A stretch of DNA of 64,000 nucleotides from an uncultured Clostridia bacterium. Lineage in GTDB: Bacteria > Bacillota > Clostridia > Oscillospirales > Oscillospiraceae. The notes beneath the pieces are model-generated. The model saw nothing but the letters and a program-made list of their open reading frames with translations. It searched no databases and was not told the origin of the DNA. This document shows, piece by piece, positions 1 through 64,000 of the stretch; positions within the stretch are counted from its first letter, which is position 1, and each line of letters opens with the position of its first letter. The stretch spans positions 39,638 through 103,637 of the forward strand of contig CAMZIO010000002.1 of assembly GCA_947307255.1 (NCBI GenBank), given 5' to 3'. The position numbers and the translations under genes are program-made.

Positions 1-720
1 GCCGAAGGCGTTGATCTTGCGGACGAACTCCTGCGGGACGGAGGACGAGCCGTGCAGCACGATGGGGAAGCCGGGCAGGCGGCGGGAGACGTCCTCTAAA
101 ATGTCAAAGCGCAGGGGAGGCGGGACCAACTCGCCGTTTTCATTGCGCGTGCACTGCGCAGCGGTAAACTTATACGCGCCGTGGCTGGTGCCGATGGCGA
201 TGGCCAGCGAGTCGCAGCCGGTGCGCTCCACAAACTCCTGTACGTCCTCGGCGCGGGTATAGGAGGAATCCTCGGCGCTGACCTTGACCTCGTCCTCCAC
301 ACCGGCGAGCGTGCCAAGCTCCGCCTCGACGACGACGCCGTGGTCGTGCGCGTACTCGACGACCTGGCGGGTGATGCGGATGTTCTCTTCAAAGGATTCG
401 CCGCTCTTGTCGATCATCACGGAGGTAAATCCGCCGTCGATGCAGCTTTTGCACAGCTCAAAGCTGTCGCCATGGTCCAGATGGAGTGCAATGGGCAGAC
501 CCGTTTCGATAACGGCAGCCTCGACCAGCTTCATCAGATAGGTGTGGTTGGCATAGGCGCGGGCGCCCTTGCTGACCTGGAGAATCAACGGAGCGTTCAA
601 GTCCATGGCGGCTTCCGTGATGCCCTGCACGATCTCCATATTATTGACGTTGAACGCGCCGACGGCGTAGCCGCCTTGGTATGCCTTTGCAAACATTTCC
701 TTCGTCGTTACCAGTGGCAT
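1..720 (-). CDS. fba: Class II fructose-1,6-bisphosphate aldolase, 3' end outside window
   Basis: Read by hand on the minus strand; it is absent from the ORF track because it runs off the left edge. The start MPLVTTKEMF lies behind a GGAGAG ribosome site. The text carries class II aldolase signatures: the zinc-ligand stretch LHLDHGDSFE, the region VEAELGTLAGVEDEV, and LAIAIGTSHGAYK further on. The enzyme cleaves fructose-1,6-bisphosphate to dihydroxyacetone phosphate and glyceraldehyde-3-phosphate in cytosolic glycolysis. About 240 codons are visible; the C-terminus is missing. It lies downstream of the transketolase pair but has its own promoter and is separated from them by a terminator. 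Confidence 0.95.
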   Translation of the reverse strand, partial: MPLVTTKEMFAKAYQGGYAVGAFNVNNMEIVQGITEAAMDLNAPLILQVSKGARAYANHTYLMKLVEAAVIETGLPIALHLDHGDSFELCKSCIDGGFTSVMIDKSGESFEENIRITRQVVEYAHDHGVVVEAELGTLAGVEDEVKVSAEDSSYTRAEDVQEFVERTGCDSLAIAIGTSHGAYKFTAAQCTRNENGELVPPPLRFDILEDVSRRLPGFPIVLHGSSSVPQEFVRKINAFG

Positions 721-778
721 AATCATCTCTCCTTTAGCATAAAGTCATTTGATACGATGGATCATCAATAGCAAGTTC

Positions 779-806
779 AGTGTACCATATTACGCGGAAA
801 AAGCAA
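779..806 (-). promoter_or_regulatory. Promoter of fba
   Basis: On the minus strand, TTGCTT (801-806) and TACACT (779-784) are spaced by 16 bases, with TG just before the -10. This is a plausible sigma-A promoter about 60 bases upstream of the fba start. Confidence 0.5.
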
Positions 807-830
807 GGGAAAACGGGGAACTGTGAGCGA

Positions 831-864
831 AAAAGAGAGGCAAGCGCAAACGTGCATTGCCTCT
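831..864 (-). terminator. Intrinsic terminator of the transketolase operon
   Basis: An 8-bp stem, AGAGGCAA paired with TTGCCTCT (836-843 and 857-864), is followed on the minus strand by CTTTTTCG. It lies just after the stop codon of the transketolase C-terminal subunit. Confidence 0.75.
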
Positions 865-874
865 GATGATGGTA

Positions 875-1804
875 TTATAGCTTGCGGATTCGCGCGGCGA
901 TCTGATCCGCCGTCAGCCCGTATTCGCGCAGGACGTCCGCCGCCTTGCCGGACTGACCGAACTGATCGTTCACGCCGATCTTGAGGAATTTGCAGTTGAC
1001 CTTGCCCATCAGCACCTCAGCCACGGTGTCGCCCAGGCCGCCGATCACGCTGTGCTCCTCGACGGTAACGACCTTGCCGCACTGCTGCGCATAGCGCGTG
1101 ATGCACGCGGCGTCAATGGGCTTGATGGTGTGCACGTTGATCACGGCTGCGTCGATGCCGTCGTCGGCAAGCGCCTGCGCGGCGAGCAGCGCCTCGTTGA
1201 CCATCAGGCCGCAGGCAAAGATCGCCACGTCGCTGCCCTCGCGCAGGACGTTGGCCTTGCCGATTTCAAAGGGCTTGACCATCTCGCCTTCAAAGACGGG
1301 CGTGGCCAGACGCGCAAGGCGCATATACACCGGGCCGTCAAATTCCGCAATCGCCATGGTAGCTGCTCTTGCCTCATTCGCGTCGGCGGGACAGATGACC
1401 GTCATGCCGGGAATCACACGCATCAGCGCCAGATCCTCGATGCACTGGTGGCTGCCGCCGTCTTCACCGACGGAGACGCCGGCGTGCGTGGCGCAGATCT
1501 TTACGTTGAAGTGGGGATAGGCAATGCTGTTGCGGATCTGCTCGTAGGCGCGGCCGGCGGCGAACATGGCGAAGGTGGAGCAGAAGGGAACGAGGCCCAT
1601 CGTAGAAAGCCCGGCGCCAATAGCCATCATATTTGCCTCGGCAATGCCGCAGTTATAAAACTTTTCCGGGTGCGCCTTGGCGACCTTGGCGGTTTGGGTC
1701 GCATTGGCAAGGTCGGCGTCGAGAACAACGACCTTGTCGTTCTTTTCCACCAGCTCGATCAACGCCTCGCCATAGGCCTGGCGGGTTGCAATCTTATCAC
1801 TCAT
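875..1804 (-). CDS. Transketolase, C-terminal subunit
   Basis: Encodes the pyrimidine-binding and C-terminal domains of a split transketolase. Visible features are the family stretches NCGIAEANMMAIGAGLS near residue 50, the central region around THAGVSVGEDGGSHQ, and a C-terminal domain starting at LREGSDVAIFACG. With the adjacent N-terminal subunit it transfers two-carbon ketol units in the pentose phosphate pathway, using thiamine diphosphate. A GTG codon directly upstream is also possible, but the ATG at 1804 has a GGAGG site at good spacing inside the end of the upstream gene, so the two are translationally coupled. About 310 residues is normal for this split form. Confidence 0.93.
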   Translation of the reverse strand: MSDKIATRQAYGEALIELVEKNDKVVVLDADLANATQTAKVAKAHPEKFYNCGIAEANMMAIGAGLSTMGLVPFCSTFAMFAAGRAYEQIRNSIAYPHFNVKICATHAGVSVGEDGGSHQCIEDLALMRVIPGMTVICPADANEARAATMAIAEFDGPVYMRLARLATPVFEGEMVKPFEIGKANVLREGSDVAIFACGLMVNEALLAAQALADDGIDAAVINVHTIKPIDAACITRYAQQCGKVVTVEEHSVIGGLGDTVAEVLMGKVNCKFLKIGVNDQFGQSGKAADVLREYGLTADQIAARIRKL

Positions 1805-1807
1805 CAC

Positions 1808-2617
1808 TCAATCCTCCAATTCCTTCAGGGCCTGCTCGCGCTGCTCGGCGTTTGGTGCCTTGCCGTGCCAGCCGACCTGGTTTTCCATAAAGGAAACACC
1901 TTTGCCCTTGACCGTGTGCGCGATAATGCACTTGGGCTTGCCGACGACCGGGGCGGAAAGCGCCGATTCGATCGCGTCGAGATCGTGCCCGTCTGGCAGC
2001 TCAAACACCTCGAACCCGAAGGCGCGCAGCTTCGCAGGGAGATCGCCCAGCGACATAACCTGGTCGTTCGTACCGTCGATCTGCAAGCCGTTGTTGTCGA
2101 CGATCACGGTCAGGTTGTCCAGTTTATAGTGCGCGGCAGCCATATAGGCCTCCCAAATCTGGCCTTCTTGACTCTCGCCATCGCCGGCAAGGGCAAACAC
2201 CTTGACATCCTTGCCCTGGTGCTTGGCGCCCAGCGCCATGCCGACGGCAATCGAAACGCCCTGGCCGAGAGAGCCGGTGGATGCATCCACACCGGGAACC
2301 TTCTTGGCGTCCGGATGGCCCTGCAGGATGCTGTGGAGCTGACGGAAATTGGCATATTCATCCCGGGAGATAAATCCCTTGGCCGCCAACACTGCGTAAT
2401 AGCAGGGCGCAGCATGACCCTTAGAGAGGACAAACCGATCACGGTTAGGATTGTGGGGATCGGCGGGATCGACACGCATATGGTTGAAAAACACACTGGT
2501 CATCAGCTCCACCGCGGAGAGGGAGCCGCCGGGATGGCCGCTGCCGGCATTGGCGGTCATCGTGATGATATCACGCCGCACCTGCCGGCAAACCTTGGTC
2601 AGTTCTGTTGTTGTCAT
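1808..2617 (-). CDS. Transketolase, N-terminal subunit
   Basis: Thiamine-diphosphate-binding half of a split transketolase. The N-terminal SGHPGGSLSAVELM and the cofactor-binding GDGESQEGQIWEA followed by VDNNGLQIDG are diagnostic. It needs the C-terminal subunit encoded just downstream to form the active heterodimer unit in the cytosol. The ATG at 2617 has a strong AGGAGG site. Split transketolases are common in Clostridia. The pair shares one promoter (2657-2685) and one terminator (831-864). Confidence 0.94.
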   Translation of the reverse strand: MTTTELTKVCRQVRRDIITMTANAGSGHPGGSLSAVELMTSVFFNHMRVDPADPHNPNRDRFVLSKGHAAPCYYAVLAAKGFISRDEYANFRQLHSILQGHPDAKKVPGVDASTGSLGQGVSIAVGMALGAKHQGKDVKVFALAGDGESQEGQIWEAYMAAAHYKLDNLTVIVDNNGLQIDGTNDQVMSLGDLPAKLRAFGFEVFELPDGHDLDAIESALSAPVVGKPKCIIAHTVKGKGVSFMENQVGWHGKAPNAEQREQALKELED

Positions 2618-2656
2618 AGTGGCCTCCTGTATCTGAAAAAATGATATCTATGGATC

Positions 2657-2685
2657 AGTTTATCGGAAAAAGGGCAGAAAGTCAA
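2657..2685 (-). promoter_or_regulatory. Promoter of the transketolase operon
   Basis: Minus-strand TTGACT (2680-2685) and TAAACT (2657-2662) with a 17-base spacer, about 40 bases ahead of the first start codon: a good sigma-A promoter. Confidence 0.75.
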
Positions 2686-2763
2686 TCAGAATCTATCCCA
2701 TATCGAGCGGCGTTTCCCGCAAACGGGCACGGCGCATAAACTGTACGGAAGGGGGAGATTCGC

Positions 2764-3264
2764 ATGAGACTTACCGCATATGACCGCGCTGCGGCCGTTC
2801 GCTACGCGCATACCTGGGCCTATGGCAGAAATCCGCGCTTTTACGACTATGAGGATATCGGCGGAGACTGCACCAACTTTGCCTCACAGTGCCTTTTGGC
2901 AGGGGGAGGTGTGATGGATTATACCCCGACGTTCGGCTGGTACTATATTGACGCCAATCGCAAATCACCCTCCTGGACGGGGGTAACGTATCTGTATAAT
3001 TTTCTCACGCGCGCAAGAGACAGCGTCGGCCCGGCCGCGCGCGACACTTCAATTTGGGAGATGCAGCCCGGCGATATCATACAGCTTTCCTTTAACGGCG
3101 TTGCCTGGCAGCACTCGCCCGTCGTCGTCGCAGTGGAAACGCCCGGATCGGCAGACGGTATTCTGGTTGCCGCGCACACTTACGATGCGGATAATCGCCC
3201 GCTTTCGACCTACGAATACCGAAGCGTGCGTTTTCTGCATATCACCGGCGTCTATCGCCCGTAA
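2764..3264 (+). CDS. Amidase-domain protein (putative amidase_6 family)
   Basis: A 166-residue protein matching the putative amidase domain family (amidase_6). The family signature GDCTNFASQ (about residues 39-47) carries the likely catalytic Cys, and the later QHSPVVV supplies a His. No signal peptide or membrane segment is visible, so the stand-alone domain may act inside the cell or on the developing spore, where similar proteins are common in Clostridia. The start has an AAGGGGGAG site. It converges with the recombinase gene, whose stop lies about 26 bases away. Substrate is not known from the sequence. Confidence 0.75.
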   Translation: MRLTAYDRAAAVRYAHTWAYGRNPRFYDYEDIGGDCTNFASQCLLAGGGVMDYTPTFGWYYIDANRKSPSWTGVTYLYNFLTRARDSVGPAARDTSIWEMQPGDIIQLSFNGVAWQHSPVVVAVETPGSADGILVAAHTYDADNRPLSTYEYRSVRFLHITGVYRP

Positions 3265-3290
3265 CGCAGGCAGGGCAGGAGGGGAGGACG

Positions 3291-4304
3291 TCAGGTTTCG
3301 CCCTTTGGCGTTTTTTTGACCCGCGAGAGGGGATTGGCTTTTGCCGCCACGCGCAGCGCCTCGTTGTCGATGTGGGTATAGATTTCCGTGGTATTGAGAT
3401 GATCGTGTCCCAGAACCTCCTGCACGGCGCGCACGTCCACGCCGTTTTGCAGCATCAACGTCGCCGCGGTATGGCGCAGCTTGTGAGAGGAATACTGCGC
3501 GGCGTCCAGCCCGGCGGCGGAGATGTGCTTTTTTACCAGCGCGTGCACGGTGGATTTGCTGATGCGCTCGTTGCGCGAGGACAGAAACAGCGCGTTTCGA
3601 TCGCGCCCCGCAATGGGACGGCGCACGGCCAGATAGGACGCCAGCGCCTCCTTGCAGGCGTCATTGAGATAGACGATGCGCACTTTATTGCCCTTGCCGA
3701 GCACGCGCATGGCCTCGCCCTGTATATCCGGCAGATCCAGACCGCACAGCTCGGAAATTCGCAGCCCACAGTTCAAAAACAGGGTTAAAATGCAATAATC
3801 ACGCTCTTTATTCTGACCGTCTACCGATTCCAGCAGATGGATACTTTCATCCAGCGTGAGATACTTCGGCAGACTTTTTTTCAGCTTCGGCGCGTCCAAA
3901 TCTTTCACCGGATTGTCTCGAATCAAATGCGCTTTATTCGTCAAATAGTTGTAAAAAGACCGAATTGTTGATATTTTTCTGGCTCTTGATGCTGCATTCA
4001 GACCAAAACCGGAGTTTTCGCTGTTTTGATGCAGCACGCGCTCTCGGCTCAAATAGGTCATATAACTGTAAATATCGGTAAGCGTTACAGATTGAACAAA
4101 ATCTAAATCCACGTCCAGAATAGAGATCTCGCTCAGCTCGCACGTACGCAGAGCGGGATCGCGCAGCTGCTTGAGATAGCGGAAAAAATTACGCAAATCC
4201 AAAAAGTATTCGTCGACGGTCTTGGCAGAATGACCCTTGATGGTCTCGTGATAAGCGAGAAAATCGCGTAAAATCTGCGGTGATTCCAAACGGTAATCCA
4301 TCAT
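3291..4304 (-). CDS. Tyrosine recombinase, XerC/XerD family
   Basis: A 337-residue tyrosine recombinase. The N-terminal SAM-like core-binding domain covers about residues 5-105. The catalytic set is complete: Arg in CGLRISELCGL, Lys in GKGNKVR, His and Arg in HKLRHTAAT, His in LGHDHLNTT and the nucleophile Tyr in EIYTH. Length and architecture fit a Xer protein resolving chromosome dimers rather than a phage integrase, and it lies outside the prophage. I chose the ATG at 4304 because AAGGAG precedes it by seven bases; the longer ORF adds an untranslated-looking extension. An unusually long leader and a near-consensus promoter lie upstream. Confidence 0.85.
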   Translation of the reverse strand: MMDYRLESPQILRDFLAYHETIKGHSAKTVDEYFLDLRNFFRYLKQLRDPALRTCELSEISILDVDLDFVQSVTLTDIYSYMTYLSRERVLHQNSENSGFGLNAASRARKISTIRSFYNYLTNKAHLIRDNPVKDLDAPKLKKSLPKYLTLDESIHLLESVDGQNKERDYCILTLFLNCGLRISELCGLDLPDIQGEAMRVLGKGNKVRIVYLNDACKEALASYLAVRRPIAGRDRNALFLSSRNERISKSTVHALVKKHISAAGLDAAQYSSHKLRHTAATLMLQNGVDVRAVQEVLGHDHLNTTEIYTHIDNEALRVAAKANPLSRVKKTPKGET

Positions 4305-4567
4305 AAAAAGACTCCTTATCATCGGTAAATCAGAAATGAGAACGAACGTCTGTACGGCAGACCGGACGCGGCGGACCGCGGTGAAAACGGAAACGATGTA
4401 CGAGGGGCAAATCATACGGACGCTTTGATTTTGATCGTACAATCAGCGCGCCGCCGTGTGTCAAACAGTCTGCGCGGTGCAGCAAAGTTTCCGGTTTCAT
4501 CCGGCCGCAGCGTAGGGGTCGCTATGCATAAGCCTGCGCGGTTATCCCAGACTTTTGGCTATCGCAC
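4305..4567 (-). ncRNA. Long structured leader or small RNA upstream of the Xer gene
   Basis: About 260 bases separate a strong minus-strand promoter from the recombinase start. The first part can fold: an outer helix pairs 4548-4557 with 4462-4472 (about 10 bp, one bulge), enclosing a 5-bp helix (4534-4538 with 4506-4510) and a CCGG hairpin with six-base loop (4491-4504). This resembles a riboswitch-like leader or an independent small RNA. I could not match it to a known class; no T-box, TPP or SAM core was recognised. Confidence 0.4.
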
Positions 4568-4573
4568 TCCCCT

Positions 4574-4602
4574 ATATTAAACAAAGTTTTTATTTTGTTC
4601 AA
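4574..4602 (-). promoter_or_regulatory. Strong promoter of the Xer leader
   Basis: Minus-strand TTGAAC (4597-4602), a 17-base spacer and TAATAT (4574-4579). The spacer is A/T rich. Predicted start of transcription is near 4567. Confidence 0.75.
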
Positions 4603-4771
4603 TAAGATATGCATTTATTTGGGGAAGCACCGTTCGCTTCCCTTTTCTTACCCGTTCTCCGCACGATGGTAAACACAGTTCATTGATACCACGGATTGCA
4701 AGAATTGTCAAGCGTCATGAAGCGTATAGAAACACGCAATCTGCACAGATTATACGAAAAGGAGTGAAAAT

Positions 4772-5014
4772 ATGATGAGTTTCATCCCATGCAGTGCAAA
4801 TTGCGTGTTTCAAAATGACGGCGCCTGCGCGCTGCAATACGCAACCGTGATCGGACGGGCGGATCGCGGTGGCAACGATTGCCTGCACTATATCCCGCGA
4901 AACGCCGCGCTCAGGAACGCGCAATGGCACGCAGCGCCTCCCCGATATTCTGCACCGGAATCAGGCGAAGTCCCTCCGCCTTCCCCAGGCGGTCTGCATA
5001 CTGTTTGGGAATGA
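4772..5014 (+). CDS. Small Cys-containing protein of unknown function
   Basis: An 80-residue ORF with an AAAAGGAGTG ribosome site. The N-terminal half, with CSANCVFQNDGAC and then NDCLHYIPR, has the Cys spacing of small Clostridia proteins that probably bind metal or form a compact Cys-stabilised fold. That part looks genuine. The C-terminal 35 residues lie antisense to the end of radA and look like low-complexity read-through, so the functional part may be only about 45 residues. It overlaps radA tail-to-tail by about 100 bases. No function can be assigned. Confidence 0.6.
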   Translation: MMSFIPCSANCVFQNDGACALQYATVIGRADRGGNDCLHYIPRNAALRNAQWHAAPPRYSAPESGEVPPPSPGGLHTVWE

Positions 5015-6275
5015 TGCAGGTTTCAAAGCCAAGACGCTCCACTTCGCTCAGCCGCTGACCCAGGTGGCTGACGCTGCGGACCTCGCCGGTGAGCCCGACC
5101 TCTCCGATCGCTGCAACACGCGAGCCGATGGACCGGTCGAGATAACTGGAGGCAAGCGCAAGGATCGTCGCCAGATCCGCCGCTGGCTCGTCCAGGGTAA
5201 GCCCGCCGATCACGTTGATAAAAGCGTCGCAGCCCAGCACCTTCAGCGCACCGCGCTTTTCCAGCACCGCCATGAGCATGGCGGCGCGGTTATAGTCAAA
5301 GCCGTTGCTGTTGCGGCGCGGCAAGGACTGTCCTGCCGGCGCAAGCAGCGCCTGTACCTCCGCAAGGACGGGGCGTGCCCCCTCCATCACGCAGGTTACG
5401 CAGGTACCAGGCGCGTCAGCCGGGCGGCCGGCAAGCAGCATTTCCGAGGGATTCGGCACTTCGACGAGTCCTTCGCTCTGCATTTCAAATACGCCGATCT
5501 CATTCGTTGCACCGAAACGGTTTTTTGCCGCGCGCAAAATACGGTACGTCATGTGCTGATCGCCTTCAAAGTACAGTACGCAGTCCACCATGTGCTCGAG
5601 CACCTTCGGTCCTGCGATAGACCCCTCTTTGTTGACGTGCCCGATTACGAAGACCGTAGTCCCCTGCCCTTTGGCAAGCTGCATCAGCGTCATGGTGCAT
5701 TCTTTTACCTGGCTGACGCTGCCTGCCGGAGAATCCGACTCTTCTTGATAAAGCGTCTGGATCGAGTCAATGATCAGAATATCCGGCTGCTCTTCCTCCA
5801 CGCTGCGCAGCACATCCCCCAGGCAAGTCTCAGCGAGCACGAGGAGATTCCCGCTTGCCACGTGCAAACGCTCTGCACGCATTTTTAACTGCCGAGGAGA
5901 TTCCTCGCCAGATACATATAAAATGCGCGATGATTCTGCCATTTTCCCACAGATTTGCAACATTAACGTGGATTTTCCGATGCCTGGGGCGCCGCCGACC
6001 AGCACGAGCGAGCCTTTCACTGCACCGCCACCGAGCACGCGATCCAGCTCGCCCATGCCGGTGGCGAAGCGCAGCTCCTCCGAGACGTCCAGCTCGGTAA
6101 CCGGATGCGCCTTGGCGCGCGCCATACCGCCGGGACGGGACTTCCCTGCCGACGCGGATTTCGGCACGACCTGCTCCGTGATCGTGTTCCACGCGCCGCA
6201 TTTCAGGCAGCGTCCCGCCCATTTCGCCGTCTCGTTGCCGCACTCCGTGCAGTAAAAAACCGTTTTTGCTCTCAT
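4911..6275 (-). CDS. radA: DNA repair protein RadA
   Basis: A 454-residue RadA/Sms protein that helps process recombination intermediates and branch migration. Visible in order: an N-terminal C4 zinc finger (Cys 9, 12, 23, 26), Walker A GGAPGIGKST at about 94-103, Walker B around DILIIDSIQT, the RadA-specific KNRFG motif in RAAKNRFGATNE, and a C-terminal Lon-protease-like domain. Length is normal. It follows the cwlD-like gene by about 13 bases and is probably cotranscribed with it. Its 3' end overlaps the convergent small Cys-rich gene. Confidence 0.97.
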   Translation of the reverse strand: MRAKTVFYCTECGNETAKWAGRCLKCGAWNTITEQVVPKSASAGKSRPGGMARAKAHPVTELDVSEELRFATGMGELDRVLGGGAVKGSLVLVGGAPGIGKSTLMLQICGKMAESSRILYVSGEESPRQLKMRAERLHVASGNLLVLAETCLGDVLRSVEEEQPDILIIDSIQTLYQEESDSPAGSVSQVKECTMTLMQLAKGQGTTVFVIGHVNKEGSIAGPKVLEHMVDCVLYFEGDQHMTYRILRAAKNRFGATNEIGVFEMQSEGLVEVPNPSEMLLAGRPADAPGTCVTCVMEGARPVLAEVQALLAPAGQSLPRRNSNGFDYNRAAMLMAVLEKRGALKVLGCDAFINVIGGLTLDEPAADLATILALASSYLDRSIGSRVAAIGEVGLTGEVRSVSHLGQRLSEVERLGFETCIIPKQYADRLGKAEGLRLIPVQNIGEALRAIARS

Positions 6276-6288
6276 GCCTCTTTCCCTT

Positions 6289-7011
6289 CTAACCTTCCCG
6301 ATCTGCGGCCAAAAAGCCCGCCGCGATCGAAACGGCCAATTTCTTTTGATGTGATGCTTGCTGTAATCGTTCCGTTTCCTGCGGATTGGAGAGAAATCCG
6401 CATTCTACCAAAATCGCCGGACAGGATACGTTTTTCATCAAGTAGATCGTCGGCTCGATCTGTTTTTCCCGCTTTCCGTGCCCGGTGTTGATCGTCTGAT
6501 TGAGCGCCTGCTGAACGCAAACGGCTATGTCGCTGCTTTTGGGGGTATCCGCATAGAAAACCTGCGCGCCGTGAACCCCCGGAACGGACGGCAGACTGTT
6601 TTGATGCACGCTGATCAGTACGGCGTCCGGCACGGCGTTTACCGCCGCCGCACGGTTTTTCAGATCCGAGACTTTCTTTTCCCGCAGCGTCTGCGCATTG
6701 GCGGAATGTACGGAGACGTCCTCCGTTCGTATCATCTGCGTATCCTCGCCGATAAGCTGCAGCAATGCGTCCAGCTTTTTGGCAATGGCAAGATTGATCT
6801 GACTCTCTACCGCGCCGGAAAGCGCAACCGCGCCGCCGTCTTCCCCACCGTGTCCTGCGTCGATCACAACCGTGCGCGCCGCACGATGCACCGGGGACAT
6901 TGCCGGCGCCGCCGGGAGTCGAATCAGGATCGCCGCCGCTGCAATGGCGAGGAGCGCTCCGAAAAAAAATAACAGCGTCTTTCGTTTTATCACAAAAAAC
7001 AAATCGTTCAC
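6289..7011 (-). CDS. cwlD: N-acetylmuramoyl-L-alanine amidase, CwlD-like
   Basis: An amidase_3 enzyme with one N-terminal membrane segment (about residues 11-31) that would anchor it outside the membrane. Zinc-binding motifs are VIDAGHGGEDGG (His near 54), SVHQNS, and the C-terminal catalytic ILVECGFLSN. CwlD removes peptide side chains from spore-cortex peptidoglycan so that muramic lactam can form; size, anchor and divergence from the cotJ operon support that role, although a vegetative amidase is not excluded. The track start is GTG at 7011; an in-frame TTG three codons later has a better placed AGAGGTGA site. Confidence 0.8.
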   Translation of the reverse strand: MNDLFFVIKRKTLLFFFGALLAIAAAAILIRLPAAPAMSPVHRAARTVVIDAGHGGEDGGAVALSGAVESQINLAIAKKLDALLQLIGEDTQMIRTEDVSVHSANAQTLREKKVSDLKNRAAAVNAVPDAVLISVHQNSLPSVPGVHGAQVFYADTPKSSDIAVCVQQALNQTINTGHGKREKQIEPTIYLMKNVSCPAILVECGFLSNPQETERLQQASHQKKLAVSIAAGFLAADREG

Positions 7012-7161
7012 CTCTGATAAAGGGTATGATTTTGCTCTTGTGATGATTCCCTATTATAACAGGTCGTCCGGAAAAAGGAAAGTCCGAGTTTCGGTTTTCA
7101 GCGCCCGGCATAAGATGAAACTGAGCGGAATGCTCAACTATCATCAAGGAGGAGTTCTTTC

Positions 7162-7695
7162 GTGGAATCCACCACAAAACCGGGGAAGCCGAACACTGAC
7201 GCAGCATCCGCTTCCCGTCCGGCTAACACCACGCCGGCTGCCTCTACTTCAACGAACGCCGCCTCGTCAGATCGGTGCGGTATGGGCAGCGGTATGCTGC
7301 CTGCGTGCGCACCGCTGGCGTTTCCTTATGTACCGATGCAGGAGAACAATCCCGACCGCTATTCCCAGCAGGACGCCATGCGCGCCGGTACCCTGTTTCC
7401 GGGGCTGCATCTTCCCTTCCATCAGGAGCTTGACACACGCTTCCCGGCGTCGAATACTGCGCTTTCTGAGTTGATGGCGCTGGATTTTGCCGTCGATGAG
7501 CTTGGTTTATATCTCACGACGCATCCGAATGACGCGGAAGTGCTGGATCTTTACTGGTCGTATATCCGCCTTTCCCGCGAGGGGCGTGAAAAGTACCAGC
7601 AGATGTATGGCCCGCTGCTGCAGACCGATATCACGCCGCAGGAGTACAAGTGGCTCAAAGACCCATGGCCCTGGGATGTAGGAGGGGATCGCTGA
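7162..7695 (+). CDS. Spore coat protein, CotJA-CotJB fusion
   Basis: A 177-residue protein starting with GTG behind AAGGAGGAG. Residues 1-45 are Ser/Thr/Ala/Pro-rich. Residues about 50-92 match CotJA (LAFPYVPMQ then AMRAGTLFPGLHLPF). Residues about 98-175 match CotJB (LDFAVDELGLYLTTHPND, YGPLL and the C-terminal KDPWPWD). In B. subtilis CotJA and CotJB are separate mother-cell proteins that assemble with CotJC into the coat; here they are one chain. The stop overlaps the cotJC start as TGATG, so the genes are translationally coupled. It is divergent from the cwlD-like gene. Confidence 0.85.
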   Translation: MESTTKPGKPNTDAASASRPANTTPAASTSTNAASSDRCGMGSGMLPACAPLAFPYVPMQENNPDRYSQQDAMRAGTLFPGLHLPFHQELDTRFPASNTALSELMALDFAVDELGLYLTTHPNDAEVLDLYWSYIRLSREGREKYQQMYGPLLQTDITPQEYKWLKDPWPWDVGGDR

Positions 7696-7802
7696 TGTTT
7701 GTCTATGAAAAGAAACTGCAATATCCGGTAAAGATCAAAACGCCGAACCCCAAGCTTGCTATGGCGATTATTTCTCAGTACGGTGGACCTTACTACAATT
7801 AA
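7695..7802 (+). pseudogene. cotJC: cotJC, 5' fragment cut by the prophage
   Basis: Starts MFVYEKKLQYPVKIKTP, the standard CotJC N-terminus, behind GGAGGGG. After Gly-Gly-Pro (codons 30-32) the host sequence ends at the att core and the frame reads three phage-encoded residues and a stop, giving 35 residues. It lacks every metal ligand expected for this manganese-catalase-like coat protein. The missing part begins at 48777 in the correct frame, so precise excision would restore a protein of about 198 residues. Interrupted gene rather than a decayed one. Confidence 0.93.
7782..7789 (+). repeat. attL core
   Basis: GGTGGACC, within codons 30-32 of cotJC. The central dinucleotide is GG (7785-7786), with symmetric arms GGT and ACC as expected for a serine-integrase crossover site. 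Host sequence lies to the left and phage sequence to the right. Confidence 0.88.
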
Positions 7803-7825
7803 CTACTAATGAAGGGAGAATACCC

Positions 7826-8026
7826 ATGAAAACCATGACCACCCTCACCCTCTACGACCGCGCCTATGAGCGCACCCTGGAGCTCTGGCACGCCGAATCC
7901 ACGCACCTGGAAGAATCCCGTCGCGCCGGCACGCCACCCGATCCTGATGTGCAGGAGCGCTACGATCTTTACAACGCGCAGCTCTCCGAACTCTCCAGCA
8001 TCCTGATCAAGCTTCGCGGTGAATAA
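7826..8026 (+). CDS. Small phage protein at attL; candidate excision factor
   Basis: A 66-residue acidic, helical-looking protein with a GAAGGGAG ribosome site. No family was recognised. It is the only gene on the plus strand at the left end, starts 24 bases after the truncated cotJC stop, and ends at a terminator. In the lysogen it would therefore be transcribed from the host cotJ promoter. Small excision factors for large serine integrases (for example SprB of SPbeta, 58 residues) are unrelated in sequence to each other, so position and size are the only support for such a role. That role is inference. Confidence 0.6.
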   Translation: MKTMTTLTLYDRAYERTLELWHAESTHLEESRRAGTPPDPDVQERYDLYNAQLSELSSILIKLRGE

Positions 8027-8064
8027 GAAGAAGGCAGCACCACTCGGTGCTGCCTTCTTCTTTT
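8027..8064. terminator. Bidirectional terminator between converging genes
   Basis: A perfect 15-bp stem, GAAGAAGGCAGCACC with its complement (8027-8041 and 8046-8060), a loop ACTC and then TTTT on the plus strand. It ends both the plus-strand transcript from the cotJ side and the minus-strand late operon. Confidence 0.88.
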
Positions 8065-11000
8065 ATCCTCCCAGCGACGGCAGGCTCAGCCCGCCCCCTC
8101 TGGCATTGCCGAGTTCCTTTGCATCCAGCACCTGCTGGCCGATGCTCCGGCTGTACGGATTGTTCTTCGCGCTCTTCGACGTTGTCATCAACTGCCACAG
8201 TACCGCACTGTGATTGCTCGGCAGTCCCGCATTTCCTCCCAGTGTTGGCAGGCTCAGCCCACGTACCGCGCCGCCCATGGCGTCGATGGCCGCCTTCACT
8301 TCGTCCTGGCTGTAGCTTCCGTTCTGGTTGGCATCATACTCCGGCATGATCTCCTTGAGTTTGACGTAGCTCTCCGGCTGCACGCCGAACCTGTGCGCGA
8401 TCTCGATCTTTTTATACTGATCTTCCGGCATGACCACGCTCAGCGCCTGCATCTGTTTCTCCGCGCCGCTCACCGCGTCCAGTGCTGCGCGCCACTTCTG
8501 CACGTCGCTAACCTCTTTCTTACCTTCCTGCGGTTTCAGTCCGCCTATCCCCTCGGCTACGCTTACCGCCGTCTTGATATCAAGCCCGGCGTCCTTGTAC
8601 TCCAGCACCTTCCCGAGATCCATGCCGTCGGCCCGAAGTCTCATCGCCTGCGAAGGGTCCAGCCCCGCGTCCATCGCTCGAAGCAGCTTCGCGTACTGTG
8701 TCGGATTTCCGCCGTCCGTCTCCAGATCGGTCCCCATGACGTACCCCGCCGCGACCTTCGTCTGCTCCTTGTTCAGCTTCATTCCTGCCAGCGTGCTCAG
8801 CTTGTCCGCCGTACCGCCCGCATCCTTGAGCGTCATCACAACCTCGCCAGCCCGCCCGCTGTCCATGCCGGCGTCGGTCATGGCATCCATACCTTCGCGC
8901 TCCTTATCGCTGGCGAGCAGGCCGTAGAATACAATCGCCTTGCCCTTGTCGTTTATGTTGGACGACTGCAGGATCTCCCTCTGGCGCTCCGCCTTGCTCT
9001 GCTCATCTCCTGCCTTTGCGCTTCTCAGCTCGTCGATCAGGCCATACGCCTCGCGGCTTTTCACGCCTGCCGCGGTCAGATCCTCATAGATCGCCGTCTG
9101 CTTCGCGCTCAGGCTGTTGAAACCGTTGTTGACCCACTCGCGCGCTGGCTTCAGGCTGCTCTTTCCGAAAAACAGCGCCCTGGCGATGTTCCCCGCCGTC
9201 TCCGCTTTGGAGTTGTTGAACACGGGATACTGCAGCACCTTGTCGCCGTTGCTGTCCATCGAATAGCTTCCGCCCTCGATGATCGCCTTCGTGCCTTTCC
9301 ATGCCTTTTGCAGTTGGTTCCCGCCGAACGGCAGCGCCGCGTAGATCAGCGGCTTGCTCAGCTCTTTCCCCGCCGTGCTCAGACGCTTCTTTCCGCTCCA
9401 CTTGTCGTTCACCGCGGCCTTGGCCAGATTCTCCACGTCCGGCAGCGAGCTGCTGATCGGGATACGCCCGCCGCCGAGGATCCCGCCGACCATCGGCAGC
9501 TCGTCCACAGCGTTCTTGGCCAGATTGCCCAGCGCCTCATACGTCCCGGTCTTCTCCGTTTTCAGCGACCTGTCCTCGCCGGTGATCGCTTCGATCATAT
9601 TGGGCAGTTCATACCCGGTCAGATCTCCAGCCGTTTCGTTCAAAATGCCGATGGGGTCCAGCGCGCATCTGCGCCCGACGAAATACTCGTAAACGTCGTT
9701 GAAAAGGTATGCCCCCAGGAAGTATTTCAGCAGCGTTCCGACGAGCACCGCCATACCTCTTTCCCTGGCCACCTTCGGCAGATCCTTGAACACCTCGCTG
9801 AACTGATTGTTCACCTCCAGCTGGAACTGCGTGAACAGCTTCACAATCGGATTGCTGGACTGGAACAGCGTCGGCATGCTGCCCTTGCTCCGGTCCGCCA
9901 TCACGCGCCGGGCGAATGCGTCGGCGTCGTCCATGGCCGCCTGCTCGCTCATGTTGTGCCGAAGATTCTGGTTGTAACGTGCGCGCACGATGCTGTCCGA
10001 AGCAAACCTGTCGATCAGCTCCATCGGCGTGCCCAGCACACCGGAGGCCTTTTGCTGCCAGTTTTTCACCAGCGGATCCGTCCCGCGCCTGCTCGTCAGA
10101 AAGGCCGACCGCTCCGCAAATCCGTCTTTGTTCTTGTAGGCCTGCAGCGTCTGCCACATGCCCTTGAGGATCTGCCCGCTCTCCAGCTGCGCGTTGGCCT
10201 GCGTCAGCGGGATGAAGTTGGTCAGCGCGCTGCCGATGTTGCCCGCGATCATATTGGCGCCCACGCGGCTTTCCCAGTTTTTCATGATCGTATAGGCGCG
10301 CCGCCCGATCATGGCCTCCATGTTGCGGTCGTACTTGCTCTTCTTGTTGGCCAGCAGGTTGGTGTACTCCTCCAGCTCGTTGACGAAGTTGCCCAGCTCG
10401 AACTTGCCGTGCTCATAGATGGCGTCTATCTTTGTTTGCTTCTCGTCCTCCGTCAGCCGTTTGTCCTGCAGCACCTCGTCCACCTGCTTGCGGATTCCCT
10501 CGTCGCTCGTGCGATAGCGGATCTGCTGCGAAAGCGCGCGCAGGTTCTGGATGTTGTCGGTGTGGAAAATCACGTCGCCGGCGCCCTGCACGTACTTGTC
10601 AAAGCCCTCCACCGCGTCGTACGCCGTGTTGAAGCCCAGGCGCTCCTGCGCGTTTCCAAACCATGCGATCCCCGGCTTGAAGGTGTGCGTCAGGCCGTTG
10701 ATGGTCGTCGGCAACGCGGTGATCTCCGTCGTGATCCCCATCGCCTTTCCAAACTGCGTGAGGATTCCGTCGCTGCTCCCCGGCTGGAAGTGCGGGAAGT
10801 ACCCGTGGCGGTAGTTGATCGGCTCGTAGCCGTTGCGGACGCGCACCTCGTTCATCCGCTCAAAAAGCTCGTCATAGATGTCGCGGAAGTTCTGCACCGC
10901 CTGCTCGATCTTGGCAAAGTCCAGGTTCGGATTCTGCTCCTTCAGGTTCTCCACGATCCCCTGCCAGTCGCTCAGCGTCTTGCCGTCCCGCTCGCGCAGG

Positions 11001-14000
11001 CGGCCGCGGCTTTTCTGCAGCATTTCGATGTTGTCCGTCGCCTCGCCCAGCAGCTGCACGGCGTGCGCCTCGCTGACCTCGTTGCCCTGTTCGATCTTTC
11101 TGGAAAGGTTCATCTTCCGCACGCGGTCGCGCATCTCGTTGAGCCAGCGCGTCTTGTTCGCCTCGGCCTTATGTACCGGCTCGATGTACGCCTCGGTGAT
11201 CCGCTTTGCTCCGGCCTTGTCCCGGAACACGTCCTCGATGTTGCGCTCCATCGTTTCGCGGGACAGAAGCAGCCCTGCGATCTTGTCCTTCGTATGCCCT
11301 GCCTCTCGCAGCATGGCGTCGGCGCTCTCCCGCCGCGCGGCGCGGATCGAGCGCTTGAACTCGCGCAGCTGCTCAGCGTATTGCTCATACTCCCTCTTCG
11401 CCTCATAGACCTCGCGGATCCCCTTCGCGTTGCTGTCTCCCGGCAGGGACTCCGGTGTGATCTCGCCGCGCAGCAGCCTGCCGACCAGCAGCTCGTCGCT
11501 CTCCGTCAGCAGGTTGCGGCTCACCGCGCGGTCCACACCGCGCCGCAGCTGCTTCACCTGCTTCCAGGTCTCTTTCGCCTCGGCCACAGTCAGGATCTTC
11601 TTTTGCGGCTTCTCCGCTTTCTTATCCGCGTCATAGCGGCGCACCGTGCGCAGCTCCGTCAGCGTCTGGTTCACCGCCTCGGCAAAGTCGTTCTTTGCCC
11701 ACGCCTTGAAGTCCTTGCCGTTCTGCTCGTCCAGCGTCTTCTCCACGCGGTCTGTGCTCTGCGATACCTCCAGCATTCGCCGCAGCTGATCCGCCGGGCG
11801 CGTGATATCCGCCGGGAACATATCCGGCGCCATGTCCTGCAGCTGCTCATAGGCCACGTCCACCGGAAGCCCGCCCGAATTGACGATCTTCAGCCTCCCC
11901 GTTGCACTCCTGCGCCAGTCTCCCCAATCCGTGAAGTCGGCCTTGTCCGTCTCGCTGATCGTTACCGCCGTCGTGCGCATCCGGTTCCGGACCTCTTTGT
12001 ACGTGTCATACATCTCGCTGTCCACGATCCGCCCCTGCTCCCAGGCTGTCTCAAACAGCCGGTCCACGGTCTCCTGCGAAACGCTGCCGCTTTGCAGGTA
12101 CTCGTCGCTCATTTCCCGCACCATGCCCTGCAAATAATCCCGCCGCGCCCAGCTTTGCACGTCCAGCGCACCGCTGATGCGCCGCAGCATGGCATTCTCC
12201 GTGCGCTTGAGATAGTCCCTCGCCTTTTGCGGCAGCGTGTCGCGCACATTCTCCGCGGTCTCCTGCGCGCTGTCCTCGATGCTGAACGCCTTCTTCCCGC
12301 CGTCCTCCATGCCCAGCTGCCGCGCAATCTCGCGCTGGAACGGCGTGCGGGTATCCGTTTTCTCCAGTGTCGGCAAACTCAGCCCTCTTACATTTTTCTG
12401 TTTAATTTCCTTGACATCTTGCCCGCTGTCTGGTACAGTATCGCCAGAGACCAGCGGCTCTGGACGGCTTTTCTTGGCTTCGGCCAAATCAGTCACGCGA
12501 CGCTGGTCTTGTTCTGTGTAAATGCGATGTACCCAAAACAAATTGCGTTGCGGGCTTTGCCGAATGTCAATATAGACCGGATAGGTTTCTCCTCCAATCT
12601 GCACGTCAGCCTTGATATAGCTGTACGTCAGATTGGAGTTTTGATTATGTTCATTAGCCTGATCCAGCGCTACAATTTTGCCGTTTTCAATAATCTCCGG
12701 CAGCATCCTTGCCGCAGCCAACTTCAGCTCTTTGATTTTCCTCGGAAGCGTTTCGTACCTGTTTCCTCTTCCGAACGTCTCAAAGATGCCTCGCTTGCTG
12801 ATTTCAACGTTTCTGCCGGTCGCGTTGTTGGTGACTATCCTGCGCCCATCCGGTCCCAAGATACCTTCGTTTTTCAGCGTGTCAAAAACCTGGTTCTGAA
12901 CGTGAACGTAATCGTTCACCTTTTCGATCCCGAAGCCCTGCAGCAACTGTTGCGCTTCCTCGTCGCTGATGCTGTACTCCCTCAGCATAGACACGTCGTT
13001 CAGGCTCTCGTCCTCCTCCAGTGCGTCCATGGCTTCGTTGTATTCCTCCTCGGTCAGCTCCCCGGCCTCCAGACGTGCCGCCAGATCCTCGCGGCCCCGG
13101 TTTACCTGCTCGTTCACCCGCCCGGCCTCATAGTTCCCGCGCGTCTCACTGAGCGCACGGCTGTAAAGCTCCCGCGTCCGCCGCAGGAAGGCGCGCTCCT
13201 CCGCGTTCTTGTTGCCCAGCTTGGCCAGCAGTGCGTCGATCACGTTCAATATCCGCTCGCCGAAGCTCGGCTCATAGGCCACGATCTCCCGGATAGCTGC
13301 CTCGTCCGTCAGCAGCCTTTTCTCCACGAACTCGGCCACCAGCTCCCGCTCCGCGCTCTCCCGGTCCAGCGTAACGCCGTGGCGCGCGTAGCTCTCCTGC
13401 TTGCGCGTCAACGCCTGCGCAAGGTCCTCCTGCCCGCCGATGCGGTTGAGAATCATGCTCTTGATCCGCGCGTAATCCGCCGCGCCCTCCAGTGTGTGCG
13501 TCAGCTCGTGCCCCACGATCTGTGAAACGGCGTTGCCGCTGTTCACGTTCACGTAGATCTTCCCGCTCTTTCGATCGAAGTAACCGTTCTCTCCGGCGTC
13601 GCCCTGATAGAATACGACCTCCCGGCCGATGGCCTCGCTCAGCCGCTGCACGCGCTCCGTGGTCTCGCGGTCCACGTTCAGCACCCTTGCCGACCATACG
13701 AAATCCGTCTCCGGTTCCATGCCCATCTGCCGCGCGACCTCGCGCTGGAAGTCCGTGCGGTTATCCTGCCTGTTCTGGGCTTGTGCCGTCTCCCCCTGAA
13801 AATATCTCCCAAGGTTTGGAAACTGCTGAGCATCAAAAGGCTTTGCCTGCTGCGCAGTCTCCGTCTGTGCCGTCTGCGGCTCCTGTGCCGCCGGACGGTT
13901 TTTTTCATTTTCTGCAGAAGTCTCCGGCGCTTTATCCGTCTGCTGAATCCTGCGCGCCTCGTCCGTCGCCTGCCGCAGCAGCACGCCCACCTCGCGGTCG

Positions 14001-15391
14001 CTCACGCTCTCGCCGCGCGCAATCTTATCCTGGATGATCTGCGCGCTCTTGCTCGTTTCGTCGCCCATGCCGAGACCCATCTGCACCAGGTCGTTGAGCA
14101 TCCCCTGCTGCTTGATCGCCGCGCCGGTCTCCTGGTATGCGCGCTCCAGCTTCGCCTTTTGTGCCGTGCTGTTCACACCGCTTGCGGCCAGCGCCTGCCC
14201 GCCGCCGAGCACGCCGCCGACCACCGCGCCGCCGGCATACTCCTGTGCGGACGTCCGCGGGTTAAGCACTGCGTTCTCGTCCGTCAGCGAGGCGATCGGA
14301 TTCTTTTTCCCGTAGGCAAGGTTCTGCAGGCCTCGCTCCACAATGCCCTGCCAGACTTCCTCTCCGCCCTCCTCGTGCGCCGCTTTCAGCCAACGCTTGA
14401 AGGTCATCGGGCCTTCCTTCAGCTCGCCCGGCAGCGTCTCAAGACCGCCGCCTACTTCGATTGCTGCGTTGCCCAAACCGTTTGTGAGCGCGTAGAGCGA
14501 CGCCTGCATCTCGCTTGCACCGTCCTCCTTTGCCTGTGCATAGCTGTTTCCCGCCGTCTGCAGGAAGCTCGTCCAGTACTGTGGATTCTTCGCGTAACTC
14601 ATGGCAATCTGCCGCACGCTGTTGAGGATCGTTGGGCTCGCCTGCGCCGCCGTCGACAGAGCCTCCAGCCCTTGTCCGCCCAGGCTCATGCCGCCGCTCA
14701 TGAACGCGCTGACCGCCTGCGGGATCGCCGCCACCGTTGCCGCGCCGTATCGGTCGAGGAGTTCTGCCGCCTTACCGCCTTTTTCGATGTTTTCCGCGTA
14801 CTTTTTTTCTGCCGCCTGCTGCTCGCGTTTGATTCCCTCGTTCCACTTGTAAAAAACGCCGTGCTGCTCCTGCAGATCGTCAAGACCGGTCAGCGCCTCC
14901 GGAACGGCAAAGAGCGCCTTTTCCAGCCACGACAGCGTTTCGGACATACCGCGCGCTGCACTTGTCGTGCCCTTCTCCGCCATTCCTGCGAGGAGCTTCC
15001 CTGCAGAAAAGCCCGTCCCGCTTTTCTGCTGCAGCGCACCGCGGCGCGGGTCAATTCGCCGCGCACGTTCCCGCGCCGTTTCTTCTTCGCCCCCGCCGAC
15101 CGTCTCCGTCTCTGCCGTTGGCTCAATCACACGCTCCCGCGCATAGGATTCCTGTTTCTTGCGCTGTTCTATCTCCGCCGCCCGCGCGCGCAGGCGGTCT
15201 CTCGCACTCGTTTCCTGCTGCCCCTGCATCCGCTCTACCGTGCGCGCCGCGTCCAGCAGATCAAGCATCTGGTTTCGCTGCTGCCTCTCTATCTCCGGCT
15301 GTGCTTTAATCTCCGGAAGGGCAGCGGCGCGCCGGCGCAGACGATCTCTCGCTGTGCCGGCGCCGTTATTGTTGAAATATCCCAGTGGCAT
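8063..15391 (-). CDS. Giant phage polyvalent / DNA-ejection protein with metallopeptidase motif
   Basis: A 2442-residue protein, last in the late operon, where podoviruses encode proteins injected with the DNA. The N-terminus has three charged repeats of the type ARDRLRxRAA. A zinc-peptidase motif HELTH lies near residue 628. Residues about 820-1003 form a more A/T-rich module (RGIFETFGRGNRYETL, then QSPQRNLFWVHRIY) resembling domains of polyvalent proteins. Long helical regions follow. The C-terminal part has short repeats and an EF-hand-like loop DANQNGSYSQDE. The linker GLSLPTL recurs three times. Individual activities are not proven. Start ATG has a GGAGGAG site. Confidence 0.75.
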   Translation of the reverse strand: MPLGYFNNNGAGTARDRLRRRAAALPEIKAQPEIERQQRNQMLDLLDAARTVERMQGQQETSARDRLRARAAEIEQRKKQESYARERVIEPTAETETVGGGEEETARERARRIDPRRGALQQKSGTGFSAGKLLAGMAEKGTTSAARGMSETLSWLEKALFAVPEALTGLDDLQEQHGVFYKWNEGIKREQQAAEKKYAENIEKGGKAAELLDRYGAATVAAIPQAVSAFMSGGMSLGGQGLEALSTAAQASPTILNSVRQIAMSYAKNPQYWTSFLQTAGNSYAQAKEDGASEMQASLYALTNGLGNAAIEVGGGLETLPGELKEGPMTFKRWLKAAHEEGGEEVWQGIVERGLQNLAYGKKNPIASLTDENAVLNPRTSAQEYAGGAVVGGVLGGGQALAASGVNSTAQKAKLERAYQETGAAIKQQGMLNDLVQMGLGMGDETSKSAQIIQDKIARGESVSDREVGVLLRQATDEARRIQQTDKAPETSAENEKNRPAAQEPQTAQTETAQQAKPFDAQQFPNLGRYFQGETAQAQNRQDNRTDFQREVARQMGMEPETDFVWSARVLNVDRETTERVQRLSEAIGREVVFYQGDAGENGYFDRKSGKIYVNVNSGNAVSQIVGHELTHTLEGAADYARIKSMILNRIGGQEDLAQALTRKQESYARHGVTLDRESAERELVAEFVEKRLLTDEAAIREIVAYEPSFGERILNVIDALLAKLGNKNAEERAFLRRTRELYSRALSETRGNYEAGRVNEQVNRGREDLAARLEAGELTEEEYNEAMDALEEDESLNDVSMLREYSISDEEAQQLLQGFGIEKVNDYVHVQNQVFDTLKNEGILGPDGRRIVTNNATGRNVEISKRGIFETFGRGNRYETLPRKIKELKLAAARMLPEIIENGKIVALDQANEHNQNSNLTYSYIKADVQIGGETYPVYIDIRQSPQRNLFWVHRIYTEQDQRRVTDLAEAKKSRPEPLVSGDTVPDSGQDVKEIKQKNVRGLSLPTLEKTDTRTPFQREIARQLGMEDGGKKAFSIEDSAQETAENVRDTLPQKARDYLKRTENAMLRRISGALDVQSWARRDYLQGMVREMSDEYLQSGSVSQETVDRLFETAWEQGRIVDSEMYDTYKEVRNRMRTTAVTISETDKADFTDWGDWRRSATGRLKIVNSGGLPVDVAYEQLQDMAPDMFPADITRPADQLRRMLEVSQSTDRVEKTLDEQNGKDFKAWAKNDFAEAVNQTLTELRTVRRYDADKKAEKPQKKILTVAEAKETWKQVKQLRRGVDRAVSRNLLTESDELLVGRLLRGEITPESLPGDSNAKGIREVYEAKREYEQYAEQLREFKRSIRAARRESADAMLREAGHTKDKIAGLLLSRETMERNIEDVFRDKAGAKRITEAYIEPVHKAEANKTRWLNEMRDRVRKMNLSRKIEQGNEVSEAHAVQLLGEATDNIEMLQKSRGRLRERDGKTLSDWQGIVENLKEQNPNLDFAKIEQAVQNFRDIYDELFERMNEVRVRNGYEPINYRHGYFPHFQPGSSDGILTQFGKAMGITTEITALPTTINGLTHTFKPGIAWFGNAQERLGFNTAYDAVEGFDKYVQGAGDVIFHTDNIQNLRALSQQIRYRTSDEGIRKQVDEVLQDKRLTEDEKQTKIDAIYEHGKFELGNFVNELEEYTNLLANKKSKYDRNMEAMIGRRAYTIMKNWESRVGANMIAGNIGSALTNFIPLTQANAQLESGQILKGMWQTLQAYKNKDGFAERSAFLTSRRGTDPLVKNWQQKASGVLGTPMELIDRFASDSIVRARYNQNLRHNMSEQAAMDDADAFARRVMADRSKGSMPTLFQSSNPIVKLFTQFQLEVNNQFSEVFKDLPKVARERGMAVLVGTLLKYFLGAYLFNDVYEYFVGRRCALDPIGILNETAGDLTGYELPNMIEAITGEDRSLKTEKTGTYEALGNLAKNAVDELPMVGGILGGGRIPISSSLPDVENLAKAAVNDKWSGKKRLSTAGKELSKPLIYAALPFGGNQLQKAWKGTKAIIEGGSYSMDSNGDKVLQYPVFNNSKAETAGNIARALFFGKSSLKPAREWVNNGFNSLSAKQTAIYEDLTAAGVKSREAYGLIDELRSAKAGDEQSKAERQREILQSSNINDKGKAIVFYGLLASDKEREGMDAMTDAGMDSGRAGEVVMTLKDAGGTADKLSTLAGMKLNKEQTKVAAGYVMGTDLETDGGNPTQYAKLLRAMDAGLDPSQAMRLRADGMDLGKVLEYKDAGLDIKTAVSVAEGIGGLKPQEGKKEVSDVQKWRAALDAVSGAEKQMQALSVVMPEDQYKKIEIAHRFGVQPESYVKLKEIMPEYDANQNGSYSQDEVKAAIDAMGGAVRGLSLPTLGGNAGLPSNHSAVLWQLMTTSKSAKNNPYSRSIGQQVLDAKELGNARGGGLSLPSLGG

Positions 15392-15401
15392 ACGCTCCTC
15401 C

Positions 15402-16787
15402 TTACTTAAGCAGGTTCAGGTTCATCCCATTCTTCTGTTGATTCGCTCCGCGCACTGTGCGCCGATAGATCGGATCGCCCTTGCTGTCCGTCCCTACCAT
15501 CTCGATCATACCGAGCGCCTCCAGCTTCTCCGCGTCGTCCCAGCTCACCGTACCGTATCCCGGCACGCCAACCTCATTGCGGCTTCCGCCGGTCGTGTTC
15601 CCCGCATATCCCGCCGCACGCAGATCCGCTTCCGTGTAACCCATCGCCAGCAGTTGGGAGATCACTTCACTGCTGTAATCTCCGGCCTGAAACCGTGCCA
15701 CCGGGTCGTCTGCGGTTGCTCCTCCGCTGTTCGCTGCGTTCCCGGAGGATCTTCTGCCGCTCCCGCCGCTGCCTCCGGACAGCTTGGCCGCCGCCTGCTG
15801 CATCTGGAATTCCCGGTATGCCTGATCCGCCGTCGGCGTCCCCGCCGCGAGGCCCAGCGCGTTTGCGCCGCTATCCGGCACGTAGCCGGAAAGCTGGTAG
15901 AGGGCCAGCGCGTTGTCAAACGCCTGCTGATCCGCCGCCTGTCTCGCCTGCTGCGCCGCCATACCGCGGTTGTAGTCCGTCTCGCTCTGGCCTCTCAGAT
16001 TGTCCAGGTACGTCTGCATCATGTTGTAATCGTTCAAATACTGATTGTACGCCTGCTGGCGGTCCGTATTGTACTGGCCAAGCTGATCCAGATACTTCGC
16101 ATAGTCCATCTGTTCCTGCGTGTTCACGGCGTTCAGGTCGCTGAGCTTCCGGCTGTACTCGTCGCGGTATCGGTCATACGCCTGCTGATAAAGCTCCGGG
16201 ATTTTATCGCTCAGCTTCGTCGCGTAGTAGTCTCCGGCCTGCGTCGCCGCATTCACCGCATAGCTCGACGGTCTCCCGCCGCTGGCTGCGCTTGCCTGGG
16301 CAAGCGCGTTTGCTGTGGCCCGCTCGCCCTCGCGCAGATACTGTTTTTTGTAGCTCGCCCAGTTGGGGTCCTGCTCTTTGCTCCAGCTGAAGTCCGGCCG
16401 GTTGAGAATGCTCTCCAACAGCATCTGCTGCTGACTTGCATAGCGATTGTCGTATGTCGGCGCATCCGCGTAGGAAAACTGACCGAACGATCCGATTTTC
16501 CCCAGCATATCGTCGATCCGGTTTTCGTACAGTCCGGTGGAAATGTACCGGCTTCCGTCGCTGCCGCCGGTGTAATTTCCGTAGCTCGACCGCAGCCGGT
16601 TGGCCGCTTCGTTCGCCAGCAGCCGCTGTTCGTCCGTTTTTGCGTTGTTATAGTCCTGCTTGAGACTCAGGATACTCATGCCGAATTCCGGGTGCTGCCT
16701 GGCAAGATCCAGGTCATAGCTGGAAAAATTCTTCATCAGCCCGGCGCTGTTTGCCGCCCGCTCAAAGTCTTCGTAACTGTAAGGCAT
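15402..16787 (-). CDS. Phage structural protein, probable internal virion component
   Basis: A 461-residue protein rich in Gln, Ala, Tyr and Asp, with long helical stretches (about residues 190-290, with YDRYRDEYSRKLSDLN) and a Gly/Ser linker near residue 340. It lies between the hub-like protein and the giant ejection protein, the usual place for ejection or internal head proteins in podoviruses. I did not recognise a family. The ATG at 16787 is preferred over an upstream TTG because GGAGG is eight bases ahead. It slightly overlaps the preceding gene's stop. Confidence 0.7.
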   Translation of the reverse strand: MPYSYEDFERAANSAGLMKNFSSYDLDLARQHPEFGMSILSLKQDYNNAKTDEQRLLANEAANRLRSSYGNYTGGSDGSRYISTGLYENRIDDMLGKIGSFGQFSYADAPTYDNRYASQQQMLLESILNRPDFSWSKEQDPNWASYKKQYLREGERATANALAQASAASGGRPSSYAVNAATQAGDYYATKLSDKIPELYQQAYDRYRDEYSRKLSDLNAVNTQEQMDYAKYLDQLGQYNTDRQQAYNQYLNDYNMMQTYLDNLRGQSETDYNRGMAAQQARQAADQQAFDNALALYQLSGYVPDSGANALGLAAGTPTADQAYREFQMQQAAAKLSGGSGGSGRRSSGNAANSGGATADDPVARFQAGDYSSEVISQLLAMGYTEADLRAAGYAGNTTGGSRNEVGVPGYGTVSWDDAEKLEALGMIEMVGTDSKGDPIYRRTVRGANQQKNGMNLNLLK

Positions 16788-16789
16788 CT

Positions 16790-18397
16790 TCAATTCCTCC
16801 CTGTCCTCGATCTCAATTCGCTGCCGGAATACCGCTCCCGCGTCATGGAATAGACGCGGCAGCCGCCCGTCCCGCTGAGCTTTACGCGGTAGTGATCCGC
16901 TCGCCTCGGTATGATCGGCAGGTAGTAGCTGCGCTTCACATCAGCCTGCAGCGTGCTCACCTTCTGCCACGTCCCCACGGAGTCGAAACGCATCCACACG
17001 TCCACCGTCGCCCCCGTGTCCACCTCAAGGCGGATCTGCAGCTTGCTCAGCCCCTTCTTGTTGGGATCGCCCTCGGTAAAGTCCGCGAATTCTGCAAACC
17101 ACGCAAAGTCCGCCTCCTCTGTCGCCCCGTCGGCCGCCTCCGTGGCAAACAGTTTTCCGTCCGTCCCCAGGCAATAGGTGTTCGCGCCGTACCTTGCCCA
17201 GCCCACGGCGCGCGTCGCGTCCTCACGGTGCCACAGGCCGCGCTGCGCGTCGTAAACGAACAGGCTCCATCCGCCGCCAACCTTCTTCGTGCTCGCGTAG
17301 TATTTCAGTCCGTCGCTTCCGGCCACGGCATTTTCGTACCGGTCCAGGCCGAAGGCGTCTCCGATCGGCTGCGGGATCCCGCCGCTATACGCCACGAATC
17401 CCGCCGTACTCTGGTAGAACAGTATTTCCCCGGCCACCGCCAGGCTCATCGCGCTTCCCTCGGCCACGCCCAGCGTCGCACTGCCCATCATCTCAAAATT
17501 GCTCGGCATCGAGCCGTACACCTTGTAGATGTGATCTTCCTTGAAAAAAATCGGATATCCGAGATACGATACGCAGGCCGTAAACCTTCCCGCCGATCCG
17601 GTATCCACGGCGTAGCTGTCAGTGTCCAGGCCGTCGTACACGTTCCAGTTGAATATATCGCCCAGCTTGCTCGCGTAGATCGTTCGCTCGTCGCAGCCCC
17701 ACAGCCGATTTTCATTTTCACAGCAATACAGAAGATCCGGCATCTTCCGCGCGATCGTTACGCCGGACTCTGAATAGGCCGTCGTCCCCTCGCTCCCGCT
17801 CAGCTTGAACACGTTTTCATAGAAGCGTAGCTTGTTCCCGTCGATCTCGCGTATCACCGGCGTCTTGTTGTTCTCCGGGTGCACCGTGCAGCCGGAGATC
17901 GTTACCGCGTCGCCCACCCGGAAGTAGCTTGCCCAGTTCACGCCGTTCGCCCGGATCGTGTTGGCCTCGGCCTCTTCTTCAAAAAGCGTCCCGTTGTCAA
18001 ACGTTACGCTCCCGCTCCACGAGCTCTCCAGGCTGCCGAATTCGTCCGTCTCCACGTTGTAGAATTTCTTGTCCGGCAGGATCACGACGTACGCGCCCAG
18101 CGCCGCAAACGTTTTCGCGCCGTCGCTCACGCTGCCCTTGGCCGTCCCGTCGTAGTAGAAGGTCGTCCCGTCCACCCAGCACAGCTTGTCCCATGAAAAC
18201 AGGCCGTTCGGCTTCGTCAGCGTGCGCAGCGTCCACCGCTTTCGCCGCGTGGACAGCACCGGATAGTGATCCGAGCACAGATTCTCCATGTCGTAGATTT
18301 CTCCATCACCGGCGCCGAGCGTGTGGCAATATCCGCGCCACTGCGTTTGCGTCGCCTTCTGGATTCTGTCCGCAACGCGCATCGTCGGCAGTTTCAT
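16790..18397 (-). CDS. Putative tail hub / DNA-stabilisation protein
   Basis: A 535-residue beta-rich protein. Repeated strand pairs and aromatic turns (for example MENLCSDHYPVLSTRR, then NENRLWGCDERTIYASK) suggest a beta-propeller, the fold seen in tail-hub proteins such as P22 gp10 that close the portal channel. This role is inferred from fold pattern and from position among podovirus tail genes. The ATG at 18397 has GGGAGG seven bases ahead; the track's longer start is not needed. It overlaps the preceding gene by 4 bases (ATGA). Confidence 0.68.
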   Translation of the reverse strand: MKLPTMRVADRIQKATQTQWRGYCHTLGAGDGEIYDMENLCSDHYPVLSTRRKRWTLRTLTKPNGLFSWDKLCWVDGTTFYYDGTAKGSVSDGAKTFAALGAYVVILPDKKFYNVETDEFGSLESSWSGSVTFDNGTLFEEEAEANTIRANGVNWASYFRVGDAVTISGCTVHPENNKTPVIREIDGNKLRFYENVFKLSGSEGTTAYSESGVTIARKMPDLLYCCENENRLWGCDERTIYASKLGDIFNWNVYDGLDTDSYAVDTGSAGRFTACVSYLGYPIFFKEDHIYKVYGSMPSNFEMMGSATLGVAEGSAMSLAVAGEILFYQSTAGFVAYSGGIPQPIGDAFGLDRYENAVAGSDGLKYYASTKKVGGGWSLFVYDAQRGLWHREDATRAVGWARYGANTYCLGTDGKLFATEAADGATEEADFAWFAEFADFTEGDPNKKGLSKLQIRLEVDTGATVDVWMRFDSVGTWQKVSTLQADVKRSYYLPIIPRRADHYRVKLSGTGGCRVYSMTRERYSGSELRSRTGRN

Positions 18398-18777
18398 TCC
18401 TCTGCCTCCCACTCGATCCACGGCGCGAGCGCTTCAAGCTGCTCCGGCGTGATCGTCTCCGGCGCTCTCACGCGCATTTTTTCGCCCTCTGCTCCGGTTT
18501 CCGTTTCGGCCAGCTCTTTCCTTGCCTTCTCGTAATCTGCCGCGCACGCGCCGGCACGCAGCGCGAATCGCCCGTTTTCATTCACTCGGATCCTTCCGTC
18601 TTCGTCCCTGGCCGCATATTCCTCTACCAGCTTGCGCTCTTCCTCCACGAAAAAGTCTTTCAGATCGCTCGTCGCGCGCTTCACCTTCACCACGGCCAAC
18701 GCCGTGGCGTACGGCATTTTTTCGCGCGAGAGTGCCTGCGCCGCCATATAGGCGTTCACCGCTTCGATCAGCTTCAT
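18394..18777 (-). CDS. Small phage tail-region protein
   Basis: A 127-residue, largely helical, charged protein starting MKLIEAVNAYMAAQALS behind GAGAGGGGAG. The C-terminal TPEQLEALAPWIEWEAEE is acidic. Overlaps both neighbours by four bases, so it is coupled to the fibre and hub genes. No family recognised; it may be an assembly factor or minor tail component. Confidence 0.65.
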   Translation of the reverse strand: MKLIEAVNAYMAAQALSREKMPYATALAVVKVKRATSDLKDFFVEEERKLVEEYAARDEDGRIRVNENGRFALRAGACAADYEKARKELAETETGAEGEKMRVRAPETITPEQLEALAPWIEWEAEE

Positions 18778-19940
18778 GTTGTCTCCCCTCTCAGTTGTCT
18801 CTTGATCCGCTGTATCTCGTTGATACACAGCACCACCAGCTCTCCGTATGCGATGGAGTACACCTTATCTCCATCCTCCACGCGCCAGCCGAGCGCGCCG
18901 AAATCGTGCACGCGGGTCTGCGTCTCCTTCAGCGCGTCGAGCACCTCCTGCGCAATCAGCCCGGTGCAGCGCCGGCTTCGGTCGCCCTTGCGGTAATACG
19001 TGCACGGCCGCAGCCTGTCAAAGATCCGCTCGAAGGCGTCCACGTCATAGCGGATATCCTCCTTCACGCGCCGATCGGAGGACACCTGCATCTGGCTGGT
19101 GGCGTAGCATCCGCCGTTTGCGACGAATATACTGTGCGGGCCCGCGCCGTAGGTCATGCGCACGCCGCCCGAAGTTACGACGACGTAGTTGCTCAGGCTT
19201 ATGTCTGAGATGGCGACGCCAGCAAACTGCGCCGCATTGGTGGCGCCCATATAGCCGTATACGGTGCTTCCGTATTTTGCGGCCAAAAATCCGTCCATCG
19301 CCAAATTCGCCGCACTCAGCGTCCCTGTGGTGATGTTCCCTGCGTTGATGACGGTCTCTCCTCCCGTCTGGCTCAGGTTCGTGAAGGTAACGTAGCCGTC
19401 CAGTTGGATATTCTGCGCCACGAGCTGGATCGCCCGGTCGCTGAGTGTGAAGTTGCTTGCGCTCGTCCCGCTCGCCACGATCCAGTTGATCTTCTGCGCC
19501 GTCTGCGTAACGCTTGAGATATCCCCCTCCGCGCTCTGCACACGGGCAGTCAGACCCGCCGCCGTCTGCTGCAGCACGGACACGTTCCCCTCCGCGCTTT
19601 GTATCCGCGCCGTCAACGCTGCCTCGGATAGCTGCAATGCAGAGATATTTCCCTCGGCGTCGCTCACCTGCGCGGCAAGTCCCTCCGCCGTCGCCGCCAG
19701 CATCGTCAACTTTCCTTCCTCGTCTTCCAGGCGCGCGTACACGGGCTCCGTGATCACCTGCTGCAGCTTATCCAGTGCCGCGGCGTTAAAATTCCGTAAA
19801 TCCAGGTTGTTCAGCGTATAGCGCATCTGCTCCACCAGCATGAACACGTAATTCTGAATCGTCGTAACCTTCTCGTCCGTGCTTTCGCCCTGTGTAAAGG
19901 TCGGGAAATTCGTGTCAATATATAGCCAGTTCGAGGGCAA
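18774..19940 (-). CDS. Tail fibre with C-terminal S74 self-cleaving chaperone
   Basis: A 388-residue protein. Residues about 90-170 contain coiled-coil repeats of roughly 21 residues (AEGNISAL, AEGNVSVL, AEGDISSV), typical of trimeric fibres. The C-terminal domain, from about residue 286, has the intramolecular chaperone signature SDRRVKEDI with the autocleavage Ser, followed by GLIAQEV and YGELVVLCINEIQ. Such domains fold the trimer and then cut themselves off. The start is a TTG with a strong GGAGGAAGAG site. It lies after the lysis genes, so fibre genes sit on both sides of the lysis cassette. Confidence 0.82.
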   Translation of the reverse strand: MPSNWLYIDTNFPTFTQGESTDEKVTTIQNYVFMLVEQMRYTLNNLDLRNFNAAALDKLQQVITEPVYARLEDEEGKLTMLAATAEGLAAQVSDAEGNISALQLSEAALTARIQSAEGNVSVLQQTAAGLTARVQSAEGDISSVTQTAQKINWIVASGTSASNFTLSDRAIQLVAQNIQLDGYVTFTNLSQTGGETVINAGNITTGTLSAANLAMDGFLAAKYGSTVYGYMGATNAAQFAGVAISDISLSNYVVVTSGGVRMTYGAGPHSIFVANGGCYATSQMQVSSDRRVKEDIRYDVDAFERIFDRLRPCTYYRKGDRSRRCTGLIAQEVLDALKETQTRVHDFGALGWRVEDGDKVYSIAYGELVVLCINEIQRIKRQLRGETT

Positions 19941-19962
19941 TTCTCTTCCTCCTTTCCGGAAA

Positions 19963-19989
19963 GCGGGCCGGCCGTTCCGGCCGGCCCGC
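19963..19989 (-). terminator. GC-rich hairpin after the endolysin gene
   Basis: A perfect 11-bp stem, GCGGGCCGGCC with GGCCGGCCCGC, and a 5-base loop. Only TTT follows on the minus strand, so it may be a weak terminator, attenuator or RNA-stability element between endolysin and fibre genes. Confidence 0.5.
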
Positions 19990-20000
19990 GGCCTCAGCGC

Positions 20001-20627
20001 TTATTCCAGCTTGCCCAGACGGTCAAGGACCGTCAGCACACGGCAAAGATCCTCGCTCAGATTCAGCTCGCCCTTTGCGTCTCCTTTGAGCGCGCCTTTC
20101 TCCACGCACTTGCGTACCGCCTGCGCGTACCACTCCGGCACGTCTTTGAGCGTTTTATAAATCACCATCTTTTTTTCCTCCGTCTTCGTCTCTGTCTTTT
20201 TCGGCGGCATCATCGGCGGCAATATCCCCGCGCGCAGCAGCGCCCCCGTCCATCGGCCTCTGTCGTCCCATTGCAGGTGCGGACGATCGGTAAAGCTCTT
20301 CCAGTCGCCGCCCCAGGAAAAGCCGAGCTCCTTTGCGATGGCGGCGACCTCCGCGAAAAAGGCAAGATCCCGGTACTCCTGCCCCGGAACGTTTTTGCAG
20401 AAATCGAAGGCCAAGCCGCAGCCGTGGAAGGTCGTTACCTTGCTGTTTGTAACGATCTGACCGGGGCGTGTCCGTCCCTGCGCATACAGCAGCGCCTGGT
20501 ACTCGTCGTCTCGCAGTGTCTGCGTGATCAGCACGTGCAGGCCCCGCCTGGCGCACCGCTCCAGCAGCACCTCCGCGTTCAGCTTAACGTCGGCGCGCAG
20601 ATCGTCAAGGCTCCTGCTGTTGATCAT
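20001..20627 (-). CDS. Endolysin, peptidase M15 (L-Ala-D-Glu / VanY-like)
   Basis: A 208-residue endolysin. The N-terminal ~140 residues are a zinc M15 peptidase: FHGCGLAFDF (about 65-74) supplies the first His and Asp ligands and DRPHLQW (about 118) the second His. It would cut the peptide stem or cross-link of peptidoglycan at lysis. A Lys/Glu/Pro linker leads to a C-terminal helical domain (VPEWYAQAVRKCVEKGAL) that probably binds the wall. No signal peptide; release would depend on the holin-like gene directly upstream, which it overlaps. Start has GGAGGGAG. Confidence 0.9.
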   Translation of the reverse strand: MINSRSLDDLRADVKLNAEVLLERCARRGLHVLITQTLRDDEYQALLYAQGRTRPGQIVTNSKVTTFHGCGLAFDFCKNVPGQEYRDLAFFAEVAAIAKELGFSWGGDWKSFTDRPHLQWDDRGRWTGALLRAGILPPMMPPKKTETKTEEKKMVIYKTLKDVPEWYAQAVRKCVEKGALKGDAKGELNLSEDLCRVLTVLDRLGKLE

Positions 20628-20964
20628 GCCGCTCCCTCCCCGTCAGGTATCCGATCAGCCTCTCGATCACGCCCAGCGCATCCGCGTACAGCTCGTCGTA
20701 GCCGTACATGGCGGCATAGGCTACCAGCAGCCCCAGCAGCGCCCCGGCAGCCAGCGCGCCGAGGCACGCCCACACACTCAGCCAGCTCTGCAGTGTGATC
20801 GCCGCGAAGCACGCGCCCTCGCTCAGCACGACCGCCCAGAGCACCACCACGTGCTCCGGCGTTTTGACCTTCACAACGCGCTTCGTAATTTCGGTGAATA
20901 CGTTCACCGCCGCCACCAGCGCGGCGATCAGCGCCGGCAGCGGCACAAATTCAAAGATCTTCAT
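20605..20964 (-). CDS. Holin-like membrane protein
   Basis: A 119-residue protein with two to three hydrophobic segments (PLPALIAALVAAVNVF, VVLWAVVLSEGACFAAI and LGALAAGALLGLLVAYAAM) and a charged, Gln-rich tail. Size, topology and overlap with the endolysin gene fit a holin. The track start is 33 codons too early; the ATG at 20964 has GAGAGGAC ahead of it and overlaps the upstream gene's end. Confidence 0.75.
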   Translation of the reverse strand: MKIFEFVPLPALIAALVAAVNVFTEITKRVVKVKTPEHVVVLWAVVLSEGACFAAITLQSWLSVWACLGALAAGALLGLLVAYAAMYGYDELYADALGVIERLIGYLTGRERHDQQQEP

Positions 20965-21235
20965 GTACGTCCTCTCTTTCCCGGCTCTTGCCGAAAATAA
21001 ATCCGTCGTTGTGTTCAAAGATGTTTCCCGCGGTCTTGAGCATTGCAACACCCAAAATCGCATCGATCGCCGACTGAGACAGCTCCACCACCGGGAACGG
21101 CTGGCCGAACTTCACTGTCGCATAGCCGGCAATCAGATAGCTGATCGTCACCCAGCAAATCGCCGCGATCGGAATGATCACGTAGAGCCATTTTGTTACG
21201 CTCAACAAAATGCTTTTCTTCTTCCGTGTCTTCAT
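20951..21235 (-). CDS. Small membrane protein of the lysis cassette
   Basis: A 94-residue protein with a basic N-terminus (MKTRKKKS) and one clear hydrophobic segment (WLYVIIPIAAICWVTISYLI), then a second weaker one around AIDAILGVAMLKTAGN. It may be a second holin or antiholin. Both ends overlap neighbours. No family recognised. Confidence 0.65.
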   Translation of the reverse strand: MKTRKKKSILLSVTKWLYVIIPIAAICWVTISYLIAGYATVKFGQPFPVVELSQSAIDAILGVAMLKTAGNIFEHNDGFIFGKSREREDVHEDL

Positions 21236-21582
21236 GCGCCGCCTCCAGTCTCATACTCGGCCAGGATCGACCGCTCGATCTCCTTCTGCGCCTCCTCGGC
21301 GTTTTGGAACTCCTCCCAGGCGTCCTCCAGCTCCCCGTTGGGCGGCGGCTTAATCAATGCGTGATGCATCCAGAAAAGCAGACGCCCCTCTGCGCGGCGC
21401 CGCCGTTGCTCGGCCTCGCTGCGCTTTCGCTTGATCTTCAGGCGCTCCTGCCGCTTTGCCTCCGCGCTCACAAGCTTCTTGTCAAAGTAGCGTTTGAGGT
21501 AATGCAGCGCCAGCCCGGAGATCAGGAAACTCACCAGCGCACCCGGCACAGCGTTCGCCGCCGCGCGCAAAAACTCACTCAT
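21232..21582 (-). CDS. Small lysis-region protein with membrane segment and coiled coil
   Basis: A 116-residue protein beginning MSEFLRAAANAVPGALV. A short N-terminal hydrophobic stretch (ALVSFLISGLALHYL) is followed by a highly charged Lys/Arg/Glu helix. The ATG at 21582 has GGGGAGG ahead of it, so the longer track start is not used. The layout (membrane anchor plus charged helix) resembles holin-associated proteins, but no family was recognised. Confidence 0.6.
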   Translation of the reverse strand: MSEFLRAAANAVPGALVSFLISGLALHYLKRYFDKKLVSAEAKRQERLKIKRKRSEAEQRRRRAEGRLLFWMHHALIKPPPNGELEDAWEEFQNAEEAQKEIERSILAEYETGGGA

Positions 21583-21661
21583 CTGTATCCTCCCCGGCAA
21601 GCTCCAGCAATCGGTCCAGTCGGAGCAGCCGATCCAAAATCCGAAAAATGATCCGTTCCAT
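21575..21661 (-). CDS. 28-residue phage peptide
   Basis: Too short for the ORF track. It reads MERIIFRILDRLLRLDRLL plus nine residues, an amphipathic helix. GGAGGGG lies eight bases before the ATG, its start follows the stop of the large fibre gene closely, and it overlaps the next gene by 8 bases. Tight coupling on both sides suggests it is translated. Function unknown; XhlA-like or peptide holin partners are possible. Confidence 0.5.
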   Translation of the reverse strand: MERIIFRILDRLLRLDRLLELAGEDTDE

Positions 21662-21666
21662 GCCGC

Positions 21667-24312
21667 TCACCCCTCCATGTATTTCGCTGCCAGCTCAATC
21701 CCGCTGACCTCTGCCGTTACCGTGAGCGTGTTGCTTCCAGCCGTCAGCCGCAAAGCCTGTGGCGCTGCGCTCTCGGTCGTCGGCGCGTCCTGTACCCAAA
21801 TGGATACGGCCCCGGCGTCCGAATAAAACACGTTCCCGCCGGCAATCGTGTCGATTTGCTGCGGCGTGAGCTGGTATACGACCGGCTCGATCGGCAGAAT
21901 GAAGCGAAATGCCGTGGCGTCGTATTTTGCGTTAAACAGCGTTACGATGTTGTCGCCCTCGTGGTACTCTGGCAAAGCACCAAAAGGCACATACATATGT
22001 AGATATTGTGTTGCCGAGCCGATGGTGCCCGCCGTATTGGCGTGCCAATCGTACACGCTGCCGGACACGACAGGAATCAAATTACCGCGGCATTTGTGTA
22101 TATCGGTGCTGCTTCTGCGCAAATAGCTGCCGTCAAGGTATATTCTGCCATAGAAGCCATTGGCGCCCTTTGAAAAGGCTCTCCAGTCTGTGCCGGTCCG
22201 CATCACTCGATCCACCGTCAGCGTACCGTTGACAATATCCAGCGTACCGCCGTACACCGTTCCGGCAGAGACCGGGAATGTTTCGGGATAGTCTGTCGGC
22301 GCAACGTACGGCTCCCAATCCGTAGCGGTCGAGCCGCGTTCAAGCTGGATGTAGCAATCCGCGTTGACCTCCACGCCGACGGTCGCGCAGTTGACGTTGA
22401 TGTAACACGCCGTCGCCTCGGTCAGCGTTACCGTCGTTTGTGTTCTGGTGCTGTTGATCCAGTCAACGCTTGCCGGGGAACCCGTAACTCGTCGGAGCTG
22501 GATCACGCAGTTGACGCACGTGCCGACCATCGAAAAAGTGTATGTGCCTGCCGGTAAGTTGATCGCTCTGCTGGACGGAATCGCGGTGCGGTTCGCGCCC
22601 GCAGTGGTCGTACCGCTCGCCAAAACCTTGGAATCCACGCACGAAAACGTAACGCCGCCGTTCGTGTACTCCGCCATGTCCTGCACGTCCAGCAGGTTTT
22701 TCACGGCCTTTGTCAGCGTTGCCTCCGTCCATCCCGCAATCGGGCACTCGTTGCTATAAGGCGCATAGCTTGTCGCCGTGTCGCCAAGCTCAAGCTGCGG
22801 CGTGCACAAGGAGATATCCACATCGTCAATGTCTGCAAACCGATCGCTCGCACGCATGACGGTGAGCCGGATATAGGCCGCGCTCGTGTCCGAAATCGTA
22901 AATGTTTTGGTTCGGTTCCCGGTAATTTCGCTGTCGCTGTTCGTCGATCTGTTCCCCAACCAATTTTTCGACGCATCAAAGTAGTTGTAGTTGATCCAGG
23001 CTATGTCTTGCGTTTGCTGCTGGTCAATGCTCATCGTGTAGGCCGCGCCCGGCGTGATGGCGATATACGGCGACGTTTGACGGGTGCTATATGCCTCCCA
23101 AGTACCATTGTTATATTGGCCGACAGCCCAGCCATCGCTTGGGCAGACGTTTTTCCCGGCTCCACCCGCCCATGGTTTGTCGTAGCCGTGGAGGTCTTGC
23201 GTTGGCTCTAAACTGACGATCGCCGCGTTGATCGGCGTCGCCGCCTCCGCGTCGAACGTCGCCACAGCGCCGCTGTACTCCGTGCCCGGCGCGTGTACGA
23301 CGATCGCGCCGACGTCCAGCGCCCCGGTGCTGCTGAGGTACGGCCTGCCGACGTCCTGCGTCCCGTCGTACAGGATAGCCTCCGTGCGCCGCGTTACCTC
23401 GCCGGAAATGATATCCTGCGTGTCCGCTACGCTGCCCACCGCAAGCAGATCAACCGCGCCCGCCGTGTCGCCGCTGGTGGCGGTGATGACCTCCGGCGTG
23501 CCGGTTACGGTCCTCACGATGTGGGAGTAATCGTAGCCTCCAACGGTCGGGGTCGTGCCGACCGGCTCGAAAAAGGTCTCGGATACCGTGTCATACCAGC
23601 CAATTTCTCCGTCGCTCACACGCTCACACGGAATACCCTTGAATCGCAAGCCGTTAGGCCCTTCTACCTCAACATTCCCAAAGAGTGTACCTCTAAAAGA
23701 CGCCGCCGAGGTGGTTGTGCTCGTTGTGCCAATGAAGAAATCATTAGGACAGACGAAATCAATCTCTTCCCATGTGCTGTCAATCTCCATTCCGGCGGCG
23801 CCGGTCGGTGTGATTGCGACATCGTATCTCTTACCCTTAATCGATTTGCTACTGTATTGCCCGGAGTAATATCGCAGGTATTTGTAATTATCCGAGTTCG
23901 TGTACAAAGAATAGTTCGCACCACTTGCCGATCCGCTGTAACTGCCGATTACGTTGCAAGCATTATCTATCTCATATGAGAATCGAAGCGTGTCAGCGCC
24001 AGTCAGATGGAAGTCCGGCACCACATAATAGCAGTTGTTATTCATCGACATGGACAAAAGCCGCCTGTATCCGTCGGGCAGCTCGTCGTCGTGCAGACCA
24101 ATCACGCCGTTATTGCACTTGAGCGCGCCGCTCTCAACCGTGCATTTCCCACGCTGGATTAGTGAGCGAAGCAGGCCCGCCTTGGCGTTTGGAAGCGACA
24201 GAGGGCTCACTCCGTCCACTGTAACCACAGCCCCACTGGCGCCTCCGATCACGCCCATGCCGCGCAGCCAGATCAGCCGGTGCAGCAGCGTCCTATCGTT
24301 GCGCACAATCAT
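21667..24312 (-). CDS. Large tail fibre / receptor-binding protein
   Basis: About 880 residues, beta-rich, with modules typical of phage adsorption proteins: a jelly-roll-like region (about 100-220, YYVVPDFHLTGADTLRF), a middle segment KNVCPSDGWAVGQYNN, and a second similar module KNLLDVQDMAEYTNG ending in QLERGSTATDWEPY. The two KN(V/L) modules look like duplicated carbohydrate-binding-type domains. The start is ATG at 24312 overlapping the previous stop, or GTG at 24306, which is better spaced from AAGGAG. Likely recognises a surface glycan of the host. Confidence 0.72.
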   Translation of the reverse strand: MIVRNDRTLLHRLIWLRGMGVIGGASGAVVTVDGVSPLSLPNAKAGLLRSLIQRGKCTVESGALKCNNGVIGLHDDELPDGYRRLLSMSMNNNCYYVVPDFHLTGADTLRFSYEIDNACNVIGSYSGSASGANYSLYTNSDNYKYLRYYSGQYSSKSIKGKRYDVAITPTGAAGMEIDSTWEEIDFVCPNDFFIGTTSTTTSAASFRGTLFGNVEVEGPNGLRFKGIPCERVSDGEIGWYDTVSETFFEPVGTTPTVGGYDYSHIVRTVTGTPEVITATSGDTAGAVDLLAVGSVADTQDIISGEVTRRTEAILYDGTQDVGRPYLSSTGALDVGAIVVHAPGTEYSGAVATFDAEAATPINAAIVSLEPTQDLHGYDKPWAGGAGKNVCPSDGWAVGQYNNGTWEAYSTRQTSPYIAITPGAAYTMSIDQQQTQDIAWINYNYFDASKNWLGNRSTNSDSEITGNRTKTFTISDTSAAYIRLTVMRASDRFADIDDVDISLCTPQLELGDTATSYAPYSNECPIAGWTEATLTKAVKNLLDVQDMAEYTNGGVTFSCVDSKVLASGTTTAGANRTAIPSSRAINLPAGTYTFSMVGTCVNCVIQLRRVTGSPASVDWINSTRTQTTVTLTEATACYINVNCATVGVEVNADCYIQLERGSTATDWEPYVAPTDYPETFPVSAGTVYGGTLDIVNGTLTVDRVMRTGTDWRAFSKGANGFYGRIYLDGSYLRRSSTDIHKCRGNLIPVVSGSVYDWHANTAGTIGSATQYLHMYVPFGALPEYHEGDNIVTLFNAKYDATAFRFILPIEPVVYQLTPQQIDTIAGGNVFYSDAGAVSIWVQDAPTTESAAPQALRLTAGSNTLTVTAEVSGIELAAKYMEG

Positions 24313-24530
24313 CACTCCTTAAAGCTAAACTGTTTCCCCCAGGCGTCGGCGGTCTCCTTAAAAAAGTAGACGTCGCCGGTGTCGGACTCAACAAGGATAC
24401 TGCCCTCGGCAAGCTGCGCACCGTTTGCGTTGGTCGGCTTTGTGTCGTCGCTTGCACATGTGCCCTCTCGGTAATACTTAAATTCCCCGTTGGAAAAGCC
24501 AACCTGCACCGAATGATTCCAGTAAACCAT
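24312..24530 (-). CDS. Small fibre-associated phage protein
   Basis: A 72-residue protein starting MVYWNHSVQVGFSNGEFKYY behind GGAGGTATAG. Its C-terminus, SILVESDTGDVYFFKETADAW, resembles the short beta modules found next to fibre proteins. The track start is 33 codons too early. It is coupled to the large fibre gene by overlap. Function unknown. Confidence 0.6.
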   Translation of the reverse strand: MVYWNHSVQVGFSNGEFKYYREGTCASDDTKPTNANGAQLAEGSILVESDTGDVYFFKETADAWGKQFSFKE

Positions 24531-24552
24531 GTAATCTATACCTCCAAAAAAA

Positions 24553-25389
24553 TTAAATACAGAAACACGCGGGTACGCCAACCGCCGAGTCCGTATATAC
24601 CCAGCTCGTTCTGCCCGATTGGTCAACACTCACGAAGATTGCGCCCTCGCTGGATACGTAACGGTCCGGCGACCGCGTCCACCAGCTTTTCGCCGTGCCT
24701 GCTACCGCCTTTACCCTATCCGCGGCGCTGTTGTGCGCTGTGTACCATGCGTATTGCGTGCCTTCCGCTGTGCCGCCTTTTGCATAGGTTGCCGTGCCGA
24801 AAATCTCAACTTCTGCCGGCAGGAAAAGCGTTTCTGCCGTTGTTGCAATGGTCGCGCTGTTTACGCTCGTAGCGGTCCGCACGTTAACGGTCTTGATTCG
24901 GTTTTGCGTGATAGTTGGCAGGTATCCGTACAGCGTGCCGCCCATCCAGCTGCGCAGATCAGAGTTGCCCCAGCCGGTGGTTCTGGAGTAGTCTCGCTTC
25001 ATTACCTGCGTTGTGCCAAAACAGTCAATCATCTGAAACAGCATCGCCGCTTTCCCAGTTGCCGTCGCCACACCGTATGCCGTTGCCGTCGTCAAGTCGT
25101 AGTGGTTAAAACCCATCAGCCGCCACGCATACGTCGTCCCGTTCATGCTGACCGTTAATGCGTCGCCCACGCTGAACTGGTAATGCGCGCCGTTGTAGTC
25201 CACGTACACGGTTTGCGTTGCACTGGTGATATTTGCGTTATTTGAGATCAGTGCTGGAATATCGTCGCTGCTCCAAAGGGCAGATGCCGTAAGCGCGGCC
25301 GATCCGGAGATGTAAGTAACCCCGCTTTTTGGCGCCAGATACGCAGCGTCCGGCGTCGTCAGCTCCAGTCTGCGTCGGACGTAGATCAT
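24553..25389 (-). CDS. Tail-associated protein with DUF6273-like C-terminus
   Basis: A 278-residue protein. The first ~25 residues are a short linker; the rest is a single domain with WRLMGFNHYDL, then WGNSDLRSWMGGTLYGYLP, and ends WWTRSPDRY ... VPACFCI. This pattern matches DUF6273, a domain common in proteins of gut Firmicutes and their phages and possibly related to the C-type lectin/sulfatase-modifying fold. It probably displays a binding domain on the tail. No reverse transcriptase is nearby, so it is not a diversity-generating target. Overlaps the collagen-like gene by four bases. Confidence 0.65.
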   Translation of the reverse strand: MIYVRRRLELTTPDAAYLAPKSGVTYISGSAALTASALWSSDDIPALISNNANITSATQTVYVDYNGAHYQFSVGDALTVSMNGTTYAWRLMGFNHYDLTTATAYGVATATGKAAMLFQMIDCFGTTQVMKRDYSRTTGWGNSDLRSWMGGTLYGYLPTITQNRIKTVNVRTATSVNSATIATTAETLFLPAEVEIFGTATYAKGGTAEGTQYAWYTAHNSAADRVKAVAGTAKSWWTRSPDRYVSSEGAIFVSVDQSGRTSWVYTDSAVGVPACFCI

Positions 25390-26837
25390 CCGATCACCCC
25401 CACGCGCACGCTCACCGCCGCGCTCGGCTTGGTGTCAGTGTAAAAGGTGATCGTCCCGCTGCCGAGCGCCTGTCCGTACTTGCAAATATTGTTCCACGCT
25501 TCCAGCGTTGCCGCGTCCGTCTGCCCTGCCGTCAGATTGAGGTCGAGGATCACGATTTTGCCGGACGCCACGCCCGTAACTGACACCTGCTGCGAGTACG
25601 GCGCGCTCGATCCCGTCCACCCGGCGGCGGTCAGGGAAACGGTCGTCTCGGCATGGGTGCTGACCGCTCCGGTCTTACCGTCCACGCTGGATACGGGAGC
25701 GGTTTGCAGCGCCGTATCCGCTTTGCCGAGGGAAGTCTGCACCGCGCTGGCAAGTGCACTTTTGGGGATTCCTGTGCTCGGCTTTTGATATGCCGTATCA
25801 GCCTTCCCCAGCGAGGTCTGCACGGCGCTTGCAAGGTCGGTTTTCGGGATGCCGGTGCTTGGCTTTTGATACGCGCTGTCCGCGGCGTCCAGGCTTCCCT
25901 GCACCCCGTCGGCCAGATCGCTCTTCGGGATCCCGCCGCTCGGCTTGGAATACGTCCCTTTTCCCGCAACAGCCGCATCGACGTAGGCAAATACGTCCTG
26001 CTCCTTCCCCGTTGGATCATAGATCTGCTTCGTCATGTCGCCCGCGCCCTGCCCGTCCGTGCCGTTCAGCACGTCAAAGCTCAGCGGATTGCTCGCCGGG
26101 TGCGTCGCATCGGTGATCGTGATCCGGTGGCCCCGCGGAATATCCTCCACGCTCACGCTCGGGCTCACGCCGTCCGCGCCCGGCGCACCGTCTGCGCCGT
26201 CCTGTCCGTCTTCCCCGTCCCGTCCGTTTGTGCCGTCTTGACCGTCGAACACGTCGAAGGTCAGCGGATTGCTCGCGCCGTGCGTCGCATCGGTGATCGT
26301 GATCCGATGGCCTCCGGCAACGTCGCTCACACGGATGGTCGGGCTCACGCCGTCCGACCCGTCTGCGCCCGGCGCGCCGGGCGCACCGTGCAGGCTTTCC
26401 AGCCAGTCCTCCAGCGTCCCCTCGTAACCCGCCTTTACCGCCAGCGCATAGGCGCTGATATAGTATTCCGGCGTCAAGGGGCAGCCGTAGGGCCGCTGCG
26501 CCGGCGCATACCGCTCTGCAAAATAGCGCACGAACTCGCCGTAGTGCGCGTTATACTCGGCCATGGTGTTCTGATACTTGTCATATTCGCCGTTGGCGTA
26601 GTCGATCTTCGCCTCCAGCCACAGCTCGTAAATATCGTCATACGGAGGCTTCACCAGCAGCGTGCGCGTCAGATCGTCCGCTGTATAGTGCAGCTGCTCC
26701 GCATCCGCCTCGCTCATCAAAAACACGCACAGCGCGATCCTTCCCTCCAGCGCGTTGAGCCACGCGATCTTCGTCGCCGTAGAAAAGGCGTTCGGCTTGA
26801 GCTCGTCCGCCATGGCCACGGCCTCCTGGATTGTCAT
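25386..26837 (-). CDS. Collagen-like tail fibre / adaptor
   Basis: A 483-residue protein. Residues 1-150 are helical and may attach to the tail. Two Gly-X-Y collagen-like stretches follow (GAPGAPGADGSDG and GRDGEDGQDGADGAPG), each ahead of a near-identical ~30-residue unit containing GHRITITDATH. Then comes a tandem repeat of about 20 residues (KPSTGIPKTDLASAVQTSL, three to four copies). The architecture is that of trimeric phage fibres or upper baseplate/adaptor proteins. The repeats are a likely site of slippage or recombination. Confidence 0.72.
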   Translation of the reverse strand: MTIQEAVAMADELKPNAFSTATKIAWLNALEGRIALCVFLMSEADAEQLHYTADDLTRTLLVKPPYDDIYELWLEAKIDYANGEYDKYQNTMAEYNAHYGEFVRYFAERYAPAQRPYGCPLTPEYYISAYALAVKAGYEGTLEDWLESLHGAPGAPGADGSDGVSPTIRVSDVAGGHRITITDATHGASNPLTFDVFDGQDGTNGRDGEDGQDGADGAPGADGVSPSVSVEDIPRGHRITITDATHPASNPLSFDVLNGTDGQGAGDMTKQIYDPTGKEQDVFAYVDAAVAGKGTYSKPSGGIPKSDLADGVQGSLDAADSAYQKPSTGIPKTDLASAVQTSLGKADTAYQKPSTGIPKSALASAVQTSLGKADTALQTAPVSSVDGKTGAVSTHAETTVSLTAAGWTGSSAPYSQQVSVTGVASGKIVILDLNLTAGQTDAATLEAWNNICKYGQALGSGTITFYTDTKPSAAVSVRVGVIG

Positions 26838-26856
26838 GCTCTTTTCTCCTTCCTGT

Positions 26857-26885
26857 CAAAAAGGGCGGGGCGTTCTGCCCCGCCC
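26857..26885 (-). terminator. Terminator after the head genes
   Basis: A 9-bp stem, GGGCGGGGC with GCCCCGCCC (26863-26871 and 26877-26885), is followed on the minus strand by TTTTTGA. It separates the head module from the fibre module. Confidence 0.78.
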
Positions 26886-26891
26886 CCTCTC

Positions 26892-27125
26892 TCACGCGCC
26901 GGTGGAAAGCTTCGTTACCAGTGCGTTATACTTGGTCTTCAGCTCGTTGGCCAGCGTTACCACCGCGTCGAACTCCGCCTTCGTCGGGGCCGATCCCGCC
27001 GCGGCCGCACCGTTTTCCGCGCTCACCTGGTACGTGCTCGCCGTCAGACCGTTGAGCTTTTGCGTGCCTCCGACCTCCAGGTCGCCCATTACCTCCAGAT
27101 TCGTTACTCTCGTCGCGTTGTCCAT
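26892..27125 (-). CDS. Small head-associated (possible head fibre) protein
   Basis: A 77-residue protein with a beta-like N-terminal half (VTNLEVMGDLEVGGTQKL) and a helical C-terminal half (KAEFDAVVTLANELKTKYNALV). It directly follows the capsid gene and its layout resembles phi29-type head-fibre proteins. Assignment rests on size, layout and position only. Strong AAGGAGGCG site. Confidence 0.5.
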   Translation of the reverse strand: MDNATRVTNLEVMGDLEVGGTQKLNGLTASTYQVSAENGAAAAGSAPTKAEFDAVVTLANELKTKYNALVTKLSTGA

Positions 27126-27137
27126 CTTCGCGCCTCC

Positions 27138-28136
27138 TTACAGGCTGTTGCCGCCGCTCATGCCGCCGGCCGCCGCGAATCGCCAGTCGTTAAAGGCCGC
27201 GTTGAAGCGGCTGCGGCCGCGCCAAACGTTCGCGTCGGTGTTCTCGTCGATCGTCGAGCGTACGGCCAGCTCGATGCGGTCATTCCACACCGCGCCGCCG
27301 TAGGTTTCGTTGTACTTGCTGTCCAGCAGCATCCACGGCGCGGTACCGCCCGTGACAAACTGGTTGAGATAGCTCCACACGATCACGTTCCAACGGCCGT
27401 ACTGGTAGTTGAATGCGTTGTTCGCCGTAACCGGGTCTTTATCCGCGCCGATGGCGGCAAACACGGCCTTCTTCAGATCCGCGTCCTCCGGGATCACGAT
27501 GGTGTCCGGCGCCACGTCCAGGATCTCGTCGTTGTCGCCGCGGAACAGGTGCATCTTGGTTTCCAGCTTGCCCAGCGCGTCTGCGCTGAATGCGTCGGAG
27601 AAGCAGTTGCACTGGTTCGCGCCCTTGACCTTGGCCGTGTGGCCGGTGTGGAACAGGCTCTTCCCGTCCGCCGCCTTCAGGTCGAAGGTCTTTCCGCGGT
27701 AGCTCACGGCGTTGTTCCCGTTCAGCGCGCCGCCGAACAGCGCCGCGCCGAACATTTCGCGCGTGCGGCCGTAGCTCGTCATAAAGGCTGCCGGGCGTGC
27801 GCGCAGATCCAGCAGCTTGCTGTCCTCGATGATTTCCGCGCTGATGCGGAAGCTGTCCTTCCAGGTGTCGTATACCAGCAGCTTCTTGTAGCCCTCCTGC
27901 ATTCCGTCCGTCGGATACGCGCCGTTTTCTCCCACGGGGTTAAAACCGCTCATCGCGGTCATCGTGGTCAGCAGGTCGCCGTAGTTTTCGCTCTTTCCCA
28001 TCAAAAACAGATTTTTGAGCACGCTGGTCTGCTCGAACTGCTCGCCGCGCTGCTCGATAAACATACGGATCGGCGCCTGACAGTTGCCGTATACGCTGTC
28101 GTTGAGGCCGCTGCCCTCAGAAAATACAATATTCAT
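27138..28136 (-). CDS. Major capsid protein
   Basis: A 332-residue protein in the canonical place after the scaffold and a small head protein. Sequence patterns such as LLTTMTAMSGFNPVGENGAY and the extended DTWKDSFRISAEIIEDSK resemble an HK97-fold coat protein (extended loop, then a spine helix). It would form the icosahedral shell around the portal. AAGGGAG site upstream. Family membership is inferred from context and size. Confidence 0.82.
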   Translation of the reverse strand: MNIVFSEGSGLNDSVYGNCQAPIRMFIEQRGEQFEQTSVLKNLFLMGKSENYGDLLTTMTAMSGFNPVGENGAYPTDGMQEGYKKLLVYDTWKDSFRISAEIIEDSKLLDLRARPAAFMTSYGRTREMFGAALFGGALNGNNAVSYRGKTFDLKAADGKSLFHTGHTAKVKGANQCNCFSDAFSADALGKLETKMHLFRGDNDEILDVAPDTIVIPEDADLKKAVFAAIGADKDPVTANNAFNYQYGRWNVIVWSYLNQFVTGGTAPWMLLDSKYNETYGGAVWNDRIELAVRSTIDENTDANVWRGRSRFNAAFNDWRFAAAGGMSGGNSL

Positions 28137-28182
28137 TCTCGCTTAACTCCCTTCCCGGTTCGTTCGTCTTTTCTTTTGCCGC

Positions 28183-28584
28183 TCAGAAGCGGACCCAAAC
28201 CTTGCCGCCGGCGCCGCTTGCGGCCGCCTCGTCAAAGTCCACGACCTCCGCCACGCCGCTTGTTTTCGTCGCCGTAACCTGCAGGCCGTCGCTGGCGTGC
28301 AGCGTTACCTTGTCGCCCTTTTTGATCGCCGCGAAGCTCGCGCTGTTCGTGGTTTCATAGATCACGTCCTTCTCCACGCGGATCACGGGGATAATATCCC
28401 CCGCTGCGAGCGCGCTCTCCTTTTCCGCCATGCTGATATACGTCGGCGCGGTCGTTCCCGTGGCGATTGCCAGGTTTCCGCTGCTCTGGACAAGCGCCAT
28501 GCCCACCTTCGGCGTAATTGCGCTGCACGGCAGATATTCCCACGGGGTTACAGCCCCGTCCTTGCTTTTGGCCGGAATAAACAT
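28183..28584 (-). CDS. Capsid decoration-like protein
   Basis: A 133-residue beta-rich protein with a Gly/Ala-rich end, encoded between scaffold and capsid genes. Stretches such as GMALVQSSGNLAIATG and DKVTLHASDGLQVTA suggest a small beta-tulip or beta-barrel domain like those of capsid decoration proteins. Not matched to a named family. AAGGAAG site upstream. Confidence 0.6.
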   Translation of the reverse strand: MFIPAKSKDGAVTPWEYLPCSAITPKVGMALVQSSGNLAIATGTTAPTYISMAEKESALAAGDIIPVIRVEKDVIYETTNSASFAAIKKGDKVTLHASDGLQVTATKTSGVAEVVDFDEAAASGAGGKVWVRF

Positions 28585-28590
28585 CTTCCC

Positions 28591-29592
28591 TTACTTCCTT
28601 TCGTTGTACTTGTTGTAGTAGCGTCGGATCTCTTCCTCCGAGGCGTTCGGATTTATCAGCCGGAACATCTGCATCTGATCCTGCGGCACGCTCGCGCTGC
28701 CGCTTCCGCGGCTCACGCCCGCGCCGTTGAGATGGTCCTTGCTGCGCGCCAGCTGCAGCGCCTGCTGCTTTGCCGCCTCCGCCCGCCGCGCGGCAAGCCG
28801 GTCGTAGTTGGCCAGCTTATAAGCATCGACGAAGCTGTTGCCGCGCCGGACGTAATCGTAGAACTCCTTGGCGTTGTCCATGCGCAGCAGATCCTCCACG
28901 CGCTCCAGCTTCGCCTCAGGATCCAGCTCGTTGATCTCCTTGATCTCCGCCTCAGCTCTCGCCTGCGCCGCAGCAAGCTCGTTCGCTCGCTTGGCCTCCT
29001 CGCTCGCGCGGATCACCTCGTTTGCCCGCTGTACGATCGGGTTCTCGCTGATCGCCCGTTCGAGCGTCTCCCGGCTCAGCTTCCCGCTTTGCAGCTCCTG
29101 CTCCATCTTTTCCTCGTCATAGGATCGCTTCCAGCTCCGGAACTCCTCCATCGTCGTGATCGGCTTCCCTGTGAGCGAATCGGTCAGTCCCGCCGAGGCG
29201 AAAAACTCCTTCATCGCCTCGTCGTGGTTTTTCCGCTCCTCCGCTCTTGCGGCGGTTACCGCGCGGTCGATTGCCTCCTGCTGCTCGCGCCTGCGCCTCG
29301 CTGCGGCCTGTTCACGCCTCTCCTGCGCACTCTGCTGCGGTGCAGGCTCGGCGGTGTCCTGCTCGTTTTCGCCTCTCTCCGCGCCGTCTGCGCCCTCCTG
29401 CGCTGCCTCAGCGCCGTCTTCGCCTTGCTCCTGCGCAGCGGCTTGCGTCTGCATCACCGCCTCGCCGGTTTCCCCCGGCTGCTGCAATGCCTCGCCGCCT
29501 TCCCCCTGCGGCGCTCCCTGTCCGCCGGCGTCCTCGGCCGGCCGCTCAAGGCCAAAGGCCTCAAAGATCTGATCCTCATGCATTTCAGGCAT
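28591..29592 (-). CDS. Capsid scaffolding protein
   Basis: About 333 residues, extremely acidic and helical, rich in Glu, Gln and Ala (residues ~20-110), with a C-terminal basic/Gly segment. This composition and the place between portal and capsid genes fit a scaffold that directs shell assembly and then leaves. I prefer the ATG at 29592 (MPEMHEDQIFEAF), which has AGGAG six bases ahead; the track starts 11 codons earlier with no better site. Confidence 0.78.
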   Translation of the reverse strand: MPEMHEDQIFEAFGLERPAEDAGGQGAPQGEGGEALQQPGETGEAVMQTQAAAQEQGEDGAEAAQEGADGAERGENEQDTAEPAPQQSAQERREQAAARRRREQQEAIDRAVTAARAEERKNHDEAMKEFFASAGLTDSLTGKPITTMEEFRSWKRSYDEEKMEQELQSGKLSRETLERAISENPIVQRANEVIRASEEAKRANELAAAQARAEAEIKEINELDPEAKLERVEDLLRMDNAKEFYDYVRRGNSFVDAYKLANYDRLAARRAEAAKQQALQLARSKDHLNGAGVSRGSGSASVPQDQMQMFRLINPNASEEEIRRYYNKYNERK

Positions 29593-29702
29593 ATCTTTCT
29601 CCTGCGGCCCTTCGGCCGCTGCCATTTTCCCGCTCTTGGCGTGCGATATGTGTTCGCGTCATTTTCCCGCGTTGACATGCGACCCGTCTTGCTTTGCGGC
29701 TC

Positions 29703-29834
29703 TTACTTTTTGCCGCTGCGCAGGTCGCTGCCGGTCTTCACCGTGCCCTTCTTCTGCGGCACGGTCTGCTTCGGCGCCTGCACCACCTGCGTGCCGGTGT
29801 TCTGGATCTTGCCGGCATATGCGTTCGTCTCCAT
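29703..29834 (-). CDS. 43-residue phage protein between portal and scaffold
   Basis: Absent from the ORF track. Behind a very strong AAAGGAGGGGG site the frame reads METNAYAGKIQNTGTQVVQ and continues with a basic Lys/Pro/Gly tail ending TGSDLRSGKK. Small basic proteins of this type lie at the same place in related prophages as far as I recall; it may be a head-completion or packaging factor. Function not known. Confidence 0.65.
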   Translation of the reverse strand: METNAYAGKIQNTGTQVVQAPKQTVPQKKGTVKTGSDLRSGKK

Positions 29835-29874
29835 CGTTCCCCCTCCTTTCCTGTGGATTTCTTATCGTCTCGCC

Positions 29875-32013
29875 TCACGGCGCTGCGACCATCCCCATAT
29901 CCCGCGCCGCGTCCTGCTGCGCCTGTTGCTCGATCCGGGAAACCAGCTCCGGCGGCACCTGCTCCTCGGCCGCGCCCTGCGACGGCTGCATCTGCTGCAT
30001 CATTGCCTGCTGCTGCATCTGCATCTGCTGCATCTGCTGCATCTGCTGCATCATCGCCGCCTGCTCCTGCTCGCGCTGCAGGCGATCCTCCAGATACTTC
30101 TTCGTTTCTGCCGCGCCCGGATAGTGCAGCATCTCCATTTTTCCCCAGAACAGGATCAGCGTCTCCGTGCTCTTCGGATCGCCGAATGCCCCGCTCTCTA
30201 GATTCATCCTCGTCTCCTGCCACATGGCCTCGCGGTTGCTCTCCAGCGGTGCGCTCGTGTCTGTGGAAAAAAGAAACTGATCGTTCCACCACCAGGCTCC
30301 GTCCCCGTCCCGCTCCAGGAAGTCGTAGCGGCTGATCTCCTCGTGCATCGTCTCGCCCTTATAATCCTGATAGCTCACCGGCCGCGGCTCGTCGGAGTAG
30401 GCGAGGAAAAACTTGAACATCAGCTCAAACAGATGCGCGTACGCCGCGTTTTTCATTACGCGTTTGCTCTCCAGCCGTCCCGCCGCCTGCGCCGCGGAAA
30501 ACTCCTTGGCTTTTCCGCTCGTTGCGGTCGTGTCCTTCCGGCCCTGGAAGCTGTCCGTAATGCCCAGCGTCTGCCGCGCCTCCTCGTACACCACCGAACG
30601 GTAGGCCATCTCGTACTGCAGATTCCCGGTAAAATCGTGCACCTGGATCAATGCGGCGTCCTGCGCGTTGCCCACATACATCAGCTCGCTGTCTTCCGGG
30701 TCAAATCGGATGTCCGCACGATCCGGCGCACTGATGCGCGTCCCCGCCTTGACGATGCGGTCAATGATCTTTTGGCTCAGGCGGTTGTACGTATTCTGCT
30801 GGTCCTCGATCACGTCCGCGTCGGAATTTCCCAGCAGCTTGCCGTACACGCTCACGCTCTTTTGCAGCACGATCGGGAAAACGTCCGGCTTGTAGAACGG
30901 GATCTGCGTCGGCGTCATGACGGCGTTGCCGTCCTCGTCGAATCCCGCCCGCTCGCCGGGGATCTCCAGTCCCGCCGCGGTCGTAAACGGCACCATGATC
31001 TGCTCGCTTTCTTGCGGCCTGCTCTCAAACTTCCTTCCGCCGCAGTACGGGCAGGCCCCGCCGTCGTAGCGCTCCTGCTCCACGGCTGCCACGGGGAGCT
31101 GCTCCAGCGCTCCGGCCGCGCCGCCCAGCACGCCCAGCGCTGCCGCGATCCTCTGTCCCGCCGCGGCCTCGTCCGTCTCGCTCTCCGGCGCCTGTGCCAC
31201 GGCGGCGCGGTTGCTGATGACCTGCCCCGGCAGCGGTTTCACCCTGCCGCATTTTGCGCACACCGGCTGTCTCCGTGCCTGATAATCCTCCAGATCCTCC
31301 AGCACCGTGTCGTTGCACCAAACGTAGCGATCATATCCGCCGTTTTCTCCGCGCGCATAGCCCACGTACAGCGTTACGGCGTCCTCCTGGCGCGCCGCCT
31401 CCGTGCCGCGTACCTCCGGCTCGCTCTCGCTCTCCCGGCTCACGTCCTTGCCGTACCGGCGGCGTACCGCCTCCTTGGTCGTTGGATACTTCGTGATCCA
31501 CCAGTCCATATCCTCGATCGCCGTGTAGACGCCCGGCTGCGGCGCGAATTGTTTCGGGTGCAGCAGCTGCACCTCGATCTCGCCCACGGTCTCGTGCGTG
31601 CGCCTGCGGTTGTCCCAGTCCACCATCCAGCCCGCCGCACCCTGCAGCGGCACGGTGCGCTCAGCCATGTCGTTCATCTCTTCAAACGGCAGGCGGTCCA
31701 GCTCGTTGCGCAGCCAGTGCTCGATCTTCGCCGCGAGGGCCTCGTCTCCCGCCCGGCGCGGCGTAACCTTCGGCTGCGGGATGCTGGACGAGACGCAGCT
31801 CTCGATGTTCTCAAAAATCAAATTGCGCACGTGGCTCGTCTTCTTCCTGCTGCCGTCGCGTTTCACGTCGCCGCGCACGAGCGGCTTGATCTCCCGCTCC
31901 CCGGCATACAGCTTTTCGCGGTGGTCCATCGCCGCCTCAAGCTGCCCGTATTCCCGCTCGCTCTGCGCAAGTCTCTCCTGCCACAGCGCCAGCTTTCCGT
32001 CTTTTTTCTGCAT
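29875..32013 (-). CDS. Portal protein, P22-like
   Basis: A 712-residue portal, close in length to P22 gp1 (725). It forms the dodecameric DNA channel at one vertex. The position directly after the large terminase, and the stretch SKIPQPKV-like ESCVSSSIPQPKVTPRR near the N-terminus, fit. There is an insert with two CxxC pairs (CAKCGRVKPL and CPYCGGRKF) that could hold zinc, which is unusual for a portal. The C-terminus is Met/Gln-rich (QMQQMQQMQ...). Start has GGAGGAGG. Confidence 0.85.
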   Translation of the reverse strand: MQKKDGKLALWQERLAQSEREYGQLEAAMDHREKLYAGEREIKPLVRGDVKRDGSRKKTSHVRNLIFENIESCVSSSIPQPKVTPRRAGDEALAAKIEHWLRNELDRLPFEEMNDMAERTVPLQGAAGWMVDWDNRRRTHETVGEIEVQLLHPKQFAPQPGVYTAIEDMDWWITKYPTTKEAVRRRYGKDVSRESESEPEVRGTEAARQEDAVTLYVGYARGENGGYDRYVWCNDTVLEDLEDYQARRQPVCAKCGRVKPLPGQVISNRAAVAQAPESETDEAAAGQRIAAALGVLGGAAGALEQLPVAAVEQERYDGGACPYCGGRKFESRPQESEQIMVPFTTAAGLEIPGERAGFDEDGNAVMTPTQIPFYKPDVFPIVLQKSVSVYGKLLGNSDADVIEDQQNTYNRLSQKIIDRIVKAGTRISAPDRADIRFDPEDSELMYVGNAQDAALIQVHDFTGNLQYEMAYRSVVYEEARQTLGITDSFQGRKDTTATSGKAKEFSAAQAAGRLESKRVMKNAAYAHLFELMFKFFLAYSDEPRPVSYQDYKGETMHEEISRYDFLERDGDGAWWWNDQFLFSTDTSAPLESNREAMWQETRMNLESGAFGDPKSTETLILFWGKMEMLHYPGAAETKKYLEDRLQREQEQAAMMQQMQQMQQMQMQQQAMMQQMQPSQGAAEEQVPPELVSRIEQQAQQDAARDMGMVAAP

Positions 32014-32031
32014 GTTCGGCCTCCTCCGTCG

Positions 32032-33738
32032 TTATCGCTTCGGCTCGCCCCAGGTCTGCAGCAGCATTGCCCGCTGCTCCCTCGTGGCCCGCTCGTAGTC
32101 CTCCCATTGATCCTTCGTCCACTCAACGCCCGCCGGCTCTGTTTTCGCCACGCGCGTCTCCTGCTGCGTGCGTACGTGCCAGGCGATCGCCGCCGCCATT
32201 ACCAGGTCGTCGTGCTCTCCCTCAGCCGCCGCGGGCCGCTCCGTCTCGTCGCGCACGAAGGTCAGCATCTCGCGCAGCAGATCCGCGCTTGCGATCAGCT
32301 CCGGCGTCAGCCTCGCGACCGTCTGCAGCCCCGCCAGCATCAGCGGCCTTGTCCGCGCGTCGGTCCGCCAGCCGAACTTCTTCACGTTCAACGCCCGCGT
32401 AACGTCGTCGGGCTTCTCCCGCACGTACAGCCTCGGATAGCCCCACTCCTCCAGCTTGCGCTCCGGATAGGTGGAAAAGTTGATCTCCACGCCGATCAGC
32501 GCGCCGCCGAAGTAGTGTCCCAGGCAGTAAAGCTGCTGCGCGAAGTATAGCTCACTCCCGCCGTCGTAGAGCAGCTGCGCGCGCTGCGCGCCGTCCACGT
32601 TGTCGACCGCAACCGCCGCGAAGCGATCGCTGCCGTCTCCGGCCGTGTCGGCGCCGATCACGTAGGGGCGCCCCTCCTTCGGCCGCTCCCAGAGCAGCAC
32701 CTCGCCGTCCGGGTCGTCCTGCCACCGCCAGTCCGTCGGCCGCAGATCCGCGCCCTCGCCAAAGACGAAGCGCCCCCGTGCAATGGCCGGCGGCGCAGCC
32801 TGCAGCCGCAGCAGCACGTTCGCATTGTCAAAGTACGGCCGTCCGCTCATCAAAAACGCCTCTTCCGGACAGCTCGGATATTCCTGGCGGAATTTCTCCT
32901 CGTCGCCGCGCAGGTTGCTTGCGATGCACCAGCGCCGCCAGGATAGCTGTTCGTCGTCCAGGCCGTAGGCCTCGCGCAGCCTTTCCTCCTCCGCGGTCCA
33001 TTCCGTCCCCGGCGGCACCGCCTTGCGGTAGCCCGGCTCCTCAAACCATGGAAAAAACACCGGCCGAAAGCCGTTTCTCCCGCTCACCGCGTCGTCCCAA
33101 AATGTTTTGAACGCGTTGAAGCCGTTCGGCGTAGTCTCGATCACCACCGCCGTGTCCCTGTCGTCCGGCACGGCCTGCAGCAATCCGTCCAGCGTCTCGT
33201 TCATCCGCGGCCAGAACGCCGCCTCGCTCGCGTGCACGTTGGTCAGCGTGTCGCTTCGGCCAATGCCCTTTCCCCCCGCCGTTACGCAGCGGATCGAGCT
33301 CATCAACCCGGGATTCCTCGCCTTTTCTCCCTCGTCCTTCGTCGGATTTTCAAAAACGATCTCCTGCGCGTTGCTGCTCTTGCGCATTGGCCTCAGCGCC
33401 TCCGGCAGGTGATCGAAAAACAATTTGTTCATGCGGAACAGGTTCGCCGTCGCGTCCTCCACGTGCGCAATGATCATCGTGCGCACCATCGGCCGCGTCG
33501 CAGCGTCCTGAAAAAAGCAGGCCTCGATGATCGTTGAGAAGCCCAGTTGCCGCGCCTTGAGCACCACGATCCGCACGGGCCGTCCCGCCGCGTGCTCTTC
33601 CCGCATGACCTCCAGCAGCCTCTCCTGAGCCGGCTTGAGCCGCAGCCGCGTCAGCTTCGACCGCTTATCCCGGATCCACAAAAAGCGCTCGATGTAAAAG
33701 CGCGGATCTTTGATTTTTTGCAGCAGCTCCGCCGTCAA
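32032..33738 (-). CDS. terL: Terminase large subunit
   Basis: A 568-residue packaging ATPase/nuclease. Visible are the Walker A variant VVLKARQLGFSTI (near residue 58), the family stretch HASEAAFWP, the coupling-type motif VIETTPNG, and the C-terminal RNase H-like nuclease start VIGADTAGDGSDRFAAVAVDN (near 360). It cuts concatemeric DNA and drives it into the prohead. The start is a TTG overlapping the stop of the small subunit (TTGA), with GGAGGGCGG ahead. Confidence 0.93.
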   Translation of the reverse strand: MTAELLQKIKDPRFYIERFLWIRDKRSKLTRLRLKPAQERLLEVMREEHAAGRPVRIVVLKARQLGFSTIIEACFFQDAATRPMVRTMIIAHVEDATANLFRMNKLFFDHLPEALRPMRKSSNAQEIVFENPTKDEGEKARNPGLMSSIRCVTAGGKGIGRSDTLTNVHASEAAFWPRMNETLDGLLQAVPDDRDTAVVIETTPNGFNAFKTFWDDAVSGRNGFRPVFFPWFEEPGYRKAVPPGTEWTAEEERLREAYGLDDEQLSWRRWCIASNLRGDEEKFRQEYPSCPEEAFLMSGRPYFDNANVLLRLQAAPPAIARGRFVFGEGADLRPTDWRWQDDPDGEVLLWERPKEGRPYVIGADTAGDGSDRFAAVAVDNVDGAQRAQLLYDGGSELYFAQQLYCLGHYFGGALIGVEINFSTYPERKLEEWGYPRLYVREKPDDVTRALNVKKFGWRTDARTRPLMLAGLQTVARLTPELIASADLLREMLTFVRDETERPAAAEGEHDDLVMAAAIAWHVRTQQETRVAKTEPAGVEWTKDQWEDYERATREQRAMLLQTWGEPKR

Positions 33739-34262
33739 TACGTCCGCCCTCCTCCGAGCGCGGAAAGCAGCTCCTCCAGCGTCCCGCCGCGCTCTGTTCT
33801 CGCCGGCGCGTCATAGCCCAAGAGCTTACTCAGCTGCTCGATGGCCTTGGCCGCTCCCCGCGCGTCGAACCGCCACTCTCCGCTATTGACCCACGCCTTG
33901 CTCTCGCTGTCCCATATCTGTACCGGCTCGGCGCTCATGCACCTGCGGTAGATCTCCAGCATCTTGAGCACCAGCGTCTCTCTGGACACGTCCATGTCCT
34001 CCACGCTCTCGCGGATCAGCGCTGCGCGGTAGGCCCGCACACGCGCATCCCGCAGCAGACGCGAGGCCTGCACCGCCGCGCTGGCGCCTTTCGCCCCGGG
34101 CTTGTACCCTGCGCGGATCGCGGCCTGCGTCCCGTTTAGGTCAACGACGTACTCGCGCGCGAATCGCGCTTCCCGCTCGTCCAGATACGCCTCAATCTCG
34201 CCGGCCGTCATGCGCTCCGCCGCCTGCGCGTCAAACTGCTTCTTGTCCTTTCTGCGTGCCAT
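33735..34262 (-). CDS. terS: Terminase small subunit
   Basis: A 175-residue DNA-recognition subunit with a helix-turn-helix-type region around EARFAREYVVDLNGTQAAIRAG, common in this family, then a long helical oligomerisation region and an acidic/Gly C-terminus. ATG at 34262 with GGAGGGAGC; the longer track start is not used. Directly coupled to terL. Confidence 0.87.
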   Translation of the reverse strand: MARRKDKKQFDAQAAERMTAGEIEAYLDEREARFAREYVVDLNGTQAAIRAGYKPGAKGASAAVQASRLLRDARVRAYRAALIRESVEDMDVSRETLVLKMLEIYRRCMSAEPVQIWDSESKAWVNSGEWRFDARGAAKAIEQLSKLLGYDAPARTERGGTLEELLSALGGGRTY

Positions 34263-34426
34263 GCTCCCTCCGCCTTTTTCCCTCCCACCGTCCCACTGCA
34301 AGAGGCTCCACCATCCCGCCGCGGCGTCCTTCTTTGCGCCGAAGGCGGCGCCCGCCGCTCCGGGTGCTCCTCTTTTTGCTCTGTCTTCATCATAATCCGG
34401 GTCGACCGTCTGAAATCACGGACTTT

Positions 34427-34576
34427 AAAAACCAATTTTCCCTCACAGCGCAAGGGAAAATCGGTATTCTGCCACCCCGCCCCATGAAAAGCAGGGGCAC
34501 GGAAGCCGCACGCGCAGCGCAATCCGTGCCCCTTGAAAGGAGGGTACCGATCATGCGGCCTCGGTACCACGGCCGC
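34427..34576 (-). promoter_or_regulatory. Hairpin cluster ahead of terS (within the 34263-34613 gap)
   Basis: No convincing gene lies in 34263-34613. Minus-strand order: a hairpin pairing 34555-34560 with 34571-34576, overlapped by an alternative 8-bp hairpin pairing 34543-34550 with 34561-34568; a 10-bp stem (34494-34503 with 34523-34532); and a 9-bp ATTTTCCCT stem (34435-34443 with 34453-34461) followed by TTTTT, a good intrinsic terminator shape. This could end early transcription and control entry into the late operon; it may also contain the packaging site. Confidence 0.55.
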
Positions 34577-34613
34577 AAGAGACCCGCCGGCTACTCGCCG
34601 TCGCGTCCCGTAT

Positions 34614-34892
34614 CTATTTCCGCTTTTTGAACCAGGCCTCGTAAAAGGCTTTCCGCCGCTCGTAGAGCACGCTCTCGCTCACGTGGTGCCGCAGTGCGAT
34701 CTCTGTTACGCCGCCGCGCGAGCACATCACCTCGCGCAGCGCCTCCTCGTGCTCTCCGCCGCACGTGCGGCACAATCGGTCGATCTTCTCCCGCACCCAC
34801 TTCGGCTGCTCCCGGTATGTAAGGCAGGTATAGCGCACCAGCCCCTGCTTTTCCTCCGGCAGGCGGACGCCTTGCAGCTTCCGAAAGCTCAC
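34614..34892 (-). CDS. ArpU-like late transcription regulator
   Basis: A 92-residue basic protein with a C-terminal helix-turn-helix-like segment (GGVTEIALRHHVSESVLYE). Small proteins of this shape (ArpU, RinA, late sigma-like factors) are typically the last early gene before the terminase and switch on late transcription. Contains a Cys pair CRTCGG. Overlaps the Rep gene by four bases (ATGA). Family assignment tentative. Confidence 0.6.
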   Translation of the reverse strand: MSFRKLQGVRLPEEKQGLVRYTCLTYREQPKWVREKIDRLCRTCGGEHEEALREVMCSRGGVTEIALRHHVSESVLYERRKAFYEAWFKKRK

Positions 34893-35701
34893 TCCCGCCG
34901 CACCTCCGTCCCGTCTGCGTCGATCACGCGCTCCTTGTGCCCGCCCACCTTCGGCGGCCGGGGCTTACGGATATAGCGCACGTAGTGGCTGCCCGATCCC
35001 TCCTCGTACTTGCCGATCTCCAGCACCGTTGCGCCGGGCGGCGTGTGCAGCTCCCGCGCCCTCGCAACGATCTTTTCGCTCTCGATCACCGGCTGCTTGA
35101 GCCCTCTGCTGGCATGCCATTTCTTCGCGTCCGGCCTATCCCGCCGCGCCTGCGCGACAAAGTAGGCGGCGATCGCCGTGTAATCGTCCTGTTCACGCAA
35201 GGGCTTCACGTCCGCCGTCCCGTTTCCCCAGATGTCGGCAAGCGTCCGCTCCCCGATCCGCGCACCCAGGATTTCCCCATGCTCTCCGCGCTCGATCTCA
35301 ATTCCCTCTGTCGAGATCACCGCATGATGGTGCAGGCGCACCAGCTCACCGGTTTCTGGATCTGTGTTGCTCGTCATCCACACGCCGCGCAGCTTCACGC
35401 CCCGCGCCTTCAGCTCCCGCCGCATACGCTTCCACCAGCGGCCGCCCTCGCGCTCTGCCGCGTCGAAGTCCTCGCCCACCTTGCCGATGTTCTCTTCGTC
35501 GTAGGTCAGCGTCAGCAGCAGATCCCCGTGGGACCAGTTACAGTTTATGGTCCTCGCCAGCCGCTTCACGGCGTCGCGCAGGTTGGCGTCCAGCTTTTTC
35601 GCGCTGCTCGCGCCCTTCCGCCTCTCCTGCCTCGGCTTTCGCCGCCCCACGTAAAACTGGCTTTTTTCGATCACCTTTCCGCTCCGTATCGTCCGGATCA
35701 T
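34889..35701 (-). CDS. HUH-type replication initiator-like protein
   Basis: About 270 residues. It has the order seen in rolling-circle initiators: motif 1-like LLLTLTYDEE, the metal-binding motif RLHHHAVIS (about 120-128), and a downstream Tyr in DDYTAIAAYFVAQARR, the candidate nicking residue. HUH Reps nick one strand at an origin and stay attached to its 5' end. The ATG at 35701 with GGGGG is better than the track start 19 codons earlier. The hairpin-rich gap upstream could contain its origin. No helicase, primase or polymerase gene was seen in the element. Confidence 0.72.
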   Translation of the reverse strand: MIRTIRSGKVIEKSQFYVGRRKPRQERRKGASSAKKLDANLRDAVKRLARTINCNWSHGDLLLTLTYDEENIGKVGEDFDAAEREGGRWWKRMRRELKARGVKLRGVWMTSNTDPETGELVRLHHHAVISTEGIEIERGEHGEILGARIGERTLADIWGNGTADVKPLREQDDYTAIAAYFVAQARRDRPDAKKWHASRGLKQPVIESEKIVARARELHTPPGATVLEIGKYEEGSGSHYVRYIRKPRPPKVGGHKERVIDADGTEVRRE

Positions 35702-35878
35702 CCAATATCCCCCCTCCATCGTCGTCGACTCCTCCTTCGTACTTCTCTCGCCGATCACCCCCGCGCGCGCACGTTCTCTGTCCCGTCCCGCGCACCCGCG
35801 CAGCGTCCGCGCGACCGCCTTAGCTTTTCTTTCTGCGCTCGGATCAGGGGGCGCGTTTTCTCACTGCGCCGCCCGATG

Positions 35879-36140
35879 GCTCTAAACTTAGGCCTTTAAG
35901 AGCCCCGCAATTACGCGCGCACGCGTAATTATAATAGTCAAAAAGCGCAGGCACTTTTTGAAATAGGCTTCACTCCGCTCATCGCACGCCTCGGCGCATC
36001 CCGGCCAAGGCGCACGTTCGCTCCGCGCAAAGTGTATTTTCCGACGCACATGTCGCCGGAAAATACGATGCAGATTCTTTCGCGGCTCCGGCCGCGAAAC
36101 TCTGCGAGGCCCTGTGAAGTTCCGTCCCGCGTCCGCTCTC
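35879..36140 (-). other. Hairpin-rich noncoding region beside the Rep gene (within 35702-36174)
   Basis: No convincing gene in 35702-36174. Perfect or near-perfect inverted repeats line up: GGCTCT (35879-35904), AATTACGCG (35909-35930), TCAAAAAG (35938-35961), a 9-bp stem 35987-36012 that is fully paired only if the minus strand is RNA (one G-U), TATTTTCCG (36035-36065) and TTTCGCGG with an outer 5-bp extension (36070-36105). A minus-strand structured RNA or a replication origin would fit. The 74-codon track ORF here is not supported. Confidence 0.5.
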
Positions 36141-36174
36141 CGGGCGCAGGACGCAGCCTCACGACTGCGTTGTT

Positions 36175-36630
36175 TTAAGTATTTTGAAGCGTTTTCAGCT
36201 TCGCCTCGGCCTCCTCGCGTGTGCGAAAGACGGTTTTGCCGAGAAGGTCGATGTCATCTTGTTTGCACGGCCTTTCATACACGAACATTTCTGCCTTTTC
36301 GCATAAGTCACAGCACCCCTCGCCATCAATCGAAACCGGACACACGAGATCGCAATCCTTTCCAGCGTCCCACGTTGGCTCAAAAACAGTTTTGCACGGC
36401 AGCACCAGCAGGCGGCCTTCGGTGTCTGCTTTTGACAGCACATCTATGTGTTGAAGATTCGGGAAGCGTCTCCTTACGTACTCTCTATAATCGCTGCATT
36501 TCGCCACCTCCTCCGGCTCCAGCCCAGTGTCTTCGTAGACAGCAAGGCGGTTGATCGCGTCTTGTTCCGAGCAACAACTGCGCAGACCCGCATCTCTGCC
36601 ATCATTTGGAACAAATGTCAGTCTCTCCAT
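36175..36630 (-). CDS. Phage early protein, Cys-rich, unknown
   Basis: A 151-residue protein. The N-terminal AINRLAVYEDTGLEPEEVAKCS is a stretch common in Clostridia phage early proteins. Two later Cys clusters (DCDLVCPVSIDGEGCC and DLCEKAEMFVYERPC) could bind metal. The C-terminus FRTREEAEAKL is helical. ATG at 36630 with GGAGAG; a GTG just before it is an alternative. No function known. Confidence 0.7.
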   Translation of the reverse strand: MERLTFVPNDGRDAGLRSCCSEQDAINRLAVYEDTGLEPEEVAKCSDYREYVRRRFPNLQHIDVLSKADTEGRLLVLPCKTVFEPTWDAGKDCDLVCPVSIDGEGCCDLCEKAEMFVYERPCKQDDIDLLGKTVFRTREEAEAKLKTLQNT

Positions 36631-36670
36631 CACTTCTCTCCTTTTCCTATCTCAGGTCGATCCGCACTCC

Positions 36671-36702
36671 GCCGGCAGGGCAAAAGCCCTGCCGGCTTTT
36701 TT
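36671..36702 (+). terminator. Plus-strand hairpin with T-run inside the minus operon
   Basis: An 11-bp perfect stem (GCCGGCAGGGC with GCCCTGCCGGC, loop AAAA) followed by TTTTTT on the plus strand. The genes on both sides run on the minus strand, where no T-run follows. It would stop antisense transcription, or act in the minus RNA as a stability hairpin. Confidence 0.6.
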
Positions 36703-37088
36703 CAGCTCAGATCATTTCTCCCTTTTTCATCGCCCCGCCTGTCCCGCTGACACACAAGTGCGCTTCTCTTTCGCCATCGGCGCACCGTATCCGCGTGCAC
36801 CCCCAGCGTTTTTGCGATCCTTCTGTCGCTCCATCCCTCTTCGTACAGTTCCCGCGCCCTGCTCTGATCCAGCCTTTTGTATTCCCTCCGCCCCGGCGTC
36901 TTGGATTTCTCCCGCCTCGGCGTCTCGCAGCTCCCCCGTTTTGCTTTTTTCCTCGCACGTACGGTGCATCCCTTGCCGACGGGGCACGGTCGACGCCGAC
37001 CGGTGATGTACAGATAGTCGCAGCTCTTTCCGCCGTAGGTATCCCCAAGATACGCGCAGCCCTTGCAATAAGTACCCAGCTCACTCAT
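36702..37088 (-). CDS. Phage regulator with Cys cluster and helix-turn-helix
   Basis: A 128-residue basic protein. The N-terminus is Cys-rich (YCKGCAYLGDTYGGKSCDYL, then PCPVGKGC), probably binding zinc. The C-terminal half has a helix-turn-helix of invertase type (RARELYEEGWSDRRIAKTLG, then HADTVRRWRKRSA). A DNA-binding regulator of phage genes is likely. Starts at ATG 37088, overlapping the upstream gene. Two other frames in this stretch are shadows. Confidence 0.72.
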   Translation of the reverse strand: MSELGTYCKGCAYLGDTYGGKSCDYLYITGRRRPCPVGKGCTVRARKKAKRGSCETPRREKSKTPGRREYKRLDQSRARELYEEGWSDRRIAKTLGVHADTVRRWRKRSALVCQRDRRGDEKGRNDLS

Positions 37089-37254
37089 TCTTGGCGTCCT
37101 CCGGCCCCAGCGCGCGGCCCAGCTCAATGCCGTCATTCCACGCCTGCTCCACGTCGTCCCAGTCGTAGGCCCCGCCGTCGTCGCACATCACCGCAATGAC
37201 GAATCCCGCCCCGGTCCCGATCACCAGCCCAATCAAAAGCATTGTGATGCTCAT
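37081..37254 (-). CDS. Small phage membrane protein
   Basis: A 57-residue protein whose first 25 residues form one membrane segment (MSITMLLIGLVIGTGAGFVI), followed by an acidic tail (AYDWDDVEQAWNDGIELG). ATG at 37254 behind GAGGAATT; the longer track ORF is an upstream read-through. Overlaps both neighbours. Function unknown. Confidence 0.65.
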   Translation of the reverse strand: MSITMLLIGLVIGTGAGFVIAVMCDDGGAYDWDDVEQAWNDGIELGRALGPEDAKNE

Positions 37255-37433
37255 TTGATAATTCCTCGCTTTCCGCCCGGCCACGCCAGGCACTCCTTTG
37301 TCCCTTTGAAGTGCGACCAGGAAACCGGCAGCACATAGCAGATCCTGTTCAGTTCTCTGGTCAGCTCCGCACGGTAACAGAGCTTCGGACACTCCGGTGC
37401 CCAATCCGCGCAATGCGTTGCATCGTGATTCAT
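37251..37433 (-). CDS. Small Cys-rich phage protein
   Basis: A 60-residue protein starting MNHDATHCADWAPECPKLCY. Five Cys in the chain suggest a small zinc or disulfide fold. AGGAGCG ahead of the ATG at 37433; overlaps the next gene as ATGA. No family recognised. Confidence 0.62.
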   Translation of the reverse strand: MNHDATHCADWAPECPKLCYRAELTRELNRICYVLPVSWSHFKGTKECLAWPGGKRGIIK

Positions 37434-37630
37434 CACCCGCGCTCCTGATATCTCCTCTGCTTGATCCGCCGCACCTCTCGATAATCCGCCGCCGCACCGA
37501 CACGCTTTTTGCGCTCGGCGCGGTCGGCGCGCACGCGGATCATGTGTTCCTTCCACTTCTCACAGGTCTCCTCGTTCTGGCAGCCCGGCTTCCGCCTCGG
37601 GCAGTCCTTCCCGCACGGCCTTTCGGTCAT
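37433..37630 (-). CDS. Small Cys-containing basic phage protein
   Basis: A 65-residue protein with four N-terminal Cys (CGKDCPRRKPGCQNEETC) and a basic helical C-terminus (RAERKKRVGAAADYREVRR). Likely a small zinc-binding nucleic-acid-associated protein. GGCGGAGGACG site; coupled to both neighbours. Function unknown. Confidence 0.65.
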   Translation of the reverse strand: MTERPCGKDCPRRKPGCQNEETCEKWKEHMIRVRADRAERKKRVGAAADYREVRRIKQRRYQERG

Positions 37631-37878
37631 TCGTCCTCCGCCTCCTCGTCGTCATCGCGCAGCAGGTCCCGGTTGTTCCGGATCACCTCCAGCATGGCGT
37701 CTGAATAGATGTTGTGCGCAAACAGCGCCAGATCTCTGGCGTCGCACTGGTAATAGCACGTGGCCACCTCGCCGCCCGGCAGCATCGCGCACAGACAGAG
37801 CCGCTCCGGCTGCATCTCCACGATCCCACGCAGCGTTTTTTCCAGCCACTGTGCATATGGCGCTTCCCGAATGTCCAC
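37627..37878 (-). CDS. Phage early protein, unknown
   Basis: An 83-residue protein with a mixed fold (MLPGGEVATCYYQCDARDLA, then AHNIYSDAMLEVIRNN) and a very acidic end. Overlaps the next gene by four bases. No family recognised; it is part of the tightly packed early operon. Confidence 0.65.
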   Translation of the reverse strand: MDIREAPYAQWLEKTLRGIVEMQPERLCLCAMLPGGEVATCYYQCDARDLALFAHNIYSDAMLEVIRNNRDLLRDDDEEAEDE

Positions 37879-38205
37879 TTACAGTTCCTCCGCCGCTCTG
37901 TGAGCCTCTGCAGCCATTAAAGCGTAGGTCATGCACACGCCGATCATGGCGTTGCCCAGCTGCCGCAGCTCGACGTGGATCTCATCCTCATTGCGCTCCT
38001 TCACCGCGCCCCAGAGATCCTTGAGTAGCTCGTCCGCGCTCTTGGCTTCCTTCTTCGCCTGCTCGTTCAGCTCTGTCAGGCGGGCCCAGGCCTCGTGCGC
38101 GCTGGCGTAATCACGCCCCATGCGCGTCTTCTCGGTCTGCCGCATTTTCTGCACCGCGCCGAGCAGCTCCGCGCTCGCGCTGTTTTCCGTCAAAAGGTCC
38201 ATCAT
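37879..38205 (-). CDS. Phage early protein, helical, unknown
   Basis: A 108-residue helical protein (SAELLGAVQKMRQTEKTRMG, later LRQLGNAMIGVCMTYALMA). The last helix is mildly hydrophobic. Starts at overlapping ATGATG after AGGAGAAG and overlaps the MazG-like gene's stop. Function unknown. Confidence 0.65.
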   Translation of the reverse strand: MMDLLTENSASAELLGAVQKMRQTEKTRMGRDYASAHEAWARLTELNEQAKKEAKSADELLKDLWGAVKERNEDEIHVELRQLGNAMIGVCMTYALMAAEAHRAAEEL

Positions 38206-38528
38206 TCTTCTCCTTTCTTATCGCGGTTGATTCGCTGCTCCAGCCGCTCCAGCTTGTATATCTCCTGTTCCGTTGGATCTCCGAAGATCAGCGCCATCTG
38301 ATTGAGCATGATTCCGACGTCGGCCATCTCCTCCAGCACTGCGAAACGCAGCAGTGCCGCCGCATCGCAGTCCAGATCTCCGTTTTGAAACCGCAGGTAT
38401 TTGCACAGGGCCTTTATCAACTCGCTCATCTCCTCGATGGCCATGCCGATCTGAGCCCGCTCACCCCACGTTTCGAGTGCCGCCTCCGGGATCGCGCCTT
38501 CGCGCTCTGCCGTCATTTTGTCTGTCAT
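38202..38528 (-). CDS. MazG-like nucleotide pyrophosphohydrolase
   Basis: A 108-residue all-alpha protein with the MazG/dUTPase-like pattern: QIGMAIEEMSELIKALCKY (first metal-binding helix, EExxE) and later EEMADVGIMLNQMALIFG (second, ExxD). Such enzymes hydrolyse (d)NTPs to monophosphates, in phages to shape nucleotide pools or to counter alarmone signalling. Substrate cannot be read from the sequence. Confidence 0.75.
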   Translation of the reverse strand: MTDKMTAEREGAIPEAALETWGERAQIGMAIEEMSELIKALCKYLRFQNGDLDCDAAALLRFAVLEEMADVGIMLNQMALIFGDPTEQEIYKLERLEQRINRDKKGEE

Positions 38529-38561
38529 GTTTTTCTCCTTTCGCTATTTCCTGGCGCGGCC

Positions 38562-40424
38562 TCACGCCGCGCCTTTTCTCCTTCTCTTTTTCTTCCCGCT
38601 CATCAGCTCCTCGGCAAGTCCCGCCGCCTCGGCCTCGCGGAATTCTTCTTCTCGCACCTGCCGGAACGCCGGCGTCAGGACCTCTTTTTCCCAGCGGTTC
38701 ACGAACGCGCGCACCTTCTTCGGGATGTGCAGCTGCTTCCCATTCGCGTATTCGTTCCCGTATCCGTGCAGCTGCACCTCCTTCCAGGTTTTCCCGGTCG
38801 TGTCGATGTTCAGCGTGAACCAGCTCCGGTCTTTTCTGCGCGCGTGCCGGATGAACACGATCAGCTCGCCGTGTAGATGCGTCTGGCCGTAGCCTCCCAC
38901 GCAGTGGTGCAGCGTGCGCCCCTCCGCTACCAGCTCGCCGTTGTCCCTCGGCAGCACCGCGCAGATCACCCCGTCGCTCCACTCCAGCGCGCGCCACTTT
39001 TCGCGTACCGTCTCGAATTCCGCGCGGCGTTCCTCCGCCTGTTTCGCCCGCTCGATCTCGGCAAGCCGGTCGTGCGCGGCGCGCAGGTTCGGCGGCCACA
39101 GCTCGTCCTCCGTCGGCTCGGCCACCACACGGTTCAGCATGATCCGATAGTCCATCATCAGCTCCAGGCTTTCGCGTCCGCCGAGGCGGTGCTTCCGCCG
39201 CTGCTTTTCGAGGTATCGGTCGAAGTCTCCCAGGAACCATTCCCAGCCCTCCTCGCCGACGTAGCTGATAAACTCCTCCAGTTTTTCCTCTGTGTAGACC
39301 TGTGCCATGCGGTTCAGCTCCGTCGCGTCGCCGCGCCGGATACCGCCATAGTCCACGAAGTTCCACCACAGCAGCGTCATCTGCTGGCTCCATTTCCATT
39401 TTCGGCCCTGCTTTACCTCCTCCCGCGTCATGAACAGCATGTCCATCGGCTTCGCGTAGTCCCAGTGTGCCATCCAATCCAGATCCTCCGGGCATTCCAG
39501 CTTCCCGTTGTAGTTCTGACGTGCGTTCAGCTCGTCGCCGATAAAGCTGTCGATCGTCTCGACCCACCCGGCCTTCACCAGGTTCTCGATCGTCGCGTGC
39601 TCCCGCCAAAAGCGCAGGTATAAGTACGGGTACGCCCCGCCGCCTTTCACGTAATCGGCCAGCCCGGTCTTCTCGCCCGTCTGCCCCAGCTGCTCCGGCA
39701 CGTCTGGGCAGATCCATCCGCCGACCGCCGTGTGGTTGATCGATCCGTAGTCGTAGTAGCGGTACTGCAGCGGATCCGCCGCGGTCTTCTGCCTCTCCCA
39801 CTTCTCCAGTGGGTATAGCTTTCCGCTAACGTCGAAGCCACAGTGCTTGTACAGCTTTAGCTTCCCGTCTTTGTCTATCACCACCGCGTGCGTCGGCGCG
39901 CAGCTCTCCTTCTCGTCTCCCTTTGGGGAAAACCACCGCGTCAGCAGCCAGTAGACTACCGCGGTGTACGCTCCCACGTTCTCCACGCTCGCCGCCATGA
40001 TCTGCCAGGTGCGTCCGTTCCGCAGCTTCCGCGCCGGCAGCGCCATCAGTTCCTTCTCGCACCACGGGCAGGCGACCTCGTCGCCCTCCCGGCTCATCAG
40101 CGTCTCGTCCGCCGGCGTGTCATCCGTCGGCACGCCGGGAAAGCTGTTTCCGTCATAGTCCACGTACATCCGGATCCCGTCGCCCAGCCACGCGGAGAAC
40201 CATTCCTCGCCGCAGTGCGAGCATTTGCACCGCGCGGCCCACTTCGGCCTCGGCTCCTCGGTCTGGTACAGCGGCCAGCCGATCTCACCGTCCTCCGGGA
40301 TGTACTGCGCACGCTTATATGTCAGCAGATGCAGCCCGAGTTGCCGGTCCAGCTTCTTCGCGGCCCACCGCATCATCTCCTCGCGCGGCTCCACAGGCAG
40401 CATTGATAGAATGCTCTCCATCAC
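38562..40424 (-). CDS. PcfJ-domain protein
   Basis: A 620-residue protein. N-terminal zinc-type pairs (CKCSHCGEEWFS near 90 and ACPWCEKELM) are followed by a large helical region. The PcfJ signature RTLHHCVGGYG lies near residue 506, followed by FIRHARRKDRSWFTLNI and the RxxNxxxxE-like end. PcfJ proteins occur in conjugative plasmids, transposons and phages; their biochemical role is not settled. It follows a PcfK-like gene, the usual pairing. ATG or the next ATG may be used. A large shadow ORF (38461-39801) overlaps in another frame. Confidence 0.8.
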   Translation of the reverse strand: MMESILSMLPVEPREEMMRWAAKKLDRQLGLHLLTYKRAQYIPEDGEIGWPLYQTEEPRPKWAARCKCSHCGEEWFSAWLGDGIRMYVDYDGNSFPGVPTDDTPADETLMSREGDEVACPWCEKELMALPARKLRNGRTWQIMAASVENVGAYTAVVYWLLTRWFSPKGDEKESCAPTHAVVIDKDGKLKLYKHCGFDVSGKLYPLEKWERQKTAADPLQYRYYDYGSINHTAVGGWICPDVPEQLGQTGEKTGLADYVKGGGAYPYLYLRFWREHATIENLVKAGWVETIDSFIGDELNARQNYNGKLECPEDLDWMAHWDYAKPMDMLFMTREEVKQGRKWKWSQQMTLLWWNFVDYGGIRRGDATELNRMAQVYTEEKLEEFISYVGEEGWEWFLGDFDRYLEKQRRKHRLGGRESLELMMDYRIMLNRVVAEPTEDELWPPNLRAAHDRLAEIERAKQAEERRAEFETVREKWRALEWSDGVICAVLPRDNGELVAEGRTLHHCVGGYGQTHLHGELIVFIRHARRKDRSWFTLNIDTTGKTWKEVQLHGYGNEYANGKQLHIPKKVRAFVNRWEKEVLTPAFRQVREEEFREAEAAGLAEELMSGKKKRRRKGAA

Positions 40425-40433
40425 GCCGCCCCC

Positions 40434-40763
40434 TTAAAAGAAGCTGTCCAGCGACACCAGCGTGTCGTCAGCAGCCTTCGGCGCCTCCCGCTGTGCCTGC
40501 AGGCCGAAGTGTTCGCGGATGATCCGGTCCGCGTCCTTCGGGATGCAGCACCCGCCGTGCTTTCTCGCGTGCTCGCGGATCTTGCTCTCGCAATGCTTCA
40601 GGGCGTCCTTGTCCGCCTGCAGATCCTCGATCACGATAGCGGAGAGCGCCGGCGCGTCGCGCAGCATGTCCTTGAGCTGTTCGCCCACCATCCATACCGG
40701 GCCCTCCGCCGCCGGCCGCAGCTTGGTGATGGCGTCCAGCGCATCCTGCAGTCTCTCACTCAT
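40434..40763 (-). CDS. PcfK-like small protein, possible AcrIIA9 relative
   Basis: A 109-residue protein directly upstream of the PcfJ gene. The C-terminal part (KHCESKIREHARKHGG, then IPKDADRIIREHFGL) has the spacing of PcfK-like proteins and ends in an acidic VSLDSFF. PcfK homologues include the Cas9 inhibitor AcrIIA9, but sequence similarity here is weak, so both the family and any anti-CRISPR role are tentative. Overlaps the DUF3102 gene by 8 bases. Confidence 0.5.
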   Translation of the reverse strand: MSERLQDALDAITKLRPAAEGPVWMVGEQLKDMLRDAPALSAIVIEDLQADKDALKHCESKIREHARKHGGCCIPKDADRIIREHFGLQAQREAPKAADDTLVSLDSFF

Positions 40764-41739
40764 CGCCGAACTCCTTTCTCCATGCCTCGATCTGCTGACG
40801 GATCGCGCTGCGCAGCGCAGGCTTTCGCTCCTCGTCCACGTTGGGGAAGGCTTGCTTCACGGCCAGATACGCCTCCTGCCAAGCCCCGAAGCGCAGCTGG
40901 AACACCGTCAGCTCCTTTCCGCTCATGGCCAGCTTTTTCCGCAGCGCCTCTGCCTCCGCCGCGGCGTCGGCTTTCGCCTGCTCCAATGCGGCGCGCAGGT
41001 TTTCCGCCTCCTCGCGCAGCTCCTTCGCGCGCTCGTCCGCTTTTCCCTCTGCGCTCTTTGCCTTCTCTTCCGCGGCCTTCACCTTTTCCTTCGCCTTGGC
41101 CAGCTTGTCCTCCGCAGCTTTCACCTTCTCGTTCCACTCGGCTTCCGCCGCTGTGCGGGCCTCTTCCGCCGCCTTCTTCACGGCTTCCTCGTCCACCTGC
41201 ACCGCCACGTCGATCGGCCGGGCTTCCAGCTCCTTGATCCGGCGTTCCGCCGCGTTTGCTCGCTCGTTTTCTTTCTCCGCGCTCTCTCGCAGCATCCGGA
41301 CTTGTCCCTCGGCAGTCTTCGCCGCCTCGCGTGCCGCGTCCCGCTCGCGGATCACGGCCTTCAGCTCCTGCGTGGTCATGTCGTCCACCGCGTGTGTTTC
41401 TACGAACTCCTCACGCTCCGGTGCGGGCAGCGCCAGCAGTGCCAAAGCCTTGGAATAGGTCAAATTCCCAAACGTTTGGGAATTTGAAACCCCGGTTCCG
41501 AACAGGCTTCCCTGCTCCTCTCCGTACTCCCGATAGAGCCTCATGAAGTTGTTTGCTGTGCTCTGGGAGTAGCCGGTGTTCTGCTCGATCCACGGCAAAA
41601 ACTCTCCGTGCTCCAGCATCTCCTTCACCTCGCACATCCGCCGCCCGATCTCGATGATACTGCCGAGCATGCTCGCCGTCAGCGCGCGGATCTCCGCCGC
41701 CACGATCTCCGGCGTCCTGTTCTTCGTCATCTCATTCAT
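40756..41739 (-). CDS. DUF3102 protein with long coiled coil
   Basis: A 327-residue protein. Residues 1-75 match DUF3102 (IIEIGRRMCEVKEMLEHGEF, then YSQSTANNFMRLYREYG), a domain thought to bind DNA like ParB/KorB-type factors. Residues 120-270 are an almost uninterrupted Ala/Glu/Lys coiled coil. The C-terminal ~50 residues are globular (FQLRFGAWQEAYLAVKQAF). A role in plasmid-like partition, replication or gene control is possible. A 28-bp perfect palindrome lies inside the gene at about codons 84-93. Confidence 0.75.
   Translation of the reverse strand: MNEMTKNRTPEIVAAEIRALTASMLGSIIEIGRRMCEVKEMLEHGEFLPWIEQNTGYSQSTANNFMRLYREYGEEQGSLFGTGVSNSQTFGNLTYSKALALLALPAPEREEFVETHAVDDMTTQELKAVIRERDAAREAAKTAEGQVRMLRESAEKENERANAAERRIKELEARPIDVAVQVDEEAVKKAAEEARTAAEAEWNEKVKAAEDKLAKAKEKVKAAEEKAKSAEGKADERAKELREEAENLRAALEQAKADAAAEAEALRKKLAMSGKELTVFQLRFGAWQEAYLAVKQAFPNVDEERKPALRSAIRQQIEAWRKEFGDE
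41460..41487. repeat. 28-bp perfect palindrome inside the DUF3102 gene
   Basis: Every base from 41460 to 41487 pairs about the centre (core CCCAAACGTTTGGG, A/T-rich flanks AAATT). It encodes SNSQTFGNL. It may be an operator or partition-type site for the DNA-binding protein it lies in, or a coincidence of a constrained peptide sequence. Confidence 0.6.
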
Positions 41740-41741
41740 AC

Positions 41742-41846
41742 TTGTCTTTTTCTTTCTGCCGTGCTATAATCAGCGCAGCAGAAATACTCCTTTCGTCAGT
41801 TTTTTCTGCCGGGCCTGACCCTCTGCCAAGGGTCAGGCCCTTTTTT
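41742..41846 (+). ncRNA. Short plus-strand RNA with its own promoter and terminator
   Basis: TTGTCT (41742-41747), a 17-base spacer and TGCTATAAT (-10 at 41765-41770, extended) are followed after about 70 bases by a 12-bp stem GGGCCTGACCCT with complement (41811-41840) and TTTTTT. Predicted transcript is about 41777-41846. It runs antisense to the leader of the DUF3102 gene and covers the complement of an AAAGGAG sequence there. No ORF of note. Confidence 0.6.
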
Positions 41847-41853
41847 GCAGCGA

Positions 41854-42369
41854 TTACCCATTGCTCTCTCTCCACTTGACGTCTGTGGTATACGTCCCCA
41901 TCGCCACGGCCTGCGCGTGGCTGTCCACGAACAGATCTATGCTTTTGCCGGTTACGCCGGTGTCCTCGGCGATATAGATCACGCCGTTGATCATCACCTC
42001 GCTGCCCAGCGGGATCACGTCCGGGTCCACCGCCACGGTGCGCCCCTCGGCGGCCAGTGTTCCGGTCGCCGTGATGCCGTCCGACTTGCCGCAGCAATAT
42101 GCGCACGGGCAGTAGTGGTAAATGCGGAACTCTCCCGCGTCGTGCCAGGCGGGCTTGTCCGCCGTCGCACTCTCTTCCGCCGCCTCACAGACCAGCTCCA
42201 CGGTCAGCGGCCGCGCTTCCAGCTCCTCAATGCGCGATCGCTGCGCGCCGATCATCCTCTCCGCGGCCTGCAGGCGGACGTATGTGCCAAGCAGCAGGGC
42301 CGCGGATATCAGCGCCGCCGCTGCAAGCAGCAGATCACGCATCCACTTCCGCGCCTCGTCCTTCTTCAT
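41854..42369 (-). CDS. 3D-domain protein with membrane anchor
   Basis: A 171-residue protein. Residues 9-30 form a membrane segment (LLLAAAALISAALLLGTYV), so the rest would lie outside the membrane. The C-terminal half is a 3D (Asp-Asp-Asp) domain: CPCAYCCGKSDGITATGT, VAVDPDVIPLGSEV, YIAEDTGV and IDLFVDSHAQAVAMG supply the three Asp residues. These domains are often linked to cell-wall cleavage (MltA-like fold). In an early phage operon it may modify the wall or exclude other phages. GGAAAGGAG site; overlaps its upstream gene. Confidence 0.82.
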   Translation of the reverse strand: MKKDEARKWMRDLLLAAAALISAALLLGTYVRLQAAERMIGAQRSRIEELEARPLTVELVCEAAEESATADKPAWHDAGEFRIYHYCPCAYCCGKSDGITATGTLAAEGRTVAVDPDVIPLGSEVMINGVIYIAEDTGVTGKSIDLFVDSHAQAVAMGTYTTDVKWRESNG

Positions 42370-42709
42370 CTGCAGCTCCTTTCCGCATCATTCGTGCTTC
42401 CTGTTTATATCGCTCCCGGATCATCCTCTTGATCCGCACCTGCTCGGCGTCCTCCTCGCGCTGCTTGCGCTCGCACGGCGGGCAGAGGATCTCACGCCCG
42501 CCCTGGAACATCTTGCCGCACCGCGCGCAGATGTTGTTCAGCAGCGGCTTCTTCCGCTCCACCTCGATCCCCGCAGCCACTTCGCCCCAGCGTACGCCCC
42601 AAAACTTTGCCGCGGCCACCGTTGCCTGTTCAAAGTTCGCCGCCCGCACGATGGCCACACCGTGCCCCTCGTGGCGCAGAAACCACACTTGCTCTTTACT
42701 CACCGCCAT
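42335..42709 (-). CDS. Phage early protein with zinc ribbon
   Basis: A 124-residue protein with an N-terminal mixed domain (KEQVWFLRHEGHGVAIVRA) and a zinc-ribbon type pair, ICARCGKMFQ and LCPPCERK, followed by a basic helix. DNA- or RNA-binding is likely. ATG at 42709 with GGAGGCG; the track start is 14 codons upstream. Function unknown. Confidence 0.68.
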   Translation of the reverse strand: MAVSKEQVWFLRHEGHGVAIVRAANFEQATVAAAKFWGVRWGEVAAGIEVERKKPLLNNICARCGKMFQGGREILCPPCERKQREEDAEQVRIKRMIRERYKQEARMMRKGAADEEGRGAEVDA

Positions 42710-42890
42710 CGTCGTCAACGCCTCCCTTCTCTTCCTTCCCGCCGACCTCATACTCGGCTCCGTAGCGCCGCCGGTTGCACATCCGGCAGGTGATCTTCAT
42801 GTTCGCCTCTTTTCTTACCACGCGCACCGTCGCGTTCGCGCCGAGCTTGTCCGCGCAGGGCTTGCAGAGCATCATCGTCTTCTTCGGCAT
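42696..42890 (-). CDS. Small zinc-ribbon phage protein
   Basis: A 64-residue protein recovered from inside a longer track ORF. It starts MPKKTMMLCKPCADKLGANA and carries a second CRMC pair, making a four-Cys zinc ribbon, then RRRYGAEYEV and an acidic tail. The ATG at 42890 follows the upstream stop by one base, behind AAGGTG. Common type in Clostridia phages; role unknown. Confidence 0.68.
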   Translation of the reverse strand: MPKKTMMLCKPCADKLGANATVRVVRKEANMKITCRMCNRRRYGAEYEVGGKEEKGGVDDDGGE

Positions 42891-42891
42891 C

Positions 42892-43203
42892 TCAGGCACC
42901 TTCTTCCAGATAATTCCTTCCGAACTCCCATCGGAAGTCCTCCACGCTCCAGCCCTGCTCGTCCATCGCCAGTCGCTGGCCGTACTCGTGCAGCTTCTGT
43001 GCCGTCTCCGGATTGCGGTGCACGGCCTCCGGCCCGTTCTCGTGGCAGCGTCCATGGCACAGGTACACCCACAGCCCGTACTGCTCGCTCTTCTTTCGGT
43101 TTGCTCCGCCGAAGATGTGGTGCTTGTCCAGCGGATCCCCGCAGCCGTTCCTGCCGCACAGCCAGCACGCCCGCGGCATCTCTCGCTTGACTTTCTTGGG
43201 CAT
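42892..43203 (-). CDS. HNH-like phage protein
   Basis: A 103-residue protein with CWLCGRNGC, then DPLDKHHIFGG and LCHGRCHENG: the Cys-Cys...His-His...Cys-His order of a zinc-bound HNH-type nuclease fold found in phage recombination or replication genes. The HH pair would be the metal/active centre. GGAGGATC ahead of the ATG. Nuclease activity is inferred. Confidence 0.68.
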   Translation of the reverse strand: MPKKVKREMPRACWLCGRNGCGDPLDKHHIFGGANRKKSEQYGLWVYLCHGRCHENGPEAVHRNPETAQKLHEYGQRLAMDEQGWSVEDFRWEFGRNYLEEGA

Positions 43204-43329
43204 TTGTCTTGATCCTCCTTATCTCGTTCCGACATTTGTTCCGACCTCTTCTGTCACACCGTCGCACCATGCCGATTCCCGCGGCTTATTGCCGCGCCAA
43301 TCGGGGCGCTTCCTCGCCGCGTCCCTCGC

Positions 43330-43533
43330 TTAATCCGCCACCGGCGGCGCTTCGGGTGCGGCCTCCTTCGCAGTAAACACGGCGCGCCCGCGGTACAGCT
43401 CGTTGCACACCGTCAGCTTGATCCACGTCGCCAGCTTGCGCTTTTGCTCCGGGCTCAGCGTGTCCACGTTCACTTCCTCCCCGTTCACGGTTACGTACGC
43501 CTCCACCCGGATCGGCTCCCTCTGCTTCGCCAC
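43330..43533 (-). CDS. Phage early protein, unknown
   Basis: A 67-residue protein starting with GTG behind AAGGAGGTG. It reads MAKQREPIRVEAYVTVNG, then PEQKRKLATWIKLTVCNELY and an Ala/Pro tail. First gene after the Cro-like regulator. No family recognised. The 126 bases between it and the HNH-like gene contain no feature I can support. Confidence 0.68.
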   Translation of the reverse strand: MAKQREPIRVEAYVTVNGEEVNVDTLSPEQKRKLATWIKLTVCNELYRGRAVFTAKEAAPEAPPVAD

Positions 43534-43581
43534 GGTCGCACCTCCTTTCCCTCAGCCTATGGCCTCTAAAGATTGTCCTAT

Positions 43582-43606
43582 GCTTGTATCGTATTACGAT
43601 ACAAGC
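43582..43606. promoter_or_regulatory. 25-bp palindromic operator at the end of the Cro-like gene
   Basis: Perfect 12-bp arms, GCTTGTATCGTA and TACGATACAAGC, around one central base. The half-site TACGATACAA recurs at 43834-43843, overlapping the -10 of the early promoter. The repeat in the control region suggests binding by the phage repressor or Cro-like protein. Confidence 0.65.
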
Positions 43607-43800
43607 TCAGCAAAAAAAATCTCAGTTGGATTACTGATGTTCAGCTTCTCTACCATAGCTGACATCTCAGCACTGTCAAAAATTCCTTTCTTCATCTTTG
43701 CATAGAAGGTTTTTTCAGTCATTCCAAGCTCTTCTGCGAGCTTTCTCTGGCTGAATCCGCGTTCCATGATAACGCCTTTTAGCTTATTCGTGTCGATCAC
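43594..43800 (-). CDS. Cro-like helix-turn-helix regulator
   Basis: A 68-residue XRE-type DNA-binding protein with the helix-turn-helix FSQRKLAEELGMTEKTFYAKM. The GTG at 43800 has a strong GGAGGTGA site five bases ahead, so the longer track start is not used. First gene of the early operon and divergent from the S24 repressor, the normal place for Cro. Its stop lies in a palindromic operator. Confidence 0.82.
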   Translation of the reverse strand: MIDTNKLKGVIMERGFSQRKLAEELGMTEKTFYAKMKKGIFDSAEMSAMVEKLNISNPTEIFFAELVS

Positions 43801-43842
43801 TGTACTCACCTCCCCACCCCAAAAGTTTCTTAGTACGATACA

Positions 43843-43871
43843 AACATAGCACACCGATCTTATCGTGTCAA
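43843..43871 (-). promoter_or_regulatory. Early lytic promoter
   Basis: Minus-strand TTGACA (43866-43871), 17-base spacer, TATGTT (43843-43848). The -10 overlaps the half-operator TACGATACAA, so repressor binding would block it. Confidence 0.8.
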
Positions 43872-43902
43872 GATATTTATTTCGCAAAAAGAGAAAAATT
43901 TG

Positions 43903-43930
43903 TTGCGCATTAAGAAATTTATGTTATAAT
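43903..43930 (+). promoter_or_regulatory. Repressor (lysogeny) promoter
   Basis: Plus-strand TTGCGC (43903-43908), 16-base spacer, TATAAT (43925-43930). Drives the repressor and probably the whole lysogeny block. Confidence 0.7.
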
Positions 43931-43952
43931 GCCCTCGAAAGGCGGTGATAAA

Positions 43953-44567
43953 ATGCCGATTAGCGATATGCTAAAAGCTCGTCGAGCAGAGCTCGACCTT
44001 ACTTTGGAAGACGTTGCCAAGATCGTCGGCGTCACTCGTGCAACCATACAAAAATATGAAAATGGCATCATCTCCAATATCCCATCCGACAAGATTGAAG
44101 CCTTGGCAAAAGCCCTTAAAACCACGCCATCTTACCTGATGGGTTGGGATAACGATCTCCCTGATAATATCCTTCCCATGCCGCACACTCGGCGCGTCCC
44201 TCGCCTCGGCACGATCGCCTGCGGCACGCCCATCACCGCCGAGGAAAACTTTGACGGTTATGATGAGGTGCCCGACTGGGTGCACTGCGACTTCACCCTC
44301 ACCTGCAAGGGCGACAGCATGATCAACGCCCGCATCTATGACGGGGATATCGTCTGCATCCGCCGCCAGGATACGGTTGAGACCGGCGAGATCGCCGCCG
44401 TCCTGATCGACAACGAGGCCACGCTCAAGCGCGTCCGCCTCTTTGACGATCACATCGTCCTGGAAGCGGAGAATCCCACCTTCCGCCCCCTTGTCTACTG
44501 GGGCGAAGAGATGTCCAACGTCCGCATCCTCGGCAAGGCCACACACTTCATCAGCACGGTCAGATAA
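43953..44567 (+). CDS. Phage repressor, XRE helix-turn-helix with S24 peptidase domain
   Basis: A 204-residue CI/LexA-like repressor. The helix-turn-helix covers about residues 5-60 (LTLEDVAKIVGVTRATIQKY). The S24 domain has the cleavage-type Cys-Gly at 90-91 (GTIACGTPI), catalytic Ser122 in CKGDSMINARI and Lys159 in ATLKR, so RecA-stimulated self-cleavage after DNA damage is expected. The ATG at 43953 has AAAGGCGG ahead; the track start is eight codons early. Divergent from the Cro-like gene. Confidence 0.9.
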   Translation: MPISDMLKARRAELDLTLEDVAKIVGVTRATIQKYENGIISNIPSDKIEALAKALKTTPSYLMGWDNDLPDNILPMPHTRRVPRLGTIACGTPITAEENFDGYDEVPDWVHCDFTLTCKGDSMINARIYDGDIVCIRRQDTVETGEIAAVLIDNEATLKRVRLFDDHIVLEAENPTFRPLVYWGEEMSNVRILGKATHFISTVR

Positions 44568-44596
44568 TATATTTATGAAAGCAACGAGGGTCTAAT

Positions 44597-46945
44597 ATGA
44601 CTTGGGCTGAATATCGTTTATCTGCTATTGAAAGTGCCTCGCTCTATTACGATTACTTAAAGAACTCCAAAAAAGGAATTTCAGAGTCCGGTGTTTCCGG
44701 AGTTTCGGTCAGCAATTCCGGAGAGGTTACGCTGATTCTCTCCTCAAAACTATTCTCCACAGATGAAATCCAGCTTCGTATCCGAGGGGAATTGTACCCG
44801 CCGGGTAGTTTTATCGTGCGTTTTTACGACCGGCTGAAAAATAAGCTGCTGCTCAAGCCGAATAGACTTCTGCTTTCTCTCTTCCACGAAGCCATTCCCG
44901 CCGAGATTGCCGTGATATCCGACCTCACCTTTCTCGTCAAACGTGTGCGCGACTGGTACGAGCAGCATGATCGCCGGCTCAGCCTCCCTTCATCTCCGCC
45001 GTCTCTGTCTCCTGATATGCCGTCTCTCCGTTCAAATCCATCTGTCGAGCAATCAGCCGCTTTTTATGGGATATTTCAATCCCCTCTTTGCTATGTTTGG
45101 GGAGCTCCCGGCACCGGCAAAACGCAGTTTGTTCTTGCCCGCGCCGTTCTGGCATATTGCAAGGCCGGTATTCAGATTCTCATTACCGCACCAACGAACA
45201 ACGCGGTCGAGCAGACGCTCAGGGGCGTGCTTGCCGTTCTGAAAGAAGCCGACGTCCCTTTAGAGCAAGTTCTCCGGCTCGGTACCCCATCGAAAGAGTT
45301 TTACGACGAGTACCCTATGGTATGCGAAAACCGTGCCGCCGAATACAAGCAGGAAAGCCTTGCTGCGCAGATCAGCTTTTACCAGCGCGCCCTCACATTT
45401 TTCGACACAGCAGATTGGTTCAACAATGCACAACTCATTCTTTCCCATAGCGATCAAGTCATTCGCCAGTCCACCAGCGCACTGCACGAACTGGATCAGC
45501 GGCTGAATGATCTCACGTCCAAGCTGAATTTAAAGAATGCTTCCCTTGCTCCTGTCGTATCCCTCATCAACCAGACGACTGCCGAAAAAACCGGTCTGCT
45601 CAATTATCTCAACAAGCCCCGTTCCGCTTTCTCTGCTTGGCTCAGCCGACCGTCTTTGGATCGCGCCCGGCATCGTCTTGCTGAAATAGATCGTGATTTA
45701 CAGCAAGACGCAGCCGATTATGCCCATACGCTCAGTGAATGCGAGGAGTTCCAGCGGCAAATTGATTCTCTCACCAATCAGCGCAGTAAGATCTCTTCCG
45801 AATTGTCAGACGCCTGCAGTGCTCTCCAATGTATTCCGCCCTGTCCGGTTCCCTTAAAATTCTCAGATATTGTCTTCTCGACCTCCTTTGAAACTTTTAA
45901 ATTTCTGGAAGATGCCCAAACTGCACTGTTAGCTCTAAAGCAGTTACTGAATCAGCAATCTTACCAATACTCTGATATTACAAGAGAAGATGCGATTTCC
46001 AACCTTTCGGCCCTTTCTCAGCAGATTGAAATGCTCCAGGCAGAGTCTCCTCTTTCCAATCTGTCCAGCCGTCTCGTCGTTGCCGCAACGGTCGACGCCT
46101 GCATTTCGCGTCTTTCCGACACAGAATTTCATCCCGCACACATTTTTTTGGATGAGGCAGCCTATTGCCCGCTGATCAAAGGTACAACGCTTCTCTCTTA
46201 CAACGTTCCCCTCTCTCTCTTCGGCGATCACATGCAGCTTCCTCCGATCTGCGAAGCTCCCATTGATTCCACACGCGCTTTCGACGATCTAATGCCCGTT
46301 TGTCTTTGGGCGCAATCTTCTCTTTTTCTTCCCGATTTGTTCACCAAGCCATTGGAAGAAATTTTCAGCGACTACAAAAGCGCTACTCCTCCCAAATCGG
46401 CTAAATTGGAGCGATATGACCTGCTCCACACTTTCCGCTTCGGTGAGTCTTTATCAAAAGTTCTTTCACGCTTCGTCTACGCCAGCGATTTTCACGGCAA
46501 CCCTGCCGTCGATACTGACATTGTGATTCTTGACGTCCCGAAGCAGCGTTCCGATGACAGCAATACAAATCGCTTCGAGTGCCTTGCGATTAAAAACTTC
46601 ATAGCTGCCCACTCCACGGACAAATATGCCGCTCTTACTCCTTTCCGAAAGCAACGTGCGCTTTTGTCAAAGTATATCAACCCCAATCTCGTTTTTACGA
46701 TCCACGGCTCACAAGGCCGCGAATGGGACACCGTCTTTCTCAGTGTTACCGTCACTACAAATCACTGGTTTCTTACGCCCCGTTTGATCAACACCGCAAT
46801 CAGCCGCGCAAAGAAACGGTTGATTATCGTATGCGATAAAGAATACTGGGCTCGTCAAGAAGATCATATCATTGGTGGTCTGATCTCCGCCGCCGAGTCC
46901 AATCCGAGGTTAACTCTTCATGCAAAAAAAGAGCAAACAAATTAA
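44597..46945 (+). CDS. SF1 (UPF1/DNA2-like) helicase; candidate defence gene
   Basis: A 782-residue superfamily 1 helicase with all motifs: Walker A GAPGTGKT (169-176), ITAPTNNAVEQ, DEAA-box FLDEAAYC (~518), LFGDHMQLPP (~540), LTPFRKQ, HGSQGREWD (~702) and NTAISRAKKRL (~732). A coiled-coil insertion of about 140 residues sits between the first motifs. Base composition is more A/T-rich than the neighbouring phage genes. Position between repressor and integrase is where prophages carry lysogeny-expressed defence genes. Overlaps the following small membrane-protein gene by 26 bases, implying coupled function. Exact role unknown. Confidence 0.85.
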   Translation: MTWAEYRLSAIESASLYYDYLKNSKKGISESGVSGVSVSNSGEVTLILSSKLFSTDEIQLRIRGELYPPGSFIVRFYDRLKNKLLLKPNRLLLSLFHEAIPAEIAVISDLTFLVKRVRDWYEQHDRRLSLPSSPPSLSPDMPSLRSNPSVEQSAAFYGIFQSPLCYVWGAPGTGKTQFVLARAVLAYCKAGIQILITAPTNNAVEQTLRGVLAVLKEADVPLEQVLRLGTPSKEFYDEYPMVCENRAAEYKQESLAAQISFYQRALTFFDTADWFNNAQLILSHSDQVIRQSTSALHELDQRLNDLTSKLNLKNASLAPVVSLINQTTAEKTGLLNYLNKPRSAFSAWLSRPSLDRARHRLAEIDRDLQQDAADYAHTLSECEEFQRQIDSLTNQRSKISSELSDACSALQCIPPCPVPLKFSDIVFSTSFETFKFLEDAQTALLALKQLLNQQSYQYSDITREDAISNLSALSQQIEMLQAESPLSNLSSRLVVAATVDACISRLSDTEFHPAHIFLDEAAYCPLIKGTTLLSYNVPLSLFGDHMQLPPICEAPIDSTRAFDDLMPVCLWAQSSLFLPDLFTKPLEEIFSDYKSATPPKSAKLERYDLLHTFRFGESLSKVLSRFVYASDFHGNPAVDTDIVILDVPKQRSDDSNTNRFECLAIKNFIAAHSTDKYAALTPFRKQRALLSKYINPNLVFTIHGSQGREWDTVFLSVTVTTNHWFLTPRLINTAISRAKKRLIIVCDKEYWARQEDHIIGGLISAAESNPRLTLHAKKEQTN

Positions 46946-47273
46946 AACAGACCGCGACTTCATCAGCGCCATGCGCACGATGGTTAAGCGCGTACGCGAT
47001 GGGCTCCCTGCATTGCCTGAGAATCCAACATCTCAAGATCTTGAAATACTTACCGAGTGCATAAATCAGGGATATCTTCTTTCCAGCTATGAGCATAACG
47101 GCGAAAAAGTCTTCCGCACAACGGACGGTCTTCCTCATCCAAAGATTATTCCCGGCACCGTTCCCCTCAAAGGGCTTGCATTCATTTCGTTTAAGATCGA
47201 CTTGAAGTTCTTTATACCAACCCTTATCTCGCTTGCCGCTCTTGTTGTTTCCATCGTTTCTCTATTTAAGTAA
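46920..47273 (+). CDS. Small C-terminally anchored membrane protein, helicase partner
   Basis: A 117-residue protein. Residues 1-90 are basic and soluble-looking (MKRVRDGLPALPENPTSQD-type sequence, then YLLSSYEHNGEKVF). The last ~25 residues form one membrane segment (FIPTLISLAALVVSIVSLF). It begins inside the helicase gene. A membrane effector working with a nucleic-acid-sensing helicase is a plausible reading, but no family was recognised. Confidence 0.7.
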   Translation: MQKKSKQIKTDRDFISAMRTMVKRVRDGLPALPENPTSQDLEILTECINQGYLLSSYEHNGEKVFRTTDGLPHPKIIPGTVPLKGLAFISFKIDLKFFIPTLISLAALVVSIVSLFK

Positions 47274-47289
47274 CGAAAGGAGGCTCGCC

Positions 47290-48750
47290 ATGCCCGAATA
47301 CAAACTTGCCGCCGCCTATATCCGCGTCAGCACGGAGGATCAGACGGAGCTCTCCCCCGCCTCCCAGCTCACGGAAATTCGCAAGTGGGCCGCGTCGCAC
47401 GGCTACATTGTCCCGGACGAATTCGTCTACGCGGACGAGGGCATCACCGGCCGCAAGGTCGTCGGGCGCGACGCCTTCCGTCGCATGATCGGCACGGCCA
47501 AGACCAAGCCCAAGCCCTTCGACGCGATCCTGCTCTGGAAATTTTCCCGCTTCGCCCGCAACCGGGACGACGCCGTCATGTATAAGTCCATCCTCCGCAA
47601 GCAGCTCGGCATTGAGGTCCTCTCGATCTCCGAGCCGATGGCCGAGGGCAAGATGGGTATCATCACCGAGGCGTTGATCGAAGCCATGGACGAATACTAC
47701 TCCATCAACCTTGCCGAGGAGGTCAAGCGCGGTATGGAGGAAAAGCACCGCCGCGGCGAGCTGCAGTCCACCCCTGCCTACGGCTACGCCGCCGAGAACA
47801 ACGTGCTCGTCCCCGTCGAGCCGGAGGCCGCGCACGTCAAAGAGATCTTCCGACGTTACATCGCCGGCGAGGGCACCTTCCAGATCGCCCGCTGGCTCAA
47901 CGAGCTCGGCGCGCATACGCACCGCGGCAATAAATTTGAAAACCGGACCGTCGAATATATCCTCAACAATCCGGTTTACCTCGGGAAACTCCGCTGGAAC
48001 CCCGCCGGCCGCACCCGCCGCAAATGGGACGCGCCCGAGATCGTCCTGGTGGACGGAAAGCATGCGCCGCTGATCACGCAAGAAACGTGGGACGCCGCGC
48101 AGCGTCAGCTCGCCGCGACCAAGGCTATTTGGCAGTACCACGGTCGCCCCGCCGAAGTCCAGAAGGACTGGCTCTCCGGCCTCGTCCGCTGTTCCTCCTG
48201 CGGCTGCACACTGGTCTTCGCCAAGCCTCACTATTGGAAATGCAACGGCTACGTTCACGGCCGCTGCCCCACCGCGCAGCACGTCAGCGATAAGCTGCTC
48301 AAAGACGCGATCCTCCGCCGCCTGCAGGCGGACGCCATAGACTGCGGCGACGAAGTAGTATCCGTCTCCGTCGTTCGAGCCTCAGACGGCGGGGAAACGG
48401 CTCTCACGGCCCTTCGTTCCGCCCGCGACTCCACCGCCCGCAAGATCGACCGTCTGCGGGATGCCTATCTCTCCGGCGCCGACACCGTAGAGGAGTACAA
48501 GGCCGCCAAGGAGTCCATGCAGCGCCAGCTCGCGCAGATAGACGACCAGATTGCCGCCGCAGAGCAGAAGTCCGCCACCCTCGCAACACCCAAAGCTTTG
48601 CAGAAGGACATCCGTGCCACCCTCAAGACCCTGACCTCCGCCACCGCCACCATGCAGGAAAAATACACCGCCGCACATAAACTCATCGACCACGCGACGT
48701 GGAACAAAGCCGAAAACCTCCTGCAAATCCACTACCGCCTTATTTTTTAA
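47290..48750 (+). CDS. int: Large serine recombinase (prophage integrase)
   Basis: A 486-residue large serine recombinase. The resolvase domain starts YKLAAAYIRVSTEDQ with catalytic Ser14 and has the downstream Arg residues in FSRFARNRDD. A recombinase domain (about 155-260; FEIARWLNELG-type stretch) follows, then a zinc ribbon near 300-335 (CSSCGCTLVF ... CNGYVHGRCP) and a coiled coil. Such enzymes join attP and attB without help and need an excision factor to reverse. The ATG at 47290 has GAAAGGAGG; the track start is 19 codons early. attR begins 26 bases after the stop. Confidence 0.93.
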   Translation: MPEYKLAAAYIRVSTEDQTELSPASQLTEIRKWAASHGYIVPDEFVYADEGITGRKVVGRDAFRRMIGTAKTKPKPFDAILLWKFSRFARNRDDAVMYKSILRKQLGIEVLSISEPMAEGKMGIITEALIEAMDEYYSINLAEEVKRGMEEKHRRGELQSTPAYGYAAENNVLVPVEPEAAHVKEIFRRYIAGEGTFQIARWLNELGAHTHRGNKFENRTVEYILNNPVYLGKLRWNPAGRTRRKWDAPEIVLVDGKHAPLITQETWDAAQRQLAATKAIWQYHGRPAEVQKDWLSGLVRCSSCGCTLVFAKPHYWKCNGYVHGRCPTAQHVSDKLLKDAILRRLQADAIDCGDEVVSVSVVRASDGGETALTALRSARDSTARKIDRLRDAYLSGADTVEEYKAAKESMQRQLAQIDDQIAAAEQKSATLATPKALQKDIRATLKTLTSATATMQEKYTAAHKLIDHATWNKAENLLQIHYRLIF

Positions 48751-48776
48751 TCACCTTTCGTAGCTCTTTGCACTAA

Positions 48777-48784
48777 GGTGGACC
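48777..48784 (+). repeat. attR core
   Basis: GGTGGACC, identical to attL. With the left side taken from 48751-48779 and the right side from 7787-7806, the reconstructed attP has an imperfect inverted repeat around the central GG in which 15 of the first 20 positions match. Confidence 0.88.
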
Positions 48785-49286
48785 GGATGGAGAGCTCGGT
48801 GCATCGCTGCGCTATCTCAGTCAACGTTTTTCCATGCCTTATCCAGAACTAAAAGGTCTTCTGACCGATATCGGCACCGAGGAACTGGGCCATTTGGAAA
48901 TGGTCGGTACGATCGTTCATCAGCTCACGCGGGAGCTGAGCGAGGAGCAGATCAAGGCCGCGGGGTTCGACACCTATTTTGTCGATCGCACTACCGGCGT
49001 CTACCCCACCGCCGCGTCCGGTTTTCCGTACAGCGCGGCGTCCATGGCGGTTAAGGGCGACCTGATCGCAGACCTCACGGAGGATTTGGCCGCGGAGCAA
49101 AAGGCACGCGTAACCTACGACAATATCCTGCGCCTGAGCGACGATCCCGACGTCAGCGACGTCATCCGCTTCCTGCGCGCCCGCGAAATCGTCCACTTCC
49201 AGCGCTTTGGCGAAGGGCTTCGCCTCGCACGGGAAAAGCTGGACGAAAGAAACGTTTATTATATCAATCCCAGCTTTGACAAATAA
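48777..49286 (+). pseudogene. cotJC: cotJC, 3' fragment beyond the prophage
   Basis: Continues CotJC in frame from the Gly-Gly-Pro codons: DGELGASLRYLSQRFSMP, then DIGTEELGHLEMVGTIVHQL and YDNILRLSDDPDVSDVIRFL with REIVHFQRFGEG. These carry the Glu and His ligands expected of a manganese-catalase-like di-metal site. In the lysogen the fragment has no start signal of its own; the track's Met at 48834 lies inside the domain. Excision would restore expression from the cotJ operon. No internal stop or frameshift, so the split gene has been kept intact. Confidence 0.92.
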
Positions 49287-49291
49287 GAATA

Positions 49292-49321
49292 CCGGCGCAT
49301 CGGAAGGTGCGCCGGCTTTTT
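49292..49321 (+). terminator. Terminator after cotJC
   Basis: 8-bp stem CCGGCGCA with TGCGCCGG (49292-49299 and 49308-49315) followed by CTTTTT. It ends cotJC on the plus strand and also any read-through from the integrase. Confidence 0.78.
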
Positions 49322-49325
49322 CAAA

Positions 49326-50024
49326 CTATCCGTTTTTGATGCGCAGCGTGCGCAGATACGCCTTTTGCTCCGGCGCAATACGATAACTCTCTATCGCCTT
49401 TTGAACCGTCTTATTGTGCGTCCAAAGAGCAAGGCGCCGCTCGCGCAGATAAGGAATCGCCGCATCGTACTGCTTGGCAAGTGCTGTGGCAAAATACCAC
49501 GCGATCGCCGTGTTGATATAGTATTCCTCAGTGCGCAGCGCGGCGACCAGGGCGAGCTGCTCCGGGGCAAACGCCTCGTCCAAAAAATAGCTCAGCAGCA
49601 TCCCCACGCCAAAGCGGACCGTATATACGTGCGAAGAGGCAAGCCAGCGCGGAAGGTGCGTCAGCAGCTCCGCTCGGTGCTGCTGAAATACCGGCGGGCG
49701 CAGCATATCGCAGGTGGCCCAGTTGTCCACGAATGGCAAAAACGCCTCAACCTCATCCATGACACGCGCATAGTCCCGCCTCGTGCAGAGGATGAGCGCG
49801 TGCAGATTGTTTTCCTCGTAATACCGATGCGGAAGCGATTGCAGATAGGTGCCGCTTGCCGTATGCGCGGCATATTCCCTGGCGAGACGGCGCAGCGTCG
49901 GCGTGCGGACGCCGATCACGGTGTCCGGGTCAAGCGTCGGCAACAGCTTGCTTTGAAATTCTTTATATTTAAAATCCTGTAAAGCAAATAACCTTTGCAG
50001 AATCTCCGCTTCTATTCCTTGCAT
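49326..50024 (-). CDS. alkD: DNA alkylation repair protein, AlkD-like
   Basis: A 232-residue all-alpha HEAT-repeat-like protein. Typical features are LPTLDPDTVIGVRTPTLRRL near the N-terminus, FVDNWATCDMLRP in the middle and the repeated TVRFGVGMLLSYF, then INTAIAWYFATALAK. AlkD glycosylases remove N3/N7-alkyl bases without flipping them. The gene overlaps the preceding NUDIX gene by 13 bases and ends the repair-related cluster. Converges with cotJC. Confidence 0.88.
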   Translation of the reverse strand: MQGIEAEILQRLFALQDFKYKEFQSKLLPTLDPDTVIGVRTPTLRRLAREYAAHTASGTYLQSLPHRYYEENNLHALILCTRRDYARVMDEVEAFLPFVDNWATCDMLRPPVFQQHRAELLTHLPRWLASSHVYTVRFGVGMLLSYFLDEAFAPEQLALVAALRTEEYYINTAIAWYFATALAKQYDAAIPYLRERRLALWTHNKTVQKAIESYRIAPEQKAYLRTLRIKNG

Positions 50025-50404
50025 TGCTCTCTTCTCAATTTGTCCAAAATCACTTCATCAGCCGGGCAGAACGTATAGTCATCGATCTCCTGCACGGTGA
50101 TAAAACGCATATCGTTATGCTCCAGCAGGCGGGGCGTCCCTCGTGCGATGGAGGCTTCCAAAAGCGTAAGGTGCACCGTCAGATCCGGGTACGTATGCAC
50201 TACGTCCATAAAAACAGGACCGACGCAGACCGTAACGCCAAGCTCTTCCCGACATTCGCGGATCAAGGCCTGCTCCTTCGTCTCGCCGCGCTCTACCTTC
50301 CCGCCGACAAATTCCCATAAAAGCCCCCGCGCCTTGTGCGCCGGACGCTGACAAATCAAAAATCTCTCCCCCTGCCGAATCAAAGCGGCAACCACTTCCG
50401 TCAT
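50012..50404 (-). CDS. NUDIX hydrolase, MutT-like
   Basis: A 130-residue protein with a complete Nudix box, GGKVERGETKEQALIRECREELG, in a MutT-type context (RPAHKARGLLWEFVGG). MutT-like enzymes remove 8-oxo-dGTP from the nucleotide pool; the exact substrate is inferred. The ATG at 50404 has GAAGGG; the track start is 45 codons too early and lies in the neighbouring VOC gene's frame space. Coupled to alkD. Confidence 0.87.
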   Translation of the reverse strand: MTEVVAALIRQGERFLICQRPAHKARGLLWEFVGGKVERGETKEQALIRECREELGVTVCVGPVFMDVVHTYPDLTVHLTLLEASIARGTPRLLEHNDMRFITVQEIDDYTFCPADEVILDKLRREQCKE

Positions 50405-50414
50405 CGCGTACCCT

Positions 50415-50783
50415 TCACTTTCTATCCGGGACGATTTCGATCCAGTAACCGTCCGGGTCGATGATGAAGTAAATCCCCATCTTCGGGTTTTCAAAACAGA
50501 TACAGCCCATTTCCTCGTGCTTTTTATGCGCAGCGGCATAATCCGGCGTGCAAAAAGCCAAGTGAAACTCGCACTCTCCCAGATCGTACGGCTGCGGGTG
50601 ATCGCGCAGCGCCGTCAGCTCCAGGCGGAAATCGGTCTTTCCGTCCCCCAGAAACACAATGACAAAGCTGCCATCCTCCGCCTCCCGGCGGCGCACCTCA
50701 CGAAGGCCGAGCGCGTCGCGGTAAAAGTTGATCGAACGCTCCAGATCCGTAACATTGAAATTGAAATGTTGGAAAGCAAACAT
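50415..50783 (-). CDS. VOC-family protein (glyoxalase-like)
   Basis: A 122-residue vicinal-oxygen-chelate protein with the paired beta-alpha-beta-beta-beta pattern: FQHFNFNVTDLERSINFY, RLELTAL, and FHLAFCTPD with a C-terminal IDPDGYWIEI. His and Glu residues at metal-ligand positions suggest an active lactoylglutathione-lyase-like enzyme, but many relatives have other substrates. Located between ligA and the Nudix gene. Confidence 0.82.
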   Translation of the reverse strand: MFAFQHFNFNVTDLERSINFYRDALGLREVRRREAEDGSFVIVFLGDGKTDFRLELTALRDHPQPYDLGECEFHLAFCTPDYAAAHKKHEEMGCICFENPKMGIYFIIDPDGYWIEIVPDRK

Positions 50784-50801
50784 CCCGTTCCTGCGCTCCT
50801 T

Positions 50802-53551
<2,750 letters not shown>

Positions 53552-53592
53552 AGTCCCACCTCACTGACAGGGTATGCGCCGACGGCTTTTCC

Positions 53593-54975
53593 CTATTCTT
53601 CCAGTGCGTTGACCAGGTCTTTGAAGTACCGTCCGCGCACCATAAAGTTGGGGAACTGGTCAAATGCCGCGCAGGCGGGCGAAAGCGTTACTACGTCGCC
53701 CGGCTGCGCACGCTCAGCGGCGATGCGCACCGCATCGTCCAGCGTGGCGGATTCGATCATCTCCGGCGTGCCCTGATAGGCGGCGCAGGAGGTAACACAG
53801 GCGCGGATCTTGTCCGCCGTCGCGCCGCAGAGGATCAGCAGCTTTACGTGCTCGATCAGCTCAGGCCCCAGTACGTCAAACGGGATGTGCTTATCGTACC
53901 CGCCGGCAATCACGATCAGCTTCTGCGAAAACGCGCGCAGCCCGGCAATCGTGCGCGTGGGGCTGGTAGCGATGGAATCGTTATACCAACGCACGCCACG
54001 GCGCGTGCGCACCAGCTCAATGCGGTGCTCTACCCCGGCAAATTCGCGTGCGACGGCGCAAATAACCGCATCGCTGACCAGACCGTCCACTGCGGTGATC
54101 GCGGCAAGGTAGTTCTCCACGTTGTGTTGGCCGGGAATGCGGATTTCGTCGGTTTTGACCACCATCCGCTCCTCCGAGCCGCGGCGCAGCCAGATCGCGC
54201 CGTCGCGCACGAACGCCCCGTCCGCAACCTCCTGGCGGCGGCTGAACAGGCGGACGCGGCCCCGCGCTTTTTGAGCAAGCGCGCGTGTGATATCGTTGTC
54301 CAGATTGAAAACGGCAATATCATTCTTGCCCTGATAGCGGAAGATATTCTCCTTTGCCGCAATATACTCCTCCATCCCACGATGTACGTCCAGATGGTTC
54401 GGGGCGAGGTTCGTCAGCACGGCGATATGCGGAGAGCGGGTCATATCCAGCAGCTGAAAGGACGACAGCTCCAGCACGGCGACGTCGTCCGCGTGCATTT
54501 CTCCCGCTTCCGACAGCAGCGGATGGCCGATGTTGCCGCCGAGATGCACCGTCCGCCCCGCCCGGCGCAAAAACTCCGCAATGACGCTGGTCGTGGTGGT
54601 CTTTCCGTCGCTTCCGGTTACGGCGATGATCGGGCAGGGACAAACCTCAAAGAATACCTGCATCTCCGAGGTAATCACGCTGCCACGCGCTTTGGCCTCC
54701 AGCAGCTCCGGCAGATCCGGGCGCATACCGGGCGTGCGGAAAATGACGTCCGCGGTAATTCCCTTCAGATAGTCCTCCCCCAGCTTCAAATCGACGCCCA
54801 TCGTCTCCAGCTCTTCCGCGGTTTTGCCCAGCGCCGCCCGCTCCTTTTTGTCGCAGGCAGTTACGGCAATGCCGTGTGCGCGCAGCAGACGAATCAGCGG
54901 CGTGTTGCTCACACCAATGCCCAGCACCGCAACGGACCGGTGCGCCAGCGTCTTGAGATAACCCTCCAGATTCAT
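53593..54975 (-). CDS. murD: UDP-N-acetylmuramoyl-L-alanine--D-glutamate ligase
   Basis: A 460-residue Mur ligase starting MNLEGYLKTLAHRSVAVLG. ATP-binding loop GSDGKTTTTSVI near 114-121, then the family motif NLAPNHLDVH, and a C-terminal domain from EHRIELVRTRRGVRWYNDS. Adds D-Glu to UDP-MurNAc-L-Ala in the cytosol. The ATG at 54975 has GGAAGT; the track start is 128 codons upstream, in untranslated sequence. Confidence 0.96.
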   Translation of the reverse strand: MNLEGYLKTLAHRSVAVLGIGVSNTPLIRLLRAHGIAVTACDKKERAALGKTAEELETMGVDLKLGEDYLKGITADVIFRTPGMRPDLPELLEAKARGSVITSEMQVFFEVCPCPIIAVTGSDGKTTTTSVIAEFLRRAGRTVHLGGNIGHPLLSEAGEMHADDVAVLELSSFQLLDMTRSPHIAVLTNLAPNHLDVHRGMEEYIAAKENIFRYQGKNDIAVFNLDNDITRALAQKARGRVRLFSRRQEVADGAFVRDGAIWLRRGSEERMVVKTDEIRIPGQHNVENYLAAITAVDGLVSDAVICAVAREFAGVEHRIELVRTRRGVRWYNDSIATSPTRTIAGLRAFSQKLIVIAGGYDKHIPFDVLGPELIEHVKLLILCGATADKIRACVTSCAAYQGTPEMIESATLDDAVRIAAERAQPGDVVTLSPACAAFDQFPNFMVRGRYFKDLVNALEE

Positions 54976-55063
54976 GGTAAATACTTCCTTTCCAAAATCA
55001 GCGTTGTCATTATAACGCAAAGCTTTGCAAATAGCAATCTCCTTCTTGCTTCCGTCGCCGCCG

Positions 55064-55099
55064 ACAAAAAAGAAGGACCGATACCGATCAGTCCTTCTT
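55064..55099 (-). terminator. Terminator overlapping the end of the exported-protein gene
   Basis: 9-bp stem, AAGAAGGAC with GTCCTTCTT (55070-55078 and 55091-55099), followed on the minus strand by TTTTTTGT. The stem includes the last codons of the upstream gene. Confidence 0.75.
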
Positions 55100-55864
55100 C
55101 GCATCGTCCGATTGCGTTTGCGGATCAAACAGCACCGTACCGTCCGGCAGTGTGAACGCCTGTTCGTCCACGTTACCGGTATCCAGATTCGACATGGCCA
55201 TACGATAAATGACGGCGCTGCCCTGCATTCGCTCTGCAGCGCATAGAAGGCCGCTTTGTACGTTGACGTAGCAGCGCTCAACGTATCCGGCGTCATCCGG
55301 CGCAGTTTCCACGTAAATACACTCCTGCGTATTGAGAAGACGATAGTCCGCAACGGCAATCTCTGCTATCGGATAGCGCAAAATATGCTCGTAGGTGGGA
55401 ATCCCCAACTCCTCATCCGCAGAAAACGGCTCTTTCGCTGTAAAGTATTTTCCATTGTCATCATACCAGATATAGCAACGATCCTCGCTGATGATTTCAT
55501 GGCGCTCGGTATGATTCGGGCTTTGCGACAGGTCTATACGCGTCCACGGTCCCGCTACGGATACCTGCGCATCGGTCGTGGCGCTATCCTCCGCAAAATA
55601 TCGCTCGATCGTAATCCTGCAGCTGTAATTCTCCGGCCGGGAGAGCGTTTCAATGGCGCGCTGCACCGTTTCCGGCCGAATCTCAATGCGATAGATCTGC
55701 TCCTTCTCCGGATTGCCGGACGTGTTGTTTTCCTCCGTTGCATCCTCGTCCGGTAATACGACCTTTGCCGCATGGTTCAGATTTCCCTGCACCAGCAAGA
55801 TCAGCACCAGCAGGATCAACGCCGCAAAGGCGGCGGCAACCGGCGCATATTTTTTTCGTTTCAT
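55088..55864 (-). CDS. Membrane-anchored exported protein of unknown function
   Basis: A 258-residue protein with a basic start and one membrane segment (VAAAFAALILLVLILLVQG), then an acidic linker and a beta-rich domain (PENYSCRITIERYF; QVSVAGPWTRIDLSQ; TQECIYVETAPDDAGYVERC). The pattern of an anchored domain with long beta strands resembles lipoprotein-carrier-like folds of Clostridia sporulation or envelope proteins, but no named family was recognised. ATG at 55864; track start too early. Confidence 0.7.
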   Translation of the reverse strand: MKRKKYAPVAAAFAALILLVLILLVQGNLNHAAKVVLPDEDATEENNTSGNPEKEQIYRIEIRPETVQRAIETLSRPENYSCRITIERYFAEDSATTDAQVSVAGPWTRIDLSQSPNHTERHEIISEDRCYIWYDDNGKYFTAKEPFSADEELGIPTYEHILRYPIAEIAVADYRLLNTQECIYVETAPDDAGYVERCYVNVQSGLLCAAERMQGSAVIYRMAMSNLDTGNVDEQAFTLPDGTVLFDPQTQSDDAKKD

Positions 55865-55904
55865 CCGACCGCCTCCTTTTCCCTTGCGCTGATCATTTTT
55901 GTGT

Positions 55905-57053
55905 CTATGCGTGAAAATCCGCGGGGCGCGTATCGCTGCGGCCAAAGTACCACAAAATTGCGTCCGCAATGCGCGCGCAGGCGAACCCATCGCCGTATGG
56001 GTTGACGGCGTGCGCCATCTTCGCGTAGGCCGCTTCATCGCGCAGCAGCTCGTTGCTCATACGCACGATATCGTCATAGGCGACGCCGCAGAGCTTTACC
56101 GTACCGGCAGCCACCGCCTCCGGCCGCTCCGTTTCCCGCCGCATGACCAAAACGGGCTTGCCCAGCGCGGGCGCTTCTTCCTGCAGCCCGCCGGAGTCCG
56201 TCATCACCAGATAGGTCCGCGCCATGAGATTGTGCATCTCGTTCGCCGGCAGCGGTTCGATGAGATGCACCCGCGGCGCGCCGGAAAGATATTCCTGCGC
56301 ATTGTCGCGCACATAGGGACTCATATGTACGGGATAGACCAATTCCACGTCCTCGTTGTCCTGTGCGATTCGGCGCAGCGCCAGCATGATATTCTTCATC
56401 GGCTCACCGTAATTCTCGCGACGGTGGCAGGTTACCAGAACGATCTTCTTATGCGCGTAATCCAGCTCGTTGAGCGTATCGGTGGCAAAGGCGTAGTCGC
56501 TGCGCACAGTGGTCTTCAGCGCGTCGATCACGGTATTGCCGGTTACGAACAGGCCGTCATGAATCCCCTCGCGCAGAAGGTTGGCGCGGTTGTTCTCAGT
56601 GGGGCAGAAAAACAGGTCGGCAATTTGCGTAACGAGCTTTCGATTCATCTCCTCCGGGAACGGAGAGTATTTATCGTTGGTGCGCAGCCCCGCTTCCACA
56701 TGACCGACGGGGATCTTGTGGTAAAAGGCAGAGAGCGCGCCGGCGAACGTCGTGGAGGTATCGCCATGCACCAGGATCATATCGGGTTGAAGCTGCTCAA
56801 TTGCCGCATCCATGCCCAGCAGGCACTTGCTGGTAATCGTCGAAAGCGTCTGGCGCGGCGTCATAATATCCAGATCACAATCCGCCTTGAGCGAAAATAC
56901 GTCCATCACACTGTCAAGCATCTGGCGATGCTGCGCCGTTACGCAGCACAGGCTCTCGATCTCCTCGCGTGCGGCAAGCTCTTTGACCAGCGGAGCCATC
57001 TTGATCGCCTCTGGGCGCGTGCCGAATACGCTCATGATGCGCAGCTTTTTCAT
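55905..57053 (-). CDS. wecB: UDP-N-acetylglucosamine 2-epimerase (non-hydrolysing)
   Basis: A 382-residue epimerase converting UDP-GlcNAc and UDP-ManNAc. Signatures: SVFGTRPEAIKMAPLV at the N-terminus, VHGDTSTTFAGALSAFY, GHVEAGLRT, CHRRENYG and, near the C-terminus, TDSGGLQEEAPALGKPVL. Feeds wall-polysaccharide or teichoic-acid-like synthesis. Overlaps the following (upstream) transferase gene's stop by four bases, so both work in one pathway. Confidence 0.95.
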   Translation of the reverse strand: MKKLRIMSVFGTRPEAIKMAPLVKELAAREEIESLCCVTAQHRQMLDSVMDVFSLKADCDLDIMTPRQTLSTITSKCLLGMDAAIEQLQPDMILVHGDTSTTFAGALSAFYHKIPVGHVEAGLRTNDKYSPFPEEMNRKLVTQIADLFFCPTENNRANLLREGIHDGLFVTGNTVIDALKTTVRSDYAFATDTLNELDYAHKKIVLVTCHRRENYGEPMKNIMLALRRIAQDNEDVELVYPVHMSPYVRDNAQEYLSGAPRVHLIEPLPANEMHNLMARTYLVMTDSGGLQEEAPALGKPVLVMRRETERPEAVAAGTVKLCGVAYDDIVRMSNELLRDEAAYAKMAHAVNPYGDGFACARIADAILWYFGRSDTRPADFHA

Positions 57054-58270
57054 TTCGTTTCTCCTCCGTTTTCTCCGGCATCTACAATTTTGACGACCTC
57101 CTGTACCCGGACGGTATGCCCGCCCTCCGCCGCCTTGCGGCTGAGCACCGGCTCCTCCCCGCTGGGCGCCGCAGACGCATCGCTCTCCGTCGCAGCGCGC
57201 TCATCTGCCTGATTCGCGTGTGCGATTTCCCGCGGAAAAATCACCCGCGCGGCGATGTAGGCGACCACTGCCAGGGTTAAAAGCAGCAGCATGGCCTTGA
57301 TCGCATCGCTTGCGGTGAGCACCACGGCGCTCAATCCCAGGATGCTGCTGACCACGTATAACGCCGCCACCGCCTGCTTTTGGTTAAGCCCCATGTCAAT
57401 CAGCCGGTGATGGATGTGTCCGCGATCCGGCGCCATAGGATTCTGCCCGTGCGCCAGACGGCGGGTGATGGCAAAAATCGTGTCGAACATCGGAAGCCCC
57501 AGCACCAGAAAAGGCACGACGAAGGAGACGATCGCATAGTACTTGAACAGCCCCTGGATCGAGATCGTGGCCAGAATATAGCCGAGGAAGGTCGAGCCGG
57601 TATCCCCCATGAACATCTTGGCCGGATTGCGGTTATAGGGCATAAAGCCGACGCACGCACCCACCAGCGCCGCCATGACCAACGCAACCTGCGACTCTGA
57701 CACCAGCAGAGCAATCACCAGCAGCGTCAACGCGCTGATGGTCGATACGCCGTTGGCCAGGCCGTCCAGCCCGTCGATCAGATTCACTGAGTTCGTAATG
57801 CCCACGATCCACAGCACCGTGATCGGAATGGCAAGCCAGCCCAGATCCCAGTACTCCTCGGCGCTGAAGACGTTGGGATTGGAGAGCGTGTGGATCACCA
57901 CGCCGTGAAATACGGCGATCAGCGCGGCGGCGATCTGCACCAGGAACTTAAAGCCCGCGCGCAGCGGCGACATATCGTCCACCACGCCCAGCACCACGAT
58001 CGTTACGGCGCCGAGCAGGATACCCTGCATCTGGTGGTCGATCTTGACGAACAGTAGAATACTGACGATAAAGCCCAGGAAAATCGCCAGTCCGCCGAGA
58101 CGCGGCGTGGGCTTTTTGTGCATACGGCGGTTATCCTTCGGCACGTCGATCGCACCGATCTTATAGGCAAAGGACTTCACCAGCGGGCACATTAAAAAGC
58201 TTACGAACATTGCGCACAGCACTGCGCCGCCCACAAAGAGCAAGAGTTCTTTTGAAATCATCGTTATCAT
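57050..58270 (-). CDS. MraY/WecA-type undecaprenyl-phosphate sugar-1-phosphate transferase
   Basis: A 406-residue integral membrane enzyme with about ten to eleven helices. Motifs: DVPKDNRRMHKKPTPRLGG (cytosolic Asp-rich start), GVVDDMSPL, NLIDGLDGLANG, GFMPYNRNPAKMFMGDTG and RGHIHHRLIDMG. The pattern matches WecA/TagO, which starts teichoic-acid or other polysaccharide chains on undecaprenyl phosphate, not MraY. The C-terminal ~70 residues are a cytosolic extension. Coupled to wecB, consistent with a shared wall-polymer pathway. Confidence 0.92.
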   Translation of the reverse strand: MITMISKELLLFVGGAVLCAMFVSFLMCPLVKSFAYKIGAIDVPKDNRRMHKKPTPRLGGLAIFLGFIVSILLFVKIDHQMQGILLGAVTIVVLGVVDDMSPLRAGFKFLVQIAAALIAVFHGVVIHTLSNPNVFSAEEYWDLGWLAIPITVLWIVGITNSVNLIDGLDGLANGVSTISALTLLVIALLVSESQVALVMAALVGACVGFMPYNRNPAKMFMGDTGSTFLGYILATISIQGLFKYYAIVSFVVPFLVLGLPMFDTIFAITRRLAHGQNPMAPDRGHIHHRLIDMGLNQKQAVAALYVVSSILGLSAVVLTASDAIKAMLLLLTLAVVAYIAARVIFPREIAHANQADERAATESDASAAPSGEEPVLSRKAAEGGHTVRVQEVVKIVDAGENGGETK

Positions 58271-58281
58271 GGTCTGCTTCC

Positions 58282-59295
58282 TTATCTCTGGACGAATCCG
58301 ACCTTTTTATAAACCTTACGCAGCGTCTTTTCCGCGACATAAGACGCCTTTTCCGCACCGGCGCGGTAGACGCCCTCCAGATACGCCTTATCCTGGATGA
58401 GGCGGCTTGCCTCCTCGCGGATCGGGCGCAGCGTTTCGATTACCGCCTCGCCCACGGCGGGCTTAAACGCGCCGTATCCCAGGCCGGCAAATTCGGTTTC
58501 GATCTCGTCGTAGCTTTTGCCGGTAACGGCGGCGTAAATCGTCATCAGGTTGGATACGCCCGGTTTATTCGCCGGGTCATAGCGCACGCAGCGCTCCGTG
58601 TCGCTGTCGGTAACGGCACGCTTGAATTTGCGGGCGATGTCCTCCGGCTTTTCCATCACAAAGACACAGCCGTCCGGCAGGGACTTGCTCATCTTACTGT
58701 CCGGCTCTGTCAGGCACATCACGCGCGCGCCCGCCTTGGGAATGTACGGCTCCGGCATCTTGAACACGTCGCCGTAAATGCCGTTAAAGCGCTGGACGAT
58801 ATTCCGGCACAGTTCCACGTGCTGCTTCTGGTCCTCGCCCACCGGGACAAAATCCGGTTGATACAGCAGGATATCCGCCGCCATCAGCGCAGGATAGGTG
58901 AAAAGACCGCCGTTGATATTTTCCTTGTGCCGGGCGGATTTGTCCTTGAACTGCGTCATACGCGAAAGCTCGCCAAACATCGTGTAGCAGTTGAGCACCC
59001 AGCCAAGCTCAGCGTGCTGGTGCACATGAGACTGGATAAAAAGCGTGTTCTTTTCCGGATCGAGGCCGCTTGCAATATAAATCGCCAGCTGCTCCAGCGT
59101 GCGCCGGCGCAGATCCGCCGGCGTCTGGCGCACGGTGATCGTATGCATATCAGCCATAAAATAATAATTATCAAACTCCTCCGTGCGCGCCACCCAGTTT
59201 CGAATCGCACCAAGGTAGTTGCCCAACTGCAGATCGCCGCTGGGCTGTATGCCGGAGAGCATCACTTTTTTCGCCTGTCTTACGTTGTCTTCCAT
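58282..59295 (-). CDS. trpS: Tryptophanyl-tRNA synthetase
   Basis: A 337-residue class I synthetase. HIGH-region variant SGIQPSGDLQLGNYLGA near the N-terminus, then YLALMAADILLYQ-like YPALMAADILLYQPDFVP, VGEDQKQHVEL and KMSKS in DSKMSKSLPDG. Charges tRNA-Trp. ATG at 59295 chosen because MEDNVRQAKKVMLSG is the normal N-terminus; the track start is 34 codons early. No T-box was seen in the ~150-base leader. Confidence 0.96.
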   Translation of the reverse strand: MEDNVRQAKKVMLSGIQPSGDLQLGNYLGAIRNWVARTEEFDNYYFMADMHTITVRQTPADLRRRTLEQLAIYIASGLDPEKNTLFIQSHVHQHAELGWVLNCYTMFGELSRMTQFKDKSARHKENINGGLFTYPALMAADILLYQPDFVPVGEDQKQHVELCRNIVQRFNGIYGDVFKMPEPYIPKAGARVMCLTEPDSKMSKSLPDGCVFVMEKPEDIARKFKRAVTDSDTERCVRYDPANKPGVSNLMTIYAAVTGKSYDEIETEFAGLGYGAFKPAVGEAVIETLRPIREEASRLIQDKAYLEGVYRAGAEKASYVAEKTLRKVYKKVGFVQR

Positions 59296-59447
59296 GCTGT
59301 TTCCCTCATTTCCTGTGTTTTCTCTCGTATCGTCTGCCGAACGCATCAAAACGCATCCGATCCGTGCCCTGCTGCAATTGGCTTGCTGTCGGCGCACCGA
59401 TTCGGCATACGGAATAATCCGATCAAAGCAACATCTATTTCCGAAGT

Positions 59448-59476
59448 ATTATATCATACGGCGCAAAAAAGTACAA
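59448..59476 (-). promoter_or_regulatory. Promoter of trpS
   Basis: Minus-strand TTGTAC (59471-59476), 17-base spacer, TATAAT (59448-59453) with TG one base before: an extended -10 promoter. The leader to the start codon is about 145 bases and contains no recognised riboswitch. Confidence 0.78.
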
Positions 59477-59532
59477 GGGCAAAAGCTGTTTTGTCCGGCT
59501 GTAACCTCTTTTGATGTTCTTCCGACGCCTAC

Positions 59533-59564
59533 GAAAAAAGAGGCACACCAACGGTGTGCCTCTT
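59533..59564 (-). terminator. Terminator of the hydrogenase operon
   Basis: 12-bp stem AAGAGGCACACC with GGTGTGCCTCTT (59538-59549 and 59553-59564), loop AAC, followed on the minus strand by TTTTTT-type sequence. Confidence 0.85.
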
Positions 59565-59586
59565 CCCTACTGTATGCTATAAAGCG

Positions 59587-61284
59587 TTAGTCCTTTACAT
59601 AGCTTACATGCAGGAGCTTGTGAGCCTTCTCTTCGCCCATATCCTCCAGCATACGCACCACAACGGGGTTACGCTCGGCGCGCTTGAACAGAGCGGCCTT
59701 ATCGGCAGAATACAGTCCTTCGCCGCGCGCGTGCTTGGTAACGCGGAAGCCCTGGGGCTGGCCGGCGCCGCCGACGCAGCCGTTCTGGCAGGTCATAACC
59801 TCGATGAGGTGATAGAACGCCTCGCCCGCATCAATCTTTTTCAGCAGCTCGCGGGCATTGACCAGGCCGTTGACCACGGCAAGACGAATCTCCATATCAC
59901 CGATATGGAGCGTTGCCTCCTTGATCGGCTCATCGCCGCGAAGACCCATAAATTCGATCTCGCGCAGGGCGTTCTTGCTCTTATCGGGCACGCAGTGGCG
60001 CACCACCGCTTCCGCCACGCCGCCGGTAACGCCGTAGATTATGGCGGAGCCAGACCCCATACCGTAAGGCAGGTCGGGAGATTCCAGCTCGACCTCGTTG
60101 AGCTGGATACCGGTTTCGCGGATCATATCAACCAGCTCGCGCGTGGTGAGCACCAGATCAACGTCGGGCATACCGTCATGCTTGAACTCGTCGCGCGCGG
60201 CCTCCATCTTCTTGGCCGTGCAGGGCATGATGGCGATGTGATAGGTGCGGCGGCCATCCTCCGCATCCTTGGAAGCATACTGATCCCGCAGGATAGCGGC
60301 AAACATATGCATCGGGGACTTGCAGGTAGAGATATTGCGCAGGTACTTGGGGTTCTCCTCTTCCAGATACTTCACCCACGCCGGACAGCAGGAGGTAAAC
60401 ATCGGGAACGGGCCGCCGGTAGCCAGACGCTGCTTAAACTCCTCCGCCTCGCAGATGGTCGTGAAGTCTGCGCTGAAGGTGGTGTCGTACACCTCGTCCA
60501 CGCCCATGAGCTTGAGCGCCGTAACCAGCTTGTCGAGCACGTTTTCACCGGCAGGAATGCCGAAATTCTCACCCACGGCGACACGCACGGCCGGCGCGAT
60601 CTGCACGACGACACGCTTGTTCGGGTCGTGGATAGCCGCCCATGCCTTGCCGATCTCATCCTTAACCGTAATCGCACCGGTGGGGCAAACGGCGGCACAC
60701 TGGCCGCAGCTGACGCACTTGGTCTCAGCGATCTTGCGGTCAAAGGCCGGCAAGACCTGCAGCCGAGAACCGCGGCTGGCAAAGTCGATGATATTCATAC
60801 CCTGCATTTCCTCACACACGCGCACACAGTCGCCGCAGAGGATGCACTTGTTCGGATCACGGAAGATCGCCGGGCTCGATTCGTCGTAGGCAGCGCGCTC
60901 GCGCGTATCCTGAAAACGCACGCGATGGACGCCGAACTGCTGCGCCAGCTCCTGCAGGCGGCAGTTGCCGCTCTTCGCGCAGGTTGTGCAGTTGCAGTCG
61001 TGGGATGCCAGCATCAGCTCAAGAATCATGCGGCGATGCTTGAGCAGACGCATCGAGTTCGTCTTGATGACCAGGCCGTCGCGCGGCTCCATCGAGCAAG
61101 CCGCGTCAATTTTACCGCGCTCGTCCTCGACGATGCACATACGGCACGCGCCGTAGGTCGACAGGTCGGAATGGTAGCAGAAAGTAGGCATTTCGATGCC
61201 CGCCTTGCGAATAACGGACAGGACGTTCTTCTCGCCGTCGAAGCTGACGCGCTGGCCGTCCACAATCATAATTCCCTTTGCCAT
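59587..61284 (-). CDS. hydA: [FeFe]-hydrogenase catalytic subunit
   Basis: A 565-residue group A [FeFe]-hydrogenase. N-terminal [2Fe-2S] domain (CYHSDLSTYGACRMC), His-Cys cluster region (HDCNCTTCAKSGNCRL), two [4Fe-4S] motifs (CILCGDCVRVC and CVSCGQCAAVC), and the three H-cluster motifs: TSCCPAWVKY, MPCTAKKMEA and MTCQNGCVGGAGQP. Encoded with the HydB- and HydC-like subunits, it most likely makes H2 with electrons from NADH and ferredoxin together. ATG at 61284 with GGAGG; the track GTG is three codons earlier. Confidence 0.95.
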   Translation of the reverse strand: MAKGIMIVDGQRVSFDGEKNVLSVIRKAGIEMPTFCYHSDLSTYGACRMCIVEDERGKIDAACSMEPRDGLVIKTNSMRLLKHRRMILELMLASHDCNCTTCAKSGNCRLQELAQQFGVHRVRFQDTRERAAYDESSPAIFRDPNKCILCGDCVRVCEEMQGMNIIDFASRGSRLQVLPAFDRKIAETKCVSCGQCAAVCPTGAITVKDEIGKAWAAIHDPNKRVVVQIAPAVRVAVGENFGIPAGENVLDKLVTALKLMGVDEVYDTTFSADFTTICEAEEFKQRLATGGPFPMFTSCCPAWVKYLEEENPKYLRNISTCKSPMHMFAAILRDQYASKDAEDGRRTYHIAIMPCTAKKMEAARDEFKHDGMPDVDLVLTTRELVDMIRETGIQLNEVELESPDLPYGMGSGSAIIYGVTGGVAEAVVRHCVPDKSKNALREIEFMGLRGDEPIKEATLHIGDMEIRLAVVNGLVNARELLKKIDAGEAFYHLIEVMTCQNGCVGGAGQPQGFRVTKHARGEGLYSADKAALFKRAERNPVVVRMLEDMGEEKAHKLLHVSYVKD

Positions 61285-61289
61285 TGCGC

Positions 61290-63179
61290 TCACGCCTCCT
61301 CACTGATGGCGCCAAACGGGCAGTTGCTCATGCAGGCGCCGCACTTAATACATTTATCAATATCAATCGTATGGGGCTGACGGACCTCGCCCGTGATTGC
61401 CTCCATCGGGCAGTTCTTGCGGCACTTGCCGCAGCCCTTGCACTTCGCCGGGTCGATGACAAGGCCCTTCTTCTTGCCGTTGCAGTGCGGGCAGTGCTTG
61501 TCGCGCACGTGGGCAAGGTACTCGTCGCGGAAATACTTGAGCGTGCTCTTGACCGGGTTGCACGCCGCCTGACCGAGGCCGCAGAGCGCCGCCTCGCTGA
61601 TGGTCTGGGAGAGGGATTCGAGCATGTCGAGATCCTCCATCGTGCCCTCGTTGTTCACGATGCGGGTCAGAATCTCCAGCATGCGCTTGGTGCCCTCGCG
61701 GCAGGGGACGCACTTGCCGCAGGACTCGTTCTGCGTGAAGCTCATGAAGAAGCGCGCCGTCTCCACCATGCAGGTGTCCTCGTCCATGACGACGAGGCCG
61801 CCGGAGCCGATGATCGCACCGACCTTCTTGAGCGAGTCAAAGTCAAGAGGCATGTCGAGGTGCTCTTCGGTCAGACATCCGCCGGCAGGGCCGCCGATCT
61901 GCACGGCCTTGAACTTCTTACCGTCCTTGATGCCGCCGCCGATGTCGAAGATGATCTCGCGCAGCGTGGTGCCCATCGGAACTTCAATGAGGCCCGTGTT
62001 GACCACGTTGCCGGTGAGGGCAAAGGCCTTGGTGCCGCTGCTCTTCTCCGTGCCGAACGAGCGGAACCATTCCGCGCCGTTGCGGATGATAAGGGGCACG
62101 TTGGCGTAGGTCTCGACGTTGTTGAGCACTGTCGGCTGCGCCCAGAGGCCGTGCTCGACCGTGCGCGGCGGCTTGACGCGCGGCATGCCGCGCTTGCCCT
62201 CAATGGAAGCGGTCAGCGCGCTGCCCTCGCCGCAGACGAAGGCGCCCGCGCCGCGGTTGATGTGCAGGTGGAAGCTGAAGTCCGTGCCCATGATGTTGTC
62301 GCCGAGCAGGCCCAGCTCCTCCGCCTTTTCGATCGCGGTGCGCAGGCGCTCCACCGCCAGCGGATACTCCGCGCGAACATAGATGTAGCCCTCGTCGCTG
62401 CCCGCGGCCAGCGCCGCGATCAGCATACCCTCAATGATAGCATGGGGGTTGCCCTCCATGATGGAGCGATCCATGAACGCGCCGGGGTCGCCCTCGTCGC
62501 CGTTGCAGACCACATATTTCTTGCCCTTGGGCTGCTTGCGGACGCTGTCCCACTTGCGGCCGGCCGGGAAGCCCGCGCCGCCGCGGCCGCGCAGGCCGGA
62601 GTCGAGGATCTCCTTGCAGATCTGCTCGTCGGTCATCTCAAAGAGCGCCTTTTCAAAGGCAAGATAGCCGTCGCGCCCGATGTACTCCAGCAGATGCTCG
62701 GCGTCGATGGCGCCGCAGTTTTCCAGCACGATGCGCTTTTGGAGCTTATAGAACGGGATCTCGGAGTCCTTGGCGTAGGACTTGCCGTCGAGCTGATAGA
62801 GCAGGCGGTCGATGACCTGACCCTTCTGGATGGTCTTTTCGATGATCTCATCGACATCCTCCAGCTTGACGTGGGTGTAGAGGATGCCGTCCGGCTCGAT
62901 CTGGAGCAACGGGCCCATCTCGCAGAAGCCGTGGCAGCCGGTTTTCTTGAAGTGCAGGGCGTCCGAGCCGTCGTCCTTCTCGGGCCGCAGGGATACGCGG
63001 GTCTTGAGGCCGCGCTTTTCGCAGCCCGCCCGGAGCGCGTCATAGATATTGAGCGAACCGCCGGCAATGCAGCCCGTTCCGGCGCAGATCAGCACCTCGC
63101 GGGTGTCGGCGGCAAGGAGCGACTTCGCCTCGACGCGCATCGCGTCCAGATTCTTGCGGGTCAGCTTACGCTTCGGCAT
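61290..63179 (-). CDS. hydB: NADH-binding hydrogenase subunit (NuoF/HydB-like)
   Basis: About 629 residues. N-terminal thioredoxin-like [2Fe-2S] domain (CAGTGCIAGGS, then KTGCHGFCEMGP), FMN/NADH domain with SGLRGRGGAGFPAGRKW (~190-205) and NGDEGDPGAFMDRS, a [4Fe-4S] motif ESCGKCVPCREGTKRM (~480), and two C-terminal ferredoxin motifs (CKGCGKCRKNCP and CIKCGACMSNCP). This is the diaphorase subunit that oxidises NADH and, with HydA and HydC, supports electron bifurcation. ATG at 63179 with GGAGGGGGAG. No separate HndB gene; that domain is fused here. Confidence 0.95.
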   Translation of the reverse strand: MPKRKLTRKNLDAMRVEAKSLLAADTREVLICAGTGCIAGGSLNIYDALRAGCEKRGLKTRVSLRPEKDDGSDALHFKKTGCHGFCEMGPLLQIEPDGILYTHVKLEDVDEIIEKTIQKGQVIDRLLYQLDGKSYAKDSEIPFYKLQKRIVLENCGAIDAEHLLEYIGRDGYLAFEKALFEMTDEQICKEILDSGLRGRGGAGFPAGRKWDSVRKQPKGKKYVVCNGDEGDPGAFMDRSIMEGNPHAIIEGMLIAALAAGSDEGYIYVRAEYPLAVERLRTAIEKAEELGLLGDNIMGTDFSFHLHINRGAGAFVCGEGSALTASIEGKRGMPRVKPPRTVEHGLWAQPTVLNNVETYANVPLIIRNGAEWFRSFGTEKSSGTKAFALTGNVVNTGLIEVPMGTTLREIIFDIGGGIKDGKKFKAVQIGGPAGGCLTEEHLDMPLDFDSLKKVGAIIGSGGLVVMDEDTCMVETARFFMSFTQNESCGKCVPCREGTKRMLEILTRIVNNEGTMEDLDMLESLSQTISEAALCGLGQAACNPVKSTLKYFRDEYLAHVRDKHCPHCNGKKKGLVIDPAKCKGCGKCRKNCPMEAITGEVRQPHTIDIDKCIKCGACMSNCPFGAISEEA

Positions 63180-63666
63180 GGCTCTCCCCCTCCTTTGCAC
63201 GCAGTGATTCGATCAGTTCGACGGCGCTCTCCGGCGTCATCTTCGGATATACCTCGTCGTTGACCGTCAGCACCGGCGAGAGGCCGCAGGCGCCGAGACA
63301 TGCCACCGTTTCCAGCGTAAACAGCCCGTCGTCCGAGGTCTTGCGCTTGCCGGTCAAACCCAGGTACTCATGCAGCGTGTCGTAGATCGGCTGGGATTTG
63401 CGAACATGACATGCCGTACCACAGCAGACCTTGACGATGTACTTACCCTTGGGCTCGAGGGAGAAGTTCTCGTAGAACGTGGCAACACTGTAAACCTTTG
63501 CCACGCCGATGCCGAGCTTCTTCGCCACAAGCTCCAGATTCTCAGCACTGAGGTACTTGTACTCCGCCTGAATGTCCTGCATGATGGCGATCAGGCTTTC
63601 CCGCCGACAGTTATAGCTGTCAACGATCTGCTCTACTCGCTGCAGTTCGTCTTGTTTGGCTCTCAT
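63166..63666 (-). CDS. hydC: [2Fe-2S] hydrogenase subunit (NuoE/HydC-like)
   Basis: A 166-residue NuoE-type subunit with the four [2Fe-2S] Cys in CCGTACHVRKSQ and CLGACGLSP. Helical N-terminus (SYNCRRESLIAIMQDIQAEY). Transfers electrons between the NADH site and the hydrogenase module. First gene of the operon, overlapping hydB by 14 bases. ATG at 63666 with AAAGGAAA; the longer track start is upstream leader. Confidence 0.94.
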   Translation of the reverse strand: MRAKQDELQRVEQIVDSYNCRRESLIAIMQDIQAEYKYLSAENLELVAKKLGIGVAKVYSVATFYENFSLEPKGKYIVKVCCGTACHVRKSQPIYDTLHEYLGLTGKRKTSDDGLFTLETVACLGACGLSPVLTVNDEVYPKMTPESAVELIESLRAKEGESHAEA

Positions 63667-63764
63667 ACCGTTGATTTCCTTTCTTTCGCAATAAACCGCG
63701 ATAAAATGAGTGGGATGAACACGCGATTCGTGCTTCACCGCCCGATTGAGTCTCATACATCATT

Positions 63765-63793
63765 ATTTTATCATTGATAGTTGAAATTGTAAA
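63765..63793 (-). promoter_or_regulatory. Promoter of the hydrogenase operon
   Basis: Minus-strand TTTACA (63788-63793), 17-base spacer, TAAAAT (63765-63770) with TG one base before. Leader about 90 bases. No Rex-type dyad was noticed close by. Confidence 0.68.
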
Positions 63794-63904
63794 TACGTTT
63801 TTCACCAAAATCTTTCATTTTCTGCTTTTTCATCAGCCCGCGATTTCGCAGGGCCTGCATCACCGCCAGCAGGCAGCGGCGGCGTAATACCGACCACAAA
63901 GAAG

Positions 63905-63995
63905 GGCGGCGCGGCAAAAGCCACGCCGCCTTTCTTTTCGCGGGGGATCGGCAGCCGAAAAAGGGAGAAGACCGGCTATGCCGGTCTTCTCCCTT
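63905..63995 (-). terminator. Two terminators at the right edge
   Basis: 63963-63976 pairs with 63980-63993 (14-16 bp, loop TAT) and is followed on the minus strand by TTTTTC; it would end a minus-strand gene beyond the window. A second 11-bp stem, 63905-63915 with 63920-63930, is fully paired only if read as minus-strand RNA (one G-U). The rest of 63667-64000 holds the hyd promoter and no gene I can support. Confidence 0.68.
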
Positions 63996-64000
63996 TCGTT

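Follow-up and report, generated by a model that had tools for sequence, protein, structure and literature searches.

The six hairpins that precede the replication gene in a clostridial prophage are more than chance would give, yet they are a juxtaposition of two unrelated features and not one structure. Probably, the two are an origin module of the phage and a mobile element of miniature size that belongs to the host order and inserts at terminators. The dispersed element, with a target duplication as long as the hairpin it meets, is the surprising part, and most of the evidence for it lies outside the window (the whole 64,000-nucleotide stretch analysed here); the origin candidate is a worthwhile yet ordinary prediction.

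Two sets of hairpins upstream of a prophage Rep gene

The source genome has a size of 1.66 Mb, and the window is part of its contig C2. The window contains a prophage with chromosomal genes on both sides, namely a transketolase (875-1807) and a RadA-like ATPase (4911-6275) to the left, and a DNA ligase (50802-52862) and metabolic genes to the right. The prophage encodes a large serine integrase (47233-48750, plus strand), a repressor (43929-44567), a terminase, a P22-like portal, and a major head protein. Its HUH replication-initiation protein (Rep) consists of 289 amino acids, is encoded on the minus strand at 34889..35758, and matches Pfam REP_ORF2-G2P (E 9e-9) and the replication initiation protein family PHROG 3584 (E 1e-43). 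A prophage reading frame of 2442 amino acids (8063-15391, minus strand) has no PHROG match, and a PcfJ-like protein (38562-40424, minus strand) is related to PHROG 8470, whose function is unknown.

The first-pass annotation described six inverted repeats within about 230 bases without a gene, and all six are present, spanning ~225 bp with no convincing gene inside. Starting nearest rep, the arms are located at 35878-35886/35896-35904, 35909-35917/35922-35930, 35938-35948/35951-35961, about 35983-35991/36007-36016, 36034-36046/36054-36066, and 36078-36086/36091-36099. A plain listing of inverted repeats gives five stems; the fourth (~35983-36016) was seen in other analyses, including the covariance model R1. 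The folding of the whole 262 nt beats 200 of 200 dinucleotide shuffles on each strand, with z-scores of -3.46 for plus-strand RNA, -3.50 for minus-strand RNA, and -3.84 for DNA.

A blastn search of the same genome with 35700-36300 as the query finds six other places, all of which match 35951-36110 or part of it, and the two rep-proximal hairpins lie outside all six matches. The close Rep relatives L081 and L082 keep the two rep-proximal features but show no trace of the four-hairpin repeat. The set is split in two because the matches within the genome cover only the four-hairpin part and the close Rep relatives keep only the rep-proximal two.

A conserved module in front of rep

The two rep-proximal hairpins form a module at 35878-35930 on the minus strand. 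The first part is a hairpin (35878..35904) carrying the block GGCTCTTAAAGGCCTAAGTTTAGAGCC in the Rep sense, a candidate origin that is conserved upstream of the Rep start in related phages. The second part is a GC palindrome, AATTACGCGTGCGCGCGTAATT (35909..35930), which stands before the block with changed but still complementary arms in seven of seven phage lineages. In L082, L208, L211, and L212, a palindrome with a GCGCG core and AT-rich arms is followed by GG..C..TAAGAGCCTAAGTTTAGAACCA or a variant upstream of Rep, and the Reps share 59% (L081/L082), 52% (L208), 39% (L211), and 32% (L212) identity with the window Rep. Besides the window, six phage lineages have the module ahead of an HUH Rep of this kind in different surrounding DNA, and the palindrome arms vary in concert from lineage to lineage so that pairing is kept. 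The independent lineages number seven including the window, as L228 has the sequence of L212 and L221 and L222 are near-identical. In five lineages (L208, L211, L212/L228, L221/L222, and L223), 19-55 nt separate the end of the block from the Rep start. This distance is 157 nt for the window prophage and 264 nt for L082; thus, the spacing is not fixed.

The block pattern alone matched 5 of the 295 genomes of the order, and three of the five are exactly the three Rep-bearing genomes, while the reversed pattern, used as a control, gave no match in the same 295 genomes. The block matches at L213 and L214 are inside ordinary genes and were rejected. A search of IMG/VR gave 12 contigs, five of which (L208, L221, L222, L223, and L228) have an adjacent HUH Rep ORF with the palindrome in front, and the other seven have neither. 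A loose form of the pattern matched viral contigs mostly by chance, with a Rep only in one contig already known. The conserved block is missing from the five more distant Reps examined.

The usual layout of a rolling-circle origin is a palindrome and an adjacent conserved block beside rep. Such an arrangement beside an HUH rep gene, kept in relatives, was found here in seven lineages. The module is conserved in place and in its palindromic form, and it is probably a double-strand nicking origin of the phage's own, at which the HUH Rep would bind and nick. The nicking origin proposed in the first-pass annotation thus survives as a candidate for the two rep-proximal hairpins and fails for the other four, which belong to a dispersed chromosomal repeat. 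The main rival to the origin reading is that the module serves as an operator or promoter region of rep, not as a nicking site. In most relatives, it precedes the Rep start by 19-55 nt, a position at which an autoregulator would bind, and an AT-rich stretch precedes the palindrome; however, no sigma-70 pattern was found there, and a palindrome with an adjacent block beside rep is what a rolling-circle origin usually looks like, so we consider the operator rather unlikely, although it is a serious contender. As a predicted origin, the module offers a short conserved candidate for tailed phages that carry an HUH Rep.

A dispersed element flanked by duplicated hairpins

The other four hairpins belong to an element read on the plus strand. 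HP1 (35936..35963; TCAAAAAGCGC..GCACTTTTTGA) is terminator-like, and its sequence varies between copies while the pairing stays. The core (35964..36110; 137.3 bits and E 1e-33 with R1) contains HP2 (35983..36016), which has a symmetric CA/CA internal loop, HP3 (36034..36066; GTATTTTCCGACG..CGCCGGAAAATAC), HP4 (36078..36099; TTTCGCGGCtccgGCCGCGAAA), and the tail CTCTGCGAGGC. The covariance model finds 14 copies in all in the source genome, within the genus, 17 of 18 genomes have between 2 and 57 copies each, and copies also exist in 32 of the 295 genomes of the order, covering 18 of 148 genera, other families included. In a 399-genome sample of the phylum, the element was found only in the source genome and one member of the family. 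Rfam 15 scans gave no match in the window and no credible one at the element, either in six copies or in the region. An exact-pattern scan of viral contigs returned one chance match inside a coding gene of a phage (L040), and an antiterminator switch in which HP1 would pair with HP3 was set aside, since by eye the two vary independently.

The stems are conserved among relatives by the covariation analysis that the first-pass annotation had suggested, but conserved as a mobile repeat. In 90 aligned copies, 94.0% of 3339 cells are paired, and 35 of the 39 pairs show double changes. The double-change cells number 468, whereas shuffles give 120 and slid controls 41-113. The alignment favours structure, having been fitted to the model. 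As the copies are related, the excess over shuffles alone is no proof, and it is the slid controls together with the number of varying pairs that make the covariation strong. Over the same copies, G.U mismatches (77) and A.C mismatches (82) are equally frequent (p 0.75) and hence mark no strand as a functional RNA. The stem once described as complete only in minus-strand RNA proves to be two, the third and the fifth, each with a single plus-strand A.C mismatch that becomes a G.U pair when read on the minus strand, and both are cases of this symmetric scatter. A structured minus-strand transcript, as also proposed, finds no support in these counts, and most copies are oriented the opposite way relative to the preceding gene; a structured RNA made from one strand was rejected for the missing G.U bias. 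The mismatches agree better with DNA-level hairpins, with use in either direction, or with repair between the arms of a hairpin than with a one-strand RNA.

We aligned near-identical copies from two other genera (G200 and G127) and found the same locus-specific hairpin on both sides of the element. Among ~93 copies whose flanks were compared, 28 have left-right direct repeats with local scores of 15-41, and in 276 mismatched control trials, with the left flank set against the right flanks of other copies, the score was at most 12. In G200, 24 of the 26 full copies found via the left end have a flanking duplication of 20-41 bp. The duplicated stretch is the hairpin itself, with a median of 12.5 stem pairs against 6 (maximum 12) in random stretches of the same length, and usually 0-1 nt lies outside the stem at either end. 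The second hairpin copies are often followed by a T-run and the first copies often come after A's, as terminators would show. The element ends read (T)CAGnnTGTCRAAAA and its imperfect inverse, terminal inverted repeats are seen in most full G200 copies and several others, and copies with visible ends have a full length of 186-261 bp without a gene. At the ilvD locus, nine congeners of G200 are without the element, and several of them have a single terminator-like hairpin after ilvD; this comparison is supporting, not decisive, because the terminators there have diverged. Tandem cases are seen at L044 and L294, where the end of another element abuts the first hairpin copy. The order element-hairpin-element-hairpin at these two loci resembles an array.

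The family thus resembles a miniature transposable element with intrinsic terminators as its target, one that makes a second copy of the hairpin regardless of hairpin length. We infer from the duplicated locus-specific hairpins observed in relatives that the element would be inserted after cuts at the two feet of the hairpin on opposite strands, by a recombinase presumably supplied in trans, and that filling in after these staggered cuts would leave a complete hairpin copy on each side. Whether such miniature elements recognise terminators by hairpin shape and not by sequence, with the hairpin setting the length of the duplication and the phage copy lying beside the origin palindrome, is an evenly balanced proposition. 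If true, it would be a new structure-guided choice of target, after which each side of the element still has a working terminator. Bacteria commonly have small intergenic hairpin-rich repeats, often with no explanation of how these spread. In this family, a fresh copy carries the terminator of its host gene twice, so the insertion scars are readable. They make hairpin-guided insertion directly testable, point to a landing rule that is harmless, after genes and between stop signals, and render the search for the enzyme tractable.

The element could instead be a 3'-UTR device kept by vertical descent and rarely moving, such as a terminator, an mRNA stabiliser, or a protein-binding RNA, with its stems under RNA selection. 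A gene in the same direction precedes 54 of the 70 copies with an upstream gene call, often with no more than 10 nt from the stop codon, although these counts come from a rough ORF caller that miscalled the window itself (a shadow ORF antisense to rep). Copies occupy the same place in several species (L012/L017/L076/L030 and L007/L020), and such shared positions imply that these copies have a long history and that a function may have preserved them; the strong covariation points the same way. Against this, G.U and A.C mismatches are balanced, unlike in RNA made from one strand, and the hairpin duplications show insertion. We regard a purely vertical device as possible but rather doubtful; a 3'-UTR function and insertion may both be true at different times. 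The L007 copy (contig C2:39225-39354) lies ~280 bp to the left of where the window starts. An aldolase-like gene has its stop 8 nt ahead of this copy, and a phosphofructokinase-like gene follows after 6 nt; a second species also has a copy at this place (L020). Another copy is followed after ~40 bp by a ribosomal protein L10 leader (Rfam RF00557; L006:1663-1794).

The flanking hairpin copies could also have arisen by recombination or template switching with a nearby hairpin, for example by hairpin copying in replication, and would then be no target-site duplication. The length of the duplication follows the hairpin (20-41 bp) with no fixed stagger, and no transposase was found. However, as would be seen in transposition, the same inverted ends abut the hairpin at many loci of one genome that are unrelated to each other, and we consider template switching rather unlikely.

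Y1_Tnp (PF01797; IS200/RAYT) is absent from all eight element-rich genomes tested and was found in two of seven others. It is therefore very improbable that a RAYT or an IS200-type HUH transposase moves the element as a repeat of the REP/BIME type, even though the element is hairpin-rich, intergenic, dispersed, and often at the 3' ends of genes; moreover, IS200-type elements are not known to make a target duplication. End-sequence scans of G200 and G127 found no gene-bearing, autonomous copy. L300, considered as one, proved to be a truncated copy of the left end that follows a fusA-like gene, and the solo ends and mini-element between two terminators at L305, L306, and L310 have no transposase. 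The mini-element at L310 (G127, ~1500) has 47 bp, with perfect inverted ends CAGCCTGTCAAAA..TTTTGACAGGCTG, and lies between two different terminators.

The copy in the window is well preserved (137.3 bits) yet differs by ~18% from its nearest relative in the same genome. Its left end is directly beside the phage module (..CGCGTAATTATAATAG followed at once by TCAAAAAGCGC) and its right end is eroded; the right flank (36111..36174, no strand assigned) has further weak hairpins and no duplicate of the left flank. Neither here (flank score 8) nor in the copies inspected in the same genome was a flanking duplication seen, so for this copy, arrival by the terminator or hairpin route is only inferred. 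The element is missing from 14 of 14 related Rep loci examined, so the copy most likely entered the prophage by insertion. It would then have landed next to the phage palindrome and not at a terminator, which is consistent with hairpin targeting. The copy is oriented against the phage genes, and a possible role of its HP1 is that of a terminator ahead of rep. In the rep-upstream gap of L082 (2300-2420 and 2900-2970), there is a different GC-rich repeat-like sequence (CCCTCATCCGCCCC..GGGGCACCTTCCCC..AGGGGAAGG), which looks like another host repeat family. It is extremely unlikely that all six hairpins form one unit, be it an origin of phage replication or a regulatory RNA of the phage: the set adjoins an HUH Rep and folds strongly as a whole, but four of the six are a repeat that follows ordinary chromosomal genes and is missing from all related Rep loci examined, and a single six-hairpin phage origin was rejected on the same ground.

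Comparison with known origins and mobile repeats

The module resembles the rolling-circle double-strand origins of HUH Rep replicons in having a hairpin and a conserved block beside rep, but its sequence has no assigned counterpart among described origins, and it is a predicted origin only. In the case of the element, the combination of terminator targeting and duplication of the whole hairpin was not found described in the literature covered, which leaves out most subscription journals, although single traits are shared with several systems.

REP/BIME repeats with RAYT transposases are intergenic, hairpin-rich, and dispersed (PMC2817692), and so is the element, which differs in its inverted ends, the hairpin duplication, and the lack of a Y1 transposase in the element-rich genomes tested. 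SPRITE of pneumococcus is an AT-rich terminator-like hairpin repeat at the 3' ends of genes with no duplication established (PMC3049150). The element is likewise a small dispersed repeat, terminator-like and enriched at gene 3' ends, but SPRITE is itself the terminator-like hairpin, and its AT-richness and lack of an established duplication set it apart.

Bacterial-C (group IIC) introns insert at Rho-independent terminators and so do little harm; they are located just after the terminator and consist of a large ribozyme with a reverse transcriptase (PMC8919778). The element shares the insertion at terminators, but it has ~200 bp and no gene, and the hairpin is duplicated; the Rfam scans gave no group II intron match, and no ORF is present in the element. 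The IS1202 group is similar in its unusually long target duplications, of 16-28 bp (PMC10132070) or 24-29 bp (PMC10045372). Its family has TGT..ACA ends, and for the group with long duplications no target could be identified (PMC10132070, PMC10045372). The element copies do not have TGT..ACA ends; instead, they have CAGnnTGTC.. ends, a terminator hairpin as the target, and a duplication whose length follows the hairpin.

Bacterial MITEs are shorter than 500 bp, carry no gene, have inverted ends and stable stem-loops, lie between genes, and show flanking direct repeats around young copies (PMC10969869). The element is alike in all these respects: the family is short and non-coding, with terminal inverted repeats and a target-site duplication, the latter not seen at the window copy. 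It differs in being GC-rich, with no cognate insertion sequence found in the end-sequence scans of G200 and G127, and in the flanking repeat. In MITEs, this repeat is a few bp, such as the 7-9 bp of QMITE2 (PMC10969869), whereas in the element it is site-specific and comprises the whole terminator hairpin of 20-41 bp.

Follow-up and report, generated by a model that had tools for sequence, protein, structure and literature searches.

What is a UPF1-like helicase doing in the lysogeny block of a clostridial prophage, and is the small gene that overlaps its end a partner or a bystander? The window, by which we mean the whole 64,000-nucleotide stretch analysed, comes from an uncultured Clostridia bacterium and holds a 41-kb prophage that interrupts the spore-coat gene cotJC, its bounds being marked by two copies of an 8-bp core, GGTGGACC (Table 1). 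The terminase, portal, head and endolysin genes of this prophage lie on the minus strand, and the repressor, the helicase, the small gene and the integrase follow one another on the plus strand, opposite to the structural genes. At the left prophage end, an open reading frame of 2442 residues (window 8063-15391, minus strand) has no PHROG match at 1e-5. The cotJC site is also used by related serine integrases at two of the other loci collected here, L036 and L183; in the latter (L183:4893-8812), what remains at cotJC is a remnant of about 3.7 kb with its related serine integrase.

Table 1. Features of the prophage ends and of the lysogeny block (window coordinates).
Feature	Position	Strand	Evidence or context
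Left attachment core GGTGGACC	7782..7789	+	end of cotJC 5' part (7695-7790)
Lysogeny repressor	43953..44567	+	Pfam Peptidase_S24 8.5e-23, HTH_3 8.2e-15
UPF1-like SF1 helicase, 782 aa	44597..46945	+	Pfam, family alignment, PDB profile search, AF2 model, Foldseek
Orphan protein, 117 aa, C-terminal membrane segment	46920..47273	+	ORF, hydropathy
Large serine integrase, 486 aa	47290..48750	+	Pfam Resolvase 5.7e-25, Recombinase 9.9e-26, Zn_ribbon_recom 2.8e-08
Right attachment core GGTGGACC	48777..48784	+	start of cotJC 3' part (48777-49286)

A preliminary description of this DNA had placed the two genes between repressor and integrase and had called them more A/T-rich than their neighbours, and both statements hold: Pfam identifies the flanking genes as an S24 repressor and a serine integrase, and the GC content falls from 0.563 in the repressor to 0.494 in the helicase and 0.449 in the small gene before rising to 0.625 in the integrase. 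Third codon positions follow the same course (GC3 of 0.72, 0.52, 0.49 and 0.82, respectively), so that helicase and small gene share a composition unlike that of their flanks. The block is tightly packed, with 29 bases between the end of the repressor and the helicase and 16 between the small gene and the integrase. The repressor reading frame was listed from 43929, and the start given in Table 1, which has a ribosome-binding site, is probably the true one. A promoter scan of the region returned a signal near chance level.

The helicase itself is a UPF1-like member of superfamily 1, with UPF1 and IGHMBP2 as its nearest solved relatives, an assignment that sequence profiles and a structural model support together. 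Pfam recognizes AAA_11 (5.8e-16), AAA_12 (1.5e-10) and UvrD_C_2 (9e-10), and a profile search of solved structures finds IGHMBP2 (1.1e-30), UPF1 (1.6e-27) and ZNFX1 (2.7e-20). As the preliminary description had claimed, the catalytic motifs are there: motifs I, Ia, II, III, V and VI are present on two RecA domains, and the alignment of the family conserves GAPGTGKT, APTNNA, DEAAY, GDHMQLPP, FRF, HGSQGRE and NTAISRA. An AlphaFold2 model built on 41 relatives (mean pLDDT 88.2) matches senataxin, IGHMBP2 and UPF1 in Foldseek and begins with a helix and a beta barrel. The coiled-coil insertion proposed earlier appears in this model as a hairpin (residues 244-411) of two very long helices, 244-338 and 351-411, between motifs Ia and II, and designed antiparallel coiled coils are among the matches to this stretch in the PDB profile search. 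Among solved structures the eukaryotic proteins UPF1, IGHMBP2, senataxin and ZNFX1 are thus the best matches in both sequence and fold, at 12-15% identity over the aligned columns, a level at which function need not be common; relative to them, the long coiled-coil arm of the prophage protein is an addition. No nuclease or other effector domain is apparent in the helicase, and the matches in PADLOC, Pfam, NCBIfam and PHROGs are confined to its generic core.

The small gene begins inside the helicase gene, the overlap being exactly 26 bases (46920-46945), and its product ends in a membrane segment, with a 19-residue hydropathy peak of 2.41 from residue 98; on both points the initial reading of the sequence was right. 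Such tails are not rare, since 22 distinct reading frames of 80-170 residues in the loci that we fetched end in a comparable hydrophobic stretch. That the gene is coding finds weak to moderate support: its frame is the sole positive one under a codon model trained on the helicase, and under a model trained on the window it is unremarkable. Modelled from its sequence alone (pLDDT 50), the protein is predicted to have two helices, then a hairpin and finally a helix at its C terminus (95-116); a winged-helix body would be a guess, and a fold search with that model yields no meaningful match.

We found no homologue of the small protein on searching 401 family genomes and the collections of viral, phage and plasmid sequences; neither the PDB at an E-value of 10 nor phages at 5 gave a match. 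The best weak scores were Pfam SAMP (0.045, over 12 residues) and a PHROGs match at 0.08. Three weak fragments from the 401 genomes were considered as homologues and dismissed, and a motif search for small, tail-anchored, winged-helix-like reading frames turned up no relative.

Used as a single query, the helicase found nothing in the genome, viral, phage and plasmid collections. Searching the 401 family genomes added five more full-length copies, 34-37% identical, so that six of these genomes, the window included, carry one. The alignment of these six members, which the wider search required, then reached 80 genome loci and two viral contigs; viral scans with sub-alignments found no contigs beyond those already in hand. 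Helicases with a long arm (an insert of about 207-380 residues) occur in Bacillota, Bacteroidota, Synergistota and Planctomycetota, and the family is rare in order- and class-wide samples. Its distribution is sporadic.

Within prophages, the helicase recurs in one place, the repressor-integrase slot in which the preliminary description had expected lysogeny-expressed anti-phage genes to lie. The order repressor, helicase, integrase on one strand recurs in eight further, divergent prophage loci (L038, L048, L051, L054, L059, L117, L118 and L203), with the repressor confirmed by Pfam in the window, L038, L048, L054 and L117, the integrase in the window, L038, L054 and L118, and the others recognized by eye. 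As L048 and L051 are near-identical, we count them as one lineage. Serine integrases occur among these loci and so, by eye, do tyrosine integrases, which argues that the arrangement does not stem from one recent phage. The block of L203 (4072-8171, reverse complement), in which repressor and helicase are followed by a tyrosine integrase, adjoins by eye an smpB-like gene in another family of the class. A tenth locus, L036, is inserted at cotJC and has only the end of the helicase, followed by an MNT-HEPN protein and a serine recombinase.

A slot of this kind is known from other phages. A defence hotspot between cI and the integrase has been described (PMC9122126), and in Staphylococcus aureus the cI transcript is the source of Tha (PMC11087260); the position and the probable lysogenic expression are shared with our helicase, and the genes themselves differ. 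Here, too, the repressor-integrase interval holds variable genes on the same strand, as prophage cargo slots do.

A related observation was made on chromosomes, where several long-arm copies of the helicase lie among defence genes. In L045 (4456-16791) the helicase has DruE (1728 bits) and a DruD-like gene on one side and a type IV restriction enzyme (2.7e-230) on the other, and in L046 (6277-18359) it comes after AbiEi/AbiEii, with the same DruE neighbour family as in L045. Type III-like modification genes are found near it twice, with a ResIII-type partner in L047 and a GmrSD-like gene in L052; an N6-methylase gene lies nearby in L049, a PDC-M42A-like gene in L060, and L066 combines a type I methylase with an interrupted helicase. 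This is a plain listing rather than an enrichment over a background rate, several of the neighbours were identified by eye, and at about ten long-arm loci the surrounding genes are ordinary.

The recurrence of the family both at the repressor-integrase slot and beside anti-phage systems leads us to regard the helicase as probably a defence gene. Our preferred reading, to which we would give a probability of roughly 55%, is that the prophage carries it as an anti-phage gene and that it belongs to a UPF1-like family, as yet without a name, whose members have a long coiled-coil arm. It might instead help phage replication, recombination or integration, or be a housekeeping-type helicase caught up by chance, with no part in defence. 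The short relatives in Helicobacter (loci L079-L116; about 530-620 residues, with hardly any insert in the two that were measured) lend some weight to this, since one neighbour family is common to 11 of 19 of these loci, as expected of a resident gene, and the generic similarity of the helicase to IGHMBP2 and RecD-type enzymes points the same way. By eye, the recurrent Helicobacter neighbour resembles the hydrogenase-maturation gene hypD. However, the prophage gene shares a strand with the repressor, the structural genes being on the other one, most related integrase loci lack the helicase, and its long-arm chromosomal copies lie among defence genes, and we consider a non-defensive role improbable. 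The preliminary description would have counted it against a defence pair if homologues of the helicase were mostly alone in housekeeping contexts: they are indeed mostly alone, but the housekeeping setting is not general, being found mainly in the short-arm Helicobacter branch and at about ten long-arm loci.

If the helicase is defensive, one asks whether it belongs to a system already named. Our reading of the literature on UPF1-like phage defence found nothing direct. The closest parallel is in the CoCoNuT systems, in which the UPF1-like helicase CnuH carries a coiled-coil insertion behind Walker A and is typically followed by CnuE, a fusion of a winged helix with an effector, and in which modelling puts the CnuE winged helix on the CnuH insertion (PMC11090510). 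Set against the published description of CnuH from types II and III, rather than in a direct sequence comparison, the prophage helicase is alike in its UPF1-like superfamily 1 core, its helical coiled-coil insertion after Walker A and its OB-like barrel. The small gene, like that for CnuE, lies downstream; it overlaps the helicase and may encode a winged helix with an effector. Unlike CnuH, the prophage helicase lacks SmpB-like or RNase-like N-terminal domains, and whereas the CoCoNuT effector is a nuclease, here it would be a membrane helix, in a partner that is missing from most relatives. Neither TerY-P genes nor those of McrBC type, the McrB-like GTPase CnuB and CnuC, adjoin the pair, whose flanking genes are the repressor and the integrase. 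We therefore do not call the pair a CoCoNuT, and membership was dropped, although by analogy the two proteins may work like a CoCoNuT helicase module.

Two other candidates were likewise set aside. MkoA of the Mokosh system is the best PADLOC match of the helicase (1.5e-29), but the match covers the helicase core only and begins at position 632 of the 1112 in the MkoA profile, the N-terminal part of MkoA being missing; a PLD domain is present in neither protein. The two-gene system of a helicase with DUF2290 likewise occupies the cI-integrase hotspot (PMC9122126), but the helicase there is UvrD-like and the prophage small protein is not DUF2290; a DUF2290-linked protein of 731 residues from the same genus has no similarity to our helicase.

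There remains the small protein, which the preliminary description had joined to the helicase as a candidate defence pair, a helicase sensor coupled to a membrane effector. On this account the two form one abortive-infection system, in which the helicase would sense phage nucleic acid and activate the small protein, whose membrane helix would then shut the cell down, as in a CnuH and CnuE arrangement with a membrane effector. The resemblance to CnuH/CnuE (PMC11090510), where a fused winged-helix effector typically follows the helicase, makes such a logic possible; it is also consistent with the 26-base overlap, the common low GC and GC3, and the loosely winged-helix-like succession of helices and hairpin in the model, confidence in which is only 50. 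But the pair is not conserved. The small protein is absent from every other helicase locus, including the nearest, L037 and L038, and other genes lie behind the helicase in the sister prophages. In most, the integrase follows directly; L118 has a reading frame of 55 residues, L059 and L035 a TIR protein (L035:11806-12702; PADLOC TIR-TM 1.2e-62), and L036 the MNT-HEPN protein mentioned above (3210-3866, minus strand; Pfam 9.4e-35). The TIR and MNT-HEPN proteins thus hold the position between helicase and integrase that the small membrane protein has in the window. We consider a single two-gene system plausible but somewhat unlikely.

The same succession of genes can be read as independent cargo, the helicase, the small protein and whatever replaces the latter having gathered separately in a variable slot, with the small protein doing an unrelated job, such as excluding superinfecting phages at the membrane, or none at all. 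By eye, the slot beside this integrase clade does hold many unrelated genes (small membrane proteins and toxin-antitoxin-like, NYN-like and restriction-like genes), and the helicase has no conserved partner; the overlap and common composition, on the other hand, suggest that the two genes arrived jointly. We keep this as a tentative possibility, short of even odds. The probabilities of these readings overlap with that of the preferred one, because both are about the small protein and leave room for a helicase that is defensive.

Anatomy, motif conservation and the recurring context are observed directly; for the prophage-carried anti-phage helicase that we favour, we infer expression in the lysogen, defence activity, substrate and contact between the two proteins along the following lines. 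Lying directly behind the repressor, the helicase is probably co-transcribed with it, and would on that account be made in the lysogen. It would most likely load on single-stranded nucleic acid, RNA or ssDNA, exposed by an invading phage, and its ATP-driven translocation could disrupt phage replication or gene expression, in most bearers alone. The lack of a conserved partner favours a helicase able to act by itself, with add-ons optional. The small protein, found nowhere else, may be such optional cargo: membrane-anchored and coupled by gene overlap, it may serve as an adaptor, or as an effector, that docks on the coiled-coil arm in the way suggested for CnuE and CnuH.

Coiled-coil UPF1-like helicases have been described in CoCoNuTs, and here a related architecture stands as a one-gene cassette, in the lysogeny block of divergent prophages and in defence islands, without the rest of that system. 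A further step, for which we hold out little expectation, would make it a stand-alone branch of CnuH-like helicases that docks interchangeable effectors, be they a membrane helix, TIR or MNT-HEPN, on its arm; if true, one nucleic-acid sensor would lead to different cell shutdowns, outside any McrBC system. If the helicase does protect its host, it would be a compact system in which to study how helicases of this kind recognize phage nucleic acid and whether the effectors behind them are exchangeable.
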